A program made the translations under genes and the position numbers. From NCBI GenBank assembly GCA_005879315.1, contig VBLC01000034.1, positions 62,001 to 126,000 of the forward strand: DNA of 64,000 nt, in the 5' to 3' direction. The stretch comes from Deltaproteobacteria bacterium (lineage in GTDB: Bacteria; Myxococcota; Myxococcia; Myxococcales; 40CM-4-68-19). The first letter of the stretch is position 1, and the number at the start of each line of letters is the position of its first letter. Shown here in pieces: positions 1 to 64,000 of this stretch. A model generated the notes under the pieces. That model was given only the letters and a program-made list of their open reading frames with translations. It was not told the origin of the DNA and did not search any database.

Positions 1-1
1 C

Positions 2-256
2 GGCACCCTCCCCATCGTCCACGCGGTGGGAGGGCTGGTCGACTCGATCAAGGAAGGGCCGGACGGGTGGGGCTTCGTCTTCACCGAGGAGAGCCCCAAG
101 GGGCTGGCGGCGGCCGTCGACCGCGCCTTGGCGCTCTTCAAGAACGGCGTGGCCTGGCAAGCGGCGATGCGCCGCGCGATGGGCCGCGACCATTCCTGGG
201 ACCGCGCCGCCGAGCAGTACGAGGCGCTCTACAAGGGCCAGCCGGCAATCGCGTAG
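2..256 (+). CDS. glgA: glycogen synthase (GlgA), C-terminal end only
   Basis: This is the last 84 codons of a gene that begins before the window. The visible protein reads through a GT-B glycosyltransferase C-terminal segment: TLPIVHAVGGLVDSI, then GWGFVFTEESPKGLAAAVDRAL and a terminal helix with HSWDRAAEQYEALY. This pattern is typical of bacterial glycogen/starch synthases (GT5), which transfer glucose from ADP-glucose to growing alpha-1,4-glucan in the cytoplasm. The TAG stop is followed after three bases by the convergent end of atpF. The catalytic N-terminal half cannot be seen, so another GT5 or GT4 enzyme is not fully excluded. Confidence 0.8.
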   Translation, partial: GTLPIVHAVGGLVDSIKEGPDGWGFVFTEESPKGLAAAVDRALALFKNGVAWQAAMRRAMGRDHSWDRAAEQYEALYKGQPAIA

Positions 257-259
257 CGG

Positions 260-769
260 TTAGACGCGCGTCTCTTTCGGCAGCTGGGAGAGATACTCCT
301 CGACCAGCTGCTTCTGCTTCTGCTGGTCCATGCTGGTCTGGACCAGCCGCCCGGCGGCGAGGATGGCGATGTCCACCGCCTGCCCGCGCAGCTCGGCGAG
401 CGCCTGCCGCTTCTCCTCGGTGATGGTCTTGCGCGCCGCCTGCAGGAGATCCTCGCTCTCCTTCTTGGCCCGCGCCAGCAGCTCGGCCTTGGCCGCTGCC
501 ACTTCCTGCTGGTTCTTGCGCACCAACTCCGCCGCCTCGGCCCGCGCCTTTTCCAAGGAGGCCCGCATTTCCGCGGCCGCGGCCTCGGCTGCCGCGCGCT
601 CGCGCTTGGCCGACTCGATGGCGTCGGCGATGGTCTTCTCGCGCGTCTCGATCATCTGGAGGATCGGCCCCCAGGCGAACTTGCCCAGCACCACCAAGAG
701 GATGACGAAGGTGACGAAGGTCCAGAAGCTGAGCGCGAAGTTGATGTCGGTGAGGCCGGCGGCGACCAT
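260..769 (-). CDS. atpF: ATP synthase F0 subunit b
   Basis: The 169-residue protein has one N-terminal membrane helix (about residues 9-30, LSFWTFVTFVILLVVLGKFAW) and then a long charged, Ala/Glu/Lys-rich coiled coil to the end. That is the build of the F0 b subunit, the peripheral stalk joining subunit a in the membrane to the delta subunit and alpha3beta3 head. The conserved WGPI motif follows the helix. It is the last gene of the F0 operon, 58 bases after atpE. Only one b-type gene is present in the operon; there is no second b' gene. Confidence 0.96.
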   Translation of the reverse strand: MVAAGLTDINFALSFWTFVTFVILLVVLGKFAWGPILQMIETREKTIADAIESAKRERAAAEAAAAEMRASLEKARAEAAELVRKNQQEVAAAKAELLARAKKESEDLLQAARKTITEEKRQALAELRGQAVDIAILAAGRLVQTSMDQQKQKQLVEEYLSQLPKETRV

Positions 770-827
770 CGATTCCTCCCAAAGGCGGGGGCCTTGTTAG
801 CAGAAAAGGCCCCCGCCCGGTACTGCG

Positions 828-1058
828 TCAGGCCTTGACCGCCAGGATGATGCACACCACTTCGGCGAAGAGCGTCACGCCCTCGATGAGCGCGGCTGCG
901 ATGATCATCGAGGTCCGGATGTCGCCGGTGGCAGCCGGCTGCCGGGCGGTTCCCTCCATCGCGGCAGCGGCCAGCCGGCCGATGCCGAAGCCGGCGCCGA
1001 GCACCGCCAGCCCGGCGCCGAGACCCGCTGCGAGATATCCGAGCGAGAACTGGTTCAT
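828..1058 (-). CDS. atpE: ATP synthase F0 subunit c (rotor ring)
   Basis: The 76-residue protein forms two membrane helices joined by the conserved polar loop (EGTARQP). Helix 1 carries the Gly/Ala-rich packing motif GAGLAVLGAGFGIG. Helix 2 carries the ion-binding carboxylate Glu59 (AALIEGVTLFAEV). The residue after Glu59 is Gly rather than the Ser/Thr usual in sodium-type rings, so proton coupling is more likely; this is inference. A second acidic residue, Glu66, lies two helical turns further in the membrane. ATG at 1058 was chosen because it directly precedes the typical c-subunit N-terminus. The 113 bases between atpB and this gene are non-coding. Confidence 0.96.
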   Translation of the reverse strand: MNQFSLGYLAAGLGAGLAVLGAGFGIGRLAAAAMEGTARQPAATGDIRTSMIIAAALIEGVTLFAEVVCIILAVKA

Positions 1059-1171
1059 TGTCTTTCCCTCCACTCCAAGAATGCCCTCAGGCCCGGCGGC
1101 GAGCTGTGGCATGTTGTCGCGGGGAGTGGACCCGAAGGCCGCCAACGGCCCAGCCCGCGTTCGTACCAACA

Positions 1172-2092
1172 TCAGTGCGCGTGCTGCGTCATCCCGATGA
1201 ACACCGCGCTCAGCATGGTGAAGACGTAGGCCTGCACCAGGCCCACGAACAGCTCGAGCATGAAGATCCCGAGCGCGAAGAGGACCGAGACCGGCGCCAC
1301 ATACACGGAAAGGAAGATGGTCAAGGCGATGAGGAAGAAGATGACGATGTGCCCCGCCACCATGTTGGCGAAGAGGCGCACCGTCAGCGCGAAAGGCTTG
1401 GTGAAGAGCCCGAGGATCTCCACCGGCAGCATGAGCGGCCACAGCCAGGCGGGAACACCAGCCGGCACCAGGTGGATCCAGTAGCCGATCACTCCCTGAG
1501 CGCGCATGCCCGCGATCTGGGTGATGGTGAAGGTGAAGAGGGCCAGCACCATGGTGACGGAGATGTTGCCGGTCGCAGTGGAGATGCCGGGGAATCCGCC
1601 GAAAGAGGGGATGGGCAGAAGTCCGCACAGGTTCATGAAGAGGATGAAGAAGAACGCCGAGCAGAGATAGGGCGTGTAGAGGTTGGCGTGCTCGCCGATG
1701 TTCTTGGCGGAGACCTCGTCGCGCACGAACAGAACGAAGGTTTCGAGCAAATTGTAGCCGCCCTTGGGGATCAGGGCGCGCTTGCGAGTCGCCAGCGCCA
1801 CGACGATGAGCAGGATGCCCGCCGCGATCCACATGTTGATGACGTGCTTGGTGATGGAGATGTCGATGTGCCGGCGGCCCAGGTAGAAATTCCAGGGCAC
1901 CACGACCTCGTCCTCGACGTGATGGAAGATGTGCCCGGCGATGTCGCCGCCCTCGTGCTCGCCCTTCGCCTCGGGCTGCTCGTGGCCGGCGGTCGCGCCG
2001 TGCTCGGTGACGGCCGGGTGGCGCGCGTCGGGCACCGGCGGAGCGCGGTGCGGCTCCTGGGCGAGTAGCAGGGCAGCGAAGAGAACCATCAT
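1172..2092 (-). CDS. atpB: ATP synthase F0 subunit a
   Basis: The protein has 306 residues, longer than most a subunits. The core has five to six membrane helices. Arg239 in LTVRLFANMVAGH is the essential arginine facing the c-ring, and the C-terminal helix carries the usual LELFVGLVQAYVF motif. Residues 1-12 resemble a signal peptide and residues 13-60 form a His/Glu/Pro-rich extension with about eight histidines, presumably periplasmic. The start ATG overlaps the atpI stop by four bases (ATGA), indicating translational coupling. A second ATG follows directly as codon 2. Confidence 0.96.
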   Translation of the reverse strand: MMVLFAALLLAQEPHRAPPVPDARHPAVTEHGATAGHEQPEAKGEHEGGDIAGHIFHHVEDEVVVPWNFYLGRRHIDISITKHVINMWIAAGILLIVVALATRKRALIPKGGYNLLETFVLFVRDEVSAKNIGEHANLYTPYLCSAFFFILFMNLCGLLPIPSFGGFPGISTATGNISVTMVLALFTFTITQIAGMRAQGVIGYWIHLVPAGVPAWLWPLMLPVEILGLFTKPFALTVRLFANMVAGHIVIFFLIALTIFLSVYVAPVSVLFALGIFMLELFVGLVQAYVFTMLSAVFIGMTQHAH

Positions 2093-2463
2093 CGGACAGC
2101 TCCCTGGGCCTGAGCGCGCACGAAGAGCACCTCTACCACCTGTGTCGCAGCGTAGAGGATAAAGAAGAAGAGGACATACGTGAGCGCGCCGTTCCCCTGC
2201 GCGCCGCTGGCGATGAGCCCGACGCCGACCAGGAGCGCGCGGCAGAGAAAGCCGATGACGAAGCCGGCGAGGACGCCGTTGAGCCCGCGGCCCTGAGCGG
2301 CGGCCAGCGCGGCGAGGCCGCAGAGTGCGCCGAGGCTCGCAGCCGCAGCTGCGAAAACTGCCGGAGTTCGCGAGGGCTCCGCGAGCGAGCCCGCGCAGCC
2401 GAGCGCCGCGGCGCAGCAGGCGGCGCTGGCGAGGGCGAAGGGCCAGAGTCGAGCTCTCTGCAT
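2089..2463 (-). CDS. atpI: AtpI-like membrane protein of the ATP synthase operon
   Basis: The 124-residue, very Ala-rich protein has four predicted membrane helices (about residues 8-25, 33-50, 60-83, 90-112). Its place between atpZ and atpB and its four-helix topology fit the AtpI family, which helps assemble the c-ring in other bacteria. Sequence conservation in the family is low, so the name rests mainly on position and topology. Its start ATG overlaps the atpZ stop by one base (TGATG), and its stop overlaps the atpB start by four bases. Confidence 0.75.
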   Translation of the reverse strand: MQRARLWPFALASAACCAAALGCAGSLAEPSRTPAVFAAAAASLGALCGLAALAAAQGRGLNGVLAGFVIGFLCRALLVGVGLIASGAQGNGALTYVLFFFILYAATQVVEVLFVRAQAQGAVR

Positions 2464-2711
2464 CACGGCGCCTTCCTCTTCCCGATGGCGGCGATGACGC
2501 GAAAGAACAGGTAGAAGCCGAGGCCGATGCCGAGCAAGGATCCGGTCACGAGCAGCCAGGGCCCGGTCCCCAGCTTGCCGTCGAGAAACCAGCCGATCAG
2601 GGTCCAGAGCGCGAGCGAGCCCGCCAGCTGCCAGCTGGCGTCGAGATAAGGTGCTGCCCGCCGGTAGGATTGAGAGGCGTCCTCGCCCTCGCCGGATTGC
2701 TTGGTTTCCAT
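2463..2711 (-). CDS. atpZ: AtpZ/AtpQ-like small F0 accessory protein
   Basis: The 82-residue protein has two membrane helices (about residues 27-45 and 52-72) separated by a short loop with GWFLDGKLGTGPW. This is the signature of the AtpZ/AtpQ (F0F1-ATPase subunit, putative Ca2+/Mg2+ transporter) family, found as the first gene of many F0 operons. The N-terminal 20 residues are hydrophilic and cytoplasmic. It is the promoter-proximal gene: a TTGACC-N17-TAAACG promoter ends only 12 bases before the ATG, so the mRNA leader should be very short or absent. Confidence 0.82.
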   Translation of the reverse strand: METKQSGEGEDASQSYRRAAPYLDASWQLAGSLALWTLIGWFLDGKLGTGPWLLVTGSLLGIGLGFYLFFRVIAAIGKRKAP

Positions 2712-2723
2712 AAAAAGCAGGGC

Positions 2724-2752
2724 CGTTTAGCACGCGTTCACGGCCTGGTCAA
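2724..2752 (-). promoter_or_regulatory. putative sigma-70 promoter of the F0 operon (atpZIBEF)
   Basis: On the minus strand the sequence reads TTGACC (2752-2747), 17 bases, then TAAACG (2729-2724), with TGC directly before the -10 box as in an extended -10 promoter. The predicted transcription start would be near 2717, about six bases before the atpZ ATG. The F1 operon has the same arrangement at 18659-18687. This is a motif match only. Confidence 0.5.
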
Positions 2753-2798
2753 TGCGGCGGAACGGACGCTATCGGCCGCGTGTTATCGTGGGGCAACC

Positions 2799-3215
2799 AT
2801 GCTGCGGCCTGCCAACAGCCTGCTCAATTCCTCGCGCGCGACGCAGCGGGCGAACATCAACGCCGAACGGCTCAAGATCTTTGGCCACATCGCGCGCGCG
2901 CTGAAGGGCCTCGTCAACGACGTGGCGGGAACGGCGCTCGATCTCGTCCTGCTCTGCACGCTGCCGCTCGCCTATCTGGTCGGCAGCTACCTGGTGCTCG
3001 ATCTGCCGGCGCGCTGGGTGGTGCATCGCCAATCCGCGACCGGCACCGCGGCGCTGATCTTCCTCGCCGCGCTTGCGGTCTCGATCGTTTCGCTGGTGCG
3101 CTTCGCCAAGGGAGCCGAACCCATCGCGCCGGTGCGGCCGCGCTTCGCCAAGACGATGCTCGCCTTGAGCTGGCTTCTGGCGTTGCTCTGCACCGTCGGC
3201 GACGTCGTCTCCTAG
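2799..3215 (+). CDS. small membrane protein of unknown function
   Basis: I do not recognise this 138-residue protein. It has a hydrophilic N-terminus rich in Arg and Asn, then three likely membrane helices (about residues 44-66, 80-100, 120-136), with the short segment PVRPRFAKT between the second and third. It is divergent from the F0 operon and shares an 87-base intergenic region with it. It ends head to head with hemL, the two stop codons lying side by side (3213-3218). The ATG at 2799 is preferred because the longer open frame upstream lies antisense to atpI and atpZ. Confidence 0.6.
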   Translation: MLRPANSLLNSSRATQRANINAERLKIFGHIARALKGLVNDVAGTALDLVLLCTLPLAYLVGSYLVLDLPARWVVHRQSATGTAALIFLAALAVSIVSLVRFAKGAEPIAPVRPRFAKTMLALSWLLALLCTVGDVVS

Positions 3216-4493
3216 CTAGAGCGCGGCGCGAAAGGCTGCGGCGGTGGCCTCGATGTCCGCGGCCGTGTGCTCGCTGGAGAGAAAGGCCGACTCGAACTGG
3301 CTGGGCGGCAGATAGACTCCCCGCTCGAGCAGGGCGCGGTGCACGCGGCCGAAGCGCGCCGTGTCCGCTCTCTTCGCACTCGGGTAATCGAACACTTCGT
3401 CCTCGGCAAAGAAGCAGGTCCACATCGATCCGGCCTGGTTCAGCTGCGCCGTCACCTTCGCGCGGCGGCATTGTTCGCGCAGCTGCTCGCAGAGGTCGGA
3501 GGTCATGCGCTCGACGGCCTCGGTGAACCCGGGCTCCGCGACCAGATCGAGCATGGCGATCCCGGCTGCCATCGCCAGTGGATTGCCGCTCAATGTCCCC
3601 GCCTGGTAGACGGGCCCCTCGGGCGCGACCTGCGCCATGATCTCCTCGCGGCCTCCGTAGATGCCGATGGGAAGGCCGCCGCCGACCACCTTGCCCAGGC
3701 AGGTCAGGTCGGGCTCGATGCCGAACTTCTGCTGCGCCCCGCCGCGCGCGACGCGAAAACCGGTCATCACTTCATCGAAGACCAGCAGCGCCCCTGCTCT
3801 CCGGGTCTCCTCGCGCAGCGCCTGGTGGAAGCCGGGGCGCGGCAAAAGCACGCCCATGTTCCCCACGACGGGCTCGACGATGGCGCAGGCGGTCTCGCGC
3901 CCGAGCGGGCCGCGGAAGTGCGCCCGCACGGCCTCGCTGTCGTTGAACGGCAGGACCGTCGTCAACGCCGCCAGCGCCGCGGGCACGCCGGGCGAGTCGG
4001 GCAGGCCGAGCGTCTCCACCCCCGAGCCGGCCCGGACCAACAGCGCATCGGTCGCGCCGTGGAAGCAGCCCTCGAACTTCACCACCCGCTCGCGCCTGGT
4101 GAACCCGCGCGCCACGCGCAAAGCGCTCTGCGTCGCCTCCGTGCCGGAGGAGACGAAGCGCAGCCTGCGCATCGAGGGCAGGAGCGCGCGCACCTTCTCG
4201 GCGAGCGCGCTCTCGCGCGCAGTCGGCGCGCCGAAGGAGGTGCCCAGCGCCGCCGCCGCGCTGACCGCGGCGACGATGCGCGGATGCGCGTGCCCGGCGA
4301 GGAGCGGCCCCCAGGAGAGGGCGTAATCGAGATACGCGTTCCCGTCCTCGTCGTAGAGGCGCGCGCCCGATCCGCGAGCGATGAAGATCGGCTCCCCGCC
4401 CACGCTCTTGAAGGCGCGGACCGGGCTGTTGACGCCTCCCGGAAAGAGGTTCTTCGCTCGCGCGAACTCGCGCCGGGAGGCGTCCAGTTTCAA
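3216..4493 (-). CDS. hemL: glutamate-1-semialdehyde 2,1-aminomutase
   Basis: The 425-residue enzyme is a class III PLP-dependent aminotransferase that turns glutamate-1-semialdehyde into 5-aminolevulinate, the second step of the C5 route to haem and other tetrapyrroles. Diagnostic features are the N-terminal [28 protein letters not shown], the cofactor Asp in [10 protein letters not shown], the Schiff-base Lys in [11 protein letters not shown] and the [16 protein letters not shown] segment. Length is normal for the family. It is followed after four bases by a co-directional lipoprotein gene lying upstream; no other hem genes are in the window. Confidence 0.96.
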
Positions 4494-4497
4494 GGGC

Positions 4498-5289
4498 TTA
4501 CTTGCTGCCCAGCTCGCTCTTCGCGTCCGAGCCGTAGGCGGCGAGCTGCAGGTCCCACTGTTCCTTCTCCCCCTGGCCGGCCTTGAGCAGCTGGCGCACG
4601 GTGCCGCCGGGGACCTTGGTGTCGAGCCACCATTCGTGCGTGCCGTCGACTCCGCCGAAGACCACGTGCTTGGCGCGGAAGGTGCCGGCGGGGACGGTGA
4701 CCTTCTCCATGCCTTTGGTGGCGCCGTCGACGCTGTCCTGGGAGAGCTTCTGCGCCGGATGGTAGTAGGTGGCCTCGTCGACCGGCATCTCCTTGCCCTC
4801 GGGATCGTCGGGGAACTTGGCGCGCATCCGGACGAACCGCTGCTCTTTCTTGTCGAGCAGCCCCTCGAGGACGATGGTCTTCTCCTCGTCGTCGGTCCAC
4901 TTCACCTTCCACCACTGCCGGCCCTTGGCATCGTCGCCGATGTAGGCCCGCTCCAGCTTGATGGTCTTGCTGTCCTGGCCCTGGCCGGTCCAGCGAGTGT
5001 ACTGGCCCGCCTTGTAGGGGACCGGGGCGATCTCGTATCCGCCCGAGGCGAAGGCGTAGGTGAAGATCACGCTCATGTACATGTTCAGGAAGGCGGGATT
5101 CATCGCCGCCAGGCCCACGCCGCCGTGCTGACCGGCAGGCATGCCGGCCGTGACGTTCGAGGCGGCGCGCTCGCCGACCGCAGAGCCGACCGTGGTGCCG
5201 GCCGATTCCGAAGCGCCGGAGAGGAACGAGTTGAAGAAGCTGCAGCCCGTCGACGCGGCGAGCAGCAGGGCGATGGCGAGCTTGCGCAT
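4498..5289 (-). CDS. putative lipoprotein of unknown function
   Basis: The 263-residue protein starts with a signal peptide ([16 protein letters not shown]) whose Cys16 fits a lipidation site, although the -3 residue is Ser rather than Leu. The segment after it is Gly/Ser-rich with a short hydrophobic stretch (about residues 60-85). The rest is beta-rich, with Trp-containing repeats such as [11 protein letters not shown] and [14 protein letters not shown], suggesting an exported beta-sandwich protein. I cannot assign a family. It lies directly upstream of hemL on the same strand with a four-base gap, so the two may be cotranscribed. Confidence 0.6.
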
Positions 5290-5368
5290 GGAATGACCCC
5301 CCGAGAAGTGAGCGCGCAGGTTCCCCGGCGAGCAGGGGAACTGTCAAGGCGAGCAGGTGGGAGGGACC

Positions 5369-6223
5369 TTAGCGCTGCGTGGCGCGGCGCTGCGCGTAGC
5401 CGCGGTCCCAGACGGCGGAGTAGTTGTGCGGATTGACCGCGCGAGACCGGTCGAGCCGGCGCTCCGCCCGTTCGAGCGCGAACTGCACCGCGTCGGGCGA
5501 GTCGTGCCGCGCCAGCGCCGCCGTATAGGCTTTGACGGCCCCCTCGTCCTCGCCCAGCTCCGCCAGGCAGTTGCCCTTCTCGTAGAGCGCCTCGGCCGCC
5601 TTCTGCGTGCCGTGGTACTTGCGCTCCACCTTGTCGTAGGCGGCGATGGCGTCTGCGTGGCGTCCGGAGAGGTGATAGCTGGAAGCGGAGAGGAGCGCTG
5701 CGGCTGCGGCGAGCTTCGAATCGGGCCAGCGGCTCATCAACTCAGCGGCGGCGGCGCGGCCCTCGTGGAACTCTCCGCGATCGACGAGCGCCCGGGCGAT
5801 CTTCAGCTGCGCCGCATCTGCGCCGGGTCGATCGGGCGCCGTGGCGACTTGATCGCGCCAGGCTTCGAGCGCGCCGCGGACATCGCCGATGCGCATGTCC
5901 AGGTCGCCCAGGCGCACGCGCGCCTCCCACGACTCGGGGGCGGTGGGGTACAGCTTGACGAGCTCCCGGTACTCGTGCGCGGCGCAGCGCGGGTCGTCGA
6001 GATAGACCGCGCAGAGATCGCCGGCCAGCTTGTGCGCTCCGCGGCGGACCAGGTCGAGCCGCTCGGTGCGCTCGTCGCCGATGGCGAGCAACACCGCGCG
6101 CGCCTCGAGGAGCGCCGCATGATGATGTCCGGAGAGAGCGAGATCGCGGGCCTGTTCGAGCCGCGATGCAGGGCCGCCGCAGGCGACCACCAACAAGGCG
6201 CAGAATCCGAGGAGAGTTCTCAC
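5369..6223 (-). CDS. TPR-repeat lipoprotein
   Basis: The 284-residue protein has a good lipoprotein signal (LLGFCALLVVAC, Cys15) and then consists of helical repeats. At least four TPR-like units are visible between about residues 80 and 250, for example SWEARVRLGDLDMRIGDVRG and AAEALYEKGNCLAELGEDEG. Such lipoproteins usually act as adaptors in the periplasm or at the outer membrane, resembling BamD and YbgF repeats, but no specific role can be assigned. It stands between gyrA and the lipoprotein gene at 4498-5289, all on the minus strand with 63-79 base gaps. Confidence 0.65.
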   Translation of the reverse strand: MRTLLGFCALLVVACGGPASRLEQARDLALSGHHHAALLEARAVLLAIGDERTERLDLVRRGAHKLAGDLCAVYLDDPRCAAHEYRELVKLYPTAPESWEARVRLGDLDMRIGDVRGALEAWRDQVATAPDRPGADAAQLKIARALVDRGEFHEGRAAAAELMSRWPDSKLAAAAALLSASSYHLSGRHADAIAAYDKVERKYHGTQKAAEALYEKGNCLAELGEDEGAVKAYTAALARHDSPDAVQFALERAERRLDRSRAVNPHNYSAVWDRGYAQRRATQR

Positions 6224-6286
6224 GGATCATCGCGTACCATCCTCGGCAGAGGTCCGCAACGGAGCATTGGTGCTCTGGGGTAGGGC

Positions 6287-8962
<2,676 letters not shown>

Positions 8963-9093
8963 TCTTTTTCGCCTCTTCGGGGAGGCGGTTTTCTACCGTT
9001 TCGGGGCGGCTTTCGCCAGTTGAAAAGAGGCCGGTCTTCACTCGTGAAATCGCGGCTGAGCCCCTGCCAGGTTGGTTCCAGTAGACTGCTTCG

Positions 9094-10554
9094 GTGCGGA
9101 GACAGATCTGGCTCGCCGCGGCCTGCGGGGCGGCCCTGGCGCTGGTGTGCGAGTCGGGCGTGCCGGGGCTCGTCGATCCCGACGGGTTCTCGCATCTCGC
9201 TTACGCGCGCCGGCTCTGGCAGAGCGGATTCTCGCTGCGCGGCCATCCTTTCCTGCCGTACACGATCCTCGGGCAATCGAACGTCGATCTCTGGCTCGGC
9301 TTCCACTGGCTGCTGGTGCCTTTCACGGCGCTCTCCGATCTCTGGGGCGCGCGCTTGGCGGGGGCGTGCATCGCCGCCTGCGCAACGGCCGGCCTCGCTC
9401 TCGCGCTGCGGCGCGTGGGTGGCCCCTGGCTCCTTTCGCTTGCGCCCTGGGGAGTCTCGCTCCTCTTCGCGGAGCGCGGCTGCAATGCGCGGCCGGCGCA
9501 TCTGACGATCCCGCTCGTTCTCGCGGAGCTGCTCGCCGGCGCGGGCCTCGTGCATCCGGGATGGGCGCTCGGCGCTGCCTTCGCTCATGGACTGCTGCAT
9601 CTTTCCGCGCCGCTCTCGCCGCTGTTCGCGCTTTTGGGTCTCGCCGGAGCGCGCCTCGCGCGCGACAAGGGATCGCCGCGCGCGCTGCTCTGGAGCATCG
9701 CCGGCCTCGCGCTCGCGCTCCTCGTCCGGCCCGACCGCGCCCTGTATCCGGCGCTCGCGGCGCTGATCAGCACGACGGCACTCTCGGCCCGGCTGCCGCA
9801 CACCGGCGCCGAGCTGCTCTTCGGTGGTCCTCTCTTTTTTCTGGGTCAAACCTGGCCGGCCCTCGCGCTGCTCGCTTTCGCTCTCTGGCGGATGCGAGGC
9901 GAGCCGTGGCGAATTCCGGCGCGCAGCGCGGCGCTGATCGGCGCGGCCGCGGGCGCGCTCTTGTGCATCGGCAACCTGCGCTTCGTCGACTACTGCGTTC
10001 CGCTGATGGTTCTCGCAGTGGGCGCCTTCTGGCGCAGAACGCTCCTGCCCGCCGCACCTCTGGCCCTGCTCTTCGCCTTGCATCTGCCGCAGATCTGGCG
10101 AGACGGCAGCGCGTACATCGATCCGCCCGAGACCTACGCGCGCATCGCCCGGGCGGTCCGCGCGCGCGTGCCGCCGGGAGAGCTGATTTTCACCGACGAT
10201 CCGTTCGTCACCGAGGTCTTTCTCTCGGTGCTCCCCGAGTACCGATACATCGTCGCCTACGACCCGGGCTTGCTCTGGCTCGCCTCACCGCCGCTCTTCT
10301 GGCTCTGGCATCACGGCGCGACCGAGGCGATCGAGTGCGCATCGCGCGACTGCCCGCCGCAGCCGGCCTCGGGCGCAGCCGCCGCCCGCGTGCTGGGCGA
10401 GTTCAGGACGCGTTGGGCGATCACTTCCATGCCCCGCGGCCGGCGTTCGATGCAGGAGGTGATGGCCGGCGACGGGGAGCGCTTCACCTTCGTGGCGCTC
10501 GCGCCTGGCAGCGCCTACGGCCTCTATTTCTTCGAGCTGCGGGGAAAGCGGTAG
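9094..10554 (+). CDS. polytopic membrane protein, possible GT-C glycosyltransferase
   Basis: The 486-residue protein has about ten membrane helices in the first 340 residues and a soluble C-terminal domain of roughly 140 residues. The first loop after helix 1 contains DPDGFSHLAYARRLWQSG, an acidic D-x-D site followed by an amphipathic helix. This resembles the catalytic loop of GT-C enzymes that use lipid-linked sugars (STT3/PMT-like). Function is inferred from that loop and the topology only. Translation begins at GTG 9094, the first possible start after divergent gyrA. A second membrane-protein gene follows after nine bases. Confidence 0.6.
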   Translation: MRRQIWLAAACGAALALVCESGVPGLVDPDGFSHLAYARRLWQSGFSLRGHPFLPYTILGQSNVDLWLGFHWLLVPFTALSDLWGARLAGACIAACATAGLALALRRVGGPWLLSLAPWGVSLLFAERGCNARPAHLTIPLVLAELLAGAGLVHPGWALGAAFAHGLLHLSAPLSPLFALLGLAGARLARDKGSPRALLWSIAGLALALLVRPDRALYPALAALISTTALSARLPHTGAELLFGGPLFFLGQTWPALALLAFALWRMRGEPWRIPARSAALIGAAAGALLCIGNLRFVDYCVPLMVLAVGAFWRRTLLPAAPLALLFALHLPQIWRDGSAYIDPPETYARIARAVRARVPPGELIFTDDPFVTEVFLSVLPEYRYIVAYDPGLLWLASPPLFWLWHHGATEAIECASRDCPPQPASGAAAARVLGEFRTRWAITSMPRGRRSMQEVMAGDGERFTFVALAPGSAYGLYFFELRGKR

Positions 10555-10563
10555 AATCGCTCC

Positions 10564-11043
10564 ATGCCCAACGTCGACATCGGGAAACAGGCGCTCGAGG
10601 CAACCGATCTGGAAGAGGCCAAGGCGCTCATCCGCGAACGGCGGCTGCGAGGCGCCGGAGGGACGCCGGGAGGGATCGGCACCTTCTTCTCCGGCCTCGC
10701 CCTGGCGGTATTGGGCGGATACCTGGTGCTGAACCAAGTGCAGGTCTCGTCGTCGTTCGGCTTCTTCGGGATGTGGGGCATGGGCAGGCAGGCGGGGTTC
10801 GGGTTGACGATGCTGCCGCTGCTGATCGGCATCGGCGTGCTCTTCTTCGACGGCAAGAGCAAGATCGGCTGGATCCTCTCCGCGGGCGGCCTCTTGACCA
10901 TCCTCGCCGCGGTCCTGATGAGCCTCTCCATCCACTGGTCGCAGACCAGCCTCTTCAACACTTTGCTCATGTTCGGCATGCTCGCCGGCGGCCTCGGGCT
11001 GATCGCCCGCTCGCTCCGCCCATACCCGTCCGAAGAGCCCTAG
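10564..11043 (+). CDS. small four-helix membrane protein, unknown function
   Basis: The 159-residue protein has a charged N-terminal helix (residues 5-30, EATDLEEAKALIRERRLRG) and four membrane helices (about residues 38-57, 75-93, 98-118, 126-147). I do not recognise a family. It lies nine bases after the GT-C-like gene and is probably cotranscribed with it. Its stop codon overlaps the stop codon of the convergent gene in the sequence CTAG (11040-11043). Confidence 0.6.
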   Translation: MPNVDIGKQALEATDLEEAKALIRERRLRGAGGTPGGIGTFFSGLALAVLGGYLVLNQVQVSSSFGFFGMWGMGRQAGFGLTMLPLLIGIGVLFFDGKSKIGWILSAGGLLTILAAVLMSLSIHWSQTSLFNTLLMFGMLAGGLGLIARSLRPYPSEEP

Positions 11044-11723
11044 AGATTGTCCAGGTGCCGGCGGGCCTCGCGGCCGGCCTCGCTGCGCGGGTCGGCCTCC
11101 TCGGCTTTCTCGAAGTAGTCTCGCGCAGCCGCCTTGTCGCCCTTGAGCTTCAGCGCGATGCCCTTGCCGAGCAGCGCGCCGGCGTGGCGCCGGTCCATCG
11201 TCAGCGCCTTGTCGAACTCGGCGACGGCTTTCTCCAGCTCTCCGTCGGCGAGCAGCTGCCGGCCCTTCTCGACGAGGTGGTCGGCGTTGGAGACGAACTC
11301 GACCTCGAGCACGGCCTTGCCCAGCACATGCGCGATCACCACCCGCAACGGGCCGAACCACCAGAAGCTCGCCACCTCTGCCGCGGCGACGGCCGCGATG
11401 GGCAGCTCGGCGACCTGCTTGCCGCGGAACTTGATGCGCACGCGAGTGTGCTGGCCTTTGGCCATCAAGTCGCGCGCCTGGGCGCTCACTCTATTGAAGG
11501 CCTCGTCCAGGCCGGCGGAAAGATCGACCGCCATCTTCCGCGCCGTCTCGCCCGCTTCCTTGGCGCGCGGCCCGGCCGCGTCAGCCAGCTCGCGGAGCTT
11601 GCGCGCGGCGCGGTCGGCGAGGTCGCTCCACTCGCCGCCGCCGTTTGTCTTCGGCGACGGACCCGGCGTGGGTCGCCTGACTCTCCGTCTGACTTTCTTG
11701 CGGTGGGGTTTCGCCTCGGGCAT
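11040..11723 (-). CDS. DUF4342-like domain protein with C-terminal TPR repeats
   Basis: The 227-residue protein starts with a very basic stretch (residues 5-17, KPHRKKVRRRVRR), followed by an amphipathic helical region. A segment of about 50 residues (TRVRIKFRGKQVAELPIAAV and following) resembles DUF4342, a short domain with a beta-hairpin and a hydrophobic helix found in proteins of unknown function. The last 75 residues form two TPR-like repeats (ELEKAVAEFDKALTMDRRHA; GDKAAARDYFEKAEEADPRS). A role in envelope or stress functions is only a guess. It is divergent from the cpaF-like gene with a 39-base gap. Confidence 0.6.
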   Translation of the reverse strand: MPEAKPHRKKVRRRVRRPTPGPSPKTNGGGEWSDLADRAARKLRELADAAGPRAKEAGETARKMAVDLSAGLDEAFNRVSAQARDLMAKGQHTRVRIKFRGKQVAELPIAAVAAAEVASFWWFGPLRVVIAHVLGKAVLEVEFVSNADHLVEKGRQLLADGELEKAVAEFDKALTMDRRHAGALLGKGIALKLKGDKAAARDYFEKAEEADPRSEAGREARRHLDNL

Positions 11724-11762
11724 GTCGGCCCTCCGGCCTGATACTATGCGCGCAGGGCCGCC

Positions 11763-13031
11763 ATGACGATGTTTTCCGAAAGCCTCCGCGCCTTCCTCAA
11801 GCCGGTGGCCGCCTTCCTCGACGATCCCGAGGTGAGCGAGATCCTCATCAACGGGCCGCGCGAGGTCTGGGTGGAGCGGCACGGCAAGCTGCAGCGCACC
11901 GAGGCGACCTTCAGCGAGGACGGCCTGCTCGCGGCGGCGCGCAACATGGCGCAGTACGTGGGGCGGCCCCTGACGGAGGAACGGCCGCGGCTCGACGCTC
12001 GCCTGCCCGACGGGAGCCGCATCCACGTCGTGCTCGCGCCGATCGCGCGGCGAGGGACGACGATCGCCATCCGCAAGTTCTTCCCCGATCGGCTGACGGC
12101 GGCGAAGCTCCTTACGATGGGCTCCTTGACGCCGAGGATGGCGCGGCTGCTCGAGGCGGCGGTCGGGCTGCGGCTCAACATCGTCGTCGCGGGCGGCACC
12201 GGTTCGGGGAAGACTTCGCTGCTCAATGTGCTCTCGCAGTTCATCGCTCCCGACGAGCGCATCCTCACCATCGAAGACTCTGCCGAGCTGCAGCTGCAGC
12301 AGCCACACCTGGTTCCCTTCGAGAGCCGGCCCGCCGACAAGATGGGCAAGGGCCAGGTGGACATCGGCGACCTGCTTCACTCGGCGCTGCGGATGCGGCC
12401 CGACCGCATCGTCGTCGGCGAAGTGCGCGGCGGCGAGGCCTTTCATCTCTTGCAGGCGATGAACACCGGCCACGGCGGAACGCTCACCACTGCGCACGCC
12501 AACACCCCGGTCGATACGCTGCGGCGGATCGAGTCGCTCTGCCTCTTGAGCGGAGTCGATCTCCCGCTGCGGGCGGTGCGCGCGCAGGTGGCGAGCGCGG
12601 TCCATCTGGTCGTCTGCTGCGAGCGGTTCGCCGACGGGTCGCGCAAGATCACCCACGTCACGGAAGTGCTGCCGCTCGACGAGCAGGGCGAGTATCGCGC
12701 GCAGGACCTGGTGCGCTTCGAGCAGAGCGGCAAGGCCGACGACGGCCGGCTGCGCGGGCGATTCGTCTTCACCGGAGCGACGCCTTCGTGGTCCGGGCGG
12801 CTCGCCGGCAATGGATATGGCGACATCGCGTTCGAGGCCGGGAGTGAAGAAGCCGACACGCCGGGGCCGCAACGCAAGATCGACGTCGCGCCGCTGCCCT
12901 CCGTCCAGCTCGACCCTGAGCTGCAGCGCGAAGTGGACGAGCGGCTGCCGAACGAGAGCACGCTCATCACCCGCAATCCGCTCACCAGCCGCGACGAGGA
13001 CACCCAGCCCGGCAAGCGCAGAAGGAGCTGA
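11763..13031 (+). CDS. CpaF/TadA-type secretion ATPase, orphan
   Basis: The 422-residue protein is a type II/IV secretion superfamily ATPase of the CpaF class, the cytoplasmic motor of Tad/Flp pilus systems. Walker A GGTGSGKT is at residues 144-151, Walker B RIVVGE ends at Glu220, and the His box TGHGGTLTTAHA spans 236-247. About 100 residues after the ATPase core are not typical of CpaF and end in a charged tail (QPGKRRRS). No tadB, tadC, secretin or prepilin peptidase genes are adjacent; TadE/TadG-like genes occur at 37-41.7 kb. It is coupled to the next gene by a one-base TGATG overlap. Confidence 0.9.
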   Translation: MTMFSESLRAFLKPVAAFLDDPEVSEILINGPREVWVERHGKLQRTEATFSEDGLLAAARNMAQYVGRPLTEERPRLDARLPDGSRIHVVLAPIARRGTTIAIRKFFPDRLTAAKLLTMGSLTPRMARLLEAAVGLRLNIVVAGGTGSGKTSLLNVLSQFIAPDERILTIEDSAELQLQQPHLVPFESRPADKMGKGQVDIGDLLHSALRMRPDRIVVGEVRGGEAFHLLQAMNTGHGGTLTTAHANTPVDTLRRIESLCLLSGVDLPLRAVRAQVASAVHLVVCCERFADGSRKITHVTEVLPLDEQGEYRAQDLVRFEQSGKADDGRLRGRFVFTGATPSWSGRLAGNGYGDIAFEAGSEEADTPGPQRKIDVAPLPSVQLDPELQREVDERLPNESTLITRNPLTSRDEDTQPGKRRRS

Positions 13032-13762
13032 TGCCCGTCCACCGCGAGCGCGTCGATCCGGTCCGCGACGAGGAGCATCTGGGGCTCGTCCACCGGCGCT
13101 GGCTCCTGCCCGACGACGTGCAGCGGCCGGTCTCGCTGCAGCAGGCGGGGCGGCTGTGGCGCGGGCTGCTCGAGCTGGCGGTGCTCGACGCGGGCCAGGA
13201 AGCGCTGGTGCGCAGGCTGCGGCCGGGGGGCGCGGCCGAGGAGCTCGAGATGCCGGCGGCCGCGAGCAGCGGAGCGCTCCTCGGCGGATCGGGCGCGGCG
13301 AATCTGGTGACGCAGGTGACCTGGACCGACGACGAAGAGCGCCGCGATCCCTACGCGCTCGAGGGCGAGCCCGACCCGCCCGGCTACCGCGATTACACGC
13401 TCTACGCCATCGATGCCGCGGCCTGGCTGCTCTTGCCCATCGTCCCACTGGCCCGGCTGTGCGCCGCTTGCGGCAGGCGGGCGGCGCTGGAGCTGCCGCG
13501 CTTCGGCGATGGCGCCATCCTCGATCTCTCGCTCGTGTGCTCCTGCGGCGCCGCCTTCGATCTCGGCCGCGACAAGGCCGAGCTGAAGGGCGGAGCGGTC
13601 TTCCTCCTCGAAGAGCTCGCCTGCCGCGCAGCGCTCTCCATCGAGCTGCCGCGCGCGCCACAGAGCGAGGAGCTGCCCGACGCGCAGCTTGCGCAGCTCC
13701 TGCGCGAGGCCTTCGGCGGAACGGACGAGCTGGCCGACGACGCCGTCGCGCCCGCGGAGTGA
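13031..13762 (+). CDS. zinc-ribbon-like protein coupled to cpaF-like gene
   Basis: I do not recognise a family for this 243-residue protein. It has four cysteines arranged as a possible zinc ribbon: Cys144 and Cys147 (LCAACGRR), then Cys170 and Cys172 (VCSCGAAF). A hydrophobic segment precedes it (AAWLLLPIVPLARL). The N-terminal 120 residues are charged and Pro-rich. Its start ATG overlaps the stop of the CpaF-type ATPase gene by one base, so it is probably made in step with that ATPase and could be a partner or regulator. It converges on atpC, with a one-base gap between the stops. Confidence 0.6.
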   Translation: MPVHRERVDPVRDEEHLGLVHRRWLLPDDVQRPVSLQQAGRLWRGLLELAVLDAGQEALVRRLRPGGAAEELEMPAAASSGALLGGSGAANLVTQVTWTDDEERRDPYALEGEPDPPGYRDYTLYAIDAAAWLLLPIVPLARLCAACGRRAALELPRFGDGAILDLSLVCSCGAAFDLGRDKAELKGGAVFLLEELACRAALSIELPRAPQSEELPDAQLAQLLREAFGGTDELADDAVAPAE

Positions 13763-13763
13763 C

Positions 13764-14164
13764 TCAGAACCGGCGCGTCGCGACGAGCGCGCGCGCAGCG
13801 GCCCGTTCGACGTGCGCCCGCACGGCCTCGTACTCGGGGTCTTCCGGCCGCATCGACTGCAACTTCTTCTGCCGCTCGGCCAGCTCCTTTTCCGCCCGCG
13901 CCGGATCGAGCTCCTCGGCGCGCACCGCTTCCTCGACCAGCACGCGGACCTGGTCCTCGCTCACCTCCGCGAAGCCCTCCCCGACCGCGTAGCGCTGCTC
14001 ATTTCCGCCCTGCACCAGCGTCAGCTGGCCGGCAGCCAGCGCGGCGATGAGCGGCGTATGGCCCGGCCGCACGCCGAAGCTGCCCTCCACGCCGGGCAGC
14101 CGGACCTCATCGGCCTCGACCGTGAGCACCCGCCGCTCAGGGGTGACGATCTCCACCTTGAGCA

Positions 14165-14165
<1 letters not shown>
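13764..14165 (-). CDS. atpC: ATP synthase F1 subunit epsilon
   Basis: The 133-residue protein has the epsilon N-terminal beta-sandwich (MLKVEIVTPERRVLTVEADE, then LPGVEGSFGVRPGHTPLIAAL) and the C-terminal helical hairpin used for self-inhibition. It is part of the central stalk with gamma and can regulate ATP hydrolysis. It is the last gene of the F1 operon; its ATG overlaps the atpD stop by one base (TGATG). Confidence 0.95.
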
Positions 14166-18051
<3,886 letters not shown>

Positions 18052-18079
18052 GTCTGGTAAAGCTCCTTTGCGGTAGCGG

Positions 18080-18628
18080 CTAGAGCGGCGCTCGCTTCAA
18101 TTCCTCGCGCATGCGCTCGAGCTGCGTGCGCAGGCTGCCGTCGAAGAGGGTGGCCCCGACCTGCGTGACCACGCCGCCGATGATCGAGGGATCGGTTCGG
18201 GAGTCGAGAAGGATGGTGCGTCCGGTCATGCGCGCGATGGCCTCGCGCAGCCGCTCCAGCTCGTCCTTGCTCAGCGGCGCGGCGGCGGTGACGGTGGCGC
18301 GAACGCGGCTTTCCTGTTGGTCGACCATCGATCGATAGGCGCGGACGATGCCAGTGAGGTCGCCGGCGCGCTGTCGATCGACGAGCAGCCGGAGGAAGCT
18401 GACCACCATGGGCGAGAGCGACAGGCCCTTGGCGAGCGCGTTGACCGCGGCGTGGCGCTGCTCCTGGCTGTAGCCGGGATTCTTGAGGACGGCGCCCGCC
18501 TCGGGGCTCTGGTCGAGCGCACGCACGACTGCCTCCAGCTCGTCGCCATACAGCTCGTGGCGCGCCTCTTCGAGGCCGAGCGAGAAAAGCGCGCGGGCGT
18601 ACCGTCGTGCGACGCTGGAGGCGATCAC
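18080..18628 (-). CDS. atpH: ATP synthase F1 subunit delta
   Basis: The 182-residue protein has the delta/OSCP pattern: an N-terminal six-helix domain beginning [18 protein letters not shown] and a C-terminal domain ending [21 protein letters not shown]-type sequence. It connects the alpha subunits to the b stalk. Translation starts at GTG 18628, with a GGGAG element 10-11 bases upstream. It is the first gene of the F1 operon, whose putative promoter lies at 18659-18687. Confidence 0.94.
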
Positions 18629-18658
18629 CGCAGCAACACTCCCTTGAAAAGACGCGGC

Positions 18659-18687
18659 TTCCTAGCACGCGGGGTGTAATGGGTCAA
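18659..18687 (-). promoter_or_regulatory. putative sigma-70 promoter of the F1 operon (atpHAGDC)
   Basis: On the minus strand TTGACC (18687-18682) is followed by 17 bases and TAGGAA (18664-18659), with TGC directly before the -10 box. The -35 box, the spacer length and the last bases of the spacer (GCGTGC) are the same as in the F0 operon promoter at 2724-2752. This could give matched expression of the two unlinked operons. Motif match only. Confidence 0.5.
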
Positions 18688-18735
18688 TGCAGTGCGCCGC
18701 CTGCGGCGTCTCGCTTCGCACCCTAGATTCGCGGC

Positions 18736-19173
18736 ATGAAAGTCATCATCCAGGGCAAGCAGATGCGCCTCAGCCCCGGGCTGAAGCGCTACGCCGAGGA
18801 GCACGTCGTGCAGCCGCTCCGCCGCTTCTACGACAACGAAGCGGCCGAGCTGCGCGTCGAAGTAGGCAAGGTCAACGGCAACCGCGGCGAAGCGAAGGAA
18901 TGCCATCTCACGTTCCATATGCCGGGGGCGAAGACCATCCAGATCGAGCAGACGCTCCCCGACGTGTTCGGCTGCCTCGATGTGGCCGGCGACCGGCTGA
19001 CGCGGACCGCGCGGAAGGCGCTCGATCGGATGCGCTGGCCCAAGGGACGCCGCAAGTACCGGCCCCTCGGAACGGTCGCCGCGGAGGGCGGCGTGCCCTC
19101 GGGCATGCTCGAGGACCTGCCCAACGGACCCTCGTTGGAGAAGATCTCCCGGCGCGTCCGGCGCAAGCGGTAG
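18736..19173 (+). CDS. HPF/RaiA-like ribosome-associated protein
   Basis: The 145-residue protein matches the hibernation-promoting factor fold: MKVIIQGKQMRLSPGLKRYAEE at the start, then a beta-sheet region, and LPDVFGCLDVAGDRLTRTARKAL as the second helix. HPF proteins bind the small ribosomal subunit at the mRNA/tRNA sites in stationary phase. About 45 residues follow that do not look like the long-HPF dimerisation domain; they end in a basic tail (KISRRVRRKR). It is divergent from the F1 operon and 117 bases upstream of hsp20. Confidence 0.75.
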   Translation: MKVIIQGKQMRLSPGLKRYAEEHVVQPLRRFYDNEAAELRVEVGKVNGNRGEAKECHLTFHMPGAKTIQIEQTLPDVFGCLDVAGDRLTRTARKALDRMRWPKGRRKYRPLGTVAAEGGVPSGMLEDLPNGPSLEKISRRVRRKR

Positions 19174-19188
19174 AGAGACGCACTCCCC

Positions 19189-19216
19189 TTGACGGCGGCG
19201 CGGGCTGTCTTACCTT
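19189..19216 (+). promoter_or_regulatory. putative promoter of hsp20
   Basis: TTGACG (19189-19194) is followed by 16 bases and TACCTT (19211-19216), about 75 bases before the hsp20 ATG. The transcript leader would contain a hairpin at 19230-19252 (GGGA and GGCC arms around AAGC). No CIRCE element is visible. Motif match only. Confidence 0.4.
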
Positions 19217-19290
19217 GGCCCGCGTCGAAGGGACGGCCAAGCGGCCGATCCCACAGAGGGTTTTTGCAATCCAACAAGAGGAGGAAAATC

Positions 19291-19776
19291 ATGGCCATCG
19301 TTCGTAACGACCCGTTCCGGGACCTGCTCACGCTCCAGGATCAGCTCTTCCGCACTTTCGATTCCGCCTATCGCGGCCGTCAGCAGGAAGAGCAGACCAT
19401 GACCGCCACCTGGTCGCCGCTGGTGGACATCTACGAGGACGCCGACGGCATCACCCTCAAGGCCGAGCTGCCGGAGGTGGACGCCAAGGACGTCGAGATC
19501 CTCGTCGAAGGCAACACGCTCACCCTCCGGGGCGAGCGCAAGCTGGAGAAGAGCGAAGAGCGCAACAACTATCACCGCATCGAGCGCGTCTACGGCACCT
19601 TCAGCCGCAGCTTCACCCTGCCCAGCACGGTGGACCTCGAGCACATCACCGCCGAGAGCAAGGACGGCGTCCTGAAGGTCTTCCTGCCCAAGAAGGCGGA
19701 GACCAAGCCGCGGCAGATCAAGGTGCAGGTCGACACGGCGCGCGCCTCGCAGTCGGCGCCGGTCAGCAAGCAGTAA
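19291..19776 (+). CDS. Hsp20 family small heat-shock protein
   Basis: The 161-residue protein has a complete alpha-crystallin domain from about residue 44 (WSPLVDIYEDADGITLKAEL) to 140, including GTFSRSFTLPSTVD and KDGVLKVFLPKK. The IXI-like C-terminal tail is weak (RQIKVQV). It binds unfolding proteins without ATP and keeps them refoldable. ATG 19291 has an excellent ribosome binding site (GAGGAGG, seven bases upstream). The gene stands alone, with HPF upstream and a hairpin terminator downstream. Confidence 0.95.
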   Translation: MAIVRNDPFRDLLTLQDQLFRTFDSAYRGRQQEEQTMTATWSPLVDIYEDADGITLKAELPEVDAKDVEILVEGNTLTLRGERKLEKSEERNNYHRIERVYGTFSRSFTLPSTVDLEHITAESKDGVLKVFLPKKAETKPRQIKVQVDTARASQSAPVSKQ

Positions 19777-19790
19777 GCAAGGCGGCTTCG

Positions 19791-19846
19791 GGGCTTCGGC
19801 CCTCAGCTTTCAGGCGCATCGCCTGAGGTCTGAGGGTCCGAGGCCC
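19791..19846. terminator. long inverted repeat between hsp20 and bactofilin genes
   Basis: An inner stem TCAGGCG/CGCCTGA with loop CAT (19810-19826) is extended by CCTCAG/CTGAGG (19801-19806 with 19830-19835) and by an outer imperfect arm (19791-19800 with 19836-19846). It sits between two convergent stop codons and probably acts as a bidirectional terminator, though no T-run follows. Half of it is shared with a second copy at 46980-47003. Confidence 0.55.
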
Positions 19847-20274
19847 TATCTTTTCATCGGCGCAGAGTGAGAAGCGCCGGTCGTATCCATCTTGCAGGTG
19901 CCCTCGAAAAAGACTCCGCGCTCGATGACGACCGTGGCGGTGGTGATGGTGCCGCGCACCTTGGCGGGCGCCTTCAGCTCGATCGACTTGGTGGCCTTGG
20001 CGTCGCCGCTGTAGTCGCCCAGGCAGACGAGCGTGCCGACCTGAACGTTCGCCTTCACCTCGGCCCCTTCGCCGATGATCAGCGTATCGGTCGAGACGAT
20101 CTCGCCGCTGAACTTCCCGTCGATACGGACGGTGCCCTCGAAAAGCAGCTTGCCCTCGAACTGGCTGCCCTTGCCGAGCAGCGCGTTCAATTCAGGGCCG
20201 CGCGAGGGCGTGGGGAGCTGGGAGAGGTTGGTGGGCGGCGGCGGGGAAATGGGGGTGGTCGTTGTCTGGGCCAT
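19846..20274 (-). CDS. bactofilin
   Basis: The 142-residue protein has a Pro/Thr-rich N-terminal tail (about residues 1-30) and a bactofilin core of short right-handed beta-helix rungs, with repeating patterns such as FEGTVRIDGKFSGEIVSTDT and LIIGEGAEVKANVQVGTLVC. Bactofilins polymerise without nucleotide and serve as scaffolds at poles or cell wall; in Myxococcus they also position ParABS. ATG 20274 (MAQTTTTPIS) is preferred over an upstream in-frame start. It is 37 bases downstream of the OPT transporter gene, which begins the same-strand run parA-parB-OPT-bactofilin. Confidence 0.9.
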   Translation of the reverse strand: MAQTTTTPISPPPPTNLSQLPTPSRGPELNALLGKGSQFEGKLLFEGTVRIDGKFSGEIVSTDTLIIGEGAEVKANVQVGTLVCLGDYSGDAKATKSIELKAPAKVRGTITTATVVIERGVFFEGTCKMDTTGASHSAPMKR

Positions 20275-20311
20275 GTCGGCCTGTTCTAACAGATCGCGCG
20301 GCGGACGCATT

Positions 20312-22108
20312 TCACTTGAAGGCGACGGCAGCGAGGATCAAGAGGACGAGCGCCTCCCCGGTGATGAATCCGGAGGCGAGCGGAGTGTTGTAGACCGTCT
20401 CGGTCCTCGGGCTGAGCCGGCTCCAGAGCGCGGAAGCAACGCCGCCGATCACCATCGGGACCACGGCAAAGCCGGGGATGAGCATCCCCAGGCCGACGGC
20501 GGTGGGCGAGGGGATGAAGCGCCCGAACTTCGCGTTGCCCTCGAGCAGGGTGAGCACCACGCCGACGACGAGGGCGATGAGCAGGGCGTACAGCGCGCTC
20601 GCCGGCAGCGCGCCGAAGCCTTTGGCGAGCAGCTCGGCGAATCCCGCCCACTTGACGCTGATGGGCGAGGAGAGACCCCCCTGCCCGCCCACTCCGTACT
20701 TGTCGCGCACCATGGGGTAGGCGATCGCGACGGCGAGCGCGCCGACCGGCACGCCGATCAGCTGCAGGATGGTCAGGTTGCGGTTGGTGGAGCCGACGAT
20801 CTTCCCCGCCCGATAGTCCTGCATCAGGTGCTCGCCGTTGGCGGCCACTGCGCCGCTCATCCCCGATCCGATCATGTTGATGGGCACGTGCCCCGGCGCG
20901 AGCACGGCGAAGACCGCCTGCATGACGTTGGCCATGGCGCTGATCGGGGCCCAGTTGGTCTCTCCCAGGACCCGGATGCCGACCAGCATGAGGACGAGCG
21001 AGAGCCCCACCGAGACAAAGGAGAGCCAGAGGGGAAATCCGAGCGAGATCTTCTGCACCGCCGCCAGCGTGATGGCGCAGGCGATCGCGCCCCACAGCAC
21101 CCACTTGATGGGGAAGTCGCCGGTCTGATCGACGTCCTTGCTGCTCAGGCCGCGGAAGGTCTTGGCGATCACCTTCCACTTCAAGACGAGCGCGGCGAGG
21201 CCCCCCGCGACCATCAACCCCGTGGCCGGCCACATGATCCACCGCTGCAGGACGAGATTGAAGGTCAGCGCCGGCACGAGCCCGGCGCGGAACAACGGCT
21301 CGGGCGCAACGATCCAGGCGAGGGTCATCCCCAGCCCCATCGAGAGCGTGACGCGCATGCCGATGAGAAGGCCGGCGCCGAGCGAGAGCACGCCGAGCTC
21401 GCTGCCGATGCGCAGCGCATCGGCATTCTTGGTGATGAAGTTGAAGGCGATGGTCTCGGGAATCCACCCGAACGTCTGCCGTGCGAGCGTGAAGAAGGCG
21501 CTGAGGGCGCCGCCGATCCCCAGCGCGGCCACACGCGGGCCGGCCTGCTTGGGCCCTTCGTCGAGGACGAGCAGCGTCTCGCCCGCCGCCGTACCGTCGG
21601 CGAAGGTGAGGTTTTCCTGGTCGATGTAGTGCTTGCGCAGAGGCACCGCGAGCAGCACGCCGAGCAGCCCGGAGGGCGCGAGCCAGGCGAAGATCTGCGG
21701 GCTGCTCAGATGCAGATCGAGGATCCCGCGCTGGTTGAGCATGTCGATGGCGGCGAGGACCACCGCCATGAAGCCGACGCCGCTGCCGGCGGCGGTGCCG
21801 GCGGTCTGCACCAGGTTGTTCTCCCAGCGCGTCCCGCGTACGCCGGTGACCAGGCCCATCAGCGAGATGGCGATGAAGCCGAGGAAGGCGCTCACCACCG
21901 AGATGTTCGGGCCGTAACCGACCTTGAGGACGACGACGGGCTCAGCCGCGCCCATCAGCGCCGCCACGACGATCGCGACCGCGACTGCGCGCGCGGTCAG
22001 CTCCCGCCGTCGCGGCGCGGGCGCAGCGGCCTTGGACGGCTTTGCCGGCTGGTGTGAGCGCTGCCCGGGAGCGGGCGCCTCCAGCGCGCCGGCGTCTTCG
22101 GTCGCCAT
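20312..22108 (-). CDS. OPT family oligopeptide/metal transporter
   Basis: The 598-residue protein has roughly 14-16 membrane helices and a Pro/Ala-rich cytoplasmic N-terminus of about 38 residues. Conserved-looking family segments include ENNLVQTAGTAAGSG, TFADGTAAGETL and the central GSGMSGAVAANGEHLMQDYR. OPT proteins import peptides or metal chelates using the proton gradient; the substrate cannot be predicted. Only two bases separate the parB stop from its ATG, so it may be expressed from the parAB operon. Confidence 0.85.
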   Translation of the reverse strand: MATEDAGALEAPAPGQRSHQPAKPSKAAAPAPRRRELTARAVAVAIVVAALMGAAEPVVVLKVGYGPNISVVSAFLGFIAISLMGLVTGVRGTRWENNLVQTAGTAAGSGVGFMAVVLAAIDMLNQRGILDLHLSSPQIFAWLAPSGLLGVLLAVPLRKHYIDQENLTFADGTAAGETLLVLDEGPKQAGPRVAALGIGGALSAFFTLARQTFGWIPETIAFNFITKNADALRIGSELGVLSLGAGLLIGMRVTLSMGLGMTLAWIVAPEPLFRAGLVPALTFNLVLQRWIMWPATGLMVAGGLAALVLKWKVIAKTFRGLSSKDVDQTGDFPIKWVLWGAIACAITLAAVQKISLGFPLWLSFVSVGLSLVLMLVGIRVLGETNWAPISAMANVMQAVFAVLAPGHVPINMIGSGMSGAVAANGEHLMQDYRAGKIVGSTNRNLTILQLIGVPVGALAVAIAYPMVRDKYGVGGQGGLSSPISVKWAGFAELLAKGFGALPASALYALLIALVVGVVLTLLEGNAKFGRFIPSPTAVGLGMLIPGFAVVPMVIGGVASALWSRLSPRTETVYNTPLASGFITGEALVLLILAAVAFK

Positions 22109-22110
22109 CG

Positions 22111-23004
22111 TCAGCCCAGAATGCCGGCGAGAATGCGGTCCAGCTCGGAGAGGCTGCCGTAGCGGATCTCGAGCGCGCCCCGGCCGCCCTTGTCCTTCAA
22201 CTGCACCCTCGCACCGAGCTTGCGCTGCAGCTTTTCCACCAGGTGCCTCACCTGCGCGCTCTGCTGCCCCTTGCGCTTCGGCCCGGCCAGCCGATGGCCC
22301 TTGAGCCGCTGCACCAGCGCCTCGACCGCGCGGACGGAAAGGTTCTCGGAGATGACCTTCTCGGCCGCCTTCCTCAAGGTGGCCTCCTCGGGAATGGCGA
22401 GCAGCGCGCGCGCGTGGCCCATGCTCAGATCGCCGCGGACGATGGCCTCCTTGATCGCCTCTGGCAAGCGCAACAGGCGCAGGGTGTTGGTCACCGTCGA
22501 GCGGTCCTTCCCGACGCGGGCGGCCAGCTCCTCCTGGGTGAGGCCGTGCTCCTCGATCAGGCGCTTGAAGGCTTCCGCCTCCTCGATGGGGTTGAGGTCC
22601 TCGCGCTGGATGTTCTCGATCAGGGCGACCTCGAAGGCCTCCTTGTCGGTCATCTCGCGGATCATCGCGGGCACTTCGCGCAGGCCCGCCTTCTGGGCCG
22701 CCCGCCAGCGGCGTTCCCCGGCGACGATGGCATAGCCGCTGCCGCTCTTGCGGACGATGAGGGGCAGGAGCACGCCCTTGCTGCGGATCGACTCGGCCAG
22801 CTCCTCGAGATGGCGCTCGTCGAGATGGCGGCGCGGCTGTCCGCGCTGGGCGACGATCTCCTCGATGGGCAGGTGGAGAACGCCTTTGCGCTCGGCGGGC
22901 GTGGCGCCGGGGATCAGCGCTCCCAGGCCTTTGCCCAGGGCGGGCCGCTTCAGCTGCGCTTTCGCTTCGATGGGGTGCTCCTTTCTACTCAGGGCGAAGA
23001 GCAC
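22111..23004 (-). CDS. parB: chromosome partitioning protein ParB
   Basis: The protein contains the ParB N-terminal CTPase domain (GERRWRAAQKAG, then ALIENIQREDLNPIEEAEAF), the HTH that reads parS (TQEELAARVGKDRSTVTNTL) and a C-terminal dimerisation domain. The N-terminal LKRPALGKGLGALIP is a family hallmark that recruits ParA. The start is uncertain: GTG 23004 is chosen, but TTG 23034 and even ATC 22971, which has a strong AAAGGAG six bases upstream, are possible. Cognate parS-like sites occur at 24002-24017 and 27317-27332. Confidence 0.95.
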   Translation of the reverse strand: MLFALSRKEHPIEAKAQLKRPALGKGLGALIPGATPAERKGVLHLPIEEIVAQRGQPRRHLDERHLEELAESIRSKGVLLPLIVRKSGSGYAIVAGERRWRAAQKAGLREVPAMIREMTDKEAFEVALIENIQREDLNPIEEAEAFKRLIEEHGLTQEELAARVGKDRSTVTNTLRLLRLPEAIKEAIVRGDLSMGHARALLAIPEEATLRKAAEKVISENLSVRAVEALVQRLKGHRLAGPKRKGQQSAQVRHLVEKLQRKLGARVQLKDKGGRGALEIRYGSLSELDRILAGILG

Positions 23005-23064
23005 GTCTGACAACCTCGACCTGCAACTCCACAAGCGTAGCCCCTGAGCCGCCTGCGGCCGGGG

Positions 23065-23871
23065 CTAGGCGCGCCTGGCCGCTTTCTTTTCCTCGCCCGT
23101 CTCGCGGGCGTGGCGCTGCAGCATCTCCTCGGCCAGCGCCAGGTAGCTCTGCGCGCCCTTCGACTCGATGTCGTAGAGCAGCGCCGGGCGGCCGTGGCTG
23201 GGCGCTTCGGAGAGGCGCACGTTGCGGGGGATGACGGTCTGGTAGACCTGCCCGGGCAGATGGCCCTGCACGTCGGTCATCACCTGACGGGCGAGGTTGT
23301 TGCGCGCGTCGAACATGGTCAGGACCACGCCCTCGAGGGCGAGCGAGCGGTTGAGGCGGGCGCGGATCAGCTCGATGGTGCGCAAGAGCGAGCCCAGGCC
23401 CTCGAGCGCGTAGTACTCGCACTGCAGCGGAACGAGCACGCGGTCCGCGGCGACCAGGGCATTGATGGTGAGCAGGCCGAGCGAAGGCGGGCAGTCGATG
23501 AAAATGTAGTCGTACGCGCCGCGGACCGATTCGAGGGCGCGGCGCAGCCGGCTCTCGCGCTCTTCTTCGCCGACGAGCTCCAGCTCGGCGCCGACCAGGT
23601 CGGCGCTGGCGGGGGCGAGAAAGAGATGGGGGATCTCGGTGGGGATCTGCGCGTGGCGCACCTCGGCATCGCCGATCATGGCGTGGTAGACGGTGGGCCG
23701 ATCGGTCAGCTCCCGCGAAATCCCCAGGCCGCTCGTGGCGTTGCCCTGCGGGTCGAGGTCGACGAGGAGCACCCGCCGCTCTTGCGCCGCGAGCGAGGCC
23801 GCCAGGTTGACCGCGGTGGTGGTCTTGCCGACTCCGCCCTTCTGGTTGACCACTGCCAAGACCAGCGACAC
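23065..23871 (-). CDS. parA: chromosome partitioning ATPase ParA
   Basis: The 268-residue protein is a MinD/ParA-type P-loop ATPase with a deviant Walker A (NQKGGVGKTTTAVNLA), Walker A' LLVDLDPQGNATSGL and Walker B YIFIDCPPSLGLLT. It forms the nucleoid-bound gradient that moves ParB-parS complexes. GTG 23871 (VSLVLAVVNQKGG) was chosen because family members begin a few residues before the Walker A; an upstream in-frame ATG would add about 20 atypical residues. ParB follows after about 60 bases. Confidence 0.95.
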   Translation of the reverse strand: MSLVLAVVNQKGGVGKTTTAVNLAASLAAQERRVLLVDLDPQGNATSGLGISRELTDRPTVYHAMIGDAEVRHAQIPTEIPHLFLAPASADLVGAELELVGEEERESRLRRALESVRGAYDYIFIDCPPSLGLLTINALVAADRVLVPLQCEYYALEGLGSLLRTIELIRARLNRSLALEGVVLTMFDARNNLARQVMTDVQGHLPGQVYQTVIPRNVRLSEAPSHGRPALLYDIESKGAQSYLALAEEMLQRHARETGEEKKAARRA

Positions 23872-24001
23872 GCCGCCCCCGTGGTGGGCCTCGATGGTGC
23901 GCGAGTACCACGGCGGTCCGACGGCCCGCAAGCCGCCCGAGCGACCGATGGATCGCCGGAGGGAAAGGATCGATCACCGGTCAGCGGCCGCGGGACAGCT
24001 G

Positions 24002-24017
24002 GGTTCCACGTGAAACG
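24002..24017. promoter_or_regulatory. parS-like centromere site 1
   Basis: The 16-base sequence GGTTCCACGTGAAACG is a near-perfect palindrome around CACGTG and matches the widespread parS core (GTT-CACGTG-AAC type), with 13 of 16 positions identical to TGTTTCACGTGAAACA. It lies 130 bases upstream of parA, in the gap before the PfpI-like gene. Confidence 0.85.
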
Positions 24018-24114
24018 TCGGACCGGCCAAGCCCGACTTCCGTCTCTCCGAACCCCCCTTCCGCACGGGCCGCGCGGCGCTCATCTTGAGAGGCCCAAAG
24101 CGACGGAGGACTTG

Positions 24115-24675
24115 ATGAAGATCGCCTGCCTGCTCGGCCAGGGTTTCGAGGATTCCGAGTTTCGTATCCCCTATGACCGGCTCAAGAAGGAGGGCTACCA
24201 GGTCGACGTCATCGGCGCCAAGGCCGGCGAGGAGCTGAAGGGCTCCAAAGGCAAGGAGAGAGTCAAGGTGGAGAAGTCGATCGATCAGGTCAAGGCCGAA
24301 GATTACGACGCGCTGCTCATCCCCGGCGGCCAGTCTCCCGACCACCTTCGCGTCGACAAGCGCTTCGTCGACTTCGTCCGGGCGTTCGAGGAGGGCGGCA
24401 AGCTGATCGCCGCCGTTTGCCACGGTCCGCAGCTGCTCATCGCTGCCCACCTCGTCAAAGGCCGCACCCTGACCGCCTGGGCCACCATCCAGGACGACCT
24501 CGAGCAGATCGGGGCCAACGTCAAGGACGAACCGGTGGTGCGCGATCGAAACTGGATCACCAGCCGCAAGCCCGACGACCTCCAGGCCTTCTCCGACGCC
24601 ATCGTCGAGGCCCTCGAGGGACCGGGCGCCGAAGACCGCACCGCCCGCGGCTCGCAGCCGACAGCACATCCCTGA
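24115..24675 (+). CDS. DJ-1/PfpI family protein
   Basis: The 186-residue protein is a class I glutamine-amidotransferase-like DJ-1/PfpI protein. The nucleophile elbow is AAVCHGPQLLIAA (Cys then His), and the N-terminal acidic residue that activates the Cys lies in QGFEDSE. The IPGGQSPDHLR segment is also typical. Members act as glyoxalases, deglycases or stress proteases; which of these applies cannot be told. ATG 24115 has GGAGGA eight bases upstream. It is the only plus-strand gene in the otherwise minus-strand rpmH-to-OPT stretch, converging on rsmG. Confidence 0.88.
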   Translation: MKIACLLGQGFEDSEFRIPYDRLKKEGYQVDVIGAKAGEELKGSKGKERVKVEKSIDQVKAEDYDALLIPGGQSPDHLRVDKRFVDFVRAFEEGGKLIAAVCHGPQLLIAAHLVKGRTLTAWATIQDDLEQIGANVKDEPVVRDRNWITSRKPDDLQAFSDAIVEALEGPGAEDRTARGSQPTAHP

Positions 24676-24721
24676 CCCGCTTCAGCTGGCTCCCGCAGCG
24701 GATTCCCATGGGGGGAGCAGC

Positions 24722-25354
24722 TCAATCGTGACGGTAGATGGCCAGGCGCCGCTGGGCGCCGGAGACCGGCAGCTGATAGCCGAGCTCCTGCTGCAGCGTG
24801 AGCTCCCCGATCCGATCAGGCGCCTCGTCGGCGGGGCCGAGCATGCAGATGGCGACTCCGCCGGGGAGCACGTAGTGCTCCGCCAGCGCCAGCCATTCAT
24901 CCGGCGCGGCGGTTGCGCGCGCCACGGCGGCGTGGACACGGGGAAGATCCTCGCGCGAAGGATTGCCCTCCAGCCGGACCGCCACCGCTTTCACCCGCGG
25001 CAGCCGCAGCTCGGCGAGAGCGTTCTTGAGAAAAGCCACCTTCTTCTGCACCGAGTCGACGAGGACCACCTCGAGATCCGGCCGCGCGATGGCCACGGGA
25101 ATCCCCGGGAATCCTCCTCCGCTGCCGGCATCCAGCAAGCTCCCTTGCGGCAAGACCGGCGCCAGCGCGAGCGAGTCGAGCACGTGCTTCTCGGCGATCT
25201 CGGCGGGATCGGTGATGGCGGTCAGGTTGATCGACTTGTTCCATTTCAAGAGCAGATCGACGTGGCGACCGAGCAGCTTGAGCTGTTCGGCGCTGAGGCG
25301 GAGTCCCATGACGGCCGCGCCCTGCTCGATGGCTTTGAGAGCCGCCACGTCCAC
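24722..25354 (-). CDS. rsmG: 16S rRNA (guanine-527-N7)-methyltransferase
   Basis: The 210-residue Rossmann-fold methyltransferase carries the RsmG signature LLKWNKSINLTAITDP and EKHVLDSL, then the SAM-binding LLDAGSGGGFPGIPVA. It methylates G527 of 16S rRNA; loss gives low-level streptomycin resistance in other bacteria. It starts at GTG 25354, two bases after the preceding small gene. rsmG commonly lies between mnmG and parA near the origin, but mnmG is absent here. Confidence 0.95.
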   Translation of the reverse strand: MDVAALKAIEQGAAVMGLRLSAEQLKLLGRHVDLLLKWNKSINLTAITDPAEIAEKHVLDSLALAPVLPQGSLLDAGSGGGFPGIPVAIARPDLEVVLVDSVQKKVAFLKNALAELRLPRVKAVAVRLEGNPSREDLPRVHAAVARATAAPDEWLALAEHYVLPGGVAICMLGPADEAPDRIGELTLQQELGYQLPVSGAQRRLAIYRHD

Positions 25355-25356
25355 GG

Positions 25357-25587
25357 TCAGTCCGCGAAGACGCCGAAATGGCCGAAGTCGAGGACGAGCC
25401 GATGCGGCCGGCCGGCGCTGATCCCGACCACCTGCACGCGCACGAAGGCGCCTCCTTTCGCCTGGGCGACGCAGGCGTCGAGCAGCTCCTGCAGCGTCCG
25501 GAACTCGATCGCCTCCTCCCGATACCCGCCTTCCTCCTGCGGCTGCGAACGGGCCACGAACAGGGTTCCCTCGATGGCCTCGCCCAT
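25357..25587 (-). CDS. small protein of unknown function in the rpmH-rsmG operon
   Basis: I do not recognise this 76-residue protein. It contains IEFRTLQELLDACVAQAKGG followed by VRVQVVGI and RLVLDFGHFG, which suggests an alpha/beta fold of a small soluble domain. ATG 25587 overlaps the previous stop by one base (TGATG), and rsmG begins two bases after its stop. The tight packing argues that it is a real gene. Confidence 0.6.
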   Translation of the reverse strand: MGEAIEGTLFVARSQPQEEGGYREEAIEFRTLQELLDACVAQAKGGAFVRVQVVGISAGRPHRLVLDFGHFGVFAD

Positions 25588-25811
25588 CAATCCCCCCGGC
25601 GGCCGTGGCTGCGGATGGCCTGTTCGACGTCGTCCTCGTGCTCGGCCAGGTACGCTTCCACCTCCTCGTCGGTGACTCCGAGATCGCGGAGGATCCCCTG
25701 GTAGAGGGTGGAGGTCGCGGATGCCTCCGCGCTGCGCTTGCGCAAGACCGCCTTGACCACGGCGGCGCCGAAGAGCGGGTTCCTCCTCGCTTTGCGCCCC
25801 GACGCGGCCAT
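25587..25811 (-). CDS. small helical protein of unknown function downstream of yidC
   Basis: The 74-residue protein has a basic N-terminus (SGRKARRNPLFG) and a helical C-terminal half (LRDLGVTDEEVEAYLAEHED). No family is recognised. It starts two bases after the yidC stop and is coupled to the next small gene by a one-base overlap. In many bacteria jag (R3H/KH RNA-binding) holds this place, but no KH or R3H motif is present here. Confidence 0.55.
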   Translation of the reverse strand: MAASGRKARRNPLFGAAVVKAVLRKRSAEASATSTLYQGILRDLGVTDEEVEAYLAEHEDDVEQAIRSHGRRGD

Positions 25812-25813
25812 GG

Positions 25814-27547
25814 TCAGACCGGCAGCTTGGCTCGCGCCGCGTCGCGCGGTCCTTCGCCCTTCTTCTTCATCTCGATCGTCTGCCCGCCCGCCGGCGGGGG
25901 GCGGATGGCGCGGCGCAGATACATCTGCTGGGCGATGGAGAGGATGTTGTTGGTGAAGATGTAGAGGGTCAGCCCCGAAGGCAGAGTGAGCATGAGCAGC
26001 GAGAAGAAGCCGCTCATCACGTAGCCCATCGTCTTCTGACTCGGGTTCGACATCGGCGCCGGGGTCAGGACCTGCGTGAGGATCATGGTGATGCCCATCG
26101 CCACTGGCAGGATGTAATACGGATCAGGAGCCGTCAGATCGTCGAGCCAGCCGCGGATGAAGGGGGCGTTGTACAGCTCCACCGAGACTTGAAGGGTGGT
26201 GTAGAGCGCGAACCAGATGGGCATCTGGATGAGCATCGGCAGGCAGGACCCCATCGGGTTCACGCCGTGCTCCTTGAAGAGCTTCATCTGCTCGAGGTTC
26301 TGGCGCTGGGTATCGCCGGCGTACTTCTTCTTCATCTCCTCCAGCTGGGGCTGGATGCGCTGCATCTCCTGCATCGACTTCATCGACTTGTGCTGCAGCG
26401 GGAAGGTGAGGACCTTCATCGCCACCGTCAGCAGGATGATGGAGATGCCCCAGTTGTGGGGCGGCACGACCTTGTGGAAGAACTTCATGATCCCGAGGAG
26501 GATGTCGGCGATCACGGCCCAGAAGCCGAGGTCGACGGCCTGGCGGAGCGACTTCGAGACGGCGGCGAGCTCGTCGGTGTCCTTGGGACCTGCGTAGCCG
26601 ACGAAGGGGAGCTGGACGGAGCTCCCCGCGGCGACCGAGACCGGCACTGACAGCCTCGCCAGAAGCGATCCCGCCTTCTGGCCCTGCGCCTCGATGTGGC
26701 AGCCGGCAGTCACGCCGGGCGGGGGCGTGACCGCGATGAGGAAATACTGCTGGTCGATGCCGGCGAAGGCTGCCCCTGCGCCGTCCCAGGCCGGATTCTT
26801 CTGCCCGACCGCGGTCCGCTCCACCTTGTTGCCGGCCATGCAGATGGTGCGGGCCGGTGTGGTGGAGCGCGGGCTGAAGAAGCTGCCGCCCACTTCCTCG
26901 GACTGGGCGCCAAAGTCCACCAGGAACGTTCCGGCCAGCGGCGCGGCAGCGCGGACGTCGACCTGCAGATCGATGCGATAGGTCTGCTCATCGACGGAAA
27001 ACGTCTTGGACACCGTGAGGCCGCCCGCGGCGGCGCGGAACGTCGCTCTCCGCGCCTCCTCCTGCACGAGCTGGTAGGGGGCGTCCCGCGGCAGGATCGC
27101 TGCGCCGTTGGCGGCGCGCAACTCGGTTGAAAAGGGCAGCGGCTCGCCGGCATGCGCGCCGGCGAGATCGACCTGGCTCTCCTCCTTGGTGCCGCGGTGG
27201 CGGGTGAACTTCTCGCCGAGAAGCTGCACGCTCTGCAGAGCCGCCCCCTCGCTGGTAACCACGATCCGTGCCCGCGGCGTCTCGAACGTCGCGGTGCGGA
27301 TCGGCGGGCGAGGCGATGTTTCACGTGGAACCTGGGCTTGCGGCGGACCGGCAGGTGGCGAGGGCGTAGCGGCGGAGGGGGAGGCGGGAGCAGCCGGCGG
27401 GGAGCCCTCTGCGGAGGTGGGCTGTGCCGGGTGAGGCGGCGCCTTCTTCCCGCCGAAGAGGTCGGGAAAAATCGTGGAGAGCGCGAGGAAGCATGCCAGC
27501 CAGATGGCGATGGCGAGAAACAGCCGCTGGTTGGGACTTTCTTTCAT
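25814..27547 (-). CDS. yidC: membrane protein insertase YidC
   Basis: The 577-residue protein is the Gram-negative form of YidC: helix 1 (residues 8-30), a Pro/Ala-rich linker (about 35-80), a large periplasmic beta-sandwich, and the conserved five-helix insertase core from about residue 360 ([60 protein letters not shown]). The core Arg/Lys motif [10 protein letters not shown] is present. It inserts proteins such as F0 subunit c into the membrane. The linker encodes VPRET through a parS-like site. ATG 27547 overlaps the yidD stop by four bases. Confidence 0.96.
27317..27332. promoter_or_regulatory. parS-like centromere site 2, inside yidC
   Basis: The sequence TGTTTCACGTGGAACC matches 14 of 16 positions of the common parS consensus. 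It is located within the yidC coding sequence, where on the minus strand it encodes Val-Pro-Arg-Glu-Thr (residues 73-77) of the low-complexity linker, a part of YidC free to tolerate it. It is 3.3 kb from parS site 1 and 1.5 kb from dnaA. Confidence 0.85.
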
Positions 27548-27792
27548 CCGACCATCCCCTCGAACCGGCGCGGAGGCACCGGATCGGGCCCGCCCGCCGC
27601 ATACGGGTGGCAGCGCAACAGGCGCCGCACCGCCAACCACGAACCCCGCAACGGCCCATGCAGGCGAAGCGCCTCCTCGGCATACTGCGCGCAACTCGGA
27701 TGGTAGCGGCAAGCTGCTGGAAGGACTGGAGAAATCAGCCAGCGGTAGGTCCGGACCAAAAGCAGCAGAGGCCAGGAAAAGACGCGGCTCAT
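27544..27792 (-). CDS. yidD: YidD, membrane protein insertion efficiency factor
   Basis: The 82-residue protein carries the YidD hallmark: [21 protein letters not shown] with its Cys/His pairs, and later [15 protein letters not shown]. An N-terminal amphipathic helix attaches it to the membrane, where it helps Sec/YidC insertion. ATG 27792 (MSRVFSWPL) overlaps the rnpA stop by four bases; an upstream in-frame start would lie inside rnpA. Confidence 0.94.
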
Positions 27793-28211
27793 CGCCTCGC
27801 CCCTTCCCTGTCGATCCGCTTGGCCGCCTGGCGCAGCCACTTGCGAAACTGCCTCACGCCCGCCTGCCTGGACGAGGCGCGCGCCACGATGACCAGATCG
27901 ATGGCAGGAAGCGAGGACAACTCAAGCCGGACCGCTTCGCGAAGGCGCCGCCGGATGCGATTGCGCACTGCCGATCCTCCCACCTGCGAGGATACGGTGA
28001 GACCGACCCTCGCGCTCGCCGCAGGCATCCCCCCGCTCGCGGGCCGCGTGGGCGGCCGATCGGCCTGACAGGGAAGCCAGCTGGCCGCGAGCGGACCCTC
28101 GGCAAAGCCACGGCCGCCCTGACGGACGGCGAGAAACTCGCGGCGTCGGAGCAGGCGGGCGCTCTTGGGAAACGCCTCGGTGGGCGACTGCGGGGTTGCG
28201 CCCATGCGCAA
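27789..28211 (-). CDS. rnpA: ribonuclease P protein component
   Basis: The 140-residue protein is the small basic partner of RNase P RNA, which cleaves the 5' leader of pre-tRNAs. It contains the RNR signature [16 protein letters not shown] and the N-terminal [15 protein letters not shown]. The middle carries a 20-residue Pro/Ala-rich insert (around [13 protein letters not shown]) not usual in the family. Start is ATG 28211 or the next in-frame ATG 28205; both lie a few bases after the rpmH stop. Confidence 0.92.
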
Positions 28212-28217
28212 GCCGCG

Positions 28218-28367
28218 CTACTTCCTCGGCGCGCTGACGACGAGCCGCTTGCGGCCCTTCGCGCGGCGGCGCCGGAGGACGTTGCGGCCCGCCTTGGTGG
28301 CATTGCGCTTGCGGAAACCGTGCTCGCGGTTGCGGCGGACCTTGCTGGGCTGGTACGTGCGCTTCAC
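28218..28367 (-). CDS. rpmH: 50S ribosomal protein L34
   Basis: The 49-residue, highly basic protein has the full L34 pattern [20 protein letters not shown], then [20 protein letters not shown], and a slightly extended C-terminus (LVVSAPRK). It is a structural protein of the large subunit. Translation starts at GTG 28367, with GGAGGAGG nine bases upstream. It opens the leftward operon rpmH-rnpA-yidD-yidC-two small genes-rsmG and faces away from dnaA. Confidence 0.97.
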
Positions 28368-28415
28368 GACTGCGACCTCCTCCAGCCGGAACGCCGGCGA
28401 GCGGAAAAGCGCGGC

Positions 28416-28444
28416 AATCAAGCACGCTGCCATGGCTCTGTCAA
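28416..28444 (-). promoter_or_regulatory. putative rpmH operon promoter
   Basis: On the minus strand a perfect TTGACA (28444-28439) is followed by 17 bases and TTGATT (28421-28416), with TGC directly before the -10 box and the same GCGTGC end of the spacer seen in the ATP synthase promoters. It lies about 50 bases upstream of the rpmH GTG. The -10 box itself is weak, so this is only a motif match. Confidence 0.4.
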
Positions 28445-28707
28445 CGGCGCGCCGTGAGCCGCGGCCGAAAGAATTCGAGGCCGATCGGGCTCGCCCGGGC
28501 GCCGGAGCAGCGCCTGGAAGGCAGCGCAAGGGACTGGTGCAAATAGTTTGAGCGCAAACGATCGCGCTGCGCAGAGAAGCCGAGGAAAGAAGTCTCGCTC
28601 CACTCTGCGCGTTCTCCTCGCTTCAGAGCGGAATCGTTGGGCCCCAAACGAATTTCCTCCGCGCTGGCGCTGATCCGGCCTTGATCCGGCCACTTCGCGA
28701 ATCCCCC

Positions 28708-28737
28708 TTGATCGTCTTTCGGACCCTTTGCTAGGGT
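28708..28737 (+). promoter_or_regulatory. putative dnaA promoter
   Basis: TTGATC (28708-28713) is followed by 18 bases and TAGGGT (28732-28737), with TGC directly before the -10 box. The predicted start near 28744 gives a leader of about 110 bases that contains a hairpin and T-run. Motif match only. Confidence 0.45.
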
Positions 28738-28791
28738 CCGCCCGCCGTCACCAAGTTGTTGCACGGTGGACATTCCAGAGAAGGGACTCCC

Positions 28792-28830
28792 AGGGCCCCG
28801 AGCCACGACGGCTCGAAGGCCTCCTTTTTT
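28792..28830 (+). terminator. terminator-like hairpin in the dnaA leader
   Basis: A stem CGAGCC/GGCTCG with loop ACGAC (28799-28815) is extended by an imperfect outer stem (28792-28797 with 28818-28822) and followed two bases later by six T residues (28825-28830). This has the form of an intrinsic terminator, yet it lies after the putative dnaA promoter and before the dnaA start, with no plus-strand gene upstream. It may attenuate dnaA transcription. Confidence 0.5.
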
Positions 28831-28856
28831 CTAAACAATCTTCCGGGGGACTTCCG

Positions 28857-30293
28857 ATGTCTGGCTCCTTGTCCACAGCTGTGAACAAGCCTGTGGATCG
28901 TCCCGCAACAGAATTCTCAGTGGAATCCGAGCGCGCCGCCCTCGATCTGTGGACTCGAGCCATCGATCGGCTGAAGGGTCGCCTGAGCCGCCACACCTTC
29001 CAGACCTACTTCGAGCCGATCAAACCAGTCAGCCTCATCGACGACGAGCTCACCCTGGCCCACTCGAGCAAGTTCATGATCGACTGGGTGCGCGACAACC
29101 TGCTCGACGTCCTCCTCACCGACCTCGAGGTGCAGCACGGCGCCCGCTGCGAGGTGAAGTTCGTCGTGCGTGAGCGGCCCGGCACCGAGACCGACACCGG
29201 CGAGCCCGCCCCGGCGTCGCGCGAGAGCCGCCCGCCCGTCACGACTCCGAGCGAGCCGCCTCCCTCGCGGCAGCTGCAGATCAACCCGAAGTACAGCTTC
29301 GACTCCTTCGTGGTGGGCCCCTCGAATCAGTTCGCCGTCGCGGCCTGCACCGCCGTCGCCAACGCGCCCGGCAAGGCCTACAACCCGCTCTTCCTCTACG
29401 GCGGCGTGGGTCTGGGCAAGACGCACCTGGTGCACGCGGTCGGCAACCATGCTCTCAAGCAGAACCCCGATTGCCATGTCGTCTATCTCTCGAGCGAGAC
29501 GTTCACCAACGATCTCATCCACGCGCTCGAGCAGCACCGCATGCCGGAGTTTCGCGCTCGCTACCGCGAGAAGTGCGACATCCTCCTGCTCGATGACATC
29601 CAGTTCCTCAGCAACAAGAAGCAGACGATGGAGGAGTTCTTCCACACCTTCAACGCCCTCCACGAAGCAGGCAAACAGATCTTCGTCACCAGCGACAAGC
29701 TGCCCACCGAGATCGACGGCTTCGAGGAGCGCCTCCGCAGCCGGTTCCAGTGGGGGCTCATCGCCGACATCCAGCCGCCTGAAGTGGAGACGCGGGTCGC
29801 CATCCTCAAGAAGAAAGCAGCCACCGACAAAATCGCCCTCCCCGACGACGTGGCGCTCTTCCTCGGCACGCACATCCGCAGCAACGTGCGCGAACTCGAG
29901 GGCTCGCTCATCCGCCTCGCAGCTTTCGCCAGCCTGACCGGAGCTGCGCTGACCGTCGAGCTCGCGCAGGACGTGCTCAAGAACATCCTCGTCGTGCGCG
30001 GCGACAAGCCCGACGTCGAGACGATCATCAAGGTCGTCGCCGAGCAGATGCAGGTGAAGCCACAGGACATCAAGGGGGACCGGCGTCAGCAGAACGTCGC
30101 CCGCGCTCGACAGGTGGCGATGTACTTGACCCGCAAGATCACGCAGCTCAGCTACCCGGTGATCGGAGAGCGATTCGGCGGCAAGGATCACTCCACCGTC
30201 ATCAACGCCGAGCAGCGCATCGAACAATTGATGGGCGAGGAGCCGGAGCTGCGAGCTACCGTCGAGTCCCTGCAGCGAAGGTTGAACAGCTAG
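28857..30293 (+). CDS. dnaA: chromosomal replication initiator DnaA
   Basis: The 478-residue AAA+ initiator has domain I (LWTRAIDRLKGRLSRHTFQT onward), a variable Pro/Ser linker (about residues 105-140), the AAA+ core with Walker A GGVGLGKTHLVHAVGN and Walker B ILLLDDIQFL, and the domain IV DNA-binding helix-turn-helix with RARQVAMYLTRKITQLSYP and GGKDHSTVINA. It opens the origin by binding DnaA boxes. ATG 28857 has GGGGGA eight bases upstream. The first codons overlap DnaA-box-like motifs (TTGTCCACA at 28869-28877). Confidence 0.98.
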   Translation: MSGSLSTAVNKPVDRPATEFSVESERAALDLWTRAIDRLKGRLSRHTFQTYFEPIKPVSLIDDELTLAHSSKFMIDWVRDNLLDVLLTDLEVQHGARCEVKFVVRERPGTETDTGEPAPASRESRPPVTTPSEPPPSRQLQINPKYSFDSFVVGPSNQFAVAACTAVANAPGKAYNPLFLYGGVGLGKTHLVHAVGNHALKQNPDCHVVYLSSETFTNDLIHALEQHRMPEFRARYREKCDILLLDDIQFLSNKKQTMEEFFHTFNALHEAGKQIFVTSDKLPTEIDGFEERLRSRFQWGLIADIQPPEVETRVAILKKKAATDKIALPDDVALFLGTHIRSNVRELEGSLIRLAAFASLTGAALTVELAQDVLKNILVVRGDKPDVETIIKVVAEQMQVKPQDIKGDRRQQNVARARQVAMYLTRKITQLSYPVIGERFGGKDHSTVINAEQRIEQLMGEEPELRATVESLQRRLNS

Positions 30294-30587
30294 TCGCGGC
30301 CGCCGAAGGCGGCTTAGCGACTACGCATGTGGGATTGCACTTCGAGGTTGAGAGATGCGCTCTATCCACGACCGCAAGGCGTCTTGATGAAGGATGTGTT
30401 CTCCGCTGTGGACTGCGTGTTGACCGCCTCGGCCGCGGTTGCTACACAGGCCGCGCACAGACCCCGGCGTCGGTTGTCCCCAAGCCTTAGATCAACGATT
30501 CTGCGGGCGCAGCCGAACGGCCCACAGATCCACAGGCTCTATCATCACGTCGAGTTTCTTTTCTCCTGATCAAGAAAGGCATCCCAG
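30294..30587. other. dnaA-dnaN intergenic region, candidate origin of replication
   Basis: The 294-base gap contains DnaA-box-like 9-mers that differ from TTATCCACA at two positions: CTATCCACG (30362-30370), TTGTCCCCA (30474-30482) and AGATCCACA (30526-30534), plus looser TGTGGA sequences. The right end (30541-30580) is AT-richer than its surroundings. With the similar motifs at the start of dnaA this suggests oriC in or next to dnaA. No perfect box is present, so the location is tentative. It also holds the putative dnaN promoter. Confidence 0.45.
30420..30448 (+). promoter_or_regulatory. putative dnaN promoter
   Basis: TTGACC (30420-30425) is followed by 17 bases and TACACA (30443-30448), with TGC directly before the -10 box. 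It lies about 140 bases before the dnaN ATG, inside the candidate origin. The pattern matches the ATP synthase and rpmH promoters. Motif match only. Confidence 0.45.
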
Positions 30588-31709
30588 ATGGAGCTGCAGA
30601 TCGGGACCGACGAATTCGGACGCGCTCTCTACCGCGCCCAGGGGATCGTCGAGAAGAAAAGCACCATGCCGATTCTCGCCTCGGTGCTCCTGGAAGCGAG
30701 CGAGGAGGGCAAGCTCAAGGCGAGCGCTTTCGACCTGGAGATCGGAGTACAGACCGTTCATCCCGCCGAGGTGCGCAAAGGCGGCTCGGTCGCGCTCAAG
30801 CACAAGGAGCTCTACGACATCGTCCGCGCTCTGCCCGAGAAGGTCCTGGTGCTCAAGCGCGAGGCGAACAACCGCGTCAAGCTGACCAGCGGAGCGGCAG
30901 AGTTCAACATCGTCGGCCAGCCGGCGGAGGACTACCCGCCCTTCCCTCGCTCCGAGAAGGTGAGCTTCACCGCCGTCGATCCGGCGCAACTGCTCGAGAT
31001 GATCGAGAAGACCCAGTTCGCCATTTCCGCCGACGAGACCCGCCACAACCTCAACGGCGTCTTCTTCGAGAACAGCGAAGGCAACGTCCGCATGGTCGCG
31101 ACCGACGGCCATCGGCTGAGCCTCGTGCAGCGCAAGGTAGAGCAGGAATTCAATCTCAAGCGCGGCGTGATCGTTCCGCGCAAGGGCCTCTTCGAGCTGC
31201 GCAGGCTGCTCTCCGAGGAGGCCACCGGCGTCTGTGAGCTGGGCTTCACCGAGACGAGCGGCGTCTTCCGCCGCGGCGACGTCACCATGGTGATGCGGCT
31301 CATCGACGGTATCTTCCCCGACTACATGCAAGTCATTCCCAAAGAGGCCGATCGGACGGTGACCGTCGATCGCCCTCGCCTGCTCGACACACTGAAGCGC
31401 ATGAGCCTGCTCTCCAGCGACCGCTCCACCAACGCAGTGCGGTTCGAATTGCAGGAGGGGACGTTGCGGGTGACGTCGCAGAATCCCGACCTCGGGGATG
31501 CCCGCGAGGAGATCCCGGTCGCCTACAAAGGGACGCCGCTGCAGATCGGCTTCAACGCCCGGTACCTGATGGATGTGCTCCAGGTAGTCGACACGCCGCA
31601 GATGAATGTCGAGCTCTGCGACGAGCTTTCCCCCGGCGTGCTCAAGCCGGCGGGCGATCCCGGCGCCGGCGCGCGCTACACCGCCGTGATCATGCCGATG
31701 CGCATCTGA
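30588..31709 (+). CDS. dnaN: DNA polymerase III beta subunit (sliding clamp)
   Basis: The 373-residue protein has the three repeated clamp domains; recognisable segments include MPILASVLLEASEEGKLKAS, FAISADETRHNLNGVFFE, VATDGHRLSLVQRK and the C-terminal YTAVIMPMRI. As a ring-shaped dimer it tethers the replicative polymerase to DNA. Its stop overlaps the start of the next gene by one base (TGATG), which couples it to a small secreted protein before recF. Confidence 0.97.
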   Translation: MELQIGTDEFGRALYRAQGIVEKKSTMPILASVLLEASEEGKLKASAFDLEIGVQTVHPAEVRKGGSVALKHKELYDIVRALPEKVLVLKREANNRVKLTSGAAEFNIVGQPAEDYPPFPRSEKVSFTAVDPAQLLEMIEKTQFAISADETRHNLNGVFFENSEGNVRMVATDGHRLSLVQRKVEQEFNLKRGVIVPRKGLFELRRLLSEEATGVCELGFTETSGVFRRGDVTMVMRLIDGIFPDYMQVIPKEADRTVTVDRPRLLDTLKRMSLLSSDRSTNAVRFELQEGTLRVTSQNPDLGDAREEIPVAYKGTPLQIGFNARYLMDVLQVVDTPQMNVELCDELSPGVLKPAGDPGAGARYTAVIMPMRI

Positions 31710-32065
31710 TGGCAGTTCTCGTCTCCCTGCTCCTGCTCGCCTCGCCGGCGAAAAAGCTCTCGCGCGAACCGCGCACCGCCGGACTCGGCCACAGCTGCCA
31801 GAAGAGCAGCGAGTGCAAGCACAAGGCGCAGCGCTGCCTGCGCCAATCGGACGCGAACGGCAAGCCCGTCCCGCGCGGCCTCTGTGTTCTGCCTTGCCAG
31901 TCGTTCGAGTCGGGCACGACGCCGGCGAGACCGGGATTCCCGGCCGTCGACGCGAAGACCACGGCGAAGATGCTCAAGACGCCGCCCCCTCCGCGCTGCC
32001 CGCCCAAGTTTCTCTGCCGCTCCGCCGGGGCGGGAGTGCCCATCGACATTTGCGTGAAGCAGTAG
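31709..32065 (+). CDS. small secreted cysteine-rich protein between dnaN and recF
   Basis: I do not recognise a family for this 118-residue protein. A short signal peptide (MAVLVSLLLLASPA) is followed by a chain with eight cysteines (residues 30, 36, 43, 59, 63, 97, 103, 115), enough for four disulfides, and a Pro-rich patch (TPPPPRCPP). The first half (GHSCQKSSECKHKAQRC) resembles small disulfide-rich extracellular modules common in Myxococcota. One-base overlaps with both dnaN (TGATG) and recF (TAGTG) make it part of the replication operon, an unexpected place for an exported protein. Confidence 0.7.
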   Translation: MAVLVSLLLLASPAKKLSREPRTAGLGHSCQKSSECKHKAQRCLRQSDANGKPVPRGLCVLPCQSFESGTTPARPGFPAVDAKTTAKMLKTPPPPRCPPKFLCRSAGAGVPIDICVKQ

Positions 32066-33147
32066 TGCTGCTGAAGAAGGTCGAGACGCGCGCCTTCCGC
32101 AACCTCGCGGACCAGCAGGTCGAGCTCGCGCCTCACACGACCGTCCTCTTCGGGCCGAACGGACAGGGCAAGACGAATTTTCTCGAGGCCTGCTACCTGC
32201 TCTCCACGCTGCGGCCGTTGCGAGCGCAGAAGCTCGTCGAGCTGGTGCGCAGCGGAGAGGAGGCGGCGCGCGTCAGCGGGCAATTTCAATTTCCCGGCGG
32301 GCCGCGCGAGGTGGAGATCGACTTGCGGCCGGGCGGCCGTAGCGCGCGGCTCGACGGCAAGAGCGTGCGCGATCCGGACGAGCTCTTCGGCGGCCTCGCC
32401 ACCGTCTCCTTCACGCCCGACGATCTCGCCGTCGTCAAGGCCGGGCCGGAAGGGCGGAGGAAGCTCCTCGACCGCGCCGTGCAGAACCGCCATCCCGATC
32501 ATTTCGCCGACGCGCGCGATTATCTGCGCGCGCTGCGCTCTCGCAATCACCTCCTCCGCGAGCGGGAGACGGGCGAGGTCCTCGCTTCTTTCGACGAGCC
32601 GGTGGCGCGCCTCGGCGAGAGGCTGCGAGCGAGGAGGATCGAGGTCCTCGAGGAATTGCGGCCCCATGCCGCGCGCGCCTTCGCCGAGGTGGCCCGCGGC
32701 GAAGCAGAGTTGCGCCTCGAGTACGCCCCGGCCGCGGCCGAGTGGCCACTCGCCGAGGCGCTCCAGCGGCGCCTCGCGCGCGATCTCGAGCGCGGCTACA
32801 CGAGCGCCGGCCCGCATGCCGACGATCTGGCGATCTCGCTCGGCGACAAGAGCGCTCGAGCTTATGCGAGCCAAGGCCAGGCGCGCGCTGCCGTGCTGGC
32901 GTTCAAGATCGGCGAAATCGAGAACCTGCGCGGCAAGCAGGGGAGGGCCCCCTTGCTCCTTCTCGACGATGTCTCGAGCGAGCTCGATCCGGAGCGCAAC
33001 GCCTTCCTCATGTCGTACCTCGCGCAATTGCGGGGGCAGGTGGTGCTCACCACCACCGACCCGCGGCTGCTCTCCAAAAGCGCCGCTGCACAGGCGCGAT
33101 TCCACAGCGTTTCCAAGGGCTGGATCGCGGCCGCCGATCCGCCCTGA
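32065..33147 (+). CDS. recF: DNA replication and repair protein RecF
   Basis: The 360-residue SMC-like ATPase has Walker A GPNGQGKTNFLEA near the start, the ABC-type signature region around ASQGQARAAVLAFKIGE and Walker B LLLLDDVSSELDPERN. RecF loads RecA at gapped DNA through RecFOR. GTG 32065 (VLLKKVETRAFRNL) starts exactly at the family N-terminus and overlaps the upstream stop by one base. Confidence 0.96.
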   Translation: MLLKKVETRAFRNLADQQVELAPHTTVLFGPNGQGKTNFLEACYLLSTLRPLRAQKLVELVRSGEEAARVSGQFQFPGGPREVEIDLRPGGRSARLDGKSVRDPDELFGGLATVSFTPDDLAVVKAGPEGRRKLLDRAVQNRHPDHFADARDYLRALRSRNHLLRERETGEVLASFDEPVARLGERLRARRIEVLEELRPHAARAFAEVARGEAELRLEYAPAAAEWPLAEALQRRLARDLERGYTSAGPHADDLAISLGDKSARAYASQGQARAAVLAFKIGEIENLRGKQGRAPLLLLDDVSSELDPERNAFLMSYLAQLRGQVVLTTTDPRLLSKSAAAQARFHSVSKGWIAAADPP

Positions 33148-33187
33148 ATCCAATCTATTTTCAGGCAGATAGACGCGGCCGTTCGCC

Positions 33188-33215
33188 TTGACCGCGACGG
33201 ATTTGGCGTGATACT
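33188..33215 (+). promoter_or_regulatory. putative gyrB promoter
   Basis: TTGACC (33188-33193) is followed by 16 bases and GATACT (33210-33215), 26 bases before the gyrB start, in the 94-base recF-gyrB gap. gyrB may therefore be transcribed on its own as well as from upstream. Motif match only. Confidence 0.4.
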
Positions 33216-33238
33216 TCGACGACCCGATCGAGAGGTGA

Positions 33239-35707
<2,469 letters not shown>

Positions 35708-35718
35708 GAAGCGGCGCT

Positions 35719-36444
35719 CTATCGGGTCGAGTTCCGCATTCCCGGGTACGCGGGCACGAGAGGATCGCGGCCGGGGAGGGAATGCGTGCCGGCGTGGGCT
35801 TCGACGAGCGCCGGCTTGCCCGAATTGGTTCGCAGGATCCTGCCCGCCGTGAGCGCGGTCAGCCACGCAGTCTTTCGATCTTTCGAGACCGCAGCGTAGA
35901 TGGTTCCCGGCTCGTCGCCAGGGAGCGGATCGAGTTGTGGCCCTTCCGCGCCGGAGAGGATGCGCGCGTGCAGCGGAATCGATCGGCCGAGCCGGCGGAA
36001 CCCGGGAGGCGAGATCTGCGCCAAGGCGCCATTGATCTGGCTCGCGTCAGGCGCATAGACGCCGCGGAAATCGCGGTCGAGCTCGTCGGCCGCGGCGCGC
36101 AGACCGGCGAGCAGCGACGGGGACGGGTCGCGCGGAGGCAAAGGCTCAGGCGTGCCCGCTCGCAGGGCCAGGCAAGCCGCGAGCAGCGCGAGAAAAGCGG
36201 CATGCTGCGGAACGCGCGGCCGCCGGCCGAGGGCGACATCGGAGGCGAGCCAGAGCGTGGCCACCGCCACCAGCGCCGCGAGACCCAGCGCGGCCGCGCC
36301 GAAAGGCACCTGCCAGGACAGCGCGGGGCGCAAGATCCCCTGCCCCTCCACCCAGAGCAGCGCAGGGCGCGCGACGAGCCCTTCGCCGATCGCAGCCAGG
36401 CCGGCGTAGACGACGAGATACGCGATGCGCACCACGGCGCGCAT
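35719..36444 (-). CDS. membrane-anchored protein of unknown function
   Basis: The 241-residue protein has three membrane helices in the first 100 residues (about 6-28, 47-68, 82-97) and a soluble C-terminal domain of about 140 residues with the sequence PGTIYAAVSKDRKTAWLTAL. I do not recognise a family. It is divergent from the gene at 36459 with a 14-base gap, and converges on gyrB. Confidence 0.5.
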   Translation of the reverse strand: MRAVVRIAYLVVYAGLAAIGEGLVARPALLWVEGQGILRPALSWQVPFGAAALGLAALVAVATLWLASDVALGRRPRVPQHAAFLALLAACLALRAGTPEPLPPRDPSPSLLAGLRAAADELDRDFRGVYAPDASQINGALAQISPPGFRRLGRSIPLHARILSGAEGPQLDPLPGDEPGTIYAAVSKDRKTAWLTALTAGRILRTNSGKPALVEAHAGTHSLPGRDPLVPAYPGMRNSTR

Positions 36445-36458
36445 GCTACCGTGGCCCC

Positions 36459-37127
36459 GTGCTGCTCGCGCTCCTCCTCGCCGCTCAGGGGGCCAGGCCT
36501 CCAGCGCATCTGGTCGTCCCCAGGTCGCTGCAAGAGGAGCGCGACGGCGCGCCGGAGATTTTTTCCGACCCGCAGCTCCTATCGGCCCTGGGCGACTTCA
36601 AGCCCGAGCCGGGCGCCTGGGCGGAGTACCTCGTGCGCAGCTCCGGCGAACAAGTGCGCGTGCGCATCTCGGTCTTGCCGGAAGCGGCGCCGGAAGGGCG
36701 CTACTGGCTCGAGCTCGACACGGCCTCGCCGGGCGGCCCGCCGGCGGCGGCCAAGTTGCTCCTGCACGGAAGTCCGGCGCGCGCGGAGAACATCGAACGG
36801 CTGCTTCTCTTCATGCCCGGCCAGGCGCCGGTGGAGATCCCCGTCGATCAGTTGCGCGAGGACATGCCGGCGGAGCCAGCAGCGAAGGCGCCGAAGGTCT
36901 CACGCAAGAAGCGCGAGCGCGTCCAGGTGCGCGGTGGAACGTTCGCCGACGCCGAGGCGCTGCAGGTCGGGGACACCCGCCTCTGGCGTTCGGACCGGGT
37001 GCCGCTCTGGGGGCTGATCAAGTCGCGCTCGCCGCGCGCCACGGTCGAGCTGCTCGGCTCGGCTCGCTCCGGCGCGCACAGCGTCTTTCCCGGAGATCAG
37101 GGGAACGGCAGCGAGAGCACGAAATAG
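36459..37127 (+). CDS. exported protein of unknown function
   Basis: The 222-residue protein begins at GTG 36459 with a short hydrophobic signal sequence (MLLALLLAAQGARPPA). The mature part has a beta-rich region (WAEYLVRSSGEQVRVRISVL, EGRYWLELD) and a basic middle (KVSRKKRERVQVRGG). No family is recognised. Its last 31 bases overlap the end of the convergent Tad-like operon, on the opposite strand. Confidence 0.55.
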   Translation: MLLALLLAAQGARPPAHLVVPRSLQEERDGAPEIFSDPQLLSALGDFKPEPGAWAEYLVRSSGEQVRVRISVLPEAAPEGRYWLELDTASPGGPPAAAKLLLHGSPARAENIERLLLFMPGQAPVEIPVDQLREDMPAEPAAKAPKVSRKKRERVQVRGGTFADAEALQVGDTRLWRSDRVPLWGLIKSRSPRATVELLGSARSGAHSVFPGDQGNGSESTK

Positions 37128-37294
37128 AAGCCGCGCACGTGGATGTCGATGAAGTTGATCCCCCGCGACTGCGACTTGAGCAGCCAGTCGACGCCGATGC
37201 CGAGCACGAAGATGAGGATCATCAAGAGCGCCGTCTCGGTGACGGCCTGCCCGCGCTGGCCGCTCCTCCACAGCTTTCGCAGGCGCGCCATCAT
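37097..37294 (-). CDS. small TadE/pilin-like protein, last gene of the Tad-like operon
   Basis: The 65-residue protein has a basic N-terminus, then GQAVTETALLMILIFVLGIG, a type IV prepilin-like start in which Gly is followed by four residues and Glu at +5, and one membrane helix. A short C-terminal tail follows (IHVRGFYFVLSLPFP). It could be a minor pseudopilin. The ATG overlaps the previous stop by four bases, and its 3' end overlaps the convergent gene by 31 bases. Confidence 0.65.
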   Translation of the reverse strand: MMARLRKLWRSGQRGQAVTETALLMILIFVLGIGVDWLLKSQSRGINFIDIHVRGFYFVLSLPFP

Positions 37295-38022
37295 CGCTGC
37301 GCATCTCCTTCGAGAAGATTGACGAACACCGCCGCCCCCGCCTTGTCCTCCAGCGCCTGCAGGGCCACGGAGAGCGAGGCGCCTCGCTTGCTGAAGACGA
37401 GCATGCTCGCCGCCGACTCGCTCTGTTGCCAGCCCTGCGCCGAGAGCGTTTCTCGATAGAAGGCGGCCACCTCAGCCGTCGAGAGCTTCGTCACGAACTG
37501 TCCCGTCTCGGCCCGAGCGGAAGCGTCGTCGGACCGGTAGCCGAGAAAGGCGCGGTTCTCCTCCGGCACCGGGAAGCTCGCCGCCCTCGCCCCGCGCAGA
37601 AGCCGCGGTGCTTTTCGCGGATTGGTAACGCCGATCAGGACCATCGTCTGCCCGTCGGGCTGCGGGACGGCGGTGATGAAGCGCTGCAGCCCGTCGTTGC
37701 GATCGAAGACGGAGACGTGGCCTTGCAGGGTGACCGGCGTGAGGCCGCGGGCGATGAACGCGGCGGCGTAGAAGGCGACGACCCGCTCGGGCGGGTCGGC
37801 CGTGTAGAAGAGCGAAAGCTGCATCGGCTGTCCGTTCACCACCAGCGCGTCACCGACGGCGATCGTTCCCGCGCTGGCGCGTTCGTAGGCGAGCTCGTCC
37901 ACCGCGCGCGACGGCCTCCCCTGCGCGGCGCCGGCGAAGGCGCCCCCGGCCCAGGCGCCGAGGAGCAGCGCGCCGCAAGCGGCGGTGAGCGCCAGGAGCA
38001 ATTTCGCAGCGCGCGCGATCAT
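37291..38022 (-). CDS. exported protein with a duplicated module, in the Tad-like operon
   Basis: The 243-residue protein has a signal anchor (residues 5-30). The rest appears to be two similar halves: PPERVVAFYAAAFIARGLTP and, later, STAEVAAFYRETLSAQGWQQ, each followed by a beta-hairpin segment (HVSVFDRNDGLQRFITAV; SASMLVFSKRGASLSVAL). I do not recognise the family. Its starts and stops overlap both neighbours by four bases, so it belongs to the same transcription unit as the TadE/TadG-like genes. Confidence 0.6.
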   Translation of the reverse strand: MIARAAKLLLALTAACGALLLGAWAGGAFAGAAQGRPSRAVDELAYERASAGTIAVGDALVVNGQPMQLSLFYTADPPERVVAFYAAAFIARGLTPVTLQGHVSVFDRNDGLQRFITAVPQPDGQTMVLIGVTNPRKAPRLLRGARAASFPVPEENRAFLGYRSDDASARAETGQFVTKLSTAEVAAFYRETLSAQGWQQSESAASMLVFSKRGASLSVALQALEDKAGAAVFVNLLEGDAQR

Positions 38023-39338
38023 CTGCAGCTCGGCGGATAGCGCCGCGCCGGATCGGCCTGCTGTGGCGACTGCGACCCGGCGAAGTAATGCCCGCGGCAG
38101 TTGAAGGTCCTGACGTACTCGTTGTTGCTCGAGAGCTGCGCCTTGACGCTCGCCAGCCGGGCCGAGTCGGCCTTGGAATCCGTGCCGCCCGATTCCTTCC
38201 AGTAGACGCTGTTGATCCGGTAGGGGACCGTGTAGCGCGTGCGATCGACGCCGTCGCCCATCGTCGAATAGTTGTCGAGGAGCTTCGGTCCGAGCTGCGA
38301 GGTGAAGACGTCGCCGAGCCGCTGCGAGTCGCAGGCCACGGTGCGCCCCATCCTGTCGCAGTCGTGCGGCGCCCATCGCTCGGCGGGGCGCGCGACCGGC
38401 AGGATGGTGATGGGCCCGCGGTCCTTCCCGTCCATCCGGTCCGCCGAGAAGACCAGCGGCAGCTGGCCGCCCACCAGTGTGCGCATCAGGCCGGAGGAGA
38501 CGATCTCGCCGAGGATGTTGTTGAGCCGCCTGAACCAGGAGGCGCTGGTGAGGCCGAAGAAAGCGATCTTCTTCACCTGCTCGCTCACCTGCGCCTCGAC
38601 CACCGGATAGGTCTTCATCGGGGAGGCCGCCACGTCCGTCGAGCCGCGGTCGAAGGTATAGGGCGCCGGCTTGGGCCAGGCCTTCCAGGTGTCGAAGATG
38701 AGGCGCATGGGCCGCTGCCGCGCAGGGCCGTGGATCAGCGGCGCCTCGAATTTGAAGTTGGTCATCGAGGGCGGATGGTCGAGATCGTTGCCGCCCCGAA
38801 GACCGAGTAGATCTCCGCCTTTCAAGATCGGCGAGACCTGCTCGTCGTGCCGCGCGTGCACCAGCGCGACCGCGGCGAGGGCCTCGCCGTGGACGTTGAA
38901 TCCCTCGCGCGCGGCCTCGGCATCGACGGCTTTGGAGAGGGCGCCGGCGAGGGCGCCCAGCGCGCGCTGCCAGAAGTTGCCGCCCGAGGGGAAACGAGCC
39001 GATCCGCCCATCCCCACTTTGCTCGTCGTCATGTCGACGTCGGCGCGCCAGGCGATGTCGCGCGCCAGCGGGTACATGAGGAGCCCCGTGTACTGGATGT
39101 CGATGGCGCGCGGCGAGCGCAGATCGACGAAGCGCTGCTGCACCTCGCGGTTGATCTGCGCGGGGGGCTTGAAGACCGTGCTCTCCCACAGCGAGTAGCG
39201 GAGCGCCTCGGCCGCCTTGAGCTTGAGGACCATCACGTCGGTGAAGGCAGCCGACCAGTAGAGGATGAGCACCAGGCAGGGAAAGATGATCGCTGCCTCG
39301 ACGAGTGCGCTGCCGCGCTCTGTGGTTCGCGTCTTCAT
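38019..39338 (-). CDS. TadE-like pseudopilin with a large C-terminal domain
   Basis: The 439-residue protein starts with a TadE-type pilin segment, TERGSALVEAAIIFPCLVLI, with Gly followed by four residues and Glu at +5 at the predicted prepilin-peptidase site, and one membrane helix. About 380 residues of unrecognised extracytoplasmic sequence follow, rich in aromatic and charged residues, with Cys residues near the C-terminus (CDRMGRTVACDS; FNCRGHYF; PPSCR). TadE proteins are usually below 200 residues, so this is unusually long. It overlaps its neighbours by one and four bases. Confidence 0.65.
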   Translation of the reverse strand: MKTRTTERGSALVEAAIIFPCLVLILYWSAAFTDVMVLKLKAAEALRYSLWESTVFKPPAQINREVQQRFVDLRSPRAIDIQYTGLLMYPLARDIAWRADVDMTTSKVGMGGSARFPSGGNFWQRALGALAGALSKAVDAEAAREGFNVHGEALAAVALVHARHDEQVSPILKGGDLLGLRGGNDLDHPPSMTNFKFEAPLIHGPARQRPMRLIFDTWKAWPKPAPYTFDRGSTDVAASPMKTYPVVEAQVSEQVKKIAFFGLTSASWFRRLNNILGEIVSSGLMRTLVGGQLPLVFSADRMDGKDRGPITILPVARPAERWAPHDCDRMGRTVACDSQRLGDVFTSQLGPKLLDNYSTMGDGVDRTRYTVPYRINSVYWKESGGTDSKADSARLASVKAQLSSNNEYVRTFNCRGHYFAGSQSPQQADPARRYPPSCR

Positions 39339-40960
39339 CAGTGGCGCAAGAGCTGGCCGAGGAGCGGGATCTTGTTGAGCCCGGTCTTGGCGAAGGCGTT
39401 CGATTCCATCACCGGCATCAGCCGCGCTCCCCAGAGGGGATTGAAGAGATTGGGCATCTCCCTCCACTCGCCGGGCCGATGGTAGTAGACCTGCGCCGCG
39501 GAGAAAGCATTGAGGCCCTTGTGCAGGACCTGGAGGGGCGCGCCCGGAATGCGCGGCCAGTCCTTGTCGGTGTAGCCGAAGTCGGCCGCGCCGCGGCCCG
39601 CGCTCTTGCCGTTCCAGGAGAACTTGCGGCCGTAGTATTTGCTCGCCCCCAGCTCGCGGTTGTAGTCGCGGCCCTCGTAAGCGAGCCCGACCAGCACGTC
39701 GGGCTGGGCGAAGTTGCCCGGCCGGCCGAACGGTCCCGGCTCGGCCGAGCTGCGCGCGCGGGGCGCGAAGTAGACGTACGGAGAAATGAAGAACGGCCGC
39801 GCCGAAGGATTGGGCAGCGTCTGGCGCGCCGATGTCTGCACGGCCTTGAGCACCAGGCTGAAGCCGGGGACGACGAGGTTGACGATGATCTTCTGCCACC
39901 AGCTCGGACTCCACACCTTGAAGTCGGCGTTCTTGTACGGCCTCTCGTACGCGAACATCTGGTCCATCGCGTAGAAGGTGAAGAAGTCGATCCGCCCGCG
40001 CAGCTTGAAGATCTTCCATCCGCAGTTGGCCACGCCCTGGAACTTCTGCCCGCTCCACACCTGGGGCCACGCGTCCCTGGTGCTCGAGGGCGCGAAGGTG
40101 CCCAGCTCGGTGCGCGCCACGTCGCCGATCGCGATGCAGGCGATCTTCCAGCGCCAGTGGCGCGCGAGCGGCGAAGCCGAAGGATTGGAGTAGCGATCGC
40201 CGTACGCCACCCACGGTTGCCGGGCCGAGTTGGCGATCTCCACCATCTGCAGCCTCGCCTGCTGCACGGCGTCTTCCTTGCTGTTGAGGAAGATCTTCGC
40301 CGTCTCGAACGTGTCCTGGGCCATCGTCAGGTGGCCGCGCGCCTGCGAGAAGACCGCCTGGTTGGCGAGCGGGATCAAGTCGGGCCAGATGGCCTGGTAG
40401 GGATGCGCGGCGGAGTCGCCCGAATGCGCCTGCGGCGAGACCGGCCGGCCGAGGCGGGCCCAGACTGCCCACCAGGCTCCTTCCTGCATCGCGTAGAGGA
40501 AGATGTTGGCCGCGGACAGGAGCATGGAAAGACCGGGGACTGGCCCATAGCCCCCGATGGCGATGTCCATGAAGCGGACCAGATATTTCAGGACCTGATC
40601 GACGATCCGGGCCACCACCTGGACGTAAGGCACGAGCTTGAGCACGGTGAGGAGCGGCTTCATTCCGCCGTACATGAAGTGGATCCAGCTGAGGTAGGAG
40701 GTCGCCGCCATCAACGACGCGTAGTGCACCACCATGGCGCGGTTGGTGTAGGCCGTGAAGTTCATCACCCGCCCCTCGACGGCCGCCTCGGAGTACGCGG
40801 CGGAGTCGGCGGCGGCCTGCAGCTGCACCTTGTCGTAGACGGCGCGGCCCAGATTCACGGTGCCGAGCACGCAGAGCATCAAGACCAGCCCGAAGAGCGC
40901 GGCCAGGACCAGCGTCTGGCCCTCCTCGCTCTCCTTCAGCTGGCGCAGCCGGAGGATCAT
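39338..40960 (-). CDS. TadG-like (putative Flp pilus-assembly) protein
   Basis: The 540-residue protein begins with a Tad/TadG-type helix (EEGQTLVLAALFGLVLMLCV, then LGRAVYDKVQLQAAADSAAY), the hallmark of Flp-assembly TadE/G-like proteins (PF13400). The remaining 470 residues have several hydrophobic or amphipathic stretches (about residues 80-185) and no von Willebrand domain that I can see, although many TadG proteins carry one. It is the largest gene of the operon and overlaps both neighbours by one base (TGATG). Confidence 0.7.
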   Translation of the reverse strand: MILRLRQLKESEEGQTLVLAALFGLVLMLCVLGTVNLGRAVYDKVQLQAAADSAAYSEAAVEGRVMNFTAYTNRAMVVHYASLMAATSYLSWIHFMYGGMKPLLTVLKLVPYVQVVARIVDQVLKYLVRFMDIAIGGYGPVPGLSMLLSAANIFLYAMQEGAWWAVWARLGRPVSPQAHSGDSAAHPYQAIWPDLIPLANQAVFSQARGHLTMAQDTFETAKIFLNSKEDAVQQARLQMVEIANSARQPWVAYGDRYSNPSASPLARHWRWKIACIAIGDVARTELGTFAPSSTRDAWPQVWSGQKFQGVANCGWKIFKLRGRIDFFTFYAMDQMFAYERPYKNADFKVWSPSWWQKIIVNLVVPGFSLVLKAVQTSARQTLPNPSARPFFISPYVYFAPRARSSAEPGPFGRPGNFAQPDVLVGLAYEGRDYNRELGASKYYGRKFSWNGKSAGRGAADFGYTDKDWPRIPGAPLQVLHKGLNAFSAAQVYYHRPGEWREMPNLFNPLWGARLMPVMESNAFAKTGLNKIPLLGQLLRH

Positions 40961-41739
40961 CAGCGCGCCCACCGCAAGTACGGATTGGACTGCATCCGCA
41001 TCGTGTACCAGGCCTCGACCGGCAGGAAGACGCGGCCCGCGGCGGCCGCGGCGACGAGCCCGCCAAGAGGAATTCCTTCCGGCGTTCCGTCCGCGACGGT
41101 GCGGCCGGCGGCGATGGCGCGCGAGATGGCGACGGCGTCGGGCCCCTTCTGCGTTCCCAGGCGCGGCGAGGTCCAGTCCCAGCCGCGCCAGCGCGCGAGC
41201 AGGCCGCCCTTCGACGCCATCCAGATGGTCTGGATGAGCCGGTTGGCGAAGGGCACGTGCATCTCGTAGAGGTAGCGGACTTGCAGCGAGAGCAGCGTCG
41301 CGTCGGAGGCGGCGGGGCGGACGTCGTCGAAGTCCATCTCCTGCCCGTTGAGGTGCTGGCCGAGGCGGGCGAAATCGGCCTTGAGCGGATTCCAGACATA
41401 GACGCGCACTTGCGAGAGCCCGAAAGGCCGCAGCACCAGATCCTGTGCTTTGAACTTCGCCATCGTCTTGAACAGCTCGCCGAAGGAATCGGTGCGCCCG
41501 AAGGTCGGCAGCACGGCGAGCGCCGCGGCGTCGTGCATCGGCCCGTCGAAGCCGTTGCTCGAGCCGTTGTTGCCGTTCATGACGATGCCGGTGCGCGCCG
41601 CGGCGAACGCGGCGTACTCGCACATGATGCGCGCCTGCTGGAGCTGGGTGAGCTGGATGGCCAGCAGCAGAAGAAAGATGATCGCGGGCAAGACGATGGC
41701 GGCTTCGACGACCGCCTGACCCGCTTCCCCCCGGCGCAT
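40960..41739 (-). CDS. TadE-like pseudopilin, first gene of the Tad-like operon
   Basis: The 259-residue protein begins MRRGEAGQAVVEAAIVLPAI, a TadE-type start with Gly followed by four residues and Glu at +5 at the predicted cleavage point, then one membrane helix (to about residue 32) and an extracytoplasmic domain of about 220 residues with few recognisable motifs. It opens the overlapping five-gene operon that runs to 37097. It is divergent from tRNA-Gln with an 82-base gap. Confidence 0.72.
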   Translation of the reverse strand: MRRGEAGQAVVEAAIVLPAIIFLLLLAIQLTQLQQARIMCEYAAFAAARTGIVMNGNNGSSNGFDGPMHDAAALAVLPTFGRTDSFGELFKTMAKFKAQDLVLRPFGLSQVRVYVWNPLKADFARLGQHLNGQEMDFDDVRPAASDATLLSLQVRYLYEMHVPFANRLIQTIWMASKGGLLARWRGWDWTSPRLGTQKGPDAVAISRAIAAGRTVADGTPEGIPLGGLVAAAAAGRVFLPVEAWYTMRMQSNPYLRWAR

Positions 41740-41821
41740 GCGACGATTGTAGATCGTGCGTGCGCCGCACTCATCGGTCGATCGGACGCGCCGGGCGCGC
41801 TGCGTTAGGATGTCGCCCGGC

Positions 41822-41895
41822 TGGGGCGTCGTCTAACGGCAGGACAGGGGCCTTTGAAGCCTCGAATCTAGGTTCGATTCCTAGCGCCCCAACCA
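41822..41895 (+). tRNA. tRNA-Gln (anticodon TTG)
   Basis: The 74-base sequence folds as a tRNA: acceptor stem TGGGGCG/CGCCCCA, anticodon stem GGGGC/GCCTC around loop CTTTGAA with anticodon TTG, T arm CTAGG-TTCGATT-CCTAG, discriminator A and an encoded CCA end. The T-G-G-G-G start is typical of tRNA-Gln. A possible -10 box TAGGAT lies at 41806-41811. It stands alone between the Tad-like operon and ychF. Confidence 0.95.
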
Positions 41896-41943
41896 TCAGG
41901 AATGGTGGACTGTCTCGCGCTCTGCCGGTAGATCGCACCGCGC

Positions 41944-43047
41944 ATGGCGCTTTCCATCGGCATCGTCGGCCTGCCCAACGTGGGCAAGAGCACCCTCTTC
42001 AACGCGCTCAGCGGCGCGAGCGTTCTCGCGGCCAACTACCCTTTCGCCACCAAGGACCCGAACGTCGGCGTGGTCCCGGTGCCCGACGAGCGGCTCGACA
42101 AGCTTGCGGCCCTCTACCGGCCGGAGAAGACGACGCACGCGGCGCTCGGGTTCGTCGACATCGCCGGGCTGGTCAAGGGCGCCTCGCGCGGCGAGGGGCT
42201 CGGCAACCAGTTCCTCGCCAACATCCGCGAGGTCGACGCCATCGCGCACGTGCTCCGCTGCTTCGCCGATCCCGACGTCGCGCACGTCGGCGGCGCCATC
42301 GATCCCGAGCACGACAAGGAAGTGGTCGAGACCGAGCTGGCGCTGAAGGATCTCGATTCGCTGGAGAAGAAGCGCGAGCGCCGCGCCAAGGACGCCAAGG
42401 CCCCCGGCAAGCCGGGCGAGGAAGCCAAAGCGGATCTCGCCGTCTACGACAAGCTCCGCGAGGCGCTCGAGGCGGGTCGGCCGGCGCGCGGCGTACCCTT
42501 GAACGAAGAGGAGCGAACGCGCGCCCGGGAGCTCTTCCTCCTCACGATGAAGCCGGTCCTCTACGTCGCGAACGTGGATGAATCGCAGATCGGCAAGCCC
42601 GACCCGCTCGTCTTGCGCGTGGCGGAGCTGGCCGCTCGCGACGGAGCGCGCTGGGTGTCCATCTGCTCCAAAGTCGAGGCGGAGATCCAGCAGCTGCCGC
42701 CCGGCGAGCGGCCGGAGTTTCTCGCCCATCTCGGGCTTCTGGAGCCCGGGCTGCACAAGCTGGTGCGCGAAGGATTCGAGCTTCTCGGCCTGCAGAGCTT
42801 CTTCACCGTCGGCCCCGACGAGTGCCGCGCCTGGGTGGTCCCCAAGGGTGTGCGCGCTCCGCAGGCGGCGGGCGCCATCCACAGCGATTTCGAGCGCGGG
42901 TTCATCAAGGCGGAAGTCATCCGCTGGGACGAGCTGCTCGCGCATGGCTCGGAGGCCGCCGCCAAGGCCAAGGGCGCCCTGCGCGTCGAGGGCAAGGACT
43001 ACGTCGTCCAGGACGGCGACGTGATGCATTTCTTGTTCAATGTGTAG
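41944..43047 (+). CDS. ychF: Obg-like ATPase YchF
   Basis: The 367-residue protein is a P-loop protein of the Obg family with [18 protein letters not shown], switch region [20 protein letters not shown] and VANVDES in place of the NKxD motif; the changed G4 motif is what makes YchF prefer ATP to GTP. A coiled-coil insertion and the C-terminal TGS domain ([17 protein letters not shown], ending [15 protein letters not shown]) complete it. It binds ribosomes and acts in stress responses. It starts 48 bases after the tRNA. Confidence 0.97.
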
Positions 43048-43073
43048 GGGCGCCTGAACCTAGCCCGCCCGGG

Positions 43074-44114
43074 TCAGAACGTCCCCGGTAGCTCGACTTT
43101 CTGGACCACGTTCCCCTTCTTGTCCACCACTTGCAGAACCACGCTCCGGTGCCCGCGCGGCCCGGAGACGCGGCCGATCGCCGTCAGCTGCGGATCGTTC
43201 GCGACCTGGAACTGCGGCTCGGCATCGAGCGCCGAGCGGGTCTCGTCGGCGAGCAGCCGCGCCAGCTCCGGCTGCGCGCCGGTTCCGGGCTCGAGCGCCT
43301 CGACGTTGATCTTCAGCGGAACGGAATTGAGCTGGTCGCCGGCATTGATCGAAGCGCCCGCCTCGCGCTTCACCCTGCCGGTGCAGCCGGTGCGGCTGAC
43401 GCTGGTGAGGAGGAAGAAACCCTTCCGCACCTCCTGCTCGGTGACCTCGTCCTTGCCGGTGACCTCGAAGAACTGACCGGAGAAGGGCTGGGCATCGCCG
43501 AACGAGCAGGATGCCGTGCCGTTGGGCAGCGCATCGACGACGCGGCCGGCGATCTTTGGAAAGCGCATCGCCAAGGAGCGCGCCAGCGCCTTGGCGCCGT
43601 CCTTCACCTCGCCGGCATCGAAGTCGCCCAAGGCCTCGGTCGAGCCCGACGCCGACGCGGATGGCCCGACCAGCTTCTCCTCCAGCTTGCGCGCGAGTTG
43701 CCGCGAGCCCGCCTCGATCTGCCCGCTCGAGCCCACCTTCAGCGTCTCGGCGAACGCGACCTGGGCGGTGCTCGAGTCCATCGCCCGGAGCGAGAGTGCG
43801 AAGCTCTTGCCGCTGCCCTGGATGGCGCCGACCGCAATCCAGCGGGCGCCGACGAGCTGTGCCATCTTGATCTGCACCTCGTCGCTCAAGAGCCCGCTCT
43901 GCGAGAGCGCCTGCTCCTTCATCACCCGGGCGATCTGCTGCCGCTCGACGACGCGCAGCCGCCCGTCCGACACCAGCTGGGCGGTGAGCGCGTCGTTCAT
44001 CTCCGCCGCCTGCTCGGCCGTGGCGCTGCCGCGCGGATCGACCGAGGCGATGGCGAGCGTGAGGTCCTTGGCGGTCGCGGCCTGGGCGAGCAGGAGAGCG
44101 AGAAGCAGGGCCAT
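43074..44114 (-). CDS. CsgG/LpoB-like exported protein
   Basis: The 346-residue protein begins with a signal peptide (MALLLALLLAQAATA, no lipidation Cys). Residues about 18-150 resemble the CsgG/LpoB fold, with a conserved-looking segment RLRVVERQQIARVMKEQALS and then AQLVGARWIAVGAIQGSGKS. Such domains occur in curli secretion channels, LpoB and flagellar FlgO/FlgT-like proteins. A second, less clear domain with paired Cys (ASCSFG; RTGCTGR) follows, and the last 80 residues are again beta-rich. It is divergent from the CsgG-like lipoprotein at 44290. Confidence 0.65.
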   Translation of the reverse strand: MALLLALLLAQAATAKDLTLAIASVDPRGSATAEQAAEMNDALTAQLVSDGRLRVVERQQIARVMKEQALSQSGLLSDEVQIKMAQLVGARWIAVGAIQGSGKSFALSLRAMDSSTAQVAFAETLKVGSSGQIEAGSRQLARKLEEKLVGPSASASGSTEALGDFDAGEVKDGAKALARSLAMRFPKIAGRVVDALPNGTASCSFGDAQPFSGQFFEVTGKDEVTEQEVRKGFFLLTSVSRTGCTGRVKREAGASINAGDQLNSVPLKINVEALEPGTGAQPELARLLADETRSALDAEPQFQVANDPQLTAIGRVSGPRGHRSVVLQVVDKKGNVVQKVELPGTF

Positions 44115-44289
44115 CTCTACCTGCTACCGTGACCTGGCGCGCCCCGCAAGCTGCCATCGTGCGCAGAAGGTGGCAGGCCGGCGTACTAGCGTCCGAGACC
44201 CATGGCCGGCCGCCGGGCAGATAGTTGACCCTGCCGTCGCTGCGATGCTACCGATCGTGCTCCGCAATTCGCGCCTCGGGGCATCCACC

Positions 44290-45291
44290 ATGAACAATCC
44301 TTTCCACTCGGACCGCGCGCTCGTTCGCGCGATCCTGTTCGCGCTCTCTTGTGCGGCCTGCGGCACCGTCGCAGTCCGCGTGCCGGTGATGAAGCCGGCC
44401 GAGATCAACATGTCGTCCTACGCCTCGGTGGCGGTGGGCGAGATGCGCGGCAACTACGATCGGCCCATGTCCGGGGCCATCGAGGAGGCGCTGGTTGCGA
44501 GCCAGCGCTTCACGGTGGTCGATCGACAGCACATGGACAACCTGATGCGCGAATTGCAGCTCTCCTCCACCGACCTCGCCGACCCGAACCGGGCGGCCAA
44601 GCTCGGCAAGGTGGTGGCCGCGGGAGCGCTCATCTTCGGCGAGGTGAACCGCGACTATCGCGAGCACCCGGTCGAGGACCACACCAAGGACAAGGATGGC
44701 AACGTCCACACGCTCTACACGCTCAAAGGTGAGATGTGGGTGCGGGCCACCTTCAAGATCGTCGACGTTTCCACCGGCCGGTTGATCGTCGCCAAGACCT
44801 ACGAGGAGAAGCGCGACGACACCAACCGCATGATCGATCGGCGCCCCGAGCCGATCGACCGCGACAGCCTCGAGCGGGCGGCGCGCCAGGCGGTGGTCGA
44901 TCGCTTCATGAAGGCCATCGTTCCCCACCAGGAGTACATGGTGGCGAACTTCCAGAAGGACTCGGACATCCCGCAGCTCGAGGGCGGCATCGGCTGGGCC
45001 GAGCGCGGCGACTGGAAGAAGGCACAGGACGCCTTCAACGGCGCCGCGCAGGACGCGGAGAAGAATTCCAAGCTCAAGACGGCACAGATCGCCAAGGCTT
45101 ACTGGAACCTCGGCCTCGCCTACGAGTACGCCGGCGACTACGGCAAGGCGAACGACATGATCAACAAGGCCTACACGCTCTCCAACGAGCGCGACATGCT
45201 CCACGAGCTCGACAACATCAAGCGGCTCGAGGCCGACTCGAAGAAGCTCGCGGAGCAGAGCAGCGGAGCGGAGGCGACGGGTGCGCGGTAG
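44290..45291 (+). CDS. CsgG-like lipoprotein with C-terminal TPR repeats
   Basis: The protein of 333 residues has an N-terminal hydrophobic signal (ALVRAILFALSCAACG) with a likely but non-classical lipidation Cys. It then has a CsgG-family domain (SYASVAVGEMRGNYDRPMSG, RFTVVDRQHMDNLMRELQLS, GKVVAAGALIFGEV, ATFKIVDVSTGRLIV), as found in outer-membrane lipoprotein complexes. Residues about 240-320 form TPR repeats (RGDWKKAQDAFNGAAQDAEK; AKAYWNLGLAYEYAGDYGKA). ATG 44290 is preferred over ATG 44245, which would add 15 residues before the signal. It overlaps the next gene by 11 bases. Confidence 0.7.
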   Translation: MNNPFHSDRALVRAILFALSCAACGTVAVRVPVMKPAEINMSSYASVAVGEMRGNYDRPMSGAIEEALVASQRFTVVDRQHMDNLMRELQLSSTDLADPNRAAKLGKVVAAGALIFGEVNRDYREHPVEDHTKDKDGNVHTLYTLKGEMWVRATFKIVDVSTGRLIVAKTYEEKRDDTNRMIDRRPEPIDRDSLERAARQAVVDRFMKAIVPHQEYMVANFQKDSDIPQLEGGIGWAERGDWKKAQDAFNGAAQDAEKNSKLKTAQIAKAYWNLGLAYEYAGDYGKANDMINKAYTLSNERDMLHELDNIKRLEADSKKLAEQSSGAEATGAR

Positions 45292-46366
45292 GTCTCTCGG
45301 CCTCGCGGCGCTGCTCCTGGCCGCCTGCGGGGCGGAGAAGCCGAGCGCGGTCAGGACCGCCTCGGCGCCGAAGCAGCCGTCCTGGATCATGCGCGCGCCC
45401 TCGTCGGGGGAAATGCTCTACTTCACCGGCGCCAAGGAAGGCGCCTCGTCGCTCGATGAAGGCCGCCAGTCAGCTCTGGAAGCGGCGCGCAGCCAGGCGG
45501 CGCAGTACATCGGCGTGGAGATCAGCGCCGAGCACTCGGACGTGATGAGCACCGAGGAGGCGGAGAACCGCGCCAAGGACGTGGTGCAGAGCCGCGCCGC
45601 GGCGATGGTCCGCTCGGCGGAGCAGGCCGACGAATACTACGAGAAGCTCTCGCGGCCGATGGGGTCGGGCACCTACGACCGATTCGACGTCTGGATCCTC
45701 ATCAAGCTGCCGCGCGCGGAAGTCGACAAGGAGCGCGGCCGCCAGGCCGACGAAGCGAAGGCGGCGATCAAGTCGAGCCTCTTGCGATACCGCGAAGCGC
45801 TCGCGCAGGAGAAGGCCGGCAACCTGCTCGCGGCTCTGGTCCGCTACCGCGACGTGCTCGCGCAGACGAAAGGCGCCGGCAGGACGGTTGCGACCGGCGA
45901 CGCCGAGATCCCCAACGCCGGCCTCTTGCAGAAGAGAGCGCAGGACGCCGCCGCCGCCGCGCAGGCCAAGGTCCGCCGCGCCATCGTCGTCGCTCCCGAC
46001 TGGGTGGCGGGCTCGCTGACGCAAGCGCTCAGCGCCAAGGGCTTCACGGCGCGGGTGCAGAGCGGCACCGACGAGAGCGCCGCGCTGGCCTCTGCCAAGG
46101 CGCAAGGGATGCCTTGGGTGATTGTCGTCACGGCCACCGCCACGCCGGGTGGACGCGTCTTCGCCCAGGTGGCCGCTACCGCCTCGCTGGATGTCCGTGC
46201 TCTGGACGCCGCGAGCGGCGCGGTGGTCGCGTCGGCTCAGAAACAGGCCAGGGGAGTGGGGCGGACCCCGGAGGCAGCACAGCAGGCCGCGGCGAGCGAA
46301 GCAGGGCTCGGCGCGGGAAGCGATCTCGCGGCCGCGCTCGTGGCGAAGGAAAACGCGGGTCTCTGA
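45281..46366 (+). CDS. LPP20-like lipoprotein
   Basis: The 361-residue protein starts at GTG 45281, inside the previous gene, and has a clear lipoprotein signal (GLAALLLAACG, Cys16). Its N-terminal domain (PSWIMRAPSSGEMLYFTGAK, then ALEAARSQAAQYIGVEIS) follows the LPP20/FlgP pattern of a Trp, a G-x-G-like strand and an Ala-rich helix. The middle is a charged helical stretch with TPR-like character (REALAQEKAGNLLAALVRYR), and the C-terminal 120 residues form another alpha/beta domain (VVAPDWVAGSLTQALSAKGF). Function unknown. Confidence 0.6.
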   Translation: MRGRSLGLAALLLAACGAEKPSAVRTASAPKQPSWIMRAPSSGEMLYFTGAKEGASSLDEGRQSALEAARSQAAQYIGVEISAEHSDVMSTEEAENRAKDVVQSRAAAMVRSAEQADEYYEKLSRPMGSGTYDRFDVWILIKLPRAEVDKERGRQADEAKAAIKSSLLRYREALAQEKAGNLLAALVRYRDVLAQTKGAGRTVATGDAEIPNAGLLQKRAQDAAAAAQAKVRRAIVVAPDWVAGSLTQALSAKGFTARVQSGTDESAALASAKAQGMPWVIVVTATATPGGRVFAQVAATASLDVRALDAASGAVVASAQKQARGVGRTPEAAQQAAASEAGLGAGSDLAAALVAKENAGL

Positions 46367-46400
46367 TTCTCTTTCGGCTCTGGCCGACTATCGGGAGGAA

Positions 46401-46979
46401 ATGACAGTGAAGAAGATCATCGGCAGCATGGCAGTTCTAGCTCTCGTCGCTTGCGGCGGCGGAGGCGACAAGCCGCAGATGTCCACGCAGGTGCAGCACG
46501 CCAACGGGCCCGACTGGGTGAACCGCGGCTCGGGAGCCTACGGCGGCGAGAAAGGCCGCGTCTTCTACGGCGTGGGCATCGCCAGCGGCATCCGCAACGT
46601 CGCCATGCGCCGCTCGACGGCGGATTCGCGGGCTCGCTCGGAGATCTCCAAGACGCTCGACACCTACGTCTCCGTGCTCAACAAGGACTACCAGGCCTCG
46701 ACGACGGCGGGCGACATGAGCGCCTCCTCCGAGGAGCAGCACGTCGAGCAGGCCCTCAAGACCTACTCGAACATGGAGCTGTCGGGCGTCTCCATCATCG
46801 ATCATTGGATCGACAACGACGGCACCGAGTATTCGCTGGCGCAGCTGGACATGGAGAGCTTCAAGAACAACATGGACAAGATGAAGGAGCTGAACGCCAA
46901 GGTTCGCGACGCGGTGCGCGCCAACGCGGACAAGGCCTTCGACGAGCTGAACGCCGAGGAAGCCAAGCACCAGAAATAA
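46401..46979 (+). CDS. LPP20-family lipoprotein
   Basis: The 192-residue protein has a strong lipoprotein signal (GSMAVLALVACGGGG, Cys18) and one LPP20-like domain: PDWVNRGSGAYGGEKGRVFY, GVGIASGIRNVAMRRSTADS, RARSEISKTLDTYVSVLN. LPP20-type lipoproteins occur in Helicobacter and in Vibrio flagellar outer-ring components (FlgP), but no flagellar genes are in the window. ATG 46401 has GGGAGGA three bases upstream. A perfect 13-bp hairpin follows the gene. Confidence 0.75.
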   Translation: MTVKKIIGSMAVLALVACGGGGDKPQMSTQVQHANGPDWVNRGSGAYGGEKGRVFYGVGIASGIRNVAMRRSTADSRARSEISKTLDTYVSVLNKDYQASTTAGDMSASSEEQHVEQALKTYSNMELSGVSIIDHWIDNDGTEYSLAQLDMESFKNNMDKMKELNAKVRDAVRANADKAFDELNAEEAKHQK

Positions 46980-47003
46980 GGCCTCGGGCCTCTGACCTCA
47001 GGC
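46980..47003. repeat. dispersed repeat, second copy
   Basis: These 24 bases after the LPP20-like gene match, with about four differences, the reverse complement of 19821-19845 in the hsp20-bactofilin terminator. Shared parts are GGCCTCGG and GACCTCAGGC. Both copies sit directly after a stop codon, so this may be a mobile or copied terminator element. Confidence 0.5.
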
Positions 47004-47010
47004 TTCAGCG

Positions 47011-47042
47011 CGCGGGCCGGCGAATCTGCTCGCCGGCCCGCG
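47011..47042. terminator. perfect 13-bp hairpin after the LPP20-like gene
   Basis: CGCGGGCCGGCGA (47011-47023) pairs perfectly with TCGCCGGCCCGCG (47030-47042) around the loop ATCTGC. No T-run follows, as is common in GC-rich genomes. It lies between two genes on the same strand, so it probably separates transcription of 47067-48008 from the genes upstream. Confidence 0.6.
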
Positions 47043-47066
47043 GTCGCTTCGGCGACAATTGCTGTC

Positions 47067-48008
47067 ATGAAACGCGCCGCCCTGCTTCTTACCCTGTTGG
47101 CCTGTTCCTCGGCGCCGCCGAAGCCGGAGGAGAAACTGAACCGCTTCGGGCGGCCCGTGAAGCAGGGCATCGTGGTGCCGGGCTGGGCGGACAAGATCCC
47201 CGAGAGCGGCCAAGGCAAGATCTACGCGGTCGGCTTTTCCGGGCCGACCTACTGGCCGCAGGATGCGCTCAACAACGCGGCCGAGAACGCGCGCGGCAAG
47301 CTCGCCTTGGCCTTCACTTCGCACGTCGAGTACCTGGGGATGGATACCGAGACGGCCGCGGCCCAGCAGGGCGGAGCGATCATCAACAAGGAAGCGACCG
47401 ACGTCGTCATGCAGAACTCGCGCATCGAGGCGAGCTGGGTCGACGAGAACGGCGACCGGAGCGAGGCGGGCTCGGTGTGGGCGCTCGCGTCCATCCTGAC
47501 CGATCCCAACGCGCGCTACGCGCAAAAGGCGGCCTCGGTGACGGGCGCCGTGTGGACCAACGGAACGCGGACCCGCGCCCCTTCGTGGCTCGACAAGCTC
47601 CCTGGTGCAGAGAGCAGGATCTACGCCGCGGGTTACAGCGGCCCGACCTACCGCGCCGACAATGCCCTGCAGTACGCGGGCGAGAACGCCATCGACAATC
47701 TGGTCGCCTCGCTGCGCGCGCACGTGCAGGCCTACACGCTCCTGGTGGAGACCGCTTCCGGTCTCTCGGTGGACGACTTCGCCCGCAGCGAGAACGCCGA
47801 CGATTCCTTCCGCGAGATCGTCAAGAAGAGCGCCAGGATCGAAGCCACCTGGGTCGATGCCGAGGGAATCCGGCCGGGCGATCCTCCCGGAGCCGTCTGG
47901 GCGCTCGCCTCGATCGAAGTGCAGAGCTCGAAGGGCGGCGTGAAGGCGGTCGAAAGCGAGGACCTCGGCCCCGCCCTCGACAAGCAGGGCAACGCGCCGG
48001 AGAAGTAA
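47067..48008 (+). CDS. lipoprotein with two tandem LPP20-like domains
   Basis: The 313-residue protein has a lipoprotein signal (MKRAALLLTLLAC, Cys13). It contains an internal duplication: residues about 38-144 and 172-283 align, sharing P-x-W, YAxGxSGPTY, SRIEASWVD/ARIEATWVD and VWALASI. Each unit follows the LPP20-like pattern also seen in the two preceding genes. A function is not known; the position with CsgG-like genes suggests an outer-membrane complex. It converges on a SurA-like gene, with ten bases between the stop codons. Confidence 0.7.
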   Translation: MKRAALLLTLLACSSAPPKPEEKLNRFGRPVKQGIVVPGWADKIPESGQGKIYAVGFSGPTYWPQDALNNAAENARGKLALAFTSHVEYLGMDTETAAAQQGGAIINKEATDVVMQNSRIEASWVDENGDRSEAGSVWALASILTDPNARYAQKAASVTGAVWTNGTRTRAPSWLDKLPGAESRIYAAGYSGPTYRADNALQYAGENAIDNLVASLRAHVQAYTLLVETASGLSVDDFARSENADDSFREIVKKSARIEATWVDAEGIRPGDPPGAVWALASIEVQSSKGGVKAVESEDLGPALDKQGNAPEK

Positions 48009-48018
48009 GCCTCCCGAC

Positions 48019-48957
48019 TCAGAGCTTCTCGTCGATCTGTGCCGACTTGCGCAGCGAGGCGAGATAGTGCTCGCGCTCCTTGAGGATCGAATCGTTCGCC
48101 AGCCGGTTGCGGATTTCCTCCTGCACCTCTACGAGGGGCTTCGGCGGCAGCTTGCGCCGGTCCTCGATGAGCAGGAGATGCCAGCCGCCGTGCTCCCCGC
48201 TGGTGCGGATGAGATCCGAGACCTGCCCCGGTTGCAGCGAGAAGGCGGCGCGATCGAGCGCGGGCTGGAGCTGGCCGCGCTTGAAGTAGCCCATGTCGCC
48301 ACCCTCCTTGGCGGTCGGACCCTCGGAGAGATCGCGCGCCACCTTGGCGAACGTCTCGCCGGCGCGCACCCGGCGCAGCGCCTCTTGCGCCTTGGCTTCC
48401 TGCGCCTTGAGCCGCGCCGGAGTGAGCCCGTCGGCGGCGGCGATGTAGATGTGCCGGGCCCGCACCTCGACGTCGCCCTCGGCGGCGAGGTTGGCGTAGG
48501 CGGCCTGCACTTCCTCGTCGCTCACCTTGCGCGGCTTGACCCGGTACTGCAGCAGCCGGACCATCAGCTGCTGGCGGCGCAGTGTGTCGCGCACCGTCTC
48601 GTAGGAGATGCCCTGCTGGGCGATGGCTTCGCGGAACTGCGCCACGTCCATGCCGTTCTGCTTGGCGAGCGACTCGATGAGGTGCTGCAGCTCCTCTTCG
48701 GGGATGTCGAGGCCGAGCGAGCTGGCCTCGCTCTCCACCAGCCGCTCGTCGATCAGCTGCTCGAGGCCGCGGTGGAGCAAATCCTTGCGCTGCGCCTCGC
48801 CGGCAGGACCTGTAGCCAGGCGAGCGAGCTCGGGCGCCACGCGCTCCTCCACTTCCGAGACCGCGATCGGCTGTCCATTCACCACCGCCGCGATGCGCTC
48901 CTTGATCTCGGCACGTGCGGCCAGCGGCAAGAAGAGCAGAGGCAGGAGTTTCTTCAT
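48019..48957 (-). CDS. SurA-like periplasmic peptidyl-prolyl isomerase
   Basis: The 312-residue protein has a signal peptide (MKKLLPLLFLPLAARA), a SurA N-terminal helical domain (IAAVVNGQPIAVSEVEERVA, IDERLVESEASSLGLDIPEE) and one parvulin domain (VRARHIYIAAADGLTPARLK, EGGDMGYFKRGQLQPALDRA, WHLLLIEDRR). It would chaperone outer-membrane proteins in the periplasm. Canonical SurA has two parvulin domains; here there is one. It is the third of three consecutive genes of this type on the minus strand. Confidence 0.85.
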   Translation of the reverse strand: MKKLLPLLFLPLAARAEIKERIAAVVNGQPIAVSEVEERVAPELARLATGPAGEAQRKDLLHRGLEQLIDERLVESEASSLGLDIPEEELQHLIESLAKQNGMDVAQFREAIAQQGISYETVRDTLRRQQLMVRLLQYRVKPRKVSDEEVQAAYANLAAEGDVEVRARHIYIAAADGLTPARLKAQEAKAQEALRRVRAGETFAKVARDLSEGPTAKEGGDMGYFKRGQLQPALDRAAFSLQPGQVSDLIRTSGEHGGWHLLLIEDRRKLPPKPLVEVQEEIRNRLANDSILKEREHYLASLRKSAQIDEKL

Positions 48958-48993
48958 GGGCGCGGGAATCTAACTCAACGGGCCCGCTCGCGC

Positions 48994-49944
48994 TCAGTGA
49001 AGCAGCGCGAGGGCCGACTCGTCGACCTTCACCTCGGCCGCGGCGCGCAGTTGCTGGAGCAGCTGCCGCTCGGCATTGGCGCGCTTCTCCGCAGTCAGCC
49101 GCCGCTCGGCCTCGGTCTTGACCTCCTCGAAGCGGCGCGTCCGAGGCCCTCGCCGGCCGAGCAGCTTGAAGACGTGATACCCGTAAGGCGAGGGCACCAC
49201 GCCGGAGATCTTCCCGGTTCCGAGCGAGAAACAGTTGTCGTCGAACACCTTGGGCATCGTGCCGCGCGGGAACCAGCCCAGATCGCCGCCCTTCTGCGAG
49301 TCGGGCGAAGTGGAGTGCGCCCGAGCGAGATCGTCGAACGAGCTTCCCTTGCGCAGCTGATCGAGCATGCTCTTTGCCTCATCGGGGGTGCGCACGACGA
49401 GCTGCTGGCAGTGCACCATCTCCGGATCTTCGAACTCGGCGCGGTGCTGATCGTAGTAGGCGCGCACCTCGGCCGCAGAAGGCCGCTCGGCGCGGATCTG
49501 GTCGGCCACGTACTTGCCCGCGAGCAGCCGCTCGCGCATCTCGTCGGAGAGACCCTCCGCCGTCTGTCCGTCGCGGCTGAGCCGCTCGCGAAAAGCCTCT
49601 CCGCCGCTGCGCGCAGACTCGGCCAGCGCATCGGTGGCGCGCTGCACTTCCGCTTCGCTCACCGACAGCCCTGCTGCCTTCGCCCGCTGCAGGACGATGG
49701 CCCGCTCGATCATCGAGTCGAGCAACGCGCGGGCCAGCTTGGGAATATCGGCAGGCGCAGCCTGGGCCGGTGCTTCCGATCCGCGGCGCATGCGGTCGAG
49801 CTCGAGTTGCAGCCGCGAAACGGGAATCGGCTGGCCATTTACCAGCGCGGCCGCGGGTGGAGGTTTCGCCTCGGGCGGCGGAGCGCGGTGGCAAGCGAAC
49901 AGCGTGAGGAGGGCTAGAGCCGCCCTTCGGCAGGCCTCAGGCAT
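48994..49944 (-). CDS. parvulin-type peptidyl-prolyl isomerase lipoprotein
   Basis: The 316-residue protein carries a lipoprotein signal (ALALLTLFACHR, Cys18), a Pro-rich linker, a SurA-like N-terminal domain (AALVNGQPIPVSRLQLELDR) and a parvulin domain (EMVHCQQLVVRTPDEAKSML, KGGDLGWFPRGTMPKVFDDN, SPYGYHVFKLLGRRG). It would be anchored to a membrane leaflet as a PrsA/SurA-type folding catalyst. It lies 36 bases upstream of the SurA-like gene at 48019-48957 and 10 bases after the next. Confidence 0.85.
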   Translation of the reverse strand: MPEACRRAALALLTLFACHRAPPPEAKPPPAAALVNGQPIPVSRLQLELDRMRRGSEAPAQAAPADIPKLARALLDSMIERAIVLQRAKAAGLSVSEAEVQRATDALAESARSGGEAFRERLSRDGQTAEGLSDEMRERLLAGKYVADQIRAERPSAAEVRAYYDQHRAEFEDPEMVHCQQLVVRTPDEAKSMLDQLRKGSSFDDLARAHSTSPDSQKGGDLGWFPRGTMPKVFDDNCFSLGTGKISGVVPSPYGYHVFKLLGRRGPRTRRFEEVKTEAERRLTAEKRANAERQLLQQLRAAAEVKVDESALALLH

Positions 49945-49954
49945 CGGACATGAG

Positions 49955-50938
49955 TCAATTGCCGCCCATCTTCGCGGCCGAAGTCGGCGGCGGCGCGATC
50001 GGCGGATGCGTTGCCATCCCAGGCGGCAACGGCGTGGGAGCGGCCTCGACCTGGACCTTGTCCAGCTCGGCCTCGCTGATGCTCACCTTGGCGCTCTCGC
50101 GCAGCTTCTTCATCCACTCGTCGTACTCACGGCTGCGCCGCTCGCGCGCCATGCGGCCGCGGATGGAGTCCTTCGACTCATCGAAGCCGCGATTGAGCGC
50201 GGTGGTCTTGATCTGCAGCTTGACGAGCTCGACTCCGGCAGGCGTCTCGACCGGCCCGGCCTTGTCGCCCGGGTTCTTCAGCTCGAAAGCCGCGTCGGCG
50301 AGCTGTTGGTTGTAGGCCTTGGCCAGCTCGTCCTTGGAGAGGAAGCGCAGGTCGCCCCCCATCGGCGCGGAGAGCTGATCCTTGCTCTCCTTCATCGCCA
50401 CTGTCTGGAAGGCGTTCACCTCACCCTTCTTCTCGCGCGCCTCGATGTCCTTGAGCAGCGCCGCGGCGGTCTTCCTGGCCGCCGCCTTCTCTTTGGCGTC
50501 CTTGGCCGGCAGGAGGATGTGGAAGACGCGCGCCCGCTCCGGCTTGACGAAGTCGTCGAGGTGGGCCTGGTAGAACTTCTTCAGATCCTCTTCGGCGATG
50601 TCCGTCCCGCTCAGGCGCTCATCGAGCTGCTTCTTGATCAGCTCCTGGATCATCGCCCGCTTCATCTGCTCCTTCACCGACGGGCTCTTGTCCAGGCCCT
50701 GCCGCTGCGCTTCCTGCGCGAGCAGCTCGTTGCGGATCAGGTTCTCGAGGAACTCCTTCTTCCGCTCCAGCGTGTTGTAGCGCGCGCGCAGGAACGGGCT
50801 GGTTTCGTCGAGCCGGCGCTTGAGCTCGTCGGCGGTGATCTTCTCGTCCCCCACCTTGGCCACGACCGGTCCGGACTTCTGCGCCTTGCAGGCGGCGAGT
50901 GCGAGCAGCGTGCAGAAGAAGAAGCTCTTGAGTTTCAT
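49955..50938 (-). CDS. SurA/PrsA-like lipoprotein folding factor
   Basis: The 327-residue protein has a lipoprotein signal (FFFCTLLALAACKA, Cys17), a SurA-like N-terminal domain (VVAKVGDEKITADELKRRLD) and a parvulin-like region (RARVFHILLPAKDAKEKAAA, MGGDLRFLSKDELAKAYNQQ) interrupted by a charged insert. A Pro-rich tail follows. It is the first gene of the three-gene chaperone set, and is separated from the mfd stop by 70 bases. Confidence 0.8.
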   Translation of the reverse strand: MKLKSFFFCTLLALAACKAQKSGPVVAKVGDEKITADELKRRLDETSPFLRARYNTLERKKEFLENLIRNELLAQEAQRQGLDKSPSVKEQMKRAMIQELIKKQLDERLSGTDIAEEDLKKFYQAHLDDFVKPERARVFHILLPAKDAKEKAAARKTAAALLKDIEAREKKGEVNAFQTVAMKESKDQLSAPMGGDLRFLSKDELAKAYNQQLADAAFELKNPGDKAGPVETPAGVELVKLQIKTTALNRGFDESKDSIRGRMARERRSREYDEWMKKLRESAKVSISEAELDKVQVEAAPTPLPPGMATHPPIAPPPTSAAKMGGN

Positions 50939-51008
50939 CGGTGCGTCCTTGGGCGAGAGGGCGAGAGGCCGAGCGGAGATACCAGACGAAACAGCGGCGA
51001 GGAAGCTT

Positions 51009-53720
51009 TTACTCCGAGGCGCAGCGGCGGAGCTCCTGAAGGAGCGAGCGGGCGCTCTCCAGCACGGGTGCTTTCTCCGGGACAGTGGCGACCAGCTCCA
51101 TTCCGGGGGTGAGCCGATACCTGCCTTTCCCCTTCGCGACCAGCTGGGCCAGCTTGCCGGCATCGAGGGCGGCCTCCGGCCCGAGCTGCGCCACGAGGCG
51201 CCCTGGCCCGCTCTTGAGCCCACGCAGGCGCAGCGCCCGCAGCTCGTTCTTGATCGACATCACTTCGACCAGCGCGTCCACTTCCGCAGGCGGCTCGCCG
51301 CACTGATCGCGCAGCTCGCCCTTCACCTCGTAGAGCGCTTCTTCAGTGGTCGCGTTGGCGAGGCGCTTGTAGAAGGAAAGCCGCATCTGCACTTCCGGCA
51401 CGTAGTCCTCGGGGATGAGCGCCGGGACGGGCAGCTCCACGTCGGGCTCGAACTCCTGGCGCACCTCCTCGCCCTTGAGCTGCGCGACTGCTTCCTCCAT
51501 CAGCTGCGTGTAGAGATCGAATCCCACTGCGGCGATGTTGCCGCTCTGGTCAGGTCCGAGCAGGTTGCCGGCGCCGCGCAGCTCCAGATCGTAGGACGCG
51601 ATCTGGAAGCCGGCGCCCAGCTCGGTGAACTGCTGCAGCACCTGGAGGCGCTTCTGTGCCTCGCGGGTGATCGGCCGCCTCGCCGGCACCAGGAGATACG
51701 CATAGGCGCGCTCGCGCGAGCGGCCGACGCGCCCGCGGATTTGATACAGCTGCGAAAGCCCGAAGGTATCGGCCCGGTCCACCAGGATGGTGTTCGCGCT
51801 GGGGATGTCGAGCCCGCTCTCGATGATGGCGGTGCAGAGCAAGACGTCGTGCTTGCGCTCGACGAACTCGGTCATCACCTTCTCCAGCTTTCCTTCCGGC
51901 ATCTGGCCGTGCGCGACGGCGACCTTGGCCTGGGGCACCAGCTTGCGCAGGTAGTCCTCGACACCGCCGATGCTCTGGATGCGGTTATGGAGGAAGAACA
52001 CCTGCCCGCCGCGCGCCAGCTCGCGCTCGATGGCCTCCTTGATCACCTCCCGATCGAACTTCGACACGAAGGTGCGGATCGACCGGCGATCGACCGGCGG
52101 CGTGGAGATGATGGAGAGATCGCGCACGCCCATCATCGCCATGTGCAGCGTGCGCGGGATGGGCGTCGCGGTCATGGTGAGCACGTCGACCAGCTTGCGC
52201 AGCTTCTTCAGCTGCTCCTTGTGCTTGACTCCGAAACGCTGCTCTTCGTCGACGACGACGACGCCCAGATCCTTGAAGGAGACGTCGGCGGAGAGCAGCC
52301 GATGGGTGCCGATGAGCACGTCGACCTTGCCCTCGCGCACGCGCTGGAGCACCTCGCGCGTGGTCTTCTGGTCGCGCAGGCGCGAGACCATCTCGACGAT
52401 GACCGGATAGTCCTTGAAGCGCTTGGAGAAGGTGCGGAAATGCTGCGAGGCGAGCACCGTGGTGGGAACGAGAACGGCCACCTGCTTCTTGTCCTCGACG
52501 GCCTTGAAGGCGGCCCGGAGCGCCACTTCCGTCTTGCCATAGCCGACGTCGCCGCAGACGAGGCGGTCCATCGGCTTCGGGATCTGCATGTCCTTGAGCA
52601 CTTCCTCGATGGCCCGCTCCTGGTCGGGCGTCTCCTCGAACTCGAAGTCGGCCTCGAAGGTGCGGTACATCACGTCGGGCGGGGAGAAGGCGAAGCCCGG
52701 ATGGGCGGCGCGGGAGGCGTAGATCTCGAGCAGCTCGGCGGCCATCTTGAGCAGCTCTTCCTTGACCCGCGCCTTGCGCTTCTCGAACGACTGCGACTGC
52801 AGCGAGTCGAGCTTGACCTTCTCGGGATCGCCGCCCTGGTACTTCTGGATTTGCCGCAGGCGGCCGACCGGGAGGTAGAGCTTGTCCTTGCCGGCGAAGT
52901 GCAAAAGGATGAAGTCCGCGGCAAAACCGCGCACGTTCAGGCGGGTGAGGCCGTCGTAGCGGGCGATGCCGTGGTCGACGTGCACGACCAGATCGCCTTC
53001 CTTGAGGTCGCGGAAGTCGGCGCCCTCGGGACCGAAAGACTTGGGCCGCCGCGGCGTTTTTCGCGCCGGAGCGAGCGGGCCGAAGACATCCTCGTCGGAA
53101 AAGAGGGCGAAGCGCTCGTGCAGATCGATGAAGCCGGCGCTGATCTCGCCTACGACGAGATGGGCATGGACATGGGGAGAGAACATCGCTGCCGGCTGCT
53201 CGGGGAGATGCGGTTCGATCTGCGCCATCAGATTGCGGTCGAGCAAAAGGCGCCGCGTCCGCTCCGCCTGCGCGGAGCTGTGGCAGGCGATGACCGCGGC
53301 CGCGCCCCGCTCGCGCAGCGCCTCGAGCCTGCGCACCAGGGGCTGCAGCGCGCCGGTCTCGCCGTGATGGCTCTCGATCTCGCCGCGCAGCTCGCGGGTG
53401 GGCTGCAGGTCGAACTGGATCTCGGCGGTGCCGCGCGCGGTCTCGACCCCCATCAACAGGCCGCTCAGCTCGAGGAGCGACGAGCTCTCGATCAAAGGGC
53501 GGACATCGCGCTCGTGGAGAAAATGCTGGTCGGGCGGCAGCGCCAACTCCCCCTTGGCGCGGGCGGCGTCGAAGTGCGACTCGAGGGACTGCCAGAGCTC
53601 GCCCCACTGGCGCTCGAGCTCGAGCGGATCGTCGAGGATCCAGATGGCGTCCTTGGGTAGATAATCGGTGATCGGGGCGAGGCCGCCGGGAAAGAAGCCG
53701 GGGAACCGCGTCGGCCGCGG
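51009..53720 (-). CDS. mfd: mfd, 3' part: transcription-repair coupling factor (RNAP-binding, translocase and C-terminal domains)
   Basis: This frame holds the C-terminal three quarters of Mfd, which removes stalled RNA polymerase and recruits UvrA. Visible are the RNAP-interaction region (FRDLKEGDLVVHVDHGIARY), the SF2 translocase with CGDVGYGKTEVALRAAFKAV, VVDEEQRFGVKHKEQLK and TMTATPIPRTLHMA, the relay motif GRVGRSRERAYAYLL and the C-terminal autoinhibitory domain. The N-terminal part continues in another frame upstream (53721-54510); the reading frames cross between about 53704 and 53760. An ATG at 53909 opens this frame further, but the protein it adds is nonsense. Confidence 0.88.
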   Translation of the reverse strand, partial: PRPTRFPGFFPGGLAPITDYLPKDAIWILDDPLELERQWGELWQSLESHFDAARAKGELALPPDQHFLHERDVRPLIESSSLLELSGLLMGVETARGTAEIQFDLQPTRELRGEIESHHGETGALQPLVRRLEALRERGAAAVIACHSSAQAERTRRLLLDRNLMAQIEPHLPEQPAAMFSPHVHAHLVVGEISAGFIDLHERFALFSDEDVFGPLAPARKTPRRPKSFGPEGADFRDLKEGDLVVHVDHGIARYDGLTRLNVRGFAADFILLHFAGKDKLYLPVGRLRQIQKYQGGDPEKVKLDSLQSQSFEKRKARVKEELLKMAAELLEIYASRAAHPGFAFSPPDVMYRTFEADFEFEETPDQERAIEEVLKDMQIPKPMDRLVCGDVGYGKTEVALRAAFKAVEDKKQVAVLVPTTVLASQHFRTFSKRFKDYPVIVEMVSRLRDQKTTREVLQRVREGKVDVLIGTHRLLSADVSFKDLGVVVVDEEQRFGVKHKEQLKKLRKLVDVLTMTATPIPRTLHMAMMGVRDLSIISTPPVDRRSIRTFVSKFDREVIKEAIERELARGGQVFFLHNRIQSIGGVEDYLRKLVPQAKVAVAHGQMPEGKLEKVMTEFVERKHDVLLCTAIIESGLDIPSANTILVDRADTFGLSQLYQIRGRVGRSRERAYAYLLVPARRPITREAQKRLQVLQQFTELGAGFQIASYDLELRGAGNLLGPDQSGNIAAVGFDLYTQLMEEAVAQLKGEEVRQEFEPDVELPVPALIPEDYVPEVQMRLSFYKRLANATTEEALYEVKGELRDQCGEPPAEVDALVEVMSIKNELRALRLRGLKSGPGRLVAQLGPEAALDAGKLAQLVAKGKGRYRLTPGMELVATVPEKAPVLESARSLLQELRRCASE

Positions 53721-54510
53721 CGCGGACGGTGGCGATGGCGGCCTTGCGGCCCTCGTCGTCGAGGATGATCTCGCGCGCGGGGCAGAGGGAGAGCTCGCGC
53801 AGCTCGCGGACCGTTCGCTGGGTCTGGGGGTCGAAGGCGCGGATCTTCTCGACCTGGTCGCCGAAGAATTCGAGGCGGGCGGGCTGCGCGTCGAGCGGGG
53901 ACCAGACATCGAAGACGCCGCCGCGGACGGCGTAAGTGCCCGGGTCCTCGACCAGCGGCACGCGGGCGTAACCGGCGGCGGTCAGCTTGCGGGCAAGCTC
54001 GTCGCGGTCGTGCTCGATGCCGGGGGAGAGGAGCAGGGAGCGGCGGTCGAGCGCGGGCCGCGGCAGCACCCGGCGAGCAAGGGACTTCACCGAGAAGAGC
54101 ACGACCGGCCGGTCGGAATTTCCCAAGTGCAAGCGGAAGAGTGCGGCCAGGCGCTGCTGCGCGACGAAGCGGTCGGGGGTCAGCCCCTCGTAGGGCAGCA
54201 TTTCGTCGGCCGGAATTCGTACGACCGGCCGCGCTCGTTCCGCGGCCGCATCCTCTTGAGTGAGGAAAAAGCGGAGGTCGTGCTCGAGCGCCTCGGCGGC
54301 CTCCTCGTCCGGCTCCACGCAGATGAGCGGCCGCTTCAGCTCGCGCGCGAGCCGGGCCAGCGCGAATCCGCGCGCCGCCCCGAACAGCCCGCGCGCCAGC
54401 ACCCTGGCGCGGTCGGGGCGAAGCGCCGCCACCAGCTCGGCCAGAGCCGCCGGGCTGCCGCTTTGCTGCGGGGCGACAAAGCTCTTTGTTGCCGTCGTTT
54501 CCAAAGTCAA
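53721..54510 (-). pseudogene. mfd: mfd, 5' part: N-terminal UvrB-like domain in a shifted frame
   Basis: From TTG 54510 this frame encodes the Mfd N-terminal module: ALARLARELKRPLICVEPDE, ADEMLPYEGLTPDRFVAQQR, TAAGYARVPLVEDPGTYAVR, GGVFDVWSPLDAQPARLEFF and LDDEGRKAAIATVRAAADA. It then runs into meaningless sequence, while the next frame begins RFPGFFPGGLAPITDYLP. Joining the two needs one base to be skipped (or two added). An intact Mfd is expected, so a sequencing or assembly error is the first explanation; a true mutation or programmed shift is possible. No better start than TTG is seen. Confidence 0.8.
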
Positions 54511-54591
54511 AGCACACGACCGCCTCCGCGCGCGAGCGCGGGGCGGGGGTCAGGGTTGTAAAGGCTCACCTTCTCCAGATCAACCGCAGGC

Positions 54592-55482
54592 TCACTTCAA
54601 ATGATCGAAGCCGGTCACGCGCGGCAGCGGACGCGGCCGCCCGTGCTCGGTCAGCTGAATGCCCGAACCGCGAACGATGCGCCCCACCTCGATGCAGCGA
54701 ACGGCGCGCTGGAGCGCCGCGAGCTTCCGCCGCGGCACCGAGAGCAAGAGCGCATAATCCTCGCCGCCCGAGAGGGCGAGATCCAGGTCCCGCGCCGGCA
54801 GGAGGCTGCACTCCACCTGCGCCCCGCATCGGCTCTCGCGCAACAGATGGCCGAGGTCGCGGAGAAATCCATCGCTCACATCGACGGCCGCCGAGGCAAA
54901 CGCGTTCGCCTTCATTCCCTCCCGCACGAGCGGCTCCGGCCGGCGCTGCGCCTTCGACTCCGCCGCGGAGGCGCCTGGCCGCAGCCCTGCTGCCGCCTCA
55001 CCCAGCCTGCCGACGACCACGAGCGCATCGCCGGGCCGCGCGCCTGCGCGAGAGAGCGGCCGCGCCGCTTCTCCGAGGGCGGTGATCGTCACCGACCACG
55101 CGGATGCGGCCGTCACGTTGCCGCCGATGAGAGCGCAGCGATGCCGCCGCGCGAGCTGCGCCATGCCCCGCGCCACTCCGCTCGCTTGCCGTAGCGTGGT
55201 GCCTCGCGGCACGGCCAGAGCGCAGAGAAACCAGCGCGGCCGCGCTCCCGCCGCCGCCAGGTCGGAGAGGTTCACCGCCAAGGACTTCCACCCGACGTCC
55301 TCGGGCGTGAAGCGCAGCCAGCTGAAATGCACGCGCTCGACCACGGCGTCGGTCGTCACCACCAGCTTCATGCCGCGCGCCGGCCGCACCGCGGCGCAGT
55401 CGCTGCCCGGGCCGATCACCACCCGCTCTCCGCCGGGAAAGGGAGCGAGAAACGCTTCGATCAGCTCCAGCTCGGAGGGCAA
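54592..55482 (-). CDS. thiL: thiamine-monophosphate kinase
   Basis: The 296-residue protein is a PurM/ThiL-type kinase that converts thiamine monophosphate to the diphosphate cofactor. Signature segments are VVIGPGSDCAAVRPARGMKL, VVTTDAVVERVHFSW, WKSLAVNLSDLAAAGARPRW, LIGGNVTAASAW and VDVSDGFLRDLGHLLRES, with the acidic Mg2+ ligands in each. Its start follows the histidine-kinase stop directly. No other thiamine genes are close. Confidence 0.95.
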   Translation of the reverse strand: MPSELELIEAFLAPFPGGERVVIGPGSDCAAVRPARGMKLVVTTDAVVERVHFSWLRFTPEDVGWKSLAVNLSDLAAAGARPRWFLCALAVPRGTTLRQASGVARGMAQLARRHRCALIGGNVTAASAWSVTITALGEAARPLSRAGARPGDALVVVGRLGEAAAGLRPGASAAESKAQRRPEPLVREGMKANAFASAAVDVSDGFLRDLGHLLRESRCGAQVECSLLPARDLDLALSGGEDYALLLSVPRRKLAALQRAVRCIEVGRIVRGSGIQLTEHGRPRPLPRVTGFDHLK

Positions 55483-56925
55483 TCAGACGGGGAAGGCCGG
55501 CGTCGAGCCGCTGGTCGCGGGCGGCACACCCAGCCCCGTCCCGGGAGGCTCGATGGGCAAGACCAGCGTGAAGGTCGAGCCCTTGCCGGTCTCGCTCTTG
55601 ACGAACACCTCGCCGCCGTGCGCCTCGACGTAGCTCTTGACGATGGAGAGCCCCAACCCCGCGCCGCCGTACTCGCGCGAGGCCGACGAGTCCGCCTGGA
55701 AGAAAGTCTCGAACACCTTCAGTTGCAATTCGGGCGGAATCCCGATGCCGTTGTCGGTGACCGAGATCTGGAAATACCCCGCCGAGCCGAAGGGCCCGGC
55801 GCTCTTGGGCGTGAGGTCGGCCGGCCCCGCCTGCACGGCGATGTGCCCGCCCGCCGGCGTGAACTTCACCGAGTTGGAGAGAAGGTTGACGACGCACTGG
55901 CGGATCTTGTCGCTGTCGACTGTGACCTTCTGCACCGAGGGCGAGACGTTGGAGGTGAGCTGCAGGTTCTTCTTGAAGCTCTGCGGCAGGACCGACTCCA
56001 TCGCGCTTTGCACGATCTCTTCCAGGCTGGAGGGCTTGCGCAAGAGCTGCACGCCGCGGGCCTCGATGCGGGAGAGATCGAGGATCGACGAGATCAAGCG
56101 CAGGAGCGACTCGCCCTTCTCCAGGATCGTCTTCAGATAATCCTGCTGCTCTTCGTTGAGCTCTCCCGCCAGCCCGGCGAGCAGCATCTCGGAATAGCCG
56201 ATCACGCTCGTCAGCGGCGTGCGCAGCTCGTGTGAGACGGTGGCGAGGAAGTTCGACTTGAGGCGCGACAACTCCTGCAGCCGCTCCAGCGCTTCGGAGA
56301 GCTTCTTGTTCTTCTCCTGCACCTCTCGATAGCTTTCAGTCACCGATTCGATGTGCAGCTGCGAAGAGATCATCGCCCGGTGCGAGGTGTAGACCAGGAC
56401 ATCGACGATGCGGGTGAAGTGCTCGAGGATGCGCCGCACCGTGCTCTCCGGCGCGCTGCGGATGCGCTCGATCAGCTCCTTGGCCTTCTTCAGATCGAAT
56501 TCGCCGGAAAGATCCCTCAACTCCCGCCCCAGGTCCCCGACGTCCTCGGGCATGAAGGGCCCGAAGATGACCCGGCCGATCATGTCCCCTTCGTAGAGGA
56601 TGGGCATCATCAGATAGCGCAAGCCGGAGAAGCAGTTGCGCATGGCGATGATGTCTTCCGGGTCTTTCGGCTGCGACTCGAGCGGTCGCACCTTGATGTG
56701 CGTAACCGTCTCGGTGCAGAGCCTGCGGCCGTTCGGACCGGTGAACATGTAGGCGCAGAAGTCGCCGGAGGCGACCTTCATGTCGACGAGCTTTGTCCCC
56801 TGCTGGTCGAAGACCTTGAGGCCGATCTTGTAGAGATCGACGAACGTCTTGCAGACGTTGGTGAAGCTGGGCAGATCGAGCAGCTCGCCCAACACGAGCT
56901 TCTTTTGCAGGACGCTCTCTGCCAC
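55483..56925 (-). CDS. PocR-domain sensor histidine kinase
   Basis: The 480-residue soluble kinase has a PocR-type sensory domain (about residues 10-180, with Cys57, Cys70 and Cys98, which in relatives can bind ligands or metal), a short coiled coil (195-225), a HisKA domain with phospho-acceptor His232 (LATVSHELRTPL), and an HATPase_c domain with N box RQCVVNLLSNSVKFT, G1 box DNGIGIP and G2 box GGAGLGLSIVK. No membrane helix is present. GTG 56925 overlaps the stop of the MglA-like gene by one base, so kinase and GTPase are made together. No response regulator lies nearby. Confidence 0.9.
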   Translation of the reverse strand: MAESVLQKKLVLGELLDLPSFTNVCKTFVDLYKIGLKVFDQQGTKLVDMKVASGDFCAYMFTGPNGRRLCTETVTHIKVRPLESQPKDPEDIIAMRNCFSGLRYLMMPILYEGDMIGRVIFGPFMPEDVGDLGRELRDLSGEFDLKKAKELIERIRSAPESTVRRILEHFTRIVDVLVYTSHRAMISSQLHIESVTESYREVQEKNKKLSEALERLQELSRLKSNFLATVSHELRTPLTSVIGYSEMLLAGLAGELNEEQQDYLKTILEKGESLLRLISSILDLSRIEARGVQLLRKPSSLEEIVQSAMESVLPQSFKKNLQLTSNVSPSVQKVTVDSDKIRQCVVNLLSNSVKFTPAGGHIAVQAGPADLTPKSAGPFGSAGYFQISVTDNGIGIPPELQLKVFETFFQADSSASREYGGAGLGLSIVKSYVEAHGGEVFVKSETGKGSTFTLVLPIEPPGTGLGVPPATSGSTPAFPV

Positions 56926-57644
56926 TACACGGTCCCTGTCGCGGGCGGCGTGCCGCCGCCTTTGTCCGGATTACCGCCGGCCTTGAGAGGCGGCGGATCG
57001 ACCAGGCACCTTCTCACCTCTTCCACGAAGCTGCGCCGGTCCAGACCGATCTTGTCGGAGAGCAGGTAGATCCTGTCAATCTGCTCGAAGGTCAGCTCGA
57101 CCAGCCCGAGGAAGGTCTCCACCACACCTTCCCCGCGAACCGCGACTGCCTCGTAGACGGGCTGTTTGCCTTCCTTGCGCATCTTCTCGATCGCCTCGGC
57201 GGTGGTGGCGTCCCCCAGGTCCTTCTTGTTCCATTGCACGACGTTGGGCAAGGTTTCGATGGTGAGCCCGTTCGCCTTGAGGTTCTCCACCATGTTCAGC
57301 CAGTACTTGTAATTTTCCTGGCGCTTGCTCGGCTGGCTGTCGGCGATGAAAGCGATCGCGTCGGCTCCCTGCAGCACGATGCGGCGGGTCGAGTTGTGCA
57401 TCACCTGCCCGGGCACGGTGAAGAGCTTGATCTTGACCTTGAGATTTCCGGCGCGGAAGACGAGCGGCAGCGTGTCGAAAAAGAGGGTGCGGTCGTCGGC
57501 CGTGTCCAGCGTCATCAGATGGCCGCGCAGGCTCGGCTGGATGCGCTGGTAGAGCGCGCGCAGGTTCGTCGTCTTCCCCGAAAGCCCGGGGCCGTAATAG
57601 ACGATCTTGAGGGTCAGCTCGCGCTGGGCCGTGTTGAACTGCAC
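56925..57644 (-). CDS. MglA-like small Ras-family GTPase
   Basis: The 239-residue protein resembles MglA, the polarity GTPase of Myxococcus: P-loop YYGPGLSGKTTN (residues 16-27), switch region DTADDRTLFFD with the intrinsic Arg at 52, switch II FTVPGQV with Gln80, and the guanine-specificity motif NKKD (139-142). Compared with MglA (195 residues) it has a 45-residue C-terminal extension that ends Pro/Gly-rich. No MglB-type roadblock protein is adjacent. It lies directly upstream of, and overlaps, a histidine kinase gene. Upstream 57645-57884 carries no gene. Confidence 0.88.
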   Translation of the reverse strand: MQFNTAQRELTLKIVYYGPGLSGKTTNLRALYQRIQPSLRGHLMTLDTADDRTLFFDTLPLVFRAGNLKVKIKLFTVPGQVMHNSTRRIVLQGADAIAFIADSQPSKRQENYKYWLNMVENLKANGLTIETLPNVVQWNKKDLGDATTAEAIEKMRKEGKQPVYEAVAVRGEGVVETFLGLVELTFEQIDRIYLLSDKIGLDRRSFVEEVRRCLVDPPPLKAGGNPDKGGGTPPATGTV

Positions 57645-57884
57645 CGCCGGTCACCCTGCCGTCGCGACGGCCACGCAGGCCACCGCGACGTTCCAAGGCG
57701 CTTCTCCCAGGGGAGCGAGCGGAACATCCATCGTCGAGAGGGGCACGATCTCCGGTCTTCGCTGCAAGGAAGGCGGCAGTTTCTCCCGAAGACCGCCGAC
57801 AGCCAAGCTCCTTCTGCGCAGGACCTCCCCCCTCGGGGCGACCCCCGCGCGACCACAGCGATTTACACCCGGCATTGACGCATT

Positions 57885-59891
57885 TTAACGCGCTTTGGCC
57901 ATCCGCCAGAAGTCCTCCGCGTCGGCAGGTGTACGCACAATGCGGCAGTGCGGCAGGGTCTCGATGAAGACGCGGCCGTAGCCCTTGCGGGTCATTCGCC
58001 CGTCGAGAACGGCGACGATGCCGCGGTCCAGGGCGCTGCGGATGAGCCGGCCGAAGCCCTGCTTGAGGGCGAGCGCGGCTTCAGGAAGCTGGTAGCTGAA
58101 GAAGGCGTCCTCGCCCCGCCCTCTCAGGCGATCGATGCGCGCGGCGACGATCGGCTCGCCGGGCGAGGCGAAGGGGAGCTTGTCGATGACCACCAGGCTG
58201 AGCGCCTCGCCGGGGACGTCCACGCCCTCCCAGAAGCTCTGCGAGGCGAAGAGGACGCTGGGGGTCTCGCGGAAGCGCTTGAGGAGCTGCTGCTTGGGCT
58301 GCTCGCCTTGGAGAAGGACCTGATAGGGGAGCTCGTCTTCGAGCAGCGCGTGCACCGCGCGCATGTTGCGCAAGGAAGTGAAGAGGACGAAGGCGCGGCC
58401 GGAAGTGATCGGCAAGAGCTGCCGCAGCTCGTCGGCTACCGCTGCGGGGAAGGAGGGATCGTTCGGGTCGGGCATGGCGCTGGGCAGGTAGAGCGCGGCG
58501 TTCTTTTCGTAGTCGAAGGGCGAGTCGAGCACCCGCGAGTGGAGGGGAAAGAGCGGGCCGCTCTCGTCGCGCAGGCCGACTCGGCGTTCGAAATATTCGA
58601 GCGCGCCCCCGACCGCGAGCGTCGCGGAGGTGAAGACCACCGGACCGATGCGGTCGTAGAGCTTGTCCTGGAGGATGGCGGAGACGTCGATCGGCGAGGC
58701 GTGGAGGAAGACGTGGCCGCCGCGCGACTCCGCCCAGTGGATGAGACCGGGGTCCCGGTGGGTGAAGAGCTCGAGATCGGCGCCGAGAGCGAGGCAGCGC
58801 CGCTCGAGGAGCGACACCTCCTCGCCGTCGCCGCCGCTGAGCGCAGCGCCGAGCGACCGGGCCAGGTCGAGCAGCGCCTGGCGCTGCGGCTCGGCGGGTT
58901 GGAGCGCCCCGGGGAGCAACGCCCAGCGAGAATTCTCGCTACCATAATGATGGGCCTCGCGTGCTCCACCCGGCGGGGATTTCATCGCGCGGGTCGTCTG
59001 ACGTTCCGGCGCGGTCTCCAGCGCCGCCTGGAAGAAATCCTCTCCCTCCCTGAGCATCCGTACCGCGAGGTCTCGCGCCGCCAGCATCTGCGGCCGCGGC
59101 TGCAGCGTCTTGAGGGCGTCGCGCGCCAGCTCGGCCACCCGGAAGCTGGAGAGCTGCGCGCCGAAATGCTCCGTCGCCACCTCTTCCACCGCGTGCGCTT
59201 CGTCGAAAACGACTGCATCGTAGGGCGGCAGCACCGCCGCGCCGGCGTCGCCCGCCGACGAGGTCCGCAGCGCCAGGTCGGCGAAGAAGAGATGATGATT
59301 CACCACCACGATGTCCGCCTCGGCGGCGAGCCTGCGCATGCGGAAGACGAAGCAGCTCTCGTAGCGCGGGCACTTCTGCCCCAGGCACTGATCGGCGCTG
59401 GCGGAGAGGTCGCGCCAGGAGGCGAGGCTCTCGGGCAGGTCGAGAAGCTCGGCGCGGTCCCCGGTCGCAGTCGTCGCGGCCCACTCGGCGACGCGCTCGA
59501 AATGCGCCGCCTCCTCGCGCACGGCGAAGGTCGGTTCGCGGAGGAACTGCTCGAAACGCAGGAGGCAGAGGTAGTTCTGCCGGCCCTTGAGGAAGGCGAC
59601 GCGCGCATCGACGCCCAACTCCTTCAAGAGCGGCACTTCCTTGTCCGCCAGCTGCTCCTGCAGGGTCTTGGTCGCGGTGGAGACGATGATCTTGAGGCCG
59701 CTCCGCGCCGCCGGCAGAAGGTAGGCGAGGGTCTTGCCGGTTCCGGTGCCTGCCTCGATCACCAGCGCGCGGCCCTGCGCGAGCGCCTGCTCGACCCGCG
59801 CCGCCATCTCCAGCTGCGGCGGCCGCGGCTCGTAGAGCGGCAATGCACGCGAGAGCGCGCCGCCGGGCCCGAGCATGTCGCTCAGTTCCAT
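57885..59891 (-). CDS. DinG/YoaA-type iron-sulfur DNA helicase
   Basis: The 668-residue SF2 helicase has Walker A AGTGTGKT (residues 47-54), a four-Cys iron-sulfur domain with Cys108 (NYLC) and Cys168, Cys173, Cys179 (CLGQKCPRYESC), DEAH at 229-232 and the C-terminal motif LKQGFGRLIRSALDRGIV. Such XPD-family helicases unwind 5'-3' at damaged or structured DNA, R-loops and forks. ATG 59891 begins ten bases after the stop of the M50 gene (59901), so the two are probably cotranscribed. Confidence 0.93.
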   Translation of the reverse strand: MELSDMLGPGGALSRALPLYEPRPPQLEMAARVEQALAQGRALVIEAGTGTGKTLAYLLPAARSGLKIIVSTATKTLQEQLADKEVPLLKELGVDARVAFLKGRQNYLCLLRFEQFLREPTFAVREEAAHFERVAEWAATTATGDRAELLDLPESLASWRDLSASADQCLGQKCPRYESCFVFRMRRLAAEADIVVVNHHLFFADLALRTSSAGDAGAAVLPPYDAVVFDEAHAVEEVATEHFGAQLSSFRVAELARDALKTLQPRPQMLAARDLAVRMLREGEDFFQAALETAPERQTTRAMKSPPGGAREAHHYGSENSRWALLPGALQPAEPQRQALLDLARSLGAALSGGDGEEVSLLERRCLALGADLELFTHRDPGLIHWAESRGGHVFLHASPIDVSAILQDKLYDRIGPVVFTSATLAVGGALEYFERRVGLRDESGPLFPLHSRVLDSPFDYEKNAALYLPSAMPDPNDPSFPAAVADELRQLLPITSGRAFVLFTSLRNMRAVHALLEDELPYQVLLQGEQPKQQLLKRFRETPSVLFASQSFWEGVDVPGEALSLVVIDKLPFASPGEPIVAARIDRLRGRGEDAFFSYQLPEAALALKQGFGRLIRSALDRGIVAVLDGRMTRKGYGRVFIETLPHCRIVRTPADAEDFWRMAKAR

Positions 59892-59900
59892 CGCGCCGTT

Positions 59901-60893
59901 CTACCCCGCGAGCAGGGCAAGCGGCACGGGCGAAAAAGAGAGCACGAACAGGAGGAGCGAGACGGCCACCAGCGCGCGCCGCGGCCGGTCGAGCCGTTCC
60001 TCCGGAGCCGCCAGCCGCGGGTGCGAGCCGAAGCCGAGACCCATCAACAGACCCCAGATCAGCCAGCCGGGAAAGGCGGTGAAGATGCCGAGCGCGAGCA
60101 GCACCGCCGAGAGCGGGGGCCCGAGCGCGCGGTGCAGCCGCGGCGAGGCTCCATACAAGACATGGCCGCCGTCGAGCTGTCCGAGCGGCAAGAGATTCAG
60201 GGCCGTGAGGAGGAACCCGAACCAGCCCGCCACCGCCACCGGATGGAGCGCCAGCGACTTTCCCGCGGGCAGGTCACCGACGACCAGCATCTGCAACAAT
60301 TGCATGCCGAGCGGCTCACCGAGGTCGAAGGCCTCGCGCATCGCCGGCCAGCCGCGGCCCTCGACGAAGGAGAGGAAAGCATCGAACAGGGACCAGTGCG
60401 CGCCCGGCGCCTCGGCCGGCACGACGGTCGAGAGCTTGAGCCCGATGATCAGGACGGGAAGGGTCGCGAGAAATCCCGCGATCGGCCCCCAGGCGCCGAT
60501 GTCGAGCAGCGCCTTGCGGGTGCGCGGCAAGGAGCGCAGCCGGATGACCGCGCCGAGAGTCCCGATGACGGAGAGGAAGGGCGCAGGAATGAAGAAGGGC
60601 CAGGTGGCATCGACGCCGTGCCGCCGCGCCAGGACGAAATGCCCCATCTCGTGCGCGAGCATGATGGCGAGCAGGGCCGCCGAGAAGCCGAGGCCGTGGC
60701 GCAGCATCTCCGGCCGGGTCGGCTCGGGCAGCTGCGTGTCGTTGAGCACCGATCCGGCGGCGAAGGCCGAGGCGAAGGTCAGGAGAAAGAGCAGGACGTT
60801 GAGCGCCGGCGGCCGCAGCGCGCCGAGCGTGCCGGGCCCCGGCGGCGGAGGCGGGAGGATCTGCTCGTCAATGCCGGGGACCGGTTCCACCAC
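59901..60893 (-). CDS. site-2 protease family (M50) membrane metalloprotease
   Basis: The protein of about 330 residues has some seven to eight membrane helices. The zinc ligands are His81 and His85 in HEMGH within a helix, and the third ligand is the Asp of LPLGQLDGGHVLYG. This is the M50 arrangement of intramembrane proteases that release membrane-tethered regulators. No PDZ domain is visible, which is like the FtsH-independent SREBP-M50B class. Start is GTG 60893 or the adjacent GTG 60890; both overlap the end of the upstream TPR gene by about 25 bases. Confidence 0.85.
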   Translation of the reverse strand: MVEPVPGIDEQILPPPPPGPGTLGALRPPALNVLLFLLTFASAFAAGSVLNDTQLPEPTRPEMLRHGLGFSAALLAIMLAHEMGHFVLARRHGVDATWPFFIPAPFLSVIGTLGAVIRLRSLPRTRKALLDIGAWGPIAGFLATLPVLIIGLKLSTVVPAEAPGAHWSLFDAFLSFVEGRGWPAMREAFDLGEPLGMQLLQMLVVGDLPAGKSLALHPVAVAGWFGFLLTALNLLPLGQLDGGHVLYGASPRLHRALGPPLSAVLLALGIFTAFPGWLIWGLLMGLGFGSHPRLAAPEERLDRPRRALVAVSLLLFVLSFSPVPLALLAG

Positions 60894-62073
60894 AGAGCCA
60901 TTCCCACGCCTCGCGCAGGAGGTAAAGTCCGAAGCGCGGCTTGCCCGCGATCTTGCGCGCCATCGCGCGATGGGCCCTTGCCTCGTCACGGCGGCCGAGC
61001 TGCGCGAGAGCCCGCGCGAGGCTCTCGTGCAAGTGCGCCGAAGCTCCCGCACCCAGCTCGAGCACCTCTTGCCAGGCCCGCACCGCCTCCTCCAGCTGGC
61101 CGCATTCGAAGAGCGCCGTGCCCAGCCCCTGCAGCGCGTCGGCGTCGTCGTGCCGCTCCTCGAGCGCTTTTTCGAAGCAGGGGATCGCTTCCCGATAGCG
61201 TTCCTGGCCGAGCAGCGCAGTTCCCAGCCGCTCGAATCCCGGCGACCAGTCGGGCCGCAGCGAGAGGGCATGACGGAGCCGCTGCTCCGCGGTGATCGCG
61301 TCGCCTTCCACGAGATCGATCTCGGCCAGCGCGGCGTGCGCCTTGTACGCGGCGGGGTCGATGCCGAGCAATTTCTCGCAGCCCTCGCGCGCCGCCTCGA
61401 CCGGCCCCTGCCCGCCGAGAGCGAAATCGAGCGCCATCGCGAGAAGGCGCTCCTGCGCGTCGGCGAACAAGGGATCGCGCCGCGCCGCCTCGAGATAGGG
61501 ATCGAAGCTCCGTTTCGGATCGGGAACGCGTACGCCGTTCTCGTGCGCGGCGGTCATGTCCCGGCCGCGCAGATAGGCGAGATAGGCCTCCACGTCGCGA
61601 GTCGGCCAGCCGACCGCGGGCGGCGCCTCGCCGACGGCGCGGGCGACCTCGAGCGCCGCCTCCTCGAGCGCGGAGAAGAGCTCGTTGCGCGGCCGCAGAA
61701 CGACGTGGTCGAGCGCGAGCTTTCTCTGTGGCGAGTCGACGAGCAGGATGCGGAGGCGCACCCGGTCGGTCAGCTCTGCCGATCCGTGCAGGACATACTC
61801 GGTCCCCTCGGGAAGGCCGATCTGGCATGCCTCCTCCACCGTCCAGGGCTGCGAGGCCACCACCCAGCCATGTCCGCGCCGGCCCTCCTCGCCGTCGAGC
61901 GGTCCGTCGGCGGTGAGCGTGGCGAGATTCGCCGCCAGGTGAGGAGGTTGGGTCAGGCGCTCCGCCAGCGCGCGCGCGAGCGAGCGCGCATAGACCCCTT
62001 GCGCCTGATCGAGCATCTGTCCGCTCGGGTCGAGCGGAACGGTGAAGGGAAAGACCAGCATCCCTTTGGCCAC
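60868..62073 (-). CDS. TPR-repeat protein of unknown function
   Basis: The protein has about 400 residues. Residues 1-140 (GMLVFPFTVPLDPSGQMLDQ; EGTEYVLHGSAELTDRVRLR; DSPQRKLALDHVVLRPRN) look like an alpha/beta domain of the kind found before TPR repeats in some signalling proteins. From about residue 170 there are at least six TPR units (AAYKAHAALAEIDLVEGDAI; PGFERLGTALLGQERYREAI; ADALQGLGTALFECGQLEEA; HLHESLARALAQLGRRDEAR). GTG 62073 and ATG 62061 are both possible starts. It overlaps the M50 gene, which could be its partner. Confidence 0.6.
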   Translation of the reverse strand: MAKGMLVFPFTVPLDPSGQMLDQAQGVYARSLARALAERLTQPPHLAANLATLTADGPLDGEEGRRGHGWVVASQPWTVEEACQIGLPEGTEYVLHGSAELTDRVRLRILLVDSPQRKLALDHVVLRPRNELFSALEEAALEVARAVGEAPPAVGWPTRDVEAYLAYLRGRDMTAAHENGVRVPDPKRSFDPYLEAARRDPLFADAQERLLAMALDFALGGQGPVEAAREGCEKLLGIDPAAYKAHAALAEIDLVEGDAITAEQRLRHALSLRPDWSPGFERLGTALLGQERYREAIPCFEKALEERHDDADALQGLGTALFECGQLEEAVRAWQEVLELGAGASAHLHESLARALAQLGRRDEARAHRAMARKIAGKPRFGLYLLREAWEWLCGGTGPRH

Positions 62074-62132
62074 GCCGCAGAGTGTAGTGCCTGCCCGTCC
62101 GGGCGGCTCGTGCGCGATCGCACAGATGACCG

Positions 62133-64000
62133 CTACTTCGCAGGCGCAGCGGCGAGCGGCATGGCGGGCGGCACCGGCGGCGGCCCTTCCGGATCGAACT
62201 CGACGATGGTCCCGCGGTTGACCCAGAGCCAGAAGAAGGGCTTTTGCGCCTCGCGGTCCTTGCCGAACACGGTGTCGCCCGCGGCCCCCTCGAAAGGCTT
62301 CTGCATGCCGGCGAGCGCGTCGCGCAAGGCCTCGCGCGTCTGCGGCCGGCGCTCGCTGACCGCTTTCTTGATCAGCGCGGCGGCATCGAACGCGTGCGCC
62401 TCGAGAAATCCTGGCGCGCGGTGGTAGGCGCTGCCGTAGTCGTCGACGAACTTCCTCGTCGCCGCCCGCTCGGAATTGGGGAAGAAGACGTCGACGAAGA
62501 TGCTGCACTGGACGTAGCGGGCAACTCCGCTGCGCTCGTCGATCAGGTCGGGCGAATCCCACAGGGAAGTCCCGAGCAGCTGCACGGTCCGAAGCTGCTC
62601 GTTCTTGGTCGTCTTCTTGACGACCTCCAGCTCCTTGGTGTCGCAGCCGGTGGTGATGACGTCTTCGGCGGCGATGGCCGGCGCGACCAGCCGCACGGTG
62701 CGCGCGCTGTCGGGGATGAAGAGGGCGTCGAAGTCGACGATCGGCGCCTGCGCGTTGCGCAGCTGCTGCGCGGCCTTGCGCCGCTTGTAGGGATCCTTGA
62801 TCTGCTCGAGGATCTTCTTCAGCTCCTCGGCGTACTGCTGGCGCTCCTCGAGGTCCTTGACGGTGCGGCCCACCATCGACTGGATGAAGGGCTTGAAGGT
62901 GGTGGTCTCGCGCGGGTAGTGCTCGTAGGCGCGCACTTCCGCTCCGGTCGCGTCGAGCGCGTCCCAGAAATATCTGCTCATCTCGTCGCCGTAGGGCGAA
63001 TCGGGATGGAGGATGCCGAAGCCCTTCACGTTGAGCTTCCTCTGCGCGTACTCGGCCACCGCCCTGGCCTGCGCGCTGGAGGTGGGCATGTCACGGAAGA
63101 CGTAATCGCCCAGCGCGGTGAGGCCCTCGGCGCGGCTCAAGGAGACGAGAGGGATGCCGAGCTGCTGCGCCCGCGCCGCGGCGGCCGGCCCTTCGGCGAG
63201 GCCGAGCGGTCCGAGGATGGCGATGGCCCCTGCCTGCGCCAGCTCCGCGACCGCATCGGCGGCGGCGTCGGGCTCGCCCTTGGAGTCCTTGATCTCCACC
63301 AGGAGCGAGCCGCGGTTCTGCAGATCGAGAGTCAGCGCGATGCCGTTGAGCGCCTGGTCGGCGAAGCCCTTCAAGTCGCCGCTCAGCGGCAGCACGATGC
63401 CGAGCAGGTTCGGCTTGACGTTCGCCGGCGGCTGCGCGGCGCGCTGCACGGCGCGCGCACCGTCGGCAGAGGGACCGACGCCGTCGGTGACCGAGAGGAT
63501 CTCGGAAGCCAGCTCGGCGGCGTGGGTGCGATCGCCCGCGTGCAGCTGGATGCGCGCCAGCTTGAGCGCCGCCAAGGGCCAGGCCGGCGATCGCTTGTCG
63601 GTCTCGGCCACCAGCCGCGCGACCTCGGCAGCCGGTGCAGACTCGAGCACCTCGGTGAAGGCGCGCAGCTGCGCTTCGCGCTCGGGTCCTTCCGGCGGGA
63701 TCTGGTCCACCATCGGCCGGAGCGCCTGCTGCTTGCCCAGCTTGGCCTGTACGTTGCCGAGCTCGGCGGCGGCCGCGCTCTTGAACGGAGAAGTCGGGTG
63801 CTTCTCGAGCAGCTCTTGCAGCGCCGCCTCGGCCTGCTCGAGCTGCCCCGCGCGGACGAGAGCCTGGCCGCGCCGGAAGAGGGCCTCCTCCGCGAGCTTG
63901 CTTTCCGGATAGCGGGAGAGAAAGCCGCCCAGCGCCGCCGCGGCAGCCGCGTAGTTGCCTTGATCGTAAAGCGCCTGGCCGCGGCGGAAGTCCTGCTGCG
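62133..64000 (-). CDS. LpoA-like type I periplasmic binding protein with N-terminal TPR repeats (5' end outside window)
   Basis: The gene runs off the window edge. The first visible residues form TPR/YbgF-like repeats (QDFRRGQALYDQGNYAAAAA; ALFRRGQALVRAGQLEQAEA). From about residue 185 of the visible part there is a type I periplasmic-binding-protein fold with VKPNLLGIVLPLSGDLKGFA, AILGPLGLAEGPAAAARAQQ, GFGILHPDSPYGDEMSRYFW and HAFDAAALIKKAVSE. This mix is typical of LpoA/penicillin-binding protein activators and of amino-acid ABC binding proteins. A long helical insertion with charged residues (EELKKILEQIKDPYKRRKAA) interrupts the domain. Confidence 0.8.
   Translation of the reverse strand, partial: QQDFRRGQALYDQGNYAAAAAALGGFLSRYPESKLAEEALFRRGQALVRAGQLEQAEAALQELLEKHPTSPFKSAAAAELGNVQAKLGKQQALRPMVDQIPPEGPEREAQLRAFTEVLESAPAAEVARLVAETDKRSPAWPLAALKLARIQLHAGDRTHAAELASEILSVTDGVGPSADGARAVQRAAQPPANVKPNLLGIVLPLSGDLKGFADQALNGIALTLDLQNRGSLLVEIKDSKGEPDAAADAVAELAQAGAIAILGPLGLAEGPAAAARAQQLGIPLVSLSRAEGLTALGDYVFRDMPTSSAQARAVAEYAQRKLNVKGFGILHPDSPYGDEMSRYFWDALDATGAEVRAYEHYPRETTTFKPFIQSMVGRTVKDLEERQQYAEELKKILEQIKDPYKRRKAAQQLRNAQAPIVDFDALFIPDSARTVRLVAPAIAAEDVITTGCDTKELEVVKKTTKNEQLRTVQLLGTSLWDSPDLIDERSGVARYVQCSIFVDVFFPNSERAATRKFVDDYGSAYHRAPGFLEAHAFDAAALIKKAVSERRPQTREALRDALAGMQKPFEGAAGDTVFGKDREAQKPFFWLWVNRGTIVEFDPEGPPPVPPAMPLAAAPAK

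Follow-up and report, generated by a model that had tools for sequence, protein, structure and literature searches.

A five-gene cluster with flagellar H-ring-type domains in a myxococcotal genome that lacks a flagellum

Sodium-driven flagella are braced by rings. The H-ring of Vibrio is made up of the lipoproteins FlgO and FlgP and the periplasmic protein FlgT (PMC7990780), and it is believed to fasten the flagellum to the outer membrane (PMC7990780; PMC6504787). FlgP, Lpp20, and FlgT have one fold in common; in Campylobacter, FlgP forms concentric rings beneath the outer membrane, the inner ring of C. jejuni containing 51 subunits, and FlgQ resembles a repeat of two FlgP units (PMC12222027). 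Because these parts have been studied solely in flagella, it is an open question where the H-ring and the basal disk came from. The same domain kit, conserved in flagellum-free bacteria, is a candidate for their non-flagellar source, or for parallel use.

Here, we describe five genes, referred to as A to E, in a 64,000-nucleotide stretch of a myxococcotal genome from soil (the window; all coordinates are positions in it). This kind of system is known already, and what is new within the literature searched is its flagellum-free setting and its layout. A search that misses most subscription journals yielded no publication treating LPP20, CsgG, and lipoprotein together, nor any that describes a gene set of this sort.

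Genes and domains of the cluster

Gene A (43074–44114, − strand) encodes a protein of 346 residues with a signal peptide that lacks a Cys lipobox, and the product is predicted to be periplasmic. It is divergent from B (44290–45291; 333 residues), C (45281–46366; 361 residues, GTG start), D (46401–46979; 192 residues), and E (47067–48008; 313 residues), which are all on the + strand. The 175-bp intergenic region between A and B (44115–44289) is, judging by its sequence, likely a two-way promoter region. The ATG start of D at 46401 is preceded by a GGAGGA motif. Since 11 bp are shared by B and C and the gaps between C and D (34 bp) and between D and E (87 bp) are short, B-C-D-E (44290–48008, + strand) likely forms one operon. 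The proteins encoded by B to E are predicted lipoproteins, with the signals CAAC, LAAC, LVAC, and LLAC, respectively, and these signals recur in orthologues. All five open reading frames reported in a preliminary description of this locus are present and adjacent, and the genes are real, intact, and under purifying selection, with dN/dS values of 0.18–0.39 across all five. The value is lowest in D, which is also the best conserved gene (approximately 80% within the window's family).

That description had also named two CsgG-type proteins and three LPP20-type proteins with at least four LPP20-like domains, and both statements hold. The Pfam profile for CsgG (PF03783) matches A (9.3e-10) and B (1.0e-9) above the curated cut-off, in both cases through the N-terminal part of the profile only (approximately positions 31–98 of 210). 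In B, the CsgG-type core covers residues 51–119 (44440–44646), and a C-terminal TPR region covers residues 238–298 (45001–45183; TPR_12, 9.5e-7). In A, Pfam, PDB sequence, and Foldseek matches define a domain of the LpoB/TolB-N/CsgG/FlgT-M type (approximately residues 19–149; 43668–44060), and the model contains a C-terminal β-rich domain (approximately residues 167–346; 43077–43616) that has no Pfam match. Both A and B have Pfam matches to LpoB, and their scores for the NCBIfam LpoB equivalog (30.3 and 25.1 bits, respectively) are below the threshold of 110.55 bits.

The LPP20 profile (PF02169) matches D, searched as a single protein, with 4.3e-5 and 24.3 bits (residues 53–150; 46557–46850), and E in two stretches with 4.5e-4 and 21.0 bits, just below the cut-off of 25.9 bits, which is exceeded by orthologues of both. 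The two LPP20 domains of E cover residues 38–141 (47178–47489) and approximately residues 172–284 (47580–47918; Pfam match in two stretches). For C, which has no Pfam matches at all, a single LPP20/FlgT-N-like domain (approximately residues 33–144; 45377–45712) is assigned from the model, from its fold, and from profile–profile comparison, in which the N-terminal half of C aligns with D (E = 8e-6, probability 84). The same type of comparison links A with B (probability 96) and E with D (probability 79). FlgT_N, FlgT_M, and FlgT_C Pfam domains were not found in A or C at E-values up to 10, and sequence searches of the PDB with C, D, and E returned chance-level matches only. In a six-frame search of the source genome, D is the sole match to the LPP20 profile, and A and B are two of the three CsgG matches; hence, this clustering of domains is not a matter of chance. 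In their domains, A–E correspond to the flagellar H-ring (FlgO/FlgP/FlgT) and to FlgP/FlgQ.

Fold models and the resemblance to FlgT, PelC, and CsgG

AlphaFold2 models of A (pLDDT 80) and C (pLDDT 82) were compared with the PDB using Foldseek. The model of A consists of a compact LpoB-like domain and the β-rich domain, and its top matches are FlgT chains (8z5n, LPHT ring, 2.0e-9; 3w1e, 4.0e-9), followed by TolB and LpoB. The alignments with FlgT span 314–323 columns and must therefore take in the C-terminal β domain of A. The model of C matches a Caulobacter lipoprotein and, in second place, FlgT (3w1e, 1.8e-5, 357 columns; 8z5n, 7.1e-5), the latter over the full length of C. The N-terminal half of C is LPP20-like by fold, whereas a second domain (approximately residues 230–360; 45968–46360), assigned from model and fold, is PelC/CsgG/FlgT-M-like; the model also matches PelC (5t11 and 5t0z) and CsgG (4uv2). 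Foldseek thus bears out the comparison with FlgO, FlgP, and FlgT that had been drawn earlier from sequence alone. With domain letters read from the segment layout, A looks like the M and C domains of FlgT, and protein C looks like the N and M domains. Whole-chain TM-scores to FlgT are low (0.26–0.28) because the domain arrangements differ, being only partly common to these proteins. Residues 80–106 of C, at the position of the ring-forming hairpin of FlgP, have low confidence in the model. This, the low TM-scores, and the lack of FlgT Pfam domains count against a FlgT/FlgP-like ring or scaffold.

The matches of C to PelC and CsgG bear on another explanation, that of an outer-membrane export system. 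In it, B and C would surround an unlinked β-barrel as a PelC/CsgG-like collar, with the TPR of B as a platform for a substrate or an enzyme. There is a precedent for this in the Pel exporter, where PelC is a 12-subunit collar that holds the TPRs of PelB (PMC12141448), and the likeness extends to both the C-terminal domain of C and the TPR of B. However, no PelB-type barrel or Pel genes were seen near the cluster, and genes for a barrel, a polysaccharide, or an amyloid were not seen to accompany it, so that we regard a collar of this type as improbable. The partial Pfam matches of A and B to CsgG recall the CsgG channel, and curli secretion had been named as one setting in which such domains meet, but neither protein has recognizable pore-forming hairpins. 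The model of A is LpoB-like and lacks the CsgG-type transmembrane hairpins; in an alignment of B with full-length CsgG homologues of relatives, the first hairpin is highly charged and the Gly-rich second hairpin is missing. Full-length, canonical CsgG was not found in the source genome. These observations also count against the collar, they make a CsgG-type secretion pore unlikely, and they speak against a curli-type role for the cluster.

Conservation, neighborhood, and the absence of a flagellum

The earlier statement that flagellar genes are missing extends beyond the window, as neither FlgI nor Flg_bb_rod is matched anywhere in the source assembly (97.6% complete). Among the 12 genomes of the window's family, 10 lack FlgI, and in the other two (G009 and G011) it is on contigs other than that of the A–E cluster. 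The cluster is complete in 11 of the 12 genomes, nine of which are FlgI-free and span three genera. The FlgO/FlgP/FlgT-like parts, together with FlgI in two family members, would fit the leftovers of a flagellar H-ring that has since been lost, retained through inertia. We consider this highly improbable, given that the reading frames are intact and under selection, that nine FlgI-free genomes from three genera have the full cluster, that it is not beside FlgI in the flagellated relatives, and that other families have related D-E-A sets with different gene orders.

SurA-like genes lie downstream of the cluster, as had been noted before, but they are part of an older block. In an outgroup genome (G053, L139), the order Mfd-SurA3-SurA2-SurA1-YchF is found without A–E, which means that A–E either entered an older Mfd-SurA-YchF block or disappeared from it. 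In the one exceptional genome of the family (G008), the SurA genes remain though A, C, and E have been lost; SurA was therefore rejected as a member of the system. Elsewhere in the window, the region 37291–41739 (− strand) contains a TadE-type pseudopilin gene (40960–41739; PF07811, 8e-9) followed by two more large open reading frames conserved in relatives (L038 and L041), and is probably a Tad/Flp-associated cluster. The gene at 55483–56925 (− strand) encodes a histidine kinase that carries a PocR sensory domain.

Neighborhoods were compared across Myxococcota. D is present in 50 of 195 genomes and E in 30, all of which also have D; the two genes adjoin in 24 of these 30. A also adjoins D-E in several genomes, with differing gene orders. 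These orders include x-A-D-E (L113–L115), D-E-protease-A-LpoB-450aa (L109 and L112), D-protease-LpoB-450aa (L104–L107), and D-LpoB-450aa-LPP20 (L117, L121, and L132), where 450aa denotes an unnamed lipoprotein of approximately 450 residues. A genome of another family (G015) has B-C-D-E in order and A elsewhere; members of families f6 and f8 have a diverged B followed by a homologous gene that matches LPP20 in G018. A contig scan with D as query gave matches in myxococcotal (“deltaproteobacterial”) metagenome-assembled genomes only. Paralogues were also seen: a diverged D paralogue in the source genome and several congeners (L119, 8371–8865; G000:C58:38373–38849, − strand) adjoins an AlgH-like gene and a ferredoxin and has no Pfam match alone, and several relatives have second, unlinked B paralogues (L045, L046, L047, and L048), one adjoining a phage-type integrase and one a DUF6986 gene.

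These neighborhoods can be set against the possibility that A–E are unrelated lipoproteins with common envelope folds and a shared neighborhood but no common complex. LPP20, CsgG, and LpoB folds are indeed widespread and common in many non-ring lipoproteins, which counts against a scaffold, and G008 retains B and D. In that genome, however, A, C, and E were lost jointly, inside a contig, and D-E and A-D-E are adjacent repeatedly in different orders. An absence of any common complex thus appears very unlikely.

The chief rival of a scaffold, which we judge to be rather unlikely, is control of peptidoglycan synthesis in the manner of LpoB. On this view, A, and perhaps B, would extend from the outer membrane as far as a class A penicillin-binding protein, assisted by the LPP20 lipoproteins. 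LpoB, an activator of peptidoglycan synthase, works through binding to the UB2H domain of PBP1B (PMC6220978). The N-terminal domain of A matches LpoB in Pfam (PF13036, 8.5e-5), in a PDB sequence search (4q6z, 3.2e-4), and by fold (4q6l, 2.9e-7), and in relatives D is found in operons with canonical LpoB and its conserved partner of approximately 450 residues. Because this pair is absent from the source genome and from nearly all of the family, A or B might stand in for it. The sole family genome with both genes carries them on a 6.5-kb contig (G006:C541, L135) that may be foreign or contamination. On the other hand, A has an additional C-terminal domain and no lipid anchor (B does have one), and the LpoB-like fold also occurs in FlgT and TolB. 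No PBP1B-type partner with UB2H was found in the source genome, where the only UB2H match has the coordinates of Mfd, and UB2H matches in the family genomes were rejected as LpoB partners, since most of them lie in long Mfd-sized frames. A plain replacement of LpoB is weakened further by G015, which has A–E homologues together with canonical LpoB and its partner.

Canonical LpoB followed by the 450-residue lipoprotein, often flanked by LPP20, is found across Myxococcota, including large-genome members of family f4 (L104–L112, L117, L121, and L127–L136). NCBIfam gave no name for the partner, which may resemble COG3014. No publication was found for COG3014 or COG3417 in a search that misses most subscription journals. 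The cluster also points to a little-studied, phylum-wide envelope module of LPP20 lipoproteins, a protease, LpoB, and the unnamed 450-residue lipoprotein.

A candidate non-flagellar scaffold and its relation to known systems

The explanation that we favor, and to which we give an even chance, is that A–E form a periplasmic ring or scaffold that is anchored in the outer membrane and operates independently of flagella; mutual binding of the proteins, their arrangement in rings, and their job are what we infer. It is favored because the kit matches, D corresponding to FlgP, E to FlgQ, A and C to FlgT, and B to FlgO. The products would make up a single non-flagellar assembly in the periplasm, associated with the outer membrane. 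Within it, the lipid-anchored LPP20 proteins D and E would form a lattice or ring layer beneath the outer membrane, comparable to FlgP of Campylobacter, while FlgT-like connectors would be provided by A, which combines LpoB-like and FlgT-C-like domains, and by C, with its LPP20-like and PelC/CsgG-like domains. B, with its CsgG-type domain and TPR, could be a FlgO-like lipoprotein providing a protein-binding platform. The likeliest job would be bracing or anchoring a machine that spans the envelope, or linking the outer membrane to the cell wall. Of the dedicated outer-membrane complex suggested in the preliminary description, the idea of an envelope complex is backed by the family neighborhoods and by the adjacency of D-E(-A), while its role and assembly stay conjectural. 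A broader view, which we find doubtful, is that flagellum-free rings or disks of FlgP/FlgT/FlgO-type subunits are widespread in Myxococcota and that the flagellar H-ring and basal disk were perhaps recruited from them.

Compared with the Campylobacter basal disk, D, with a single LPP20 fold, is like FlgP, and the two-repeat E is like FlgQ. The A–E set is non-flagellar, though, and any ring-forming hairpin of the FlgP type is putative. The Campylobacter disk also has the HtrA-derived PflC, and in relatives a trypsin-like periplasmic protease is encoded next to D-E. The protease homologues have an intact His-Asp-Ser catalytic triad and no PDZ match, and we therefore rejected this neighbor as a PflC-like pseudo-protease. 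The gene is next to D at L104–L107, L109, L111, and L112, and its product has a conserved C-terminal tail (MKELEDMMDEM...GMGLW).

As in the Vibrio H-ring, a FlgT-fold periplasmic protein is encoded with CsgG-type and LPP20-type outer-membrane lipoproteins, and the pattern of lipidation, with FlgO and FlgP lipidated and FlgT not, matches that of lipidated B, D, and E and non-lipidated A. The differences are that the source genome has no flagellum, that there is no FlgT Pfam match by sequence, that the FlgT domains appear split between A (M+C-like) and C (N+M-like and lipidated), and that B bears a TPR and E has LPP20 in tandem. By test, the A–E set falls outside the H-ring families, and it may function like the flagellar H-ring.
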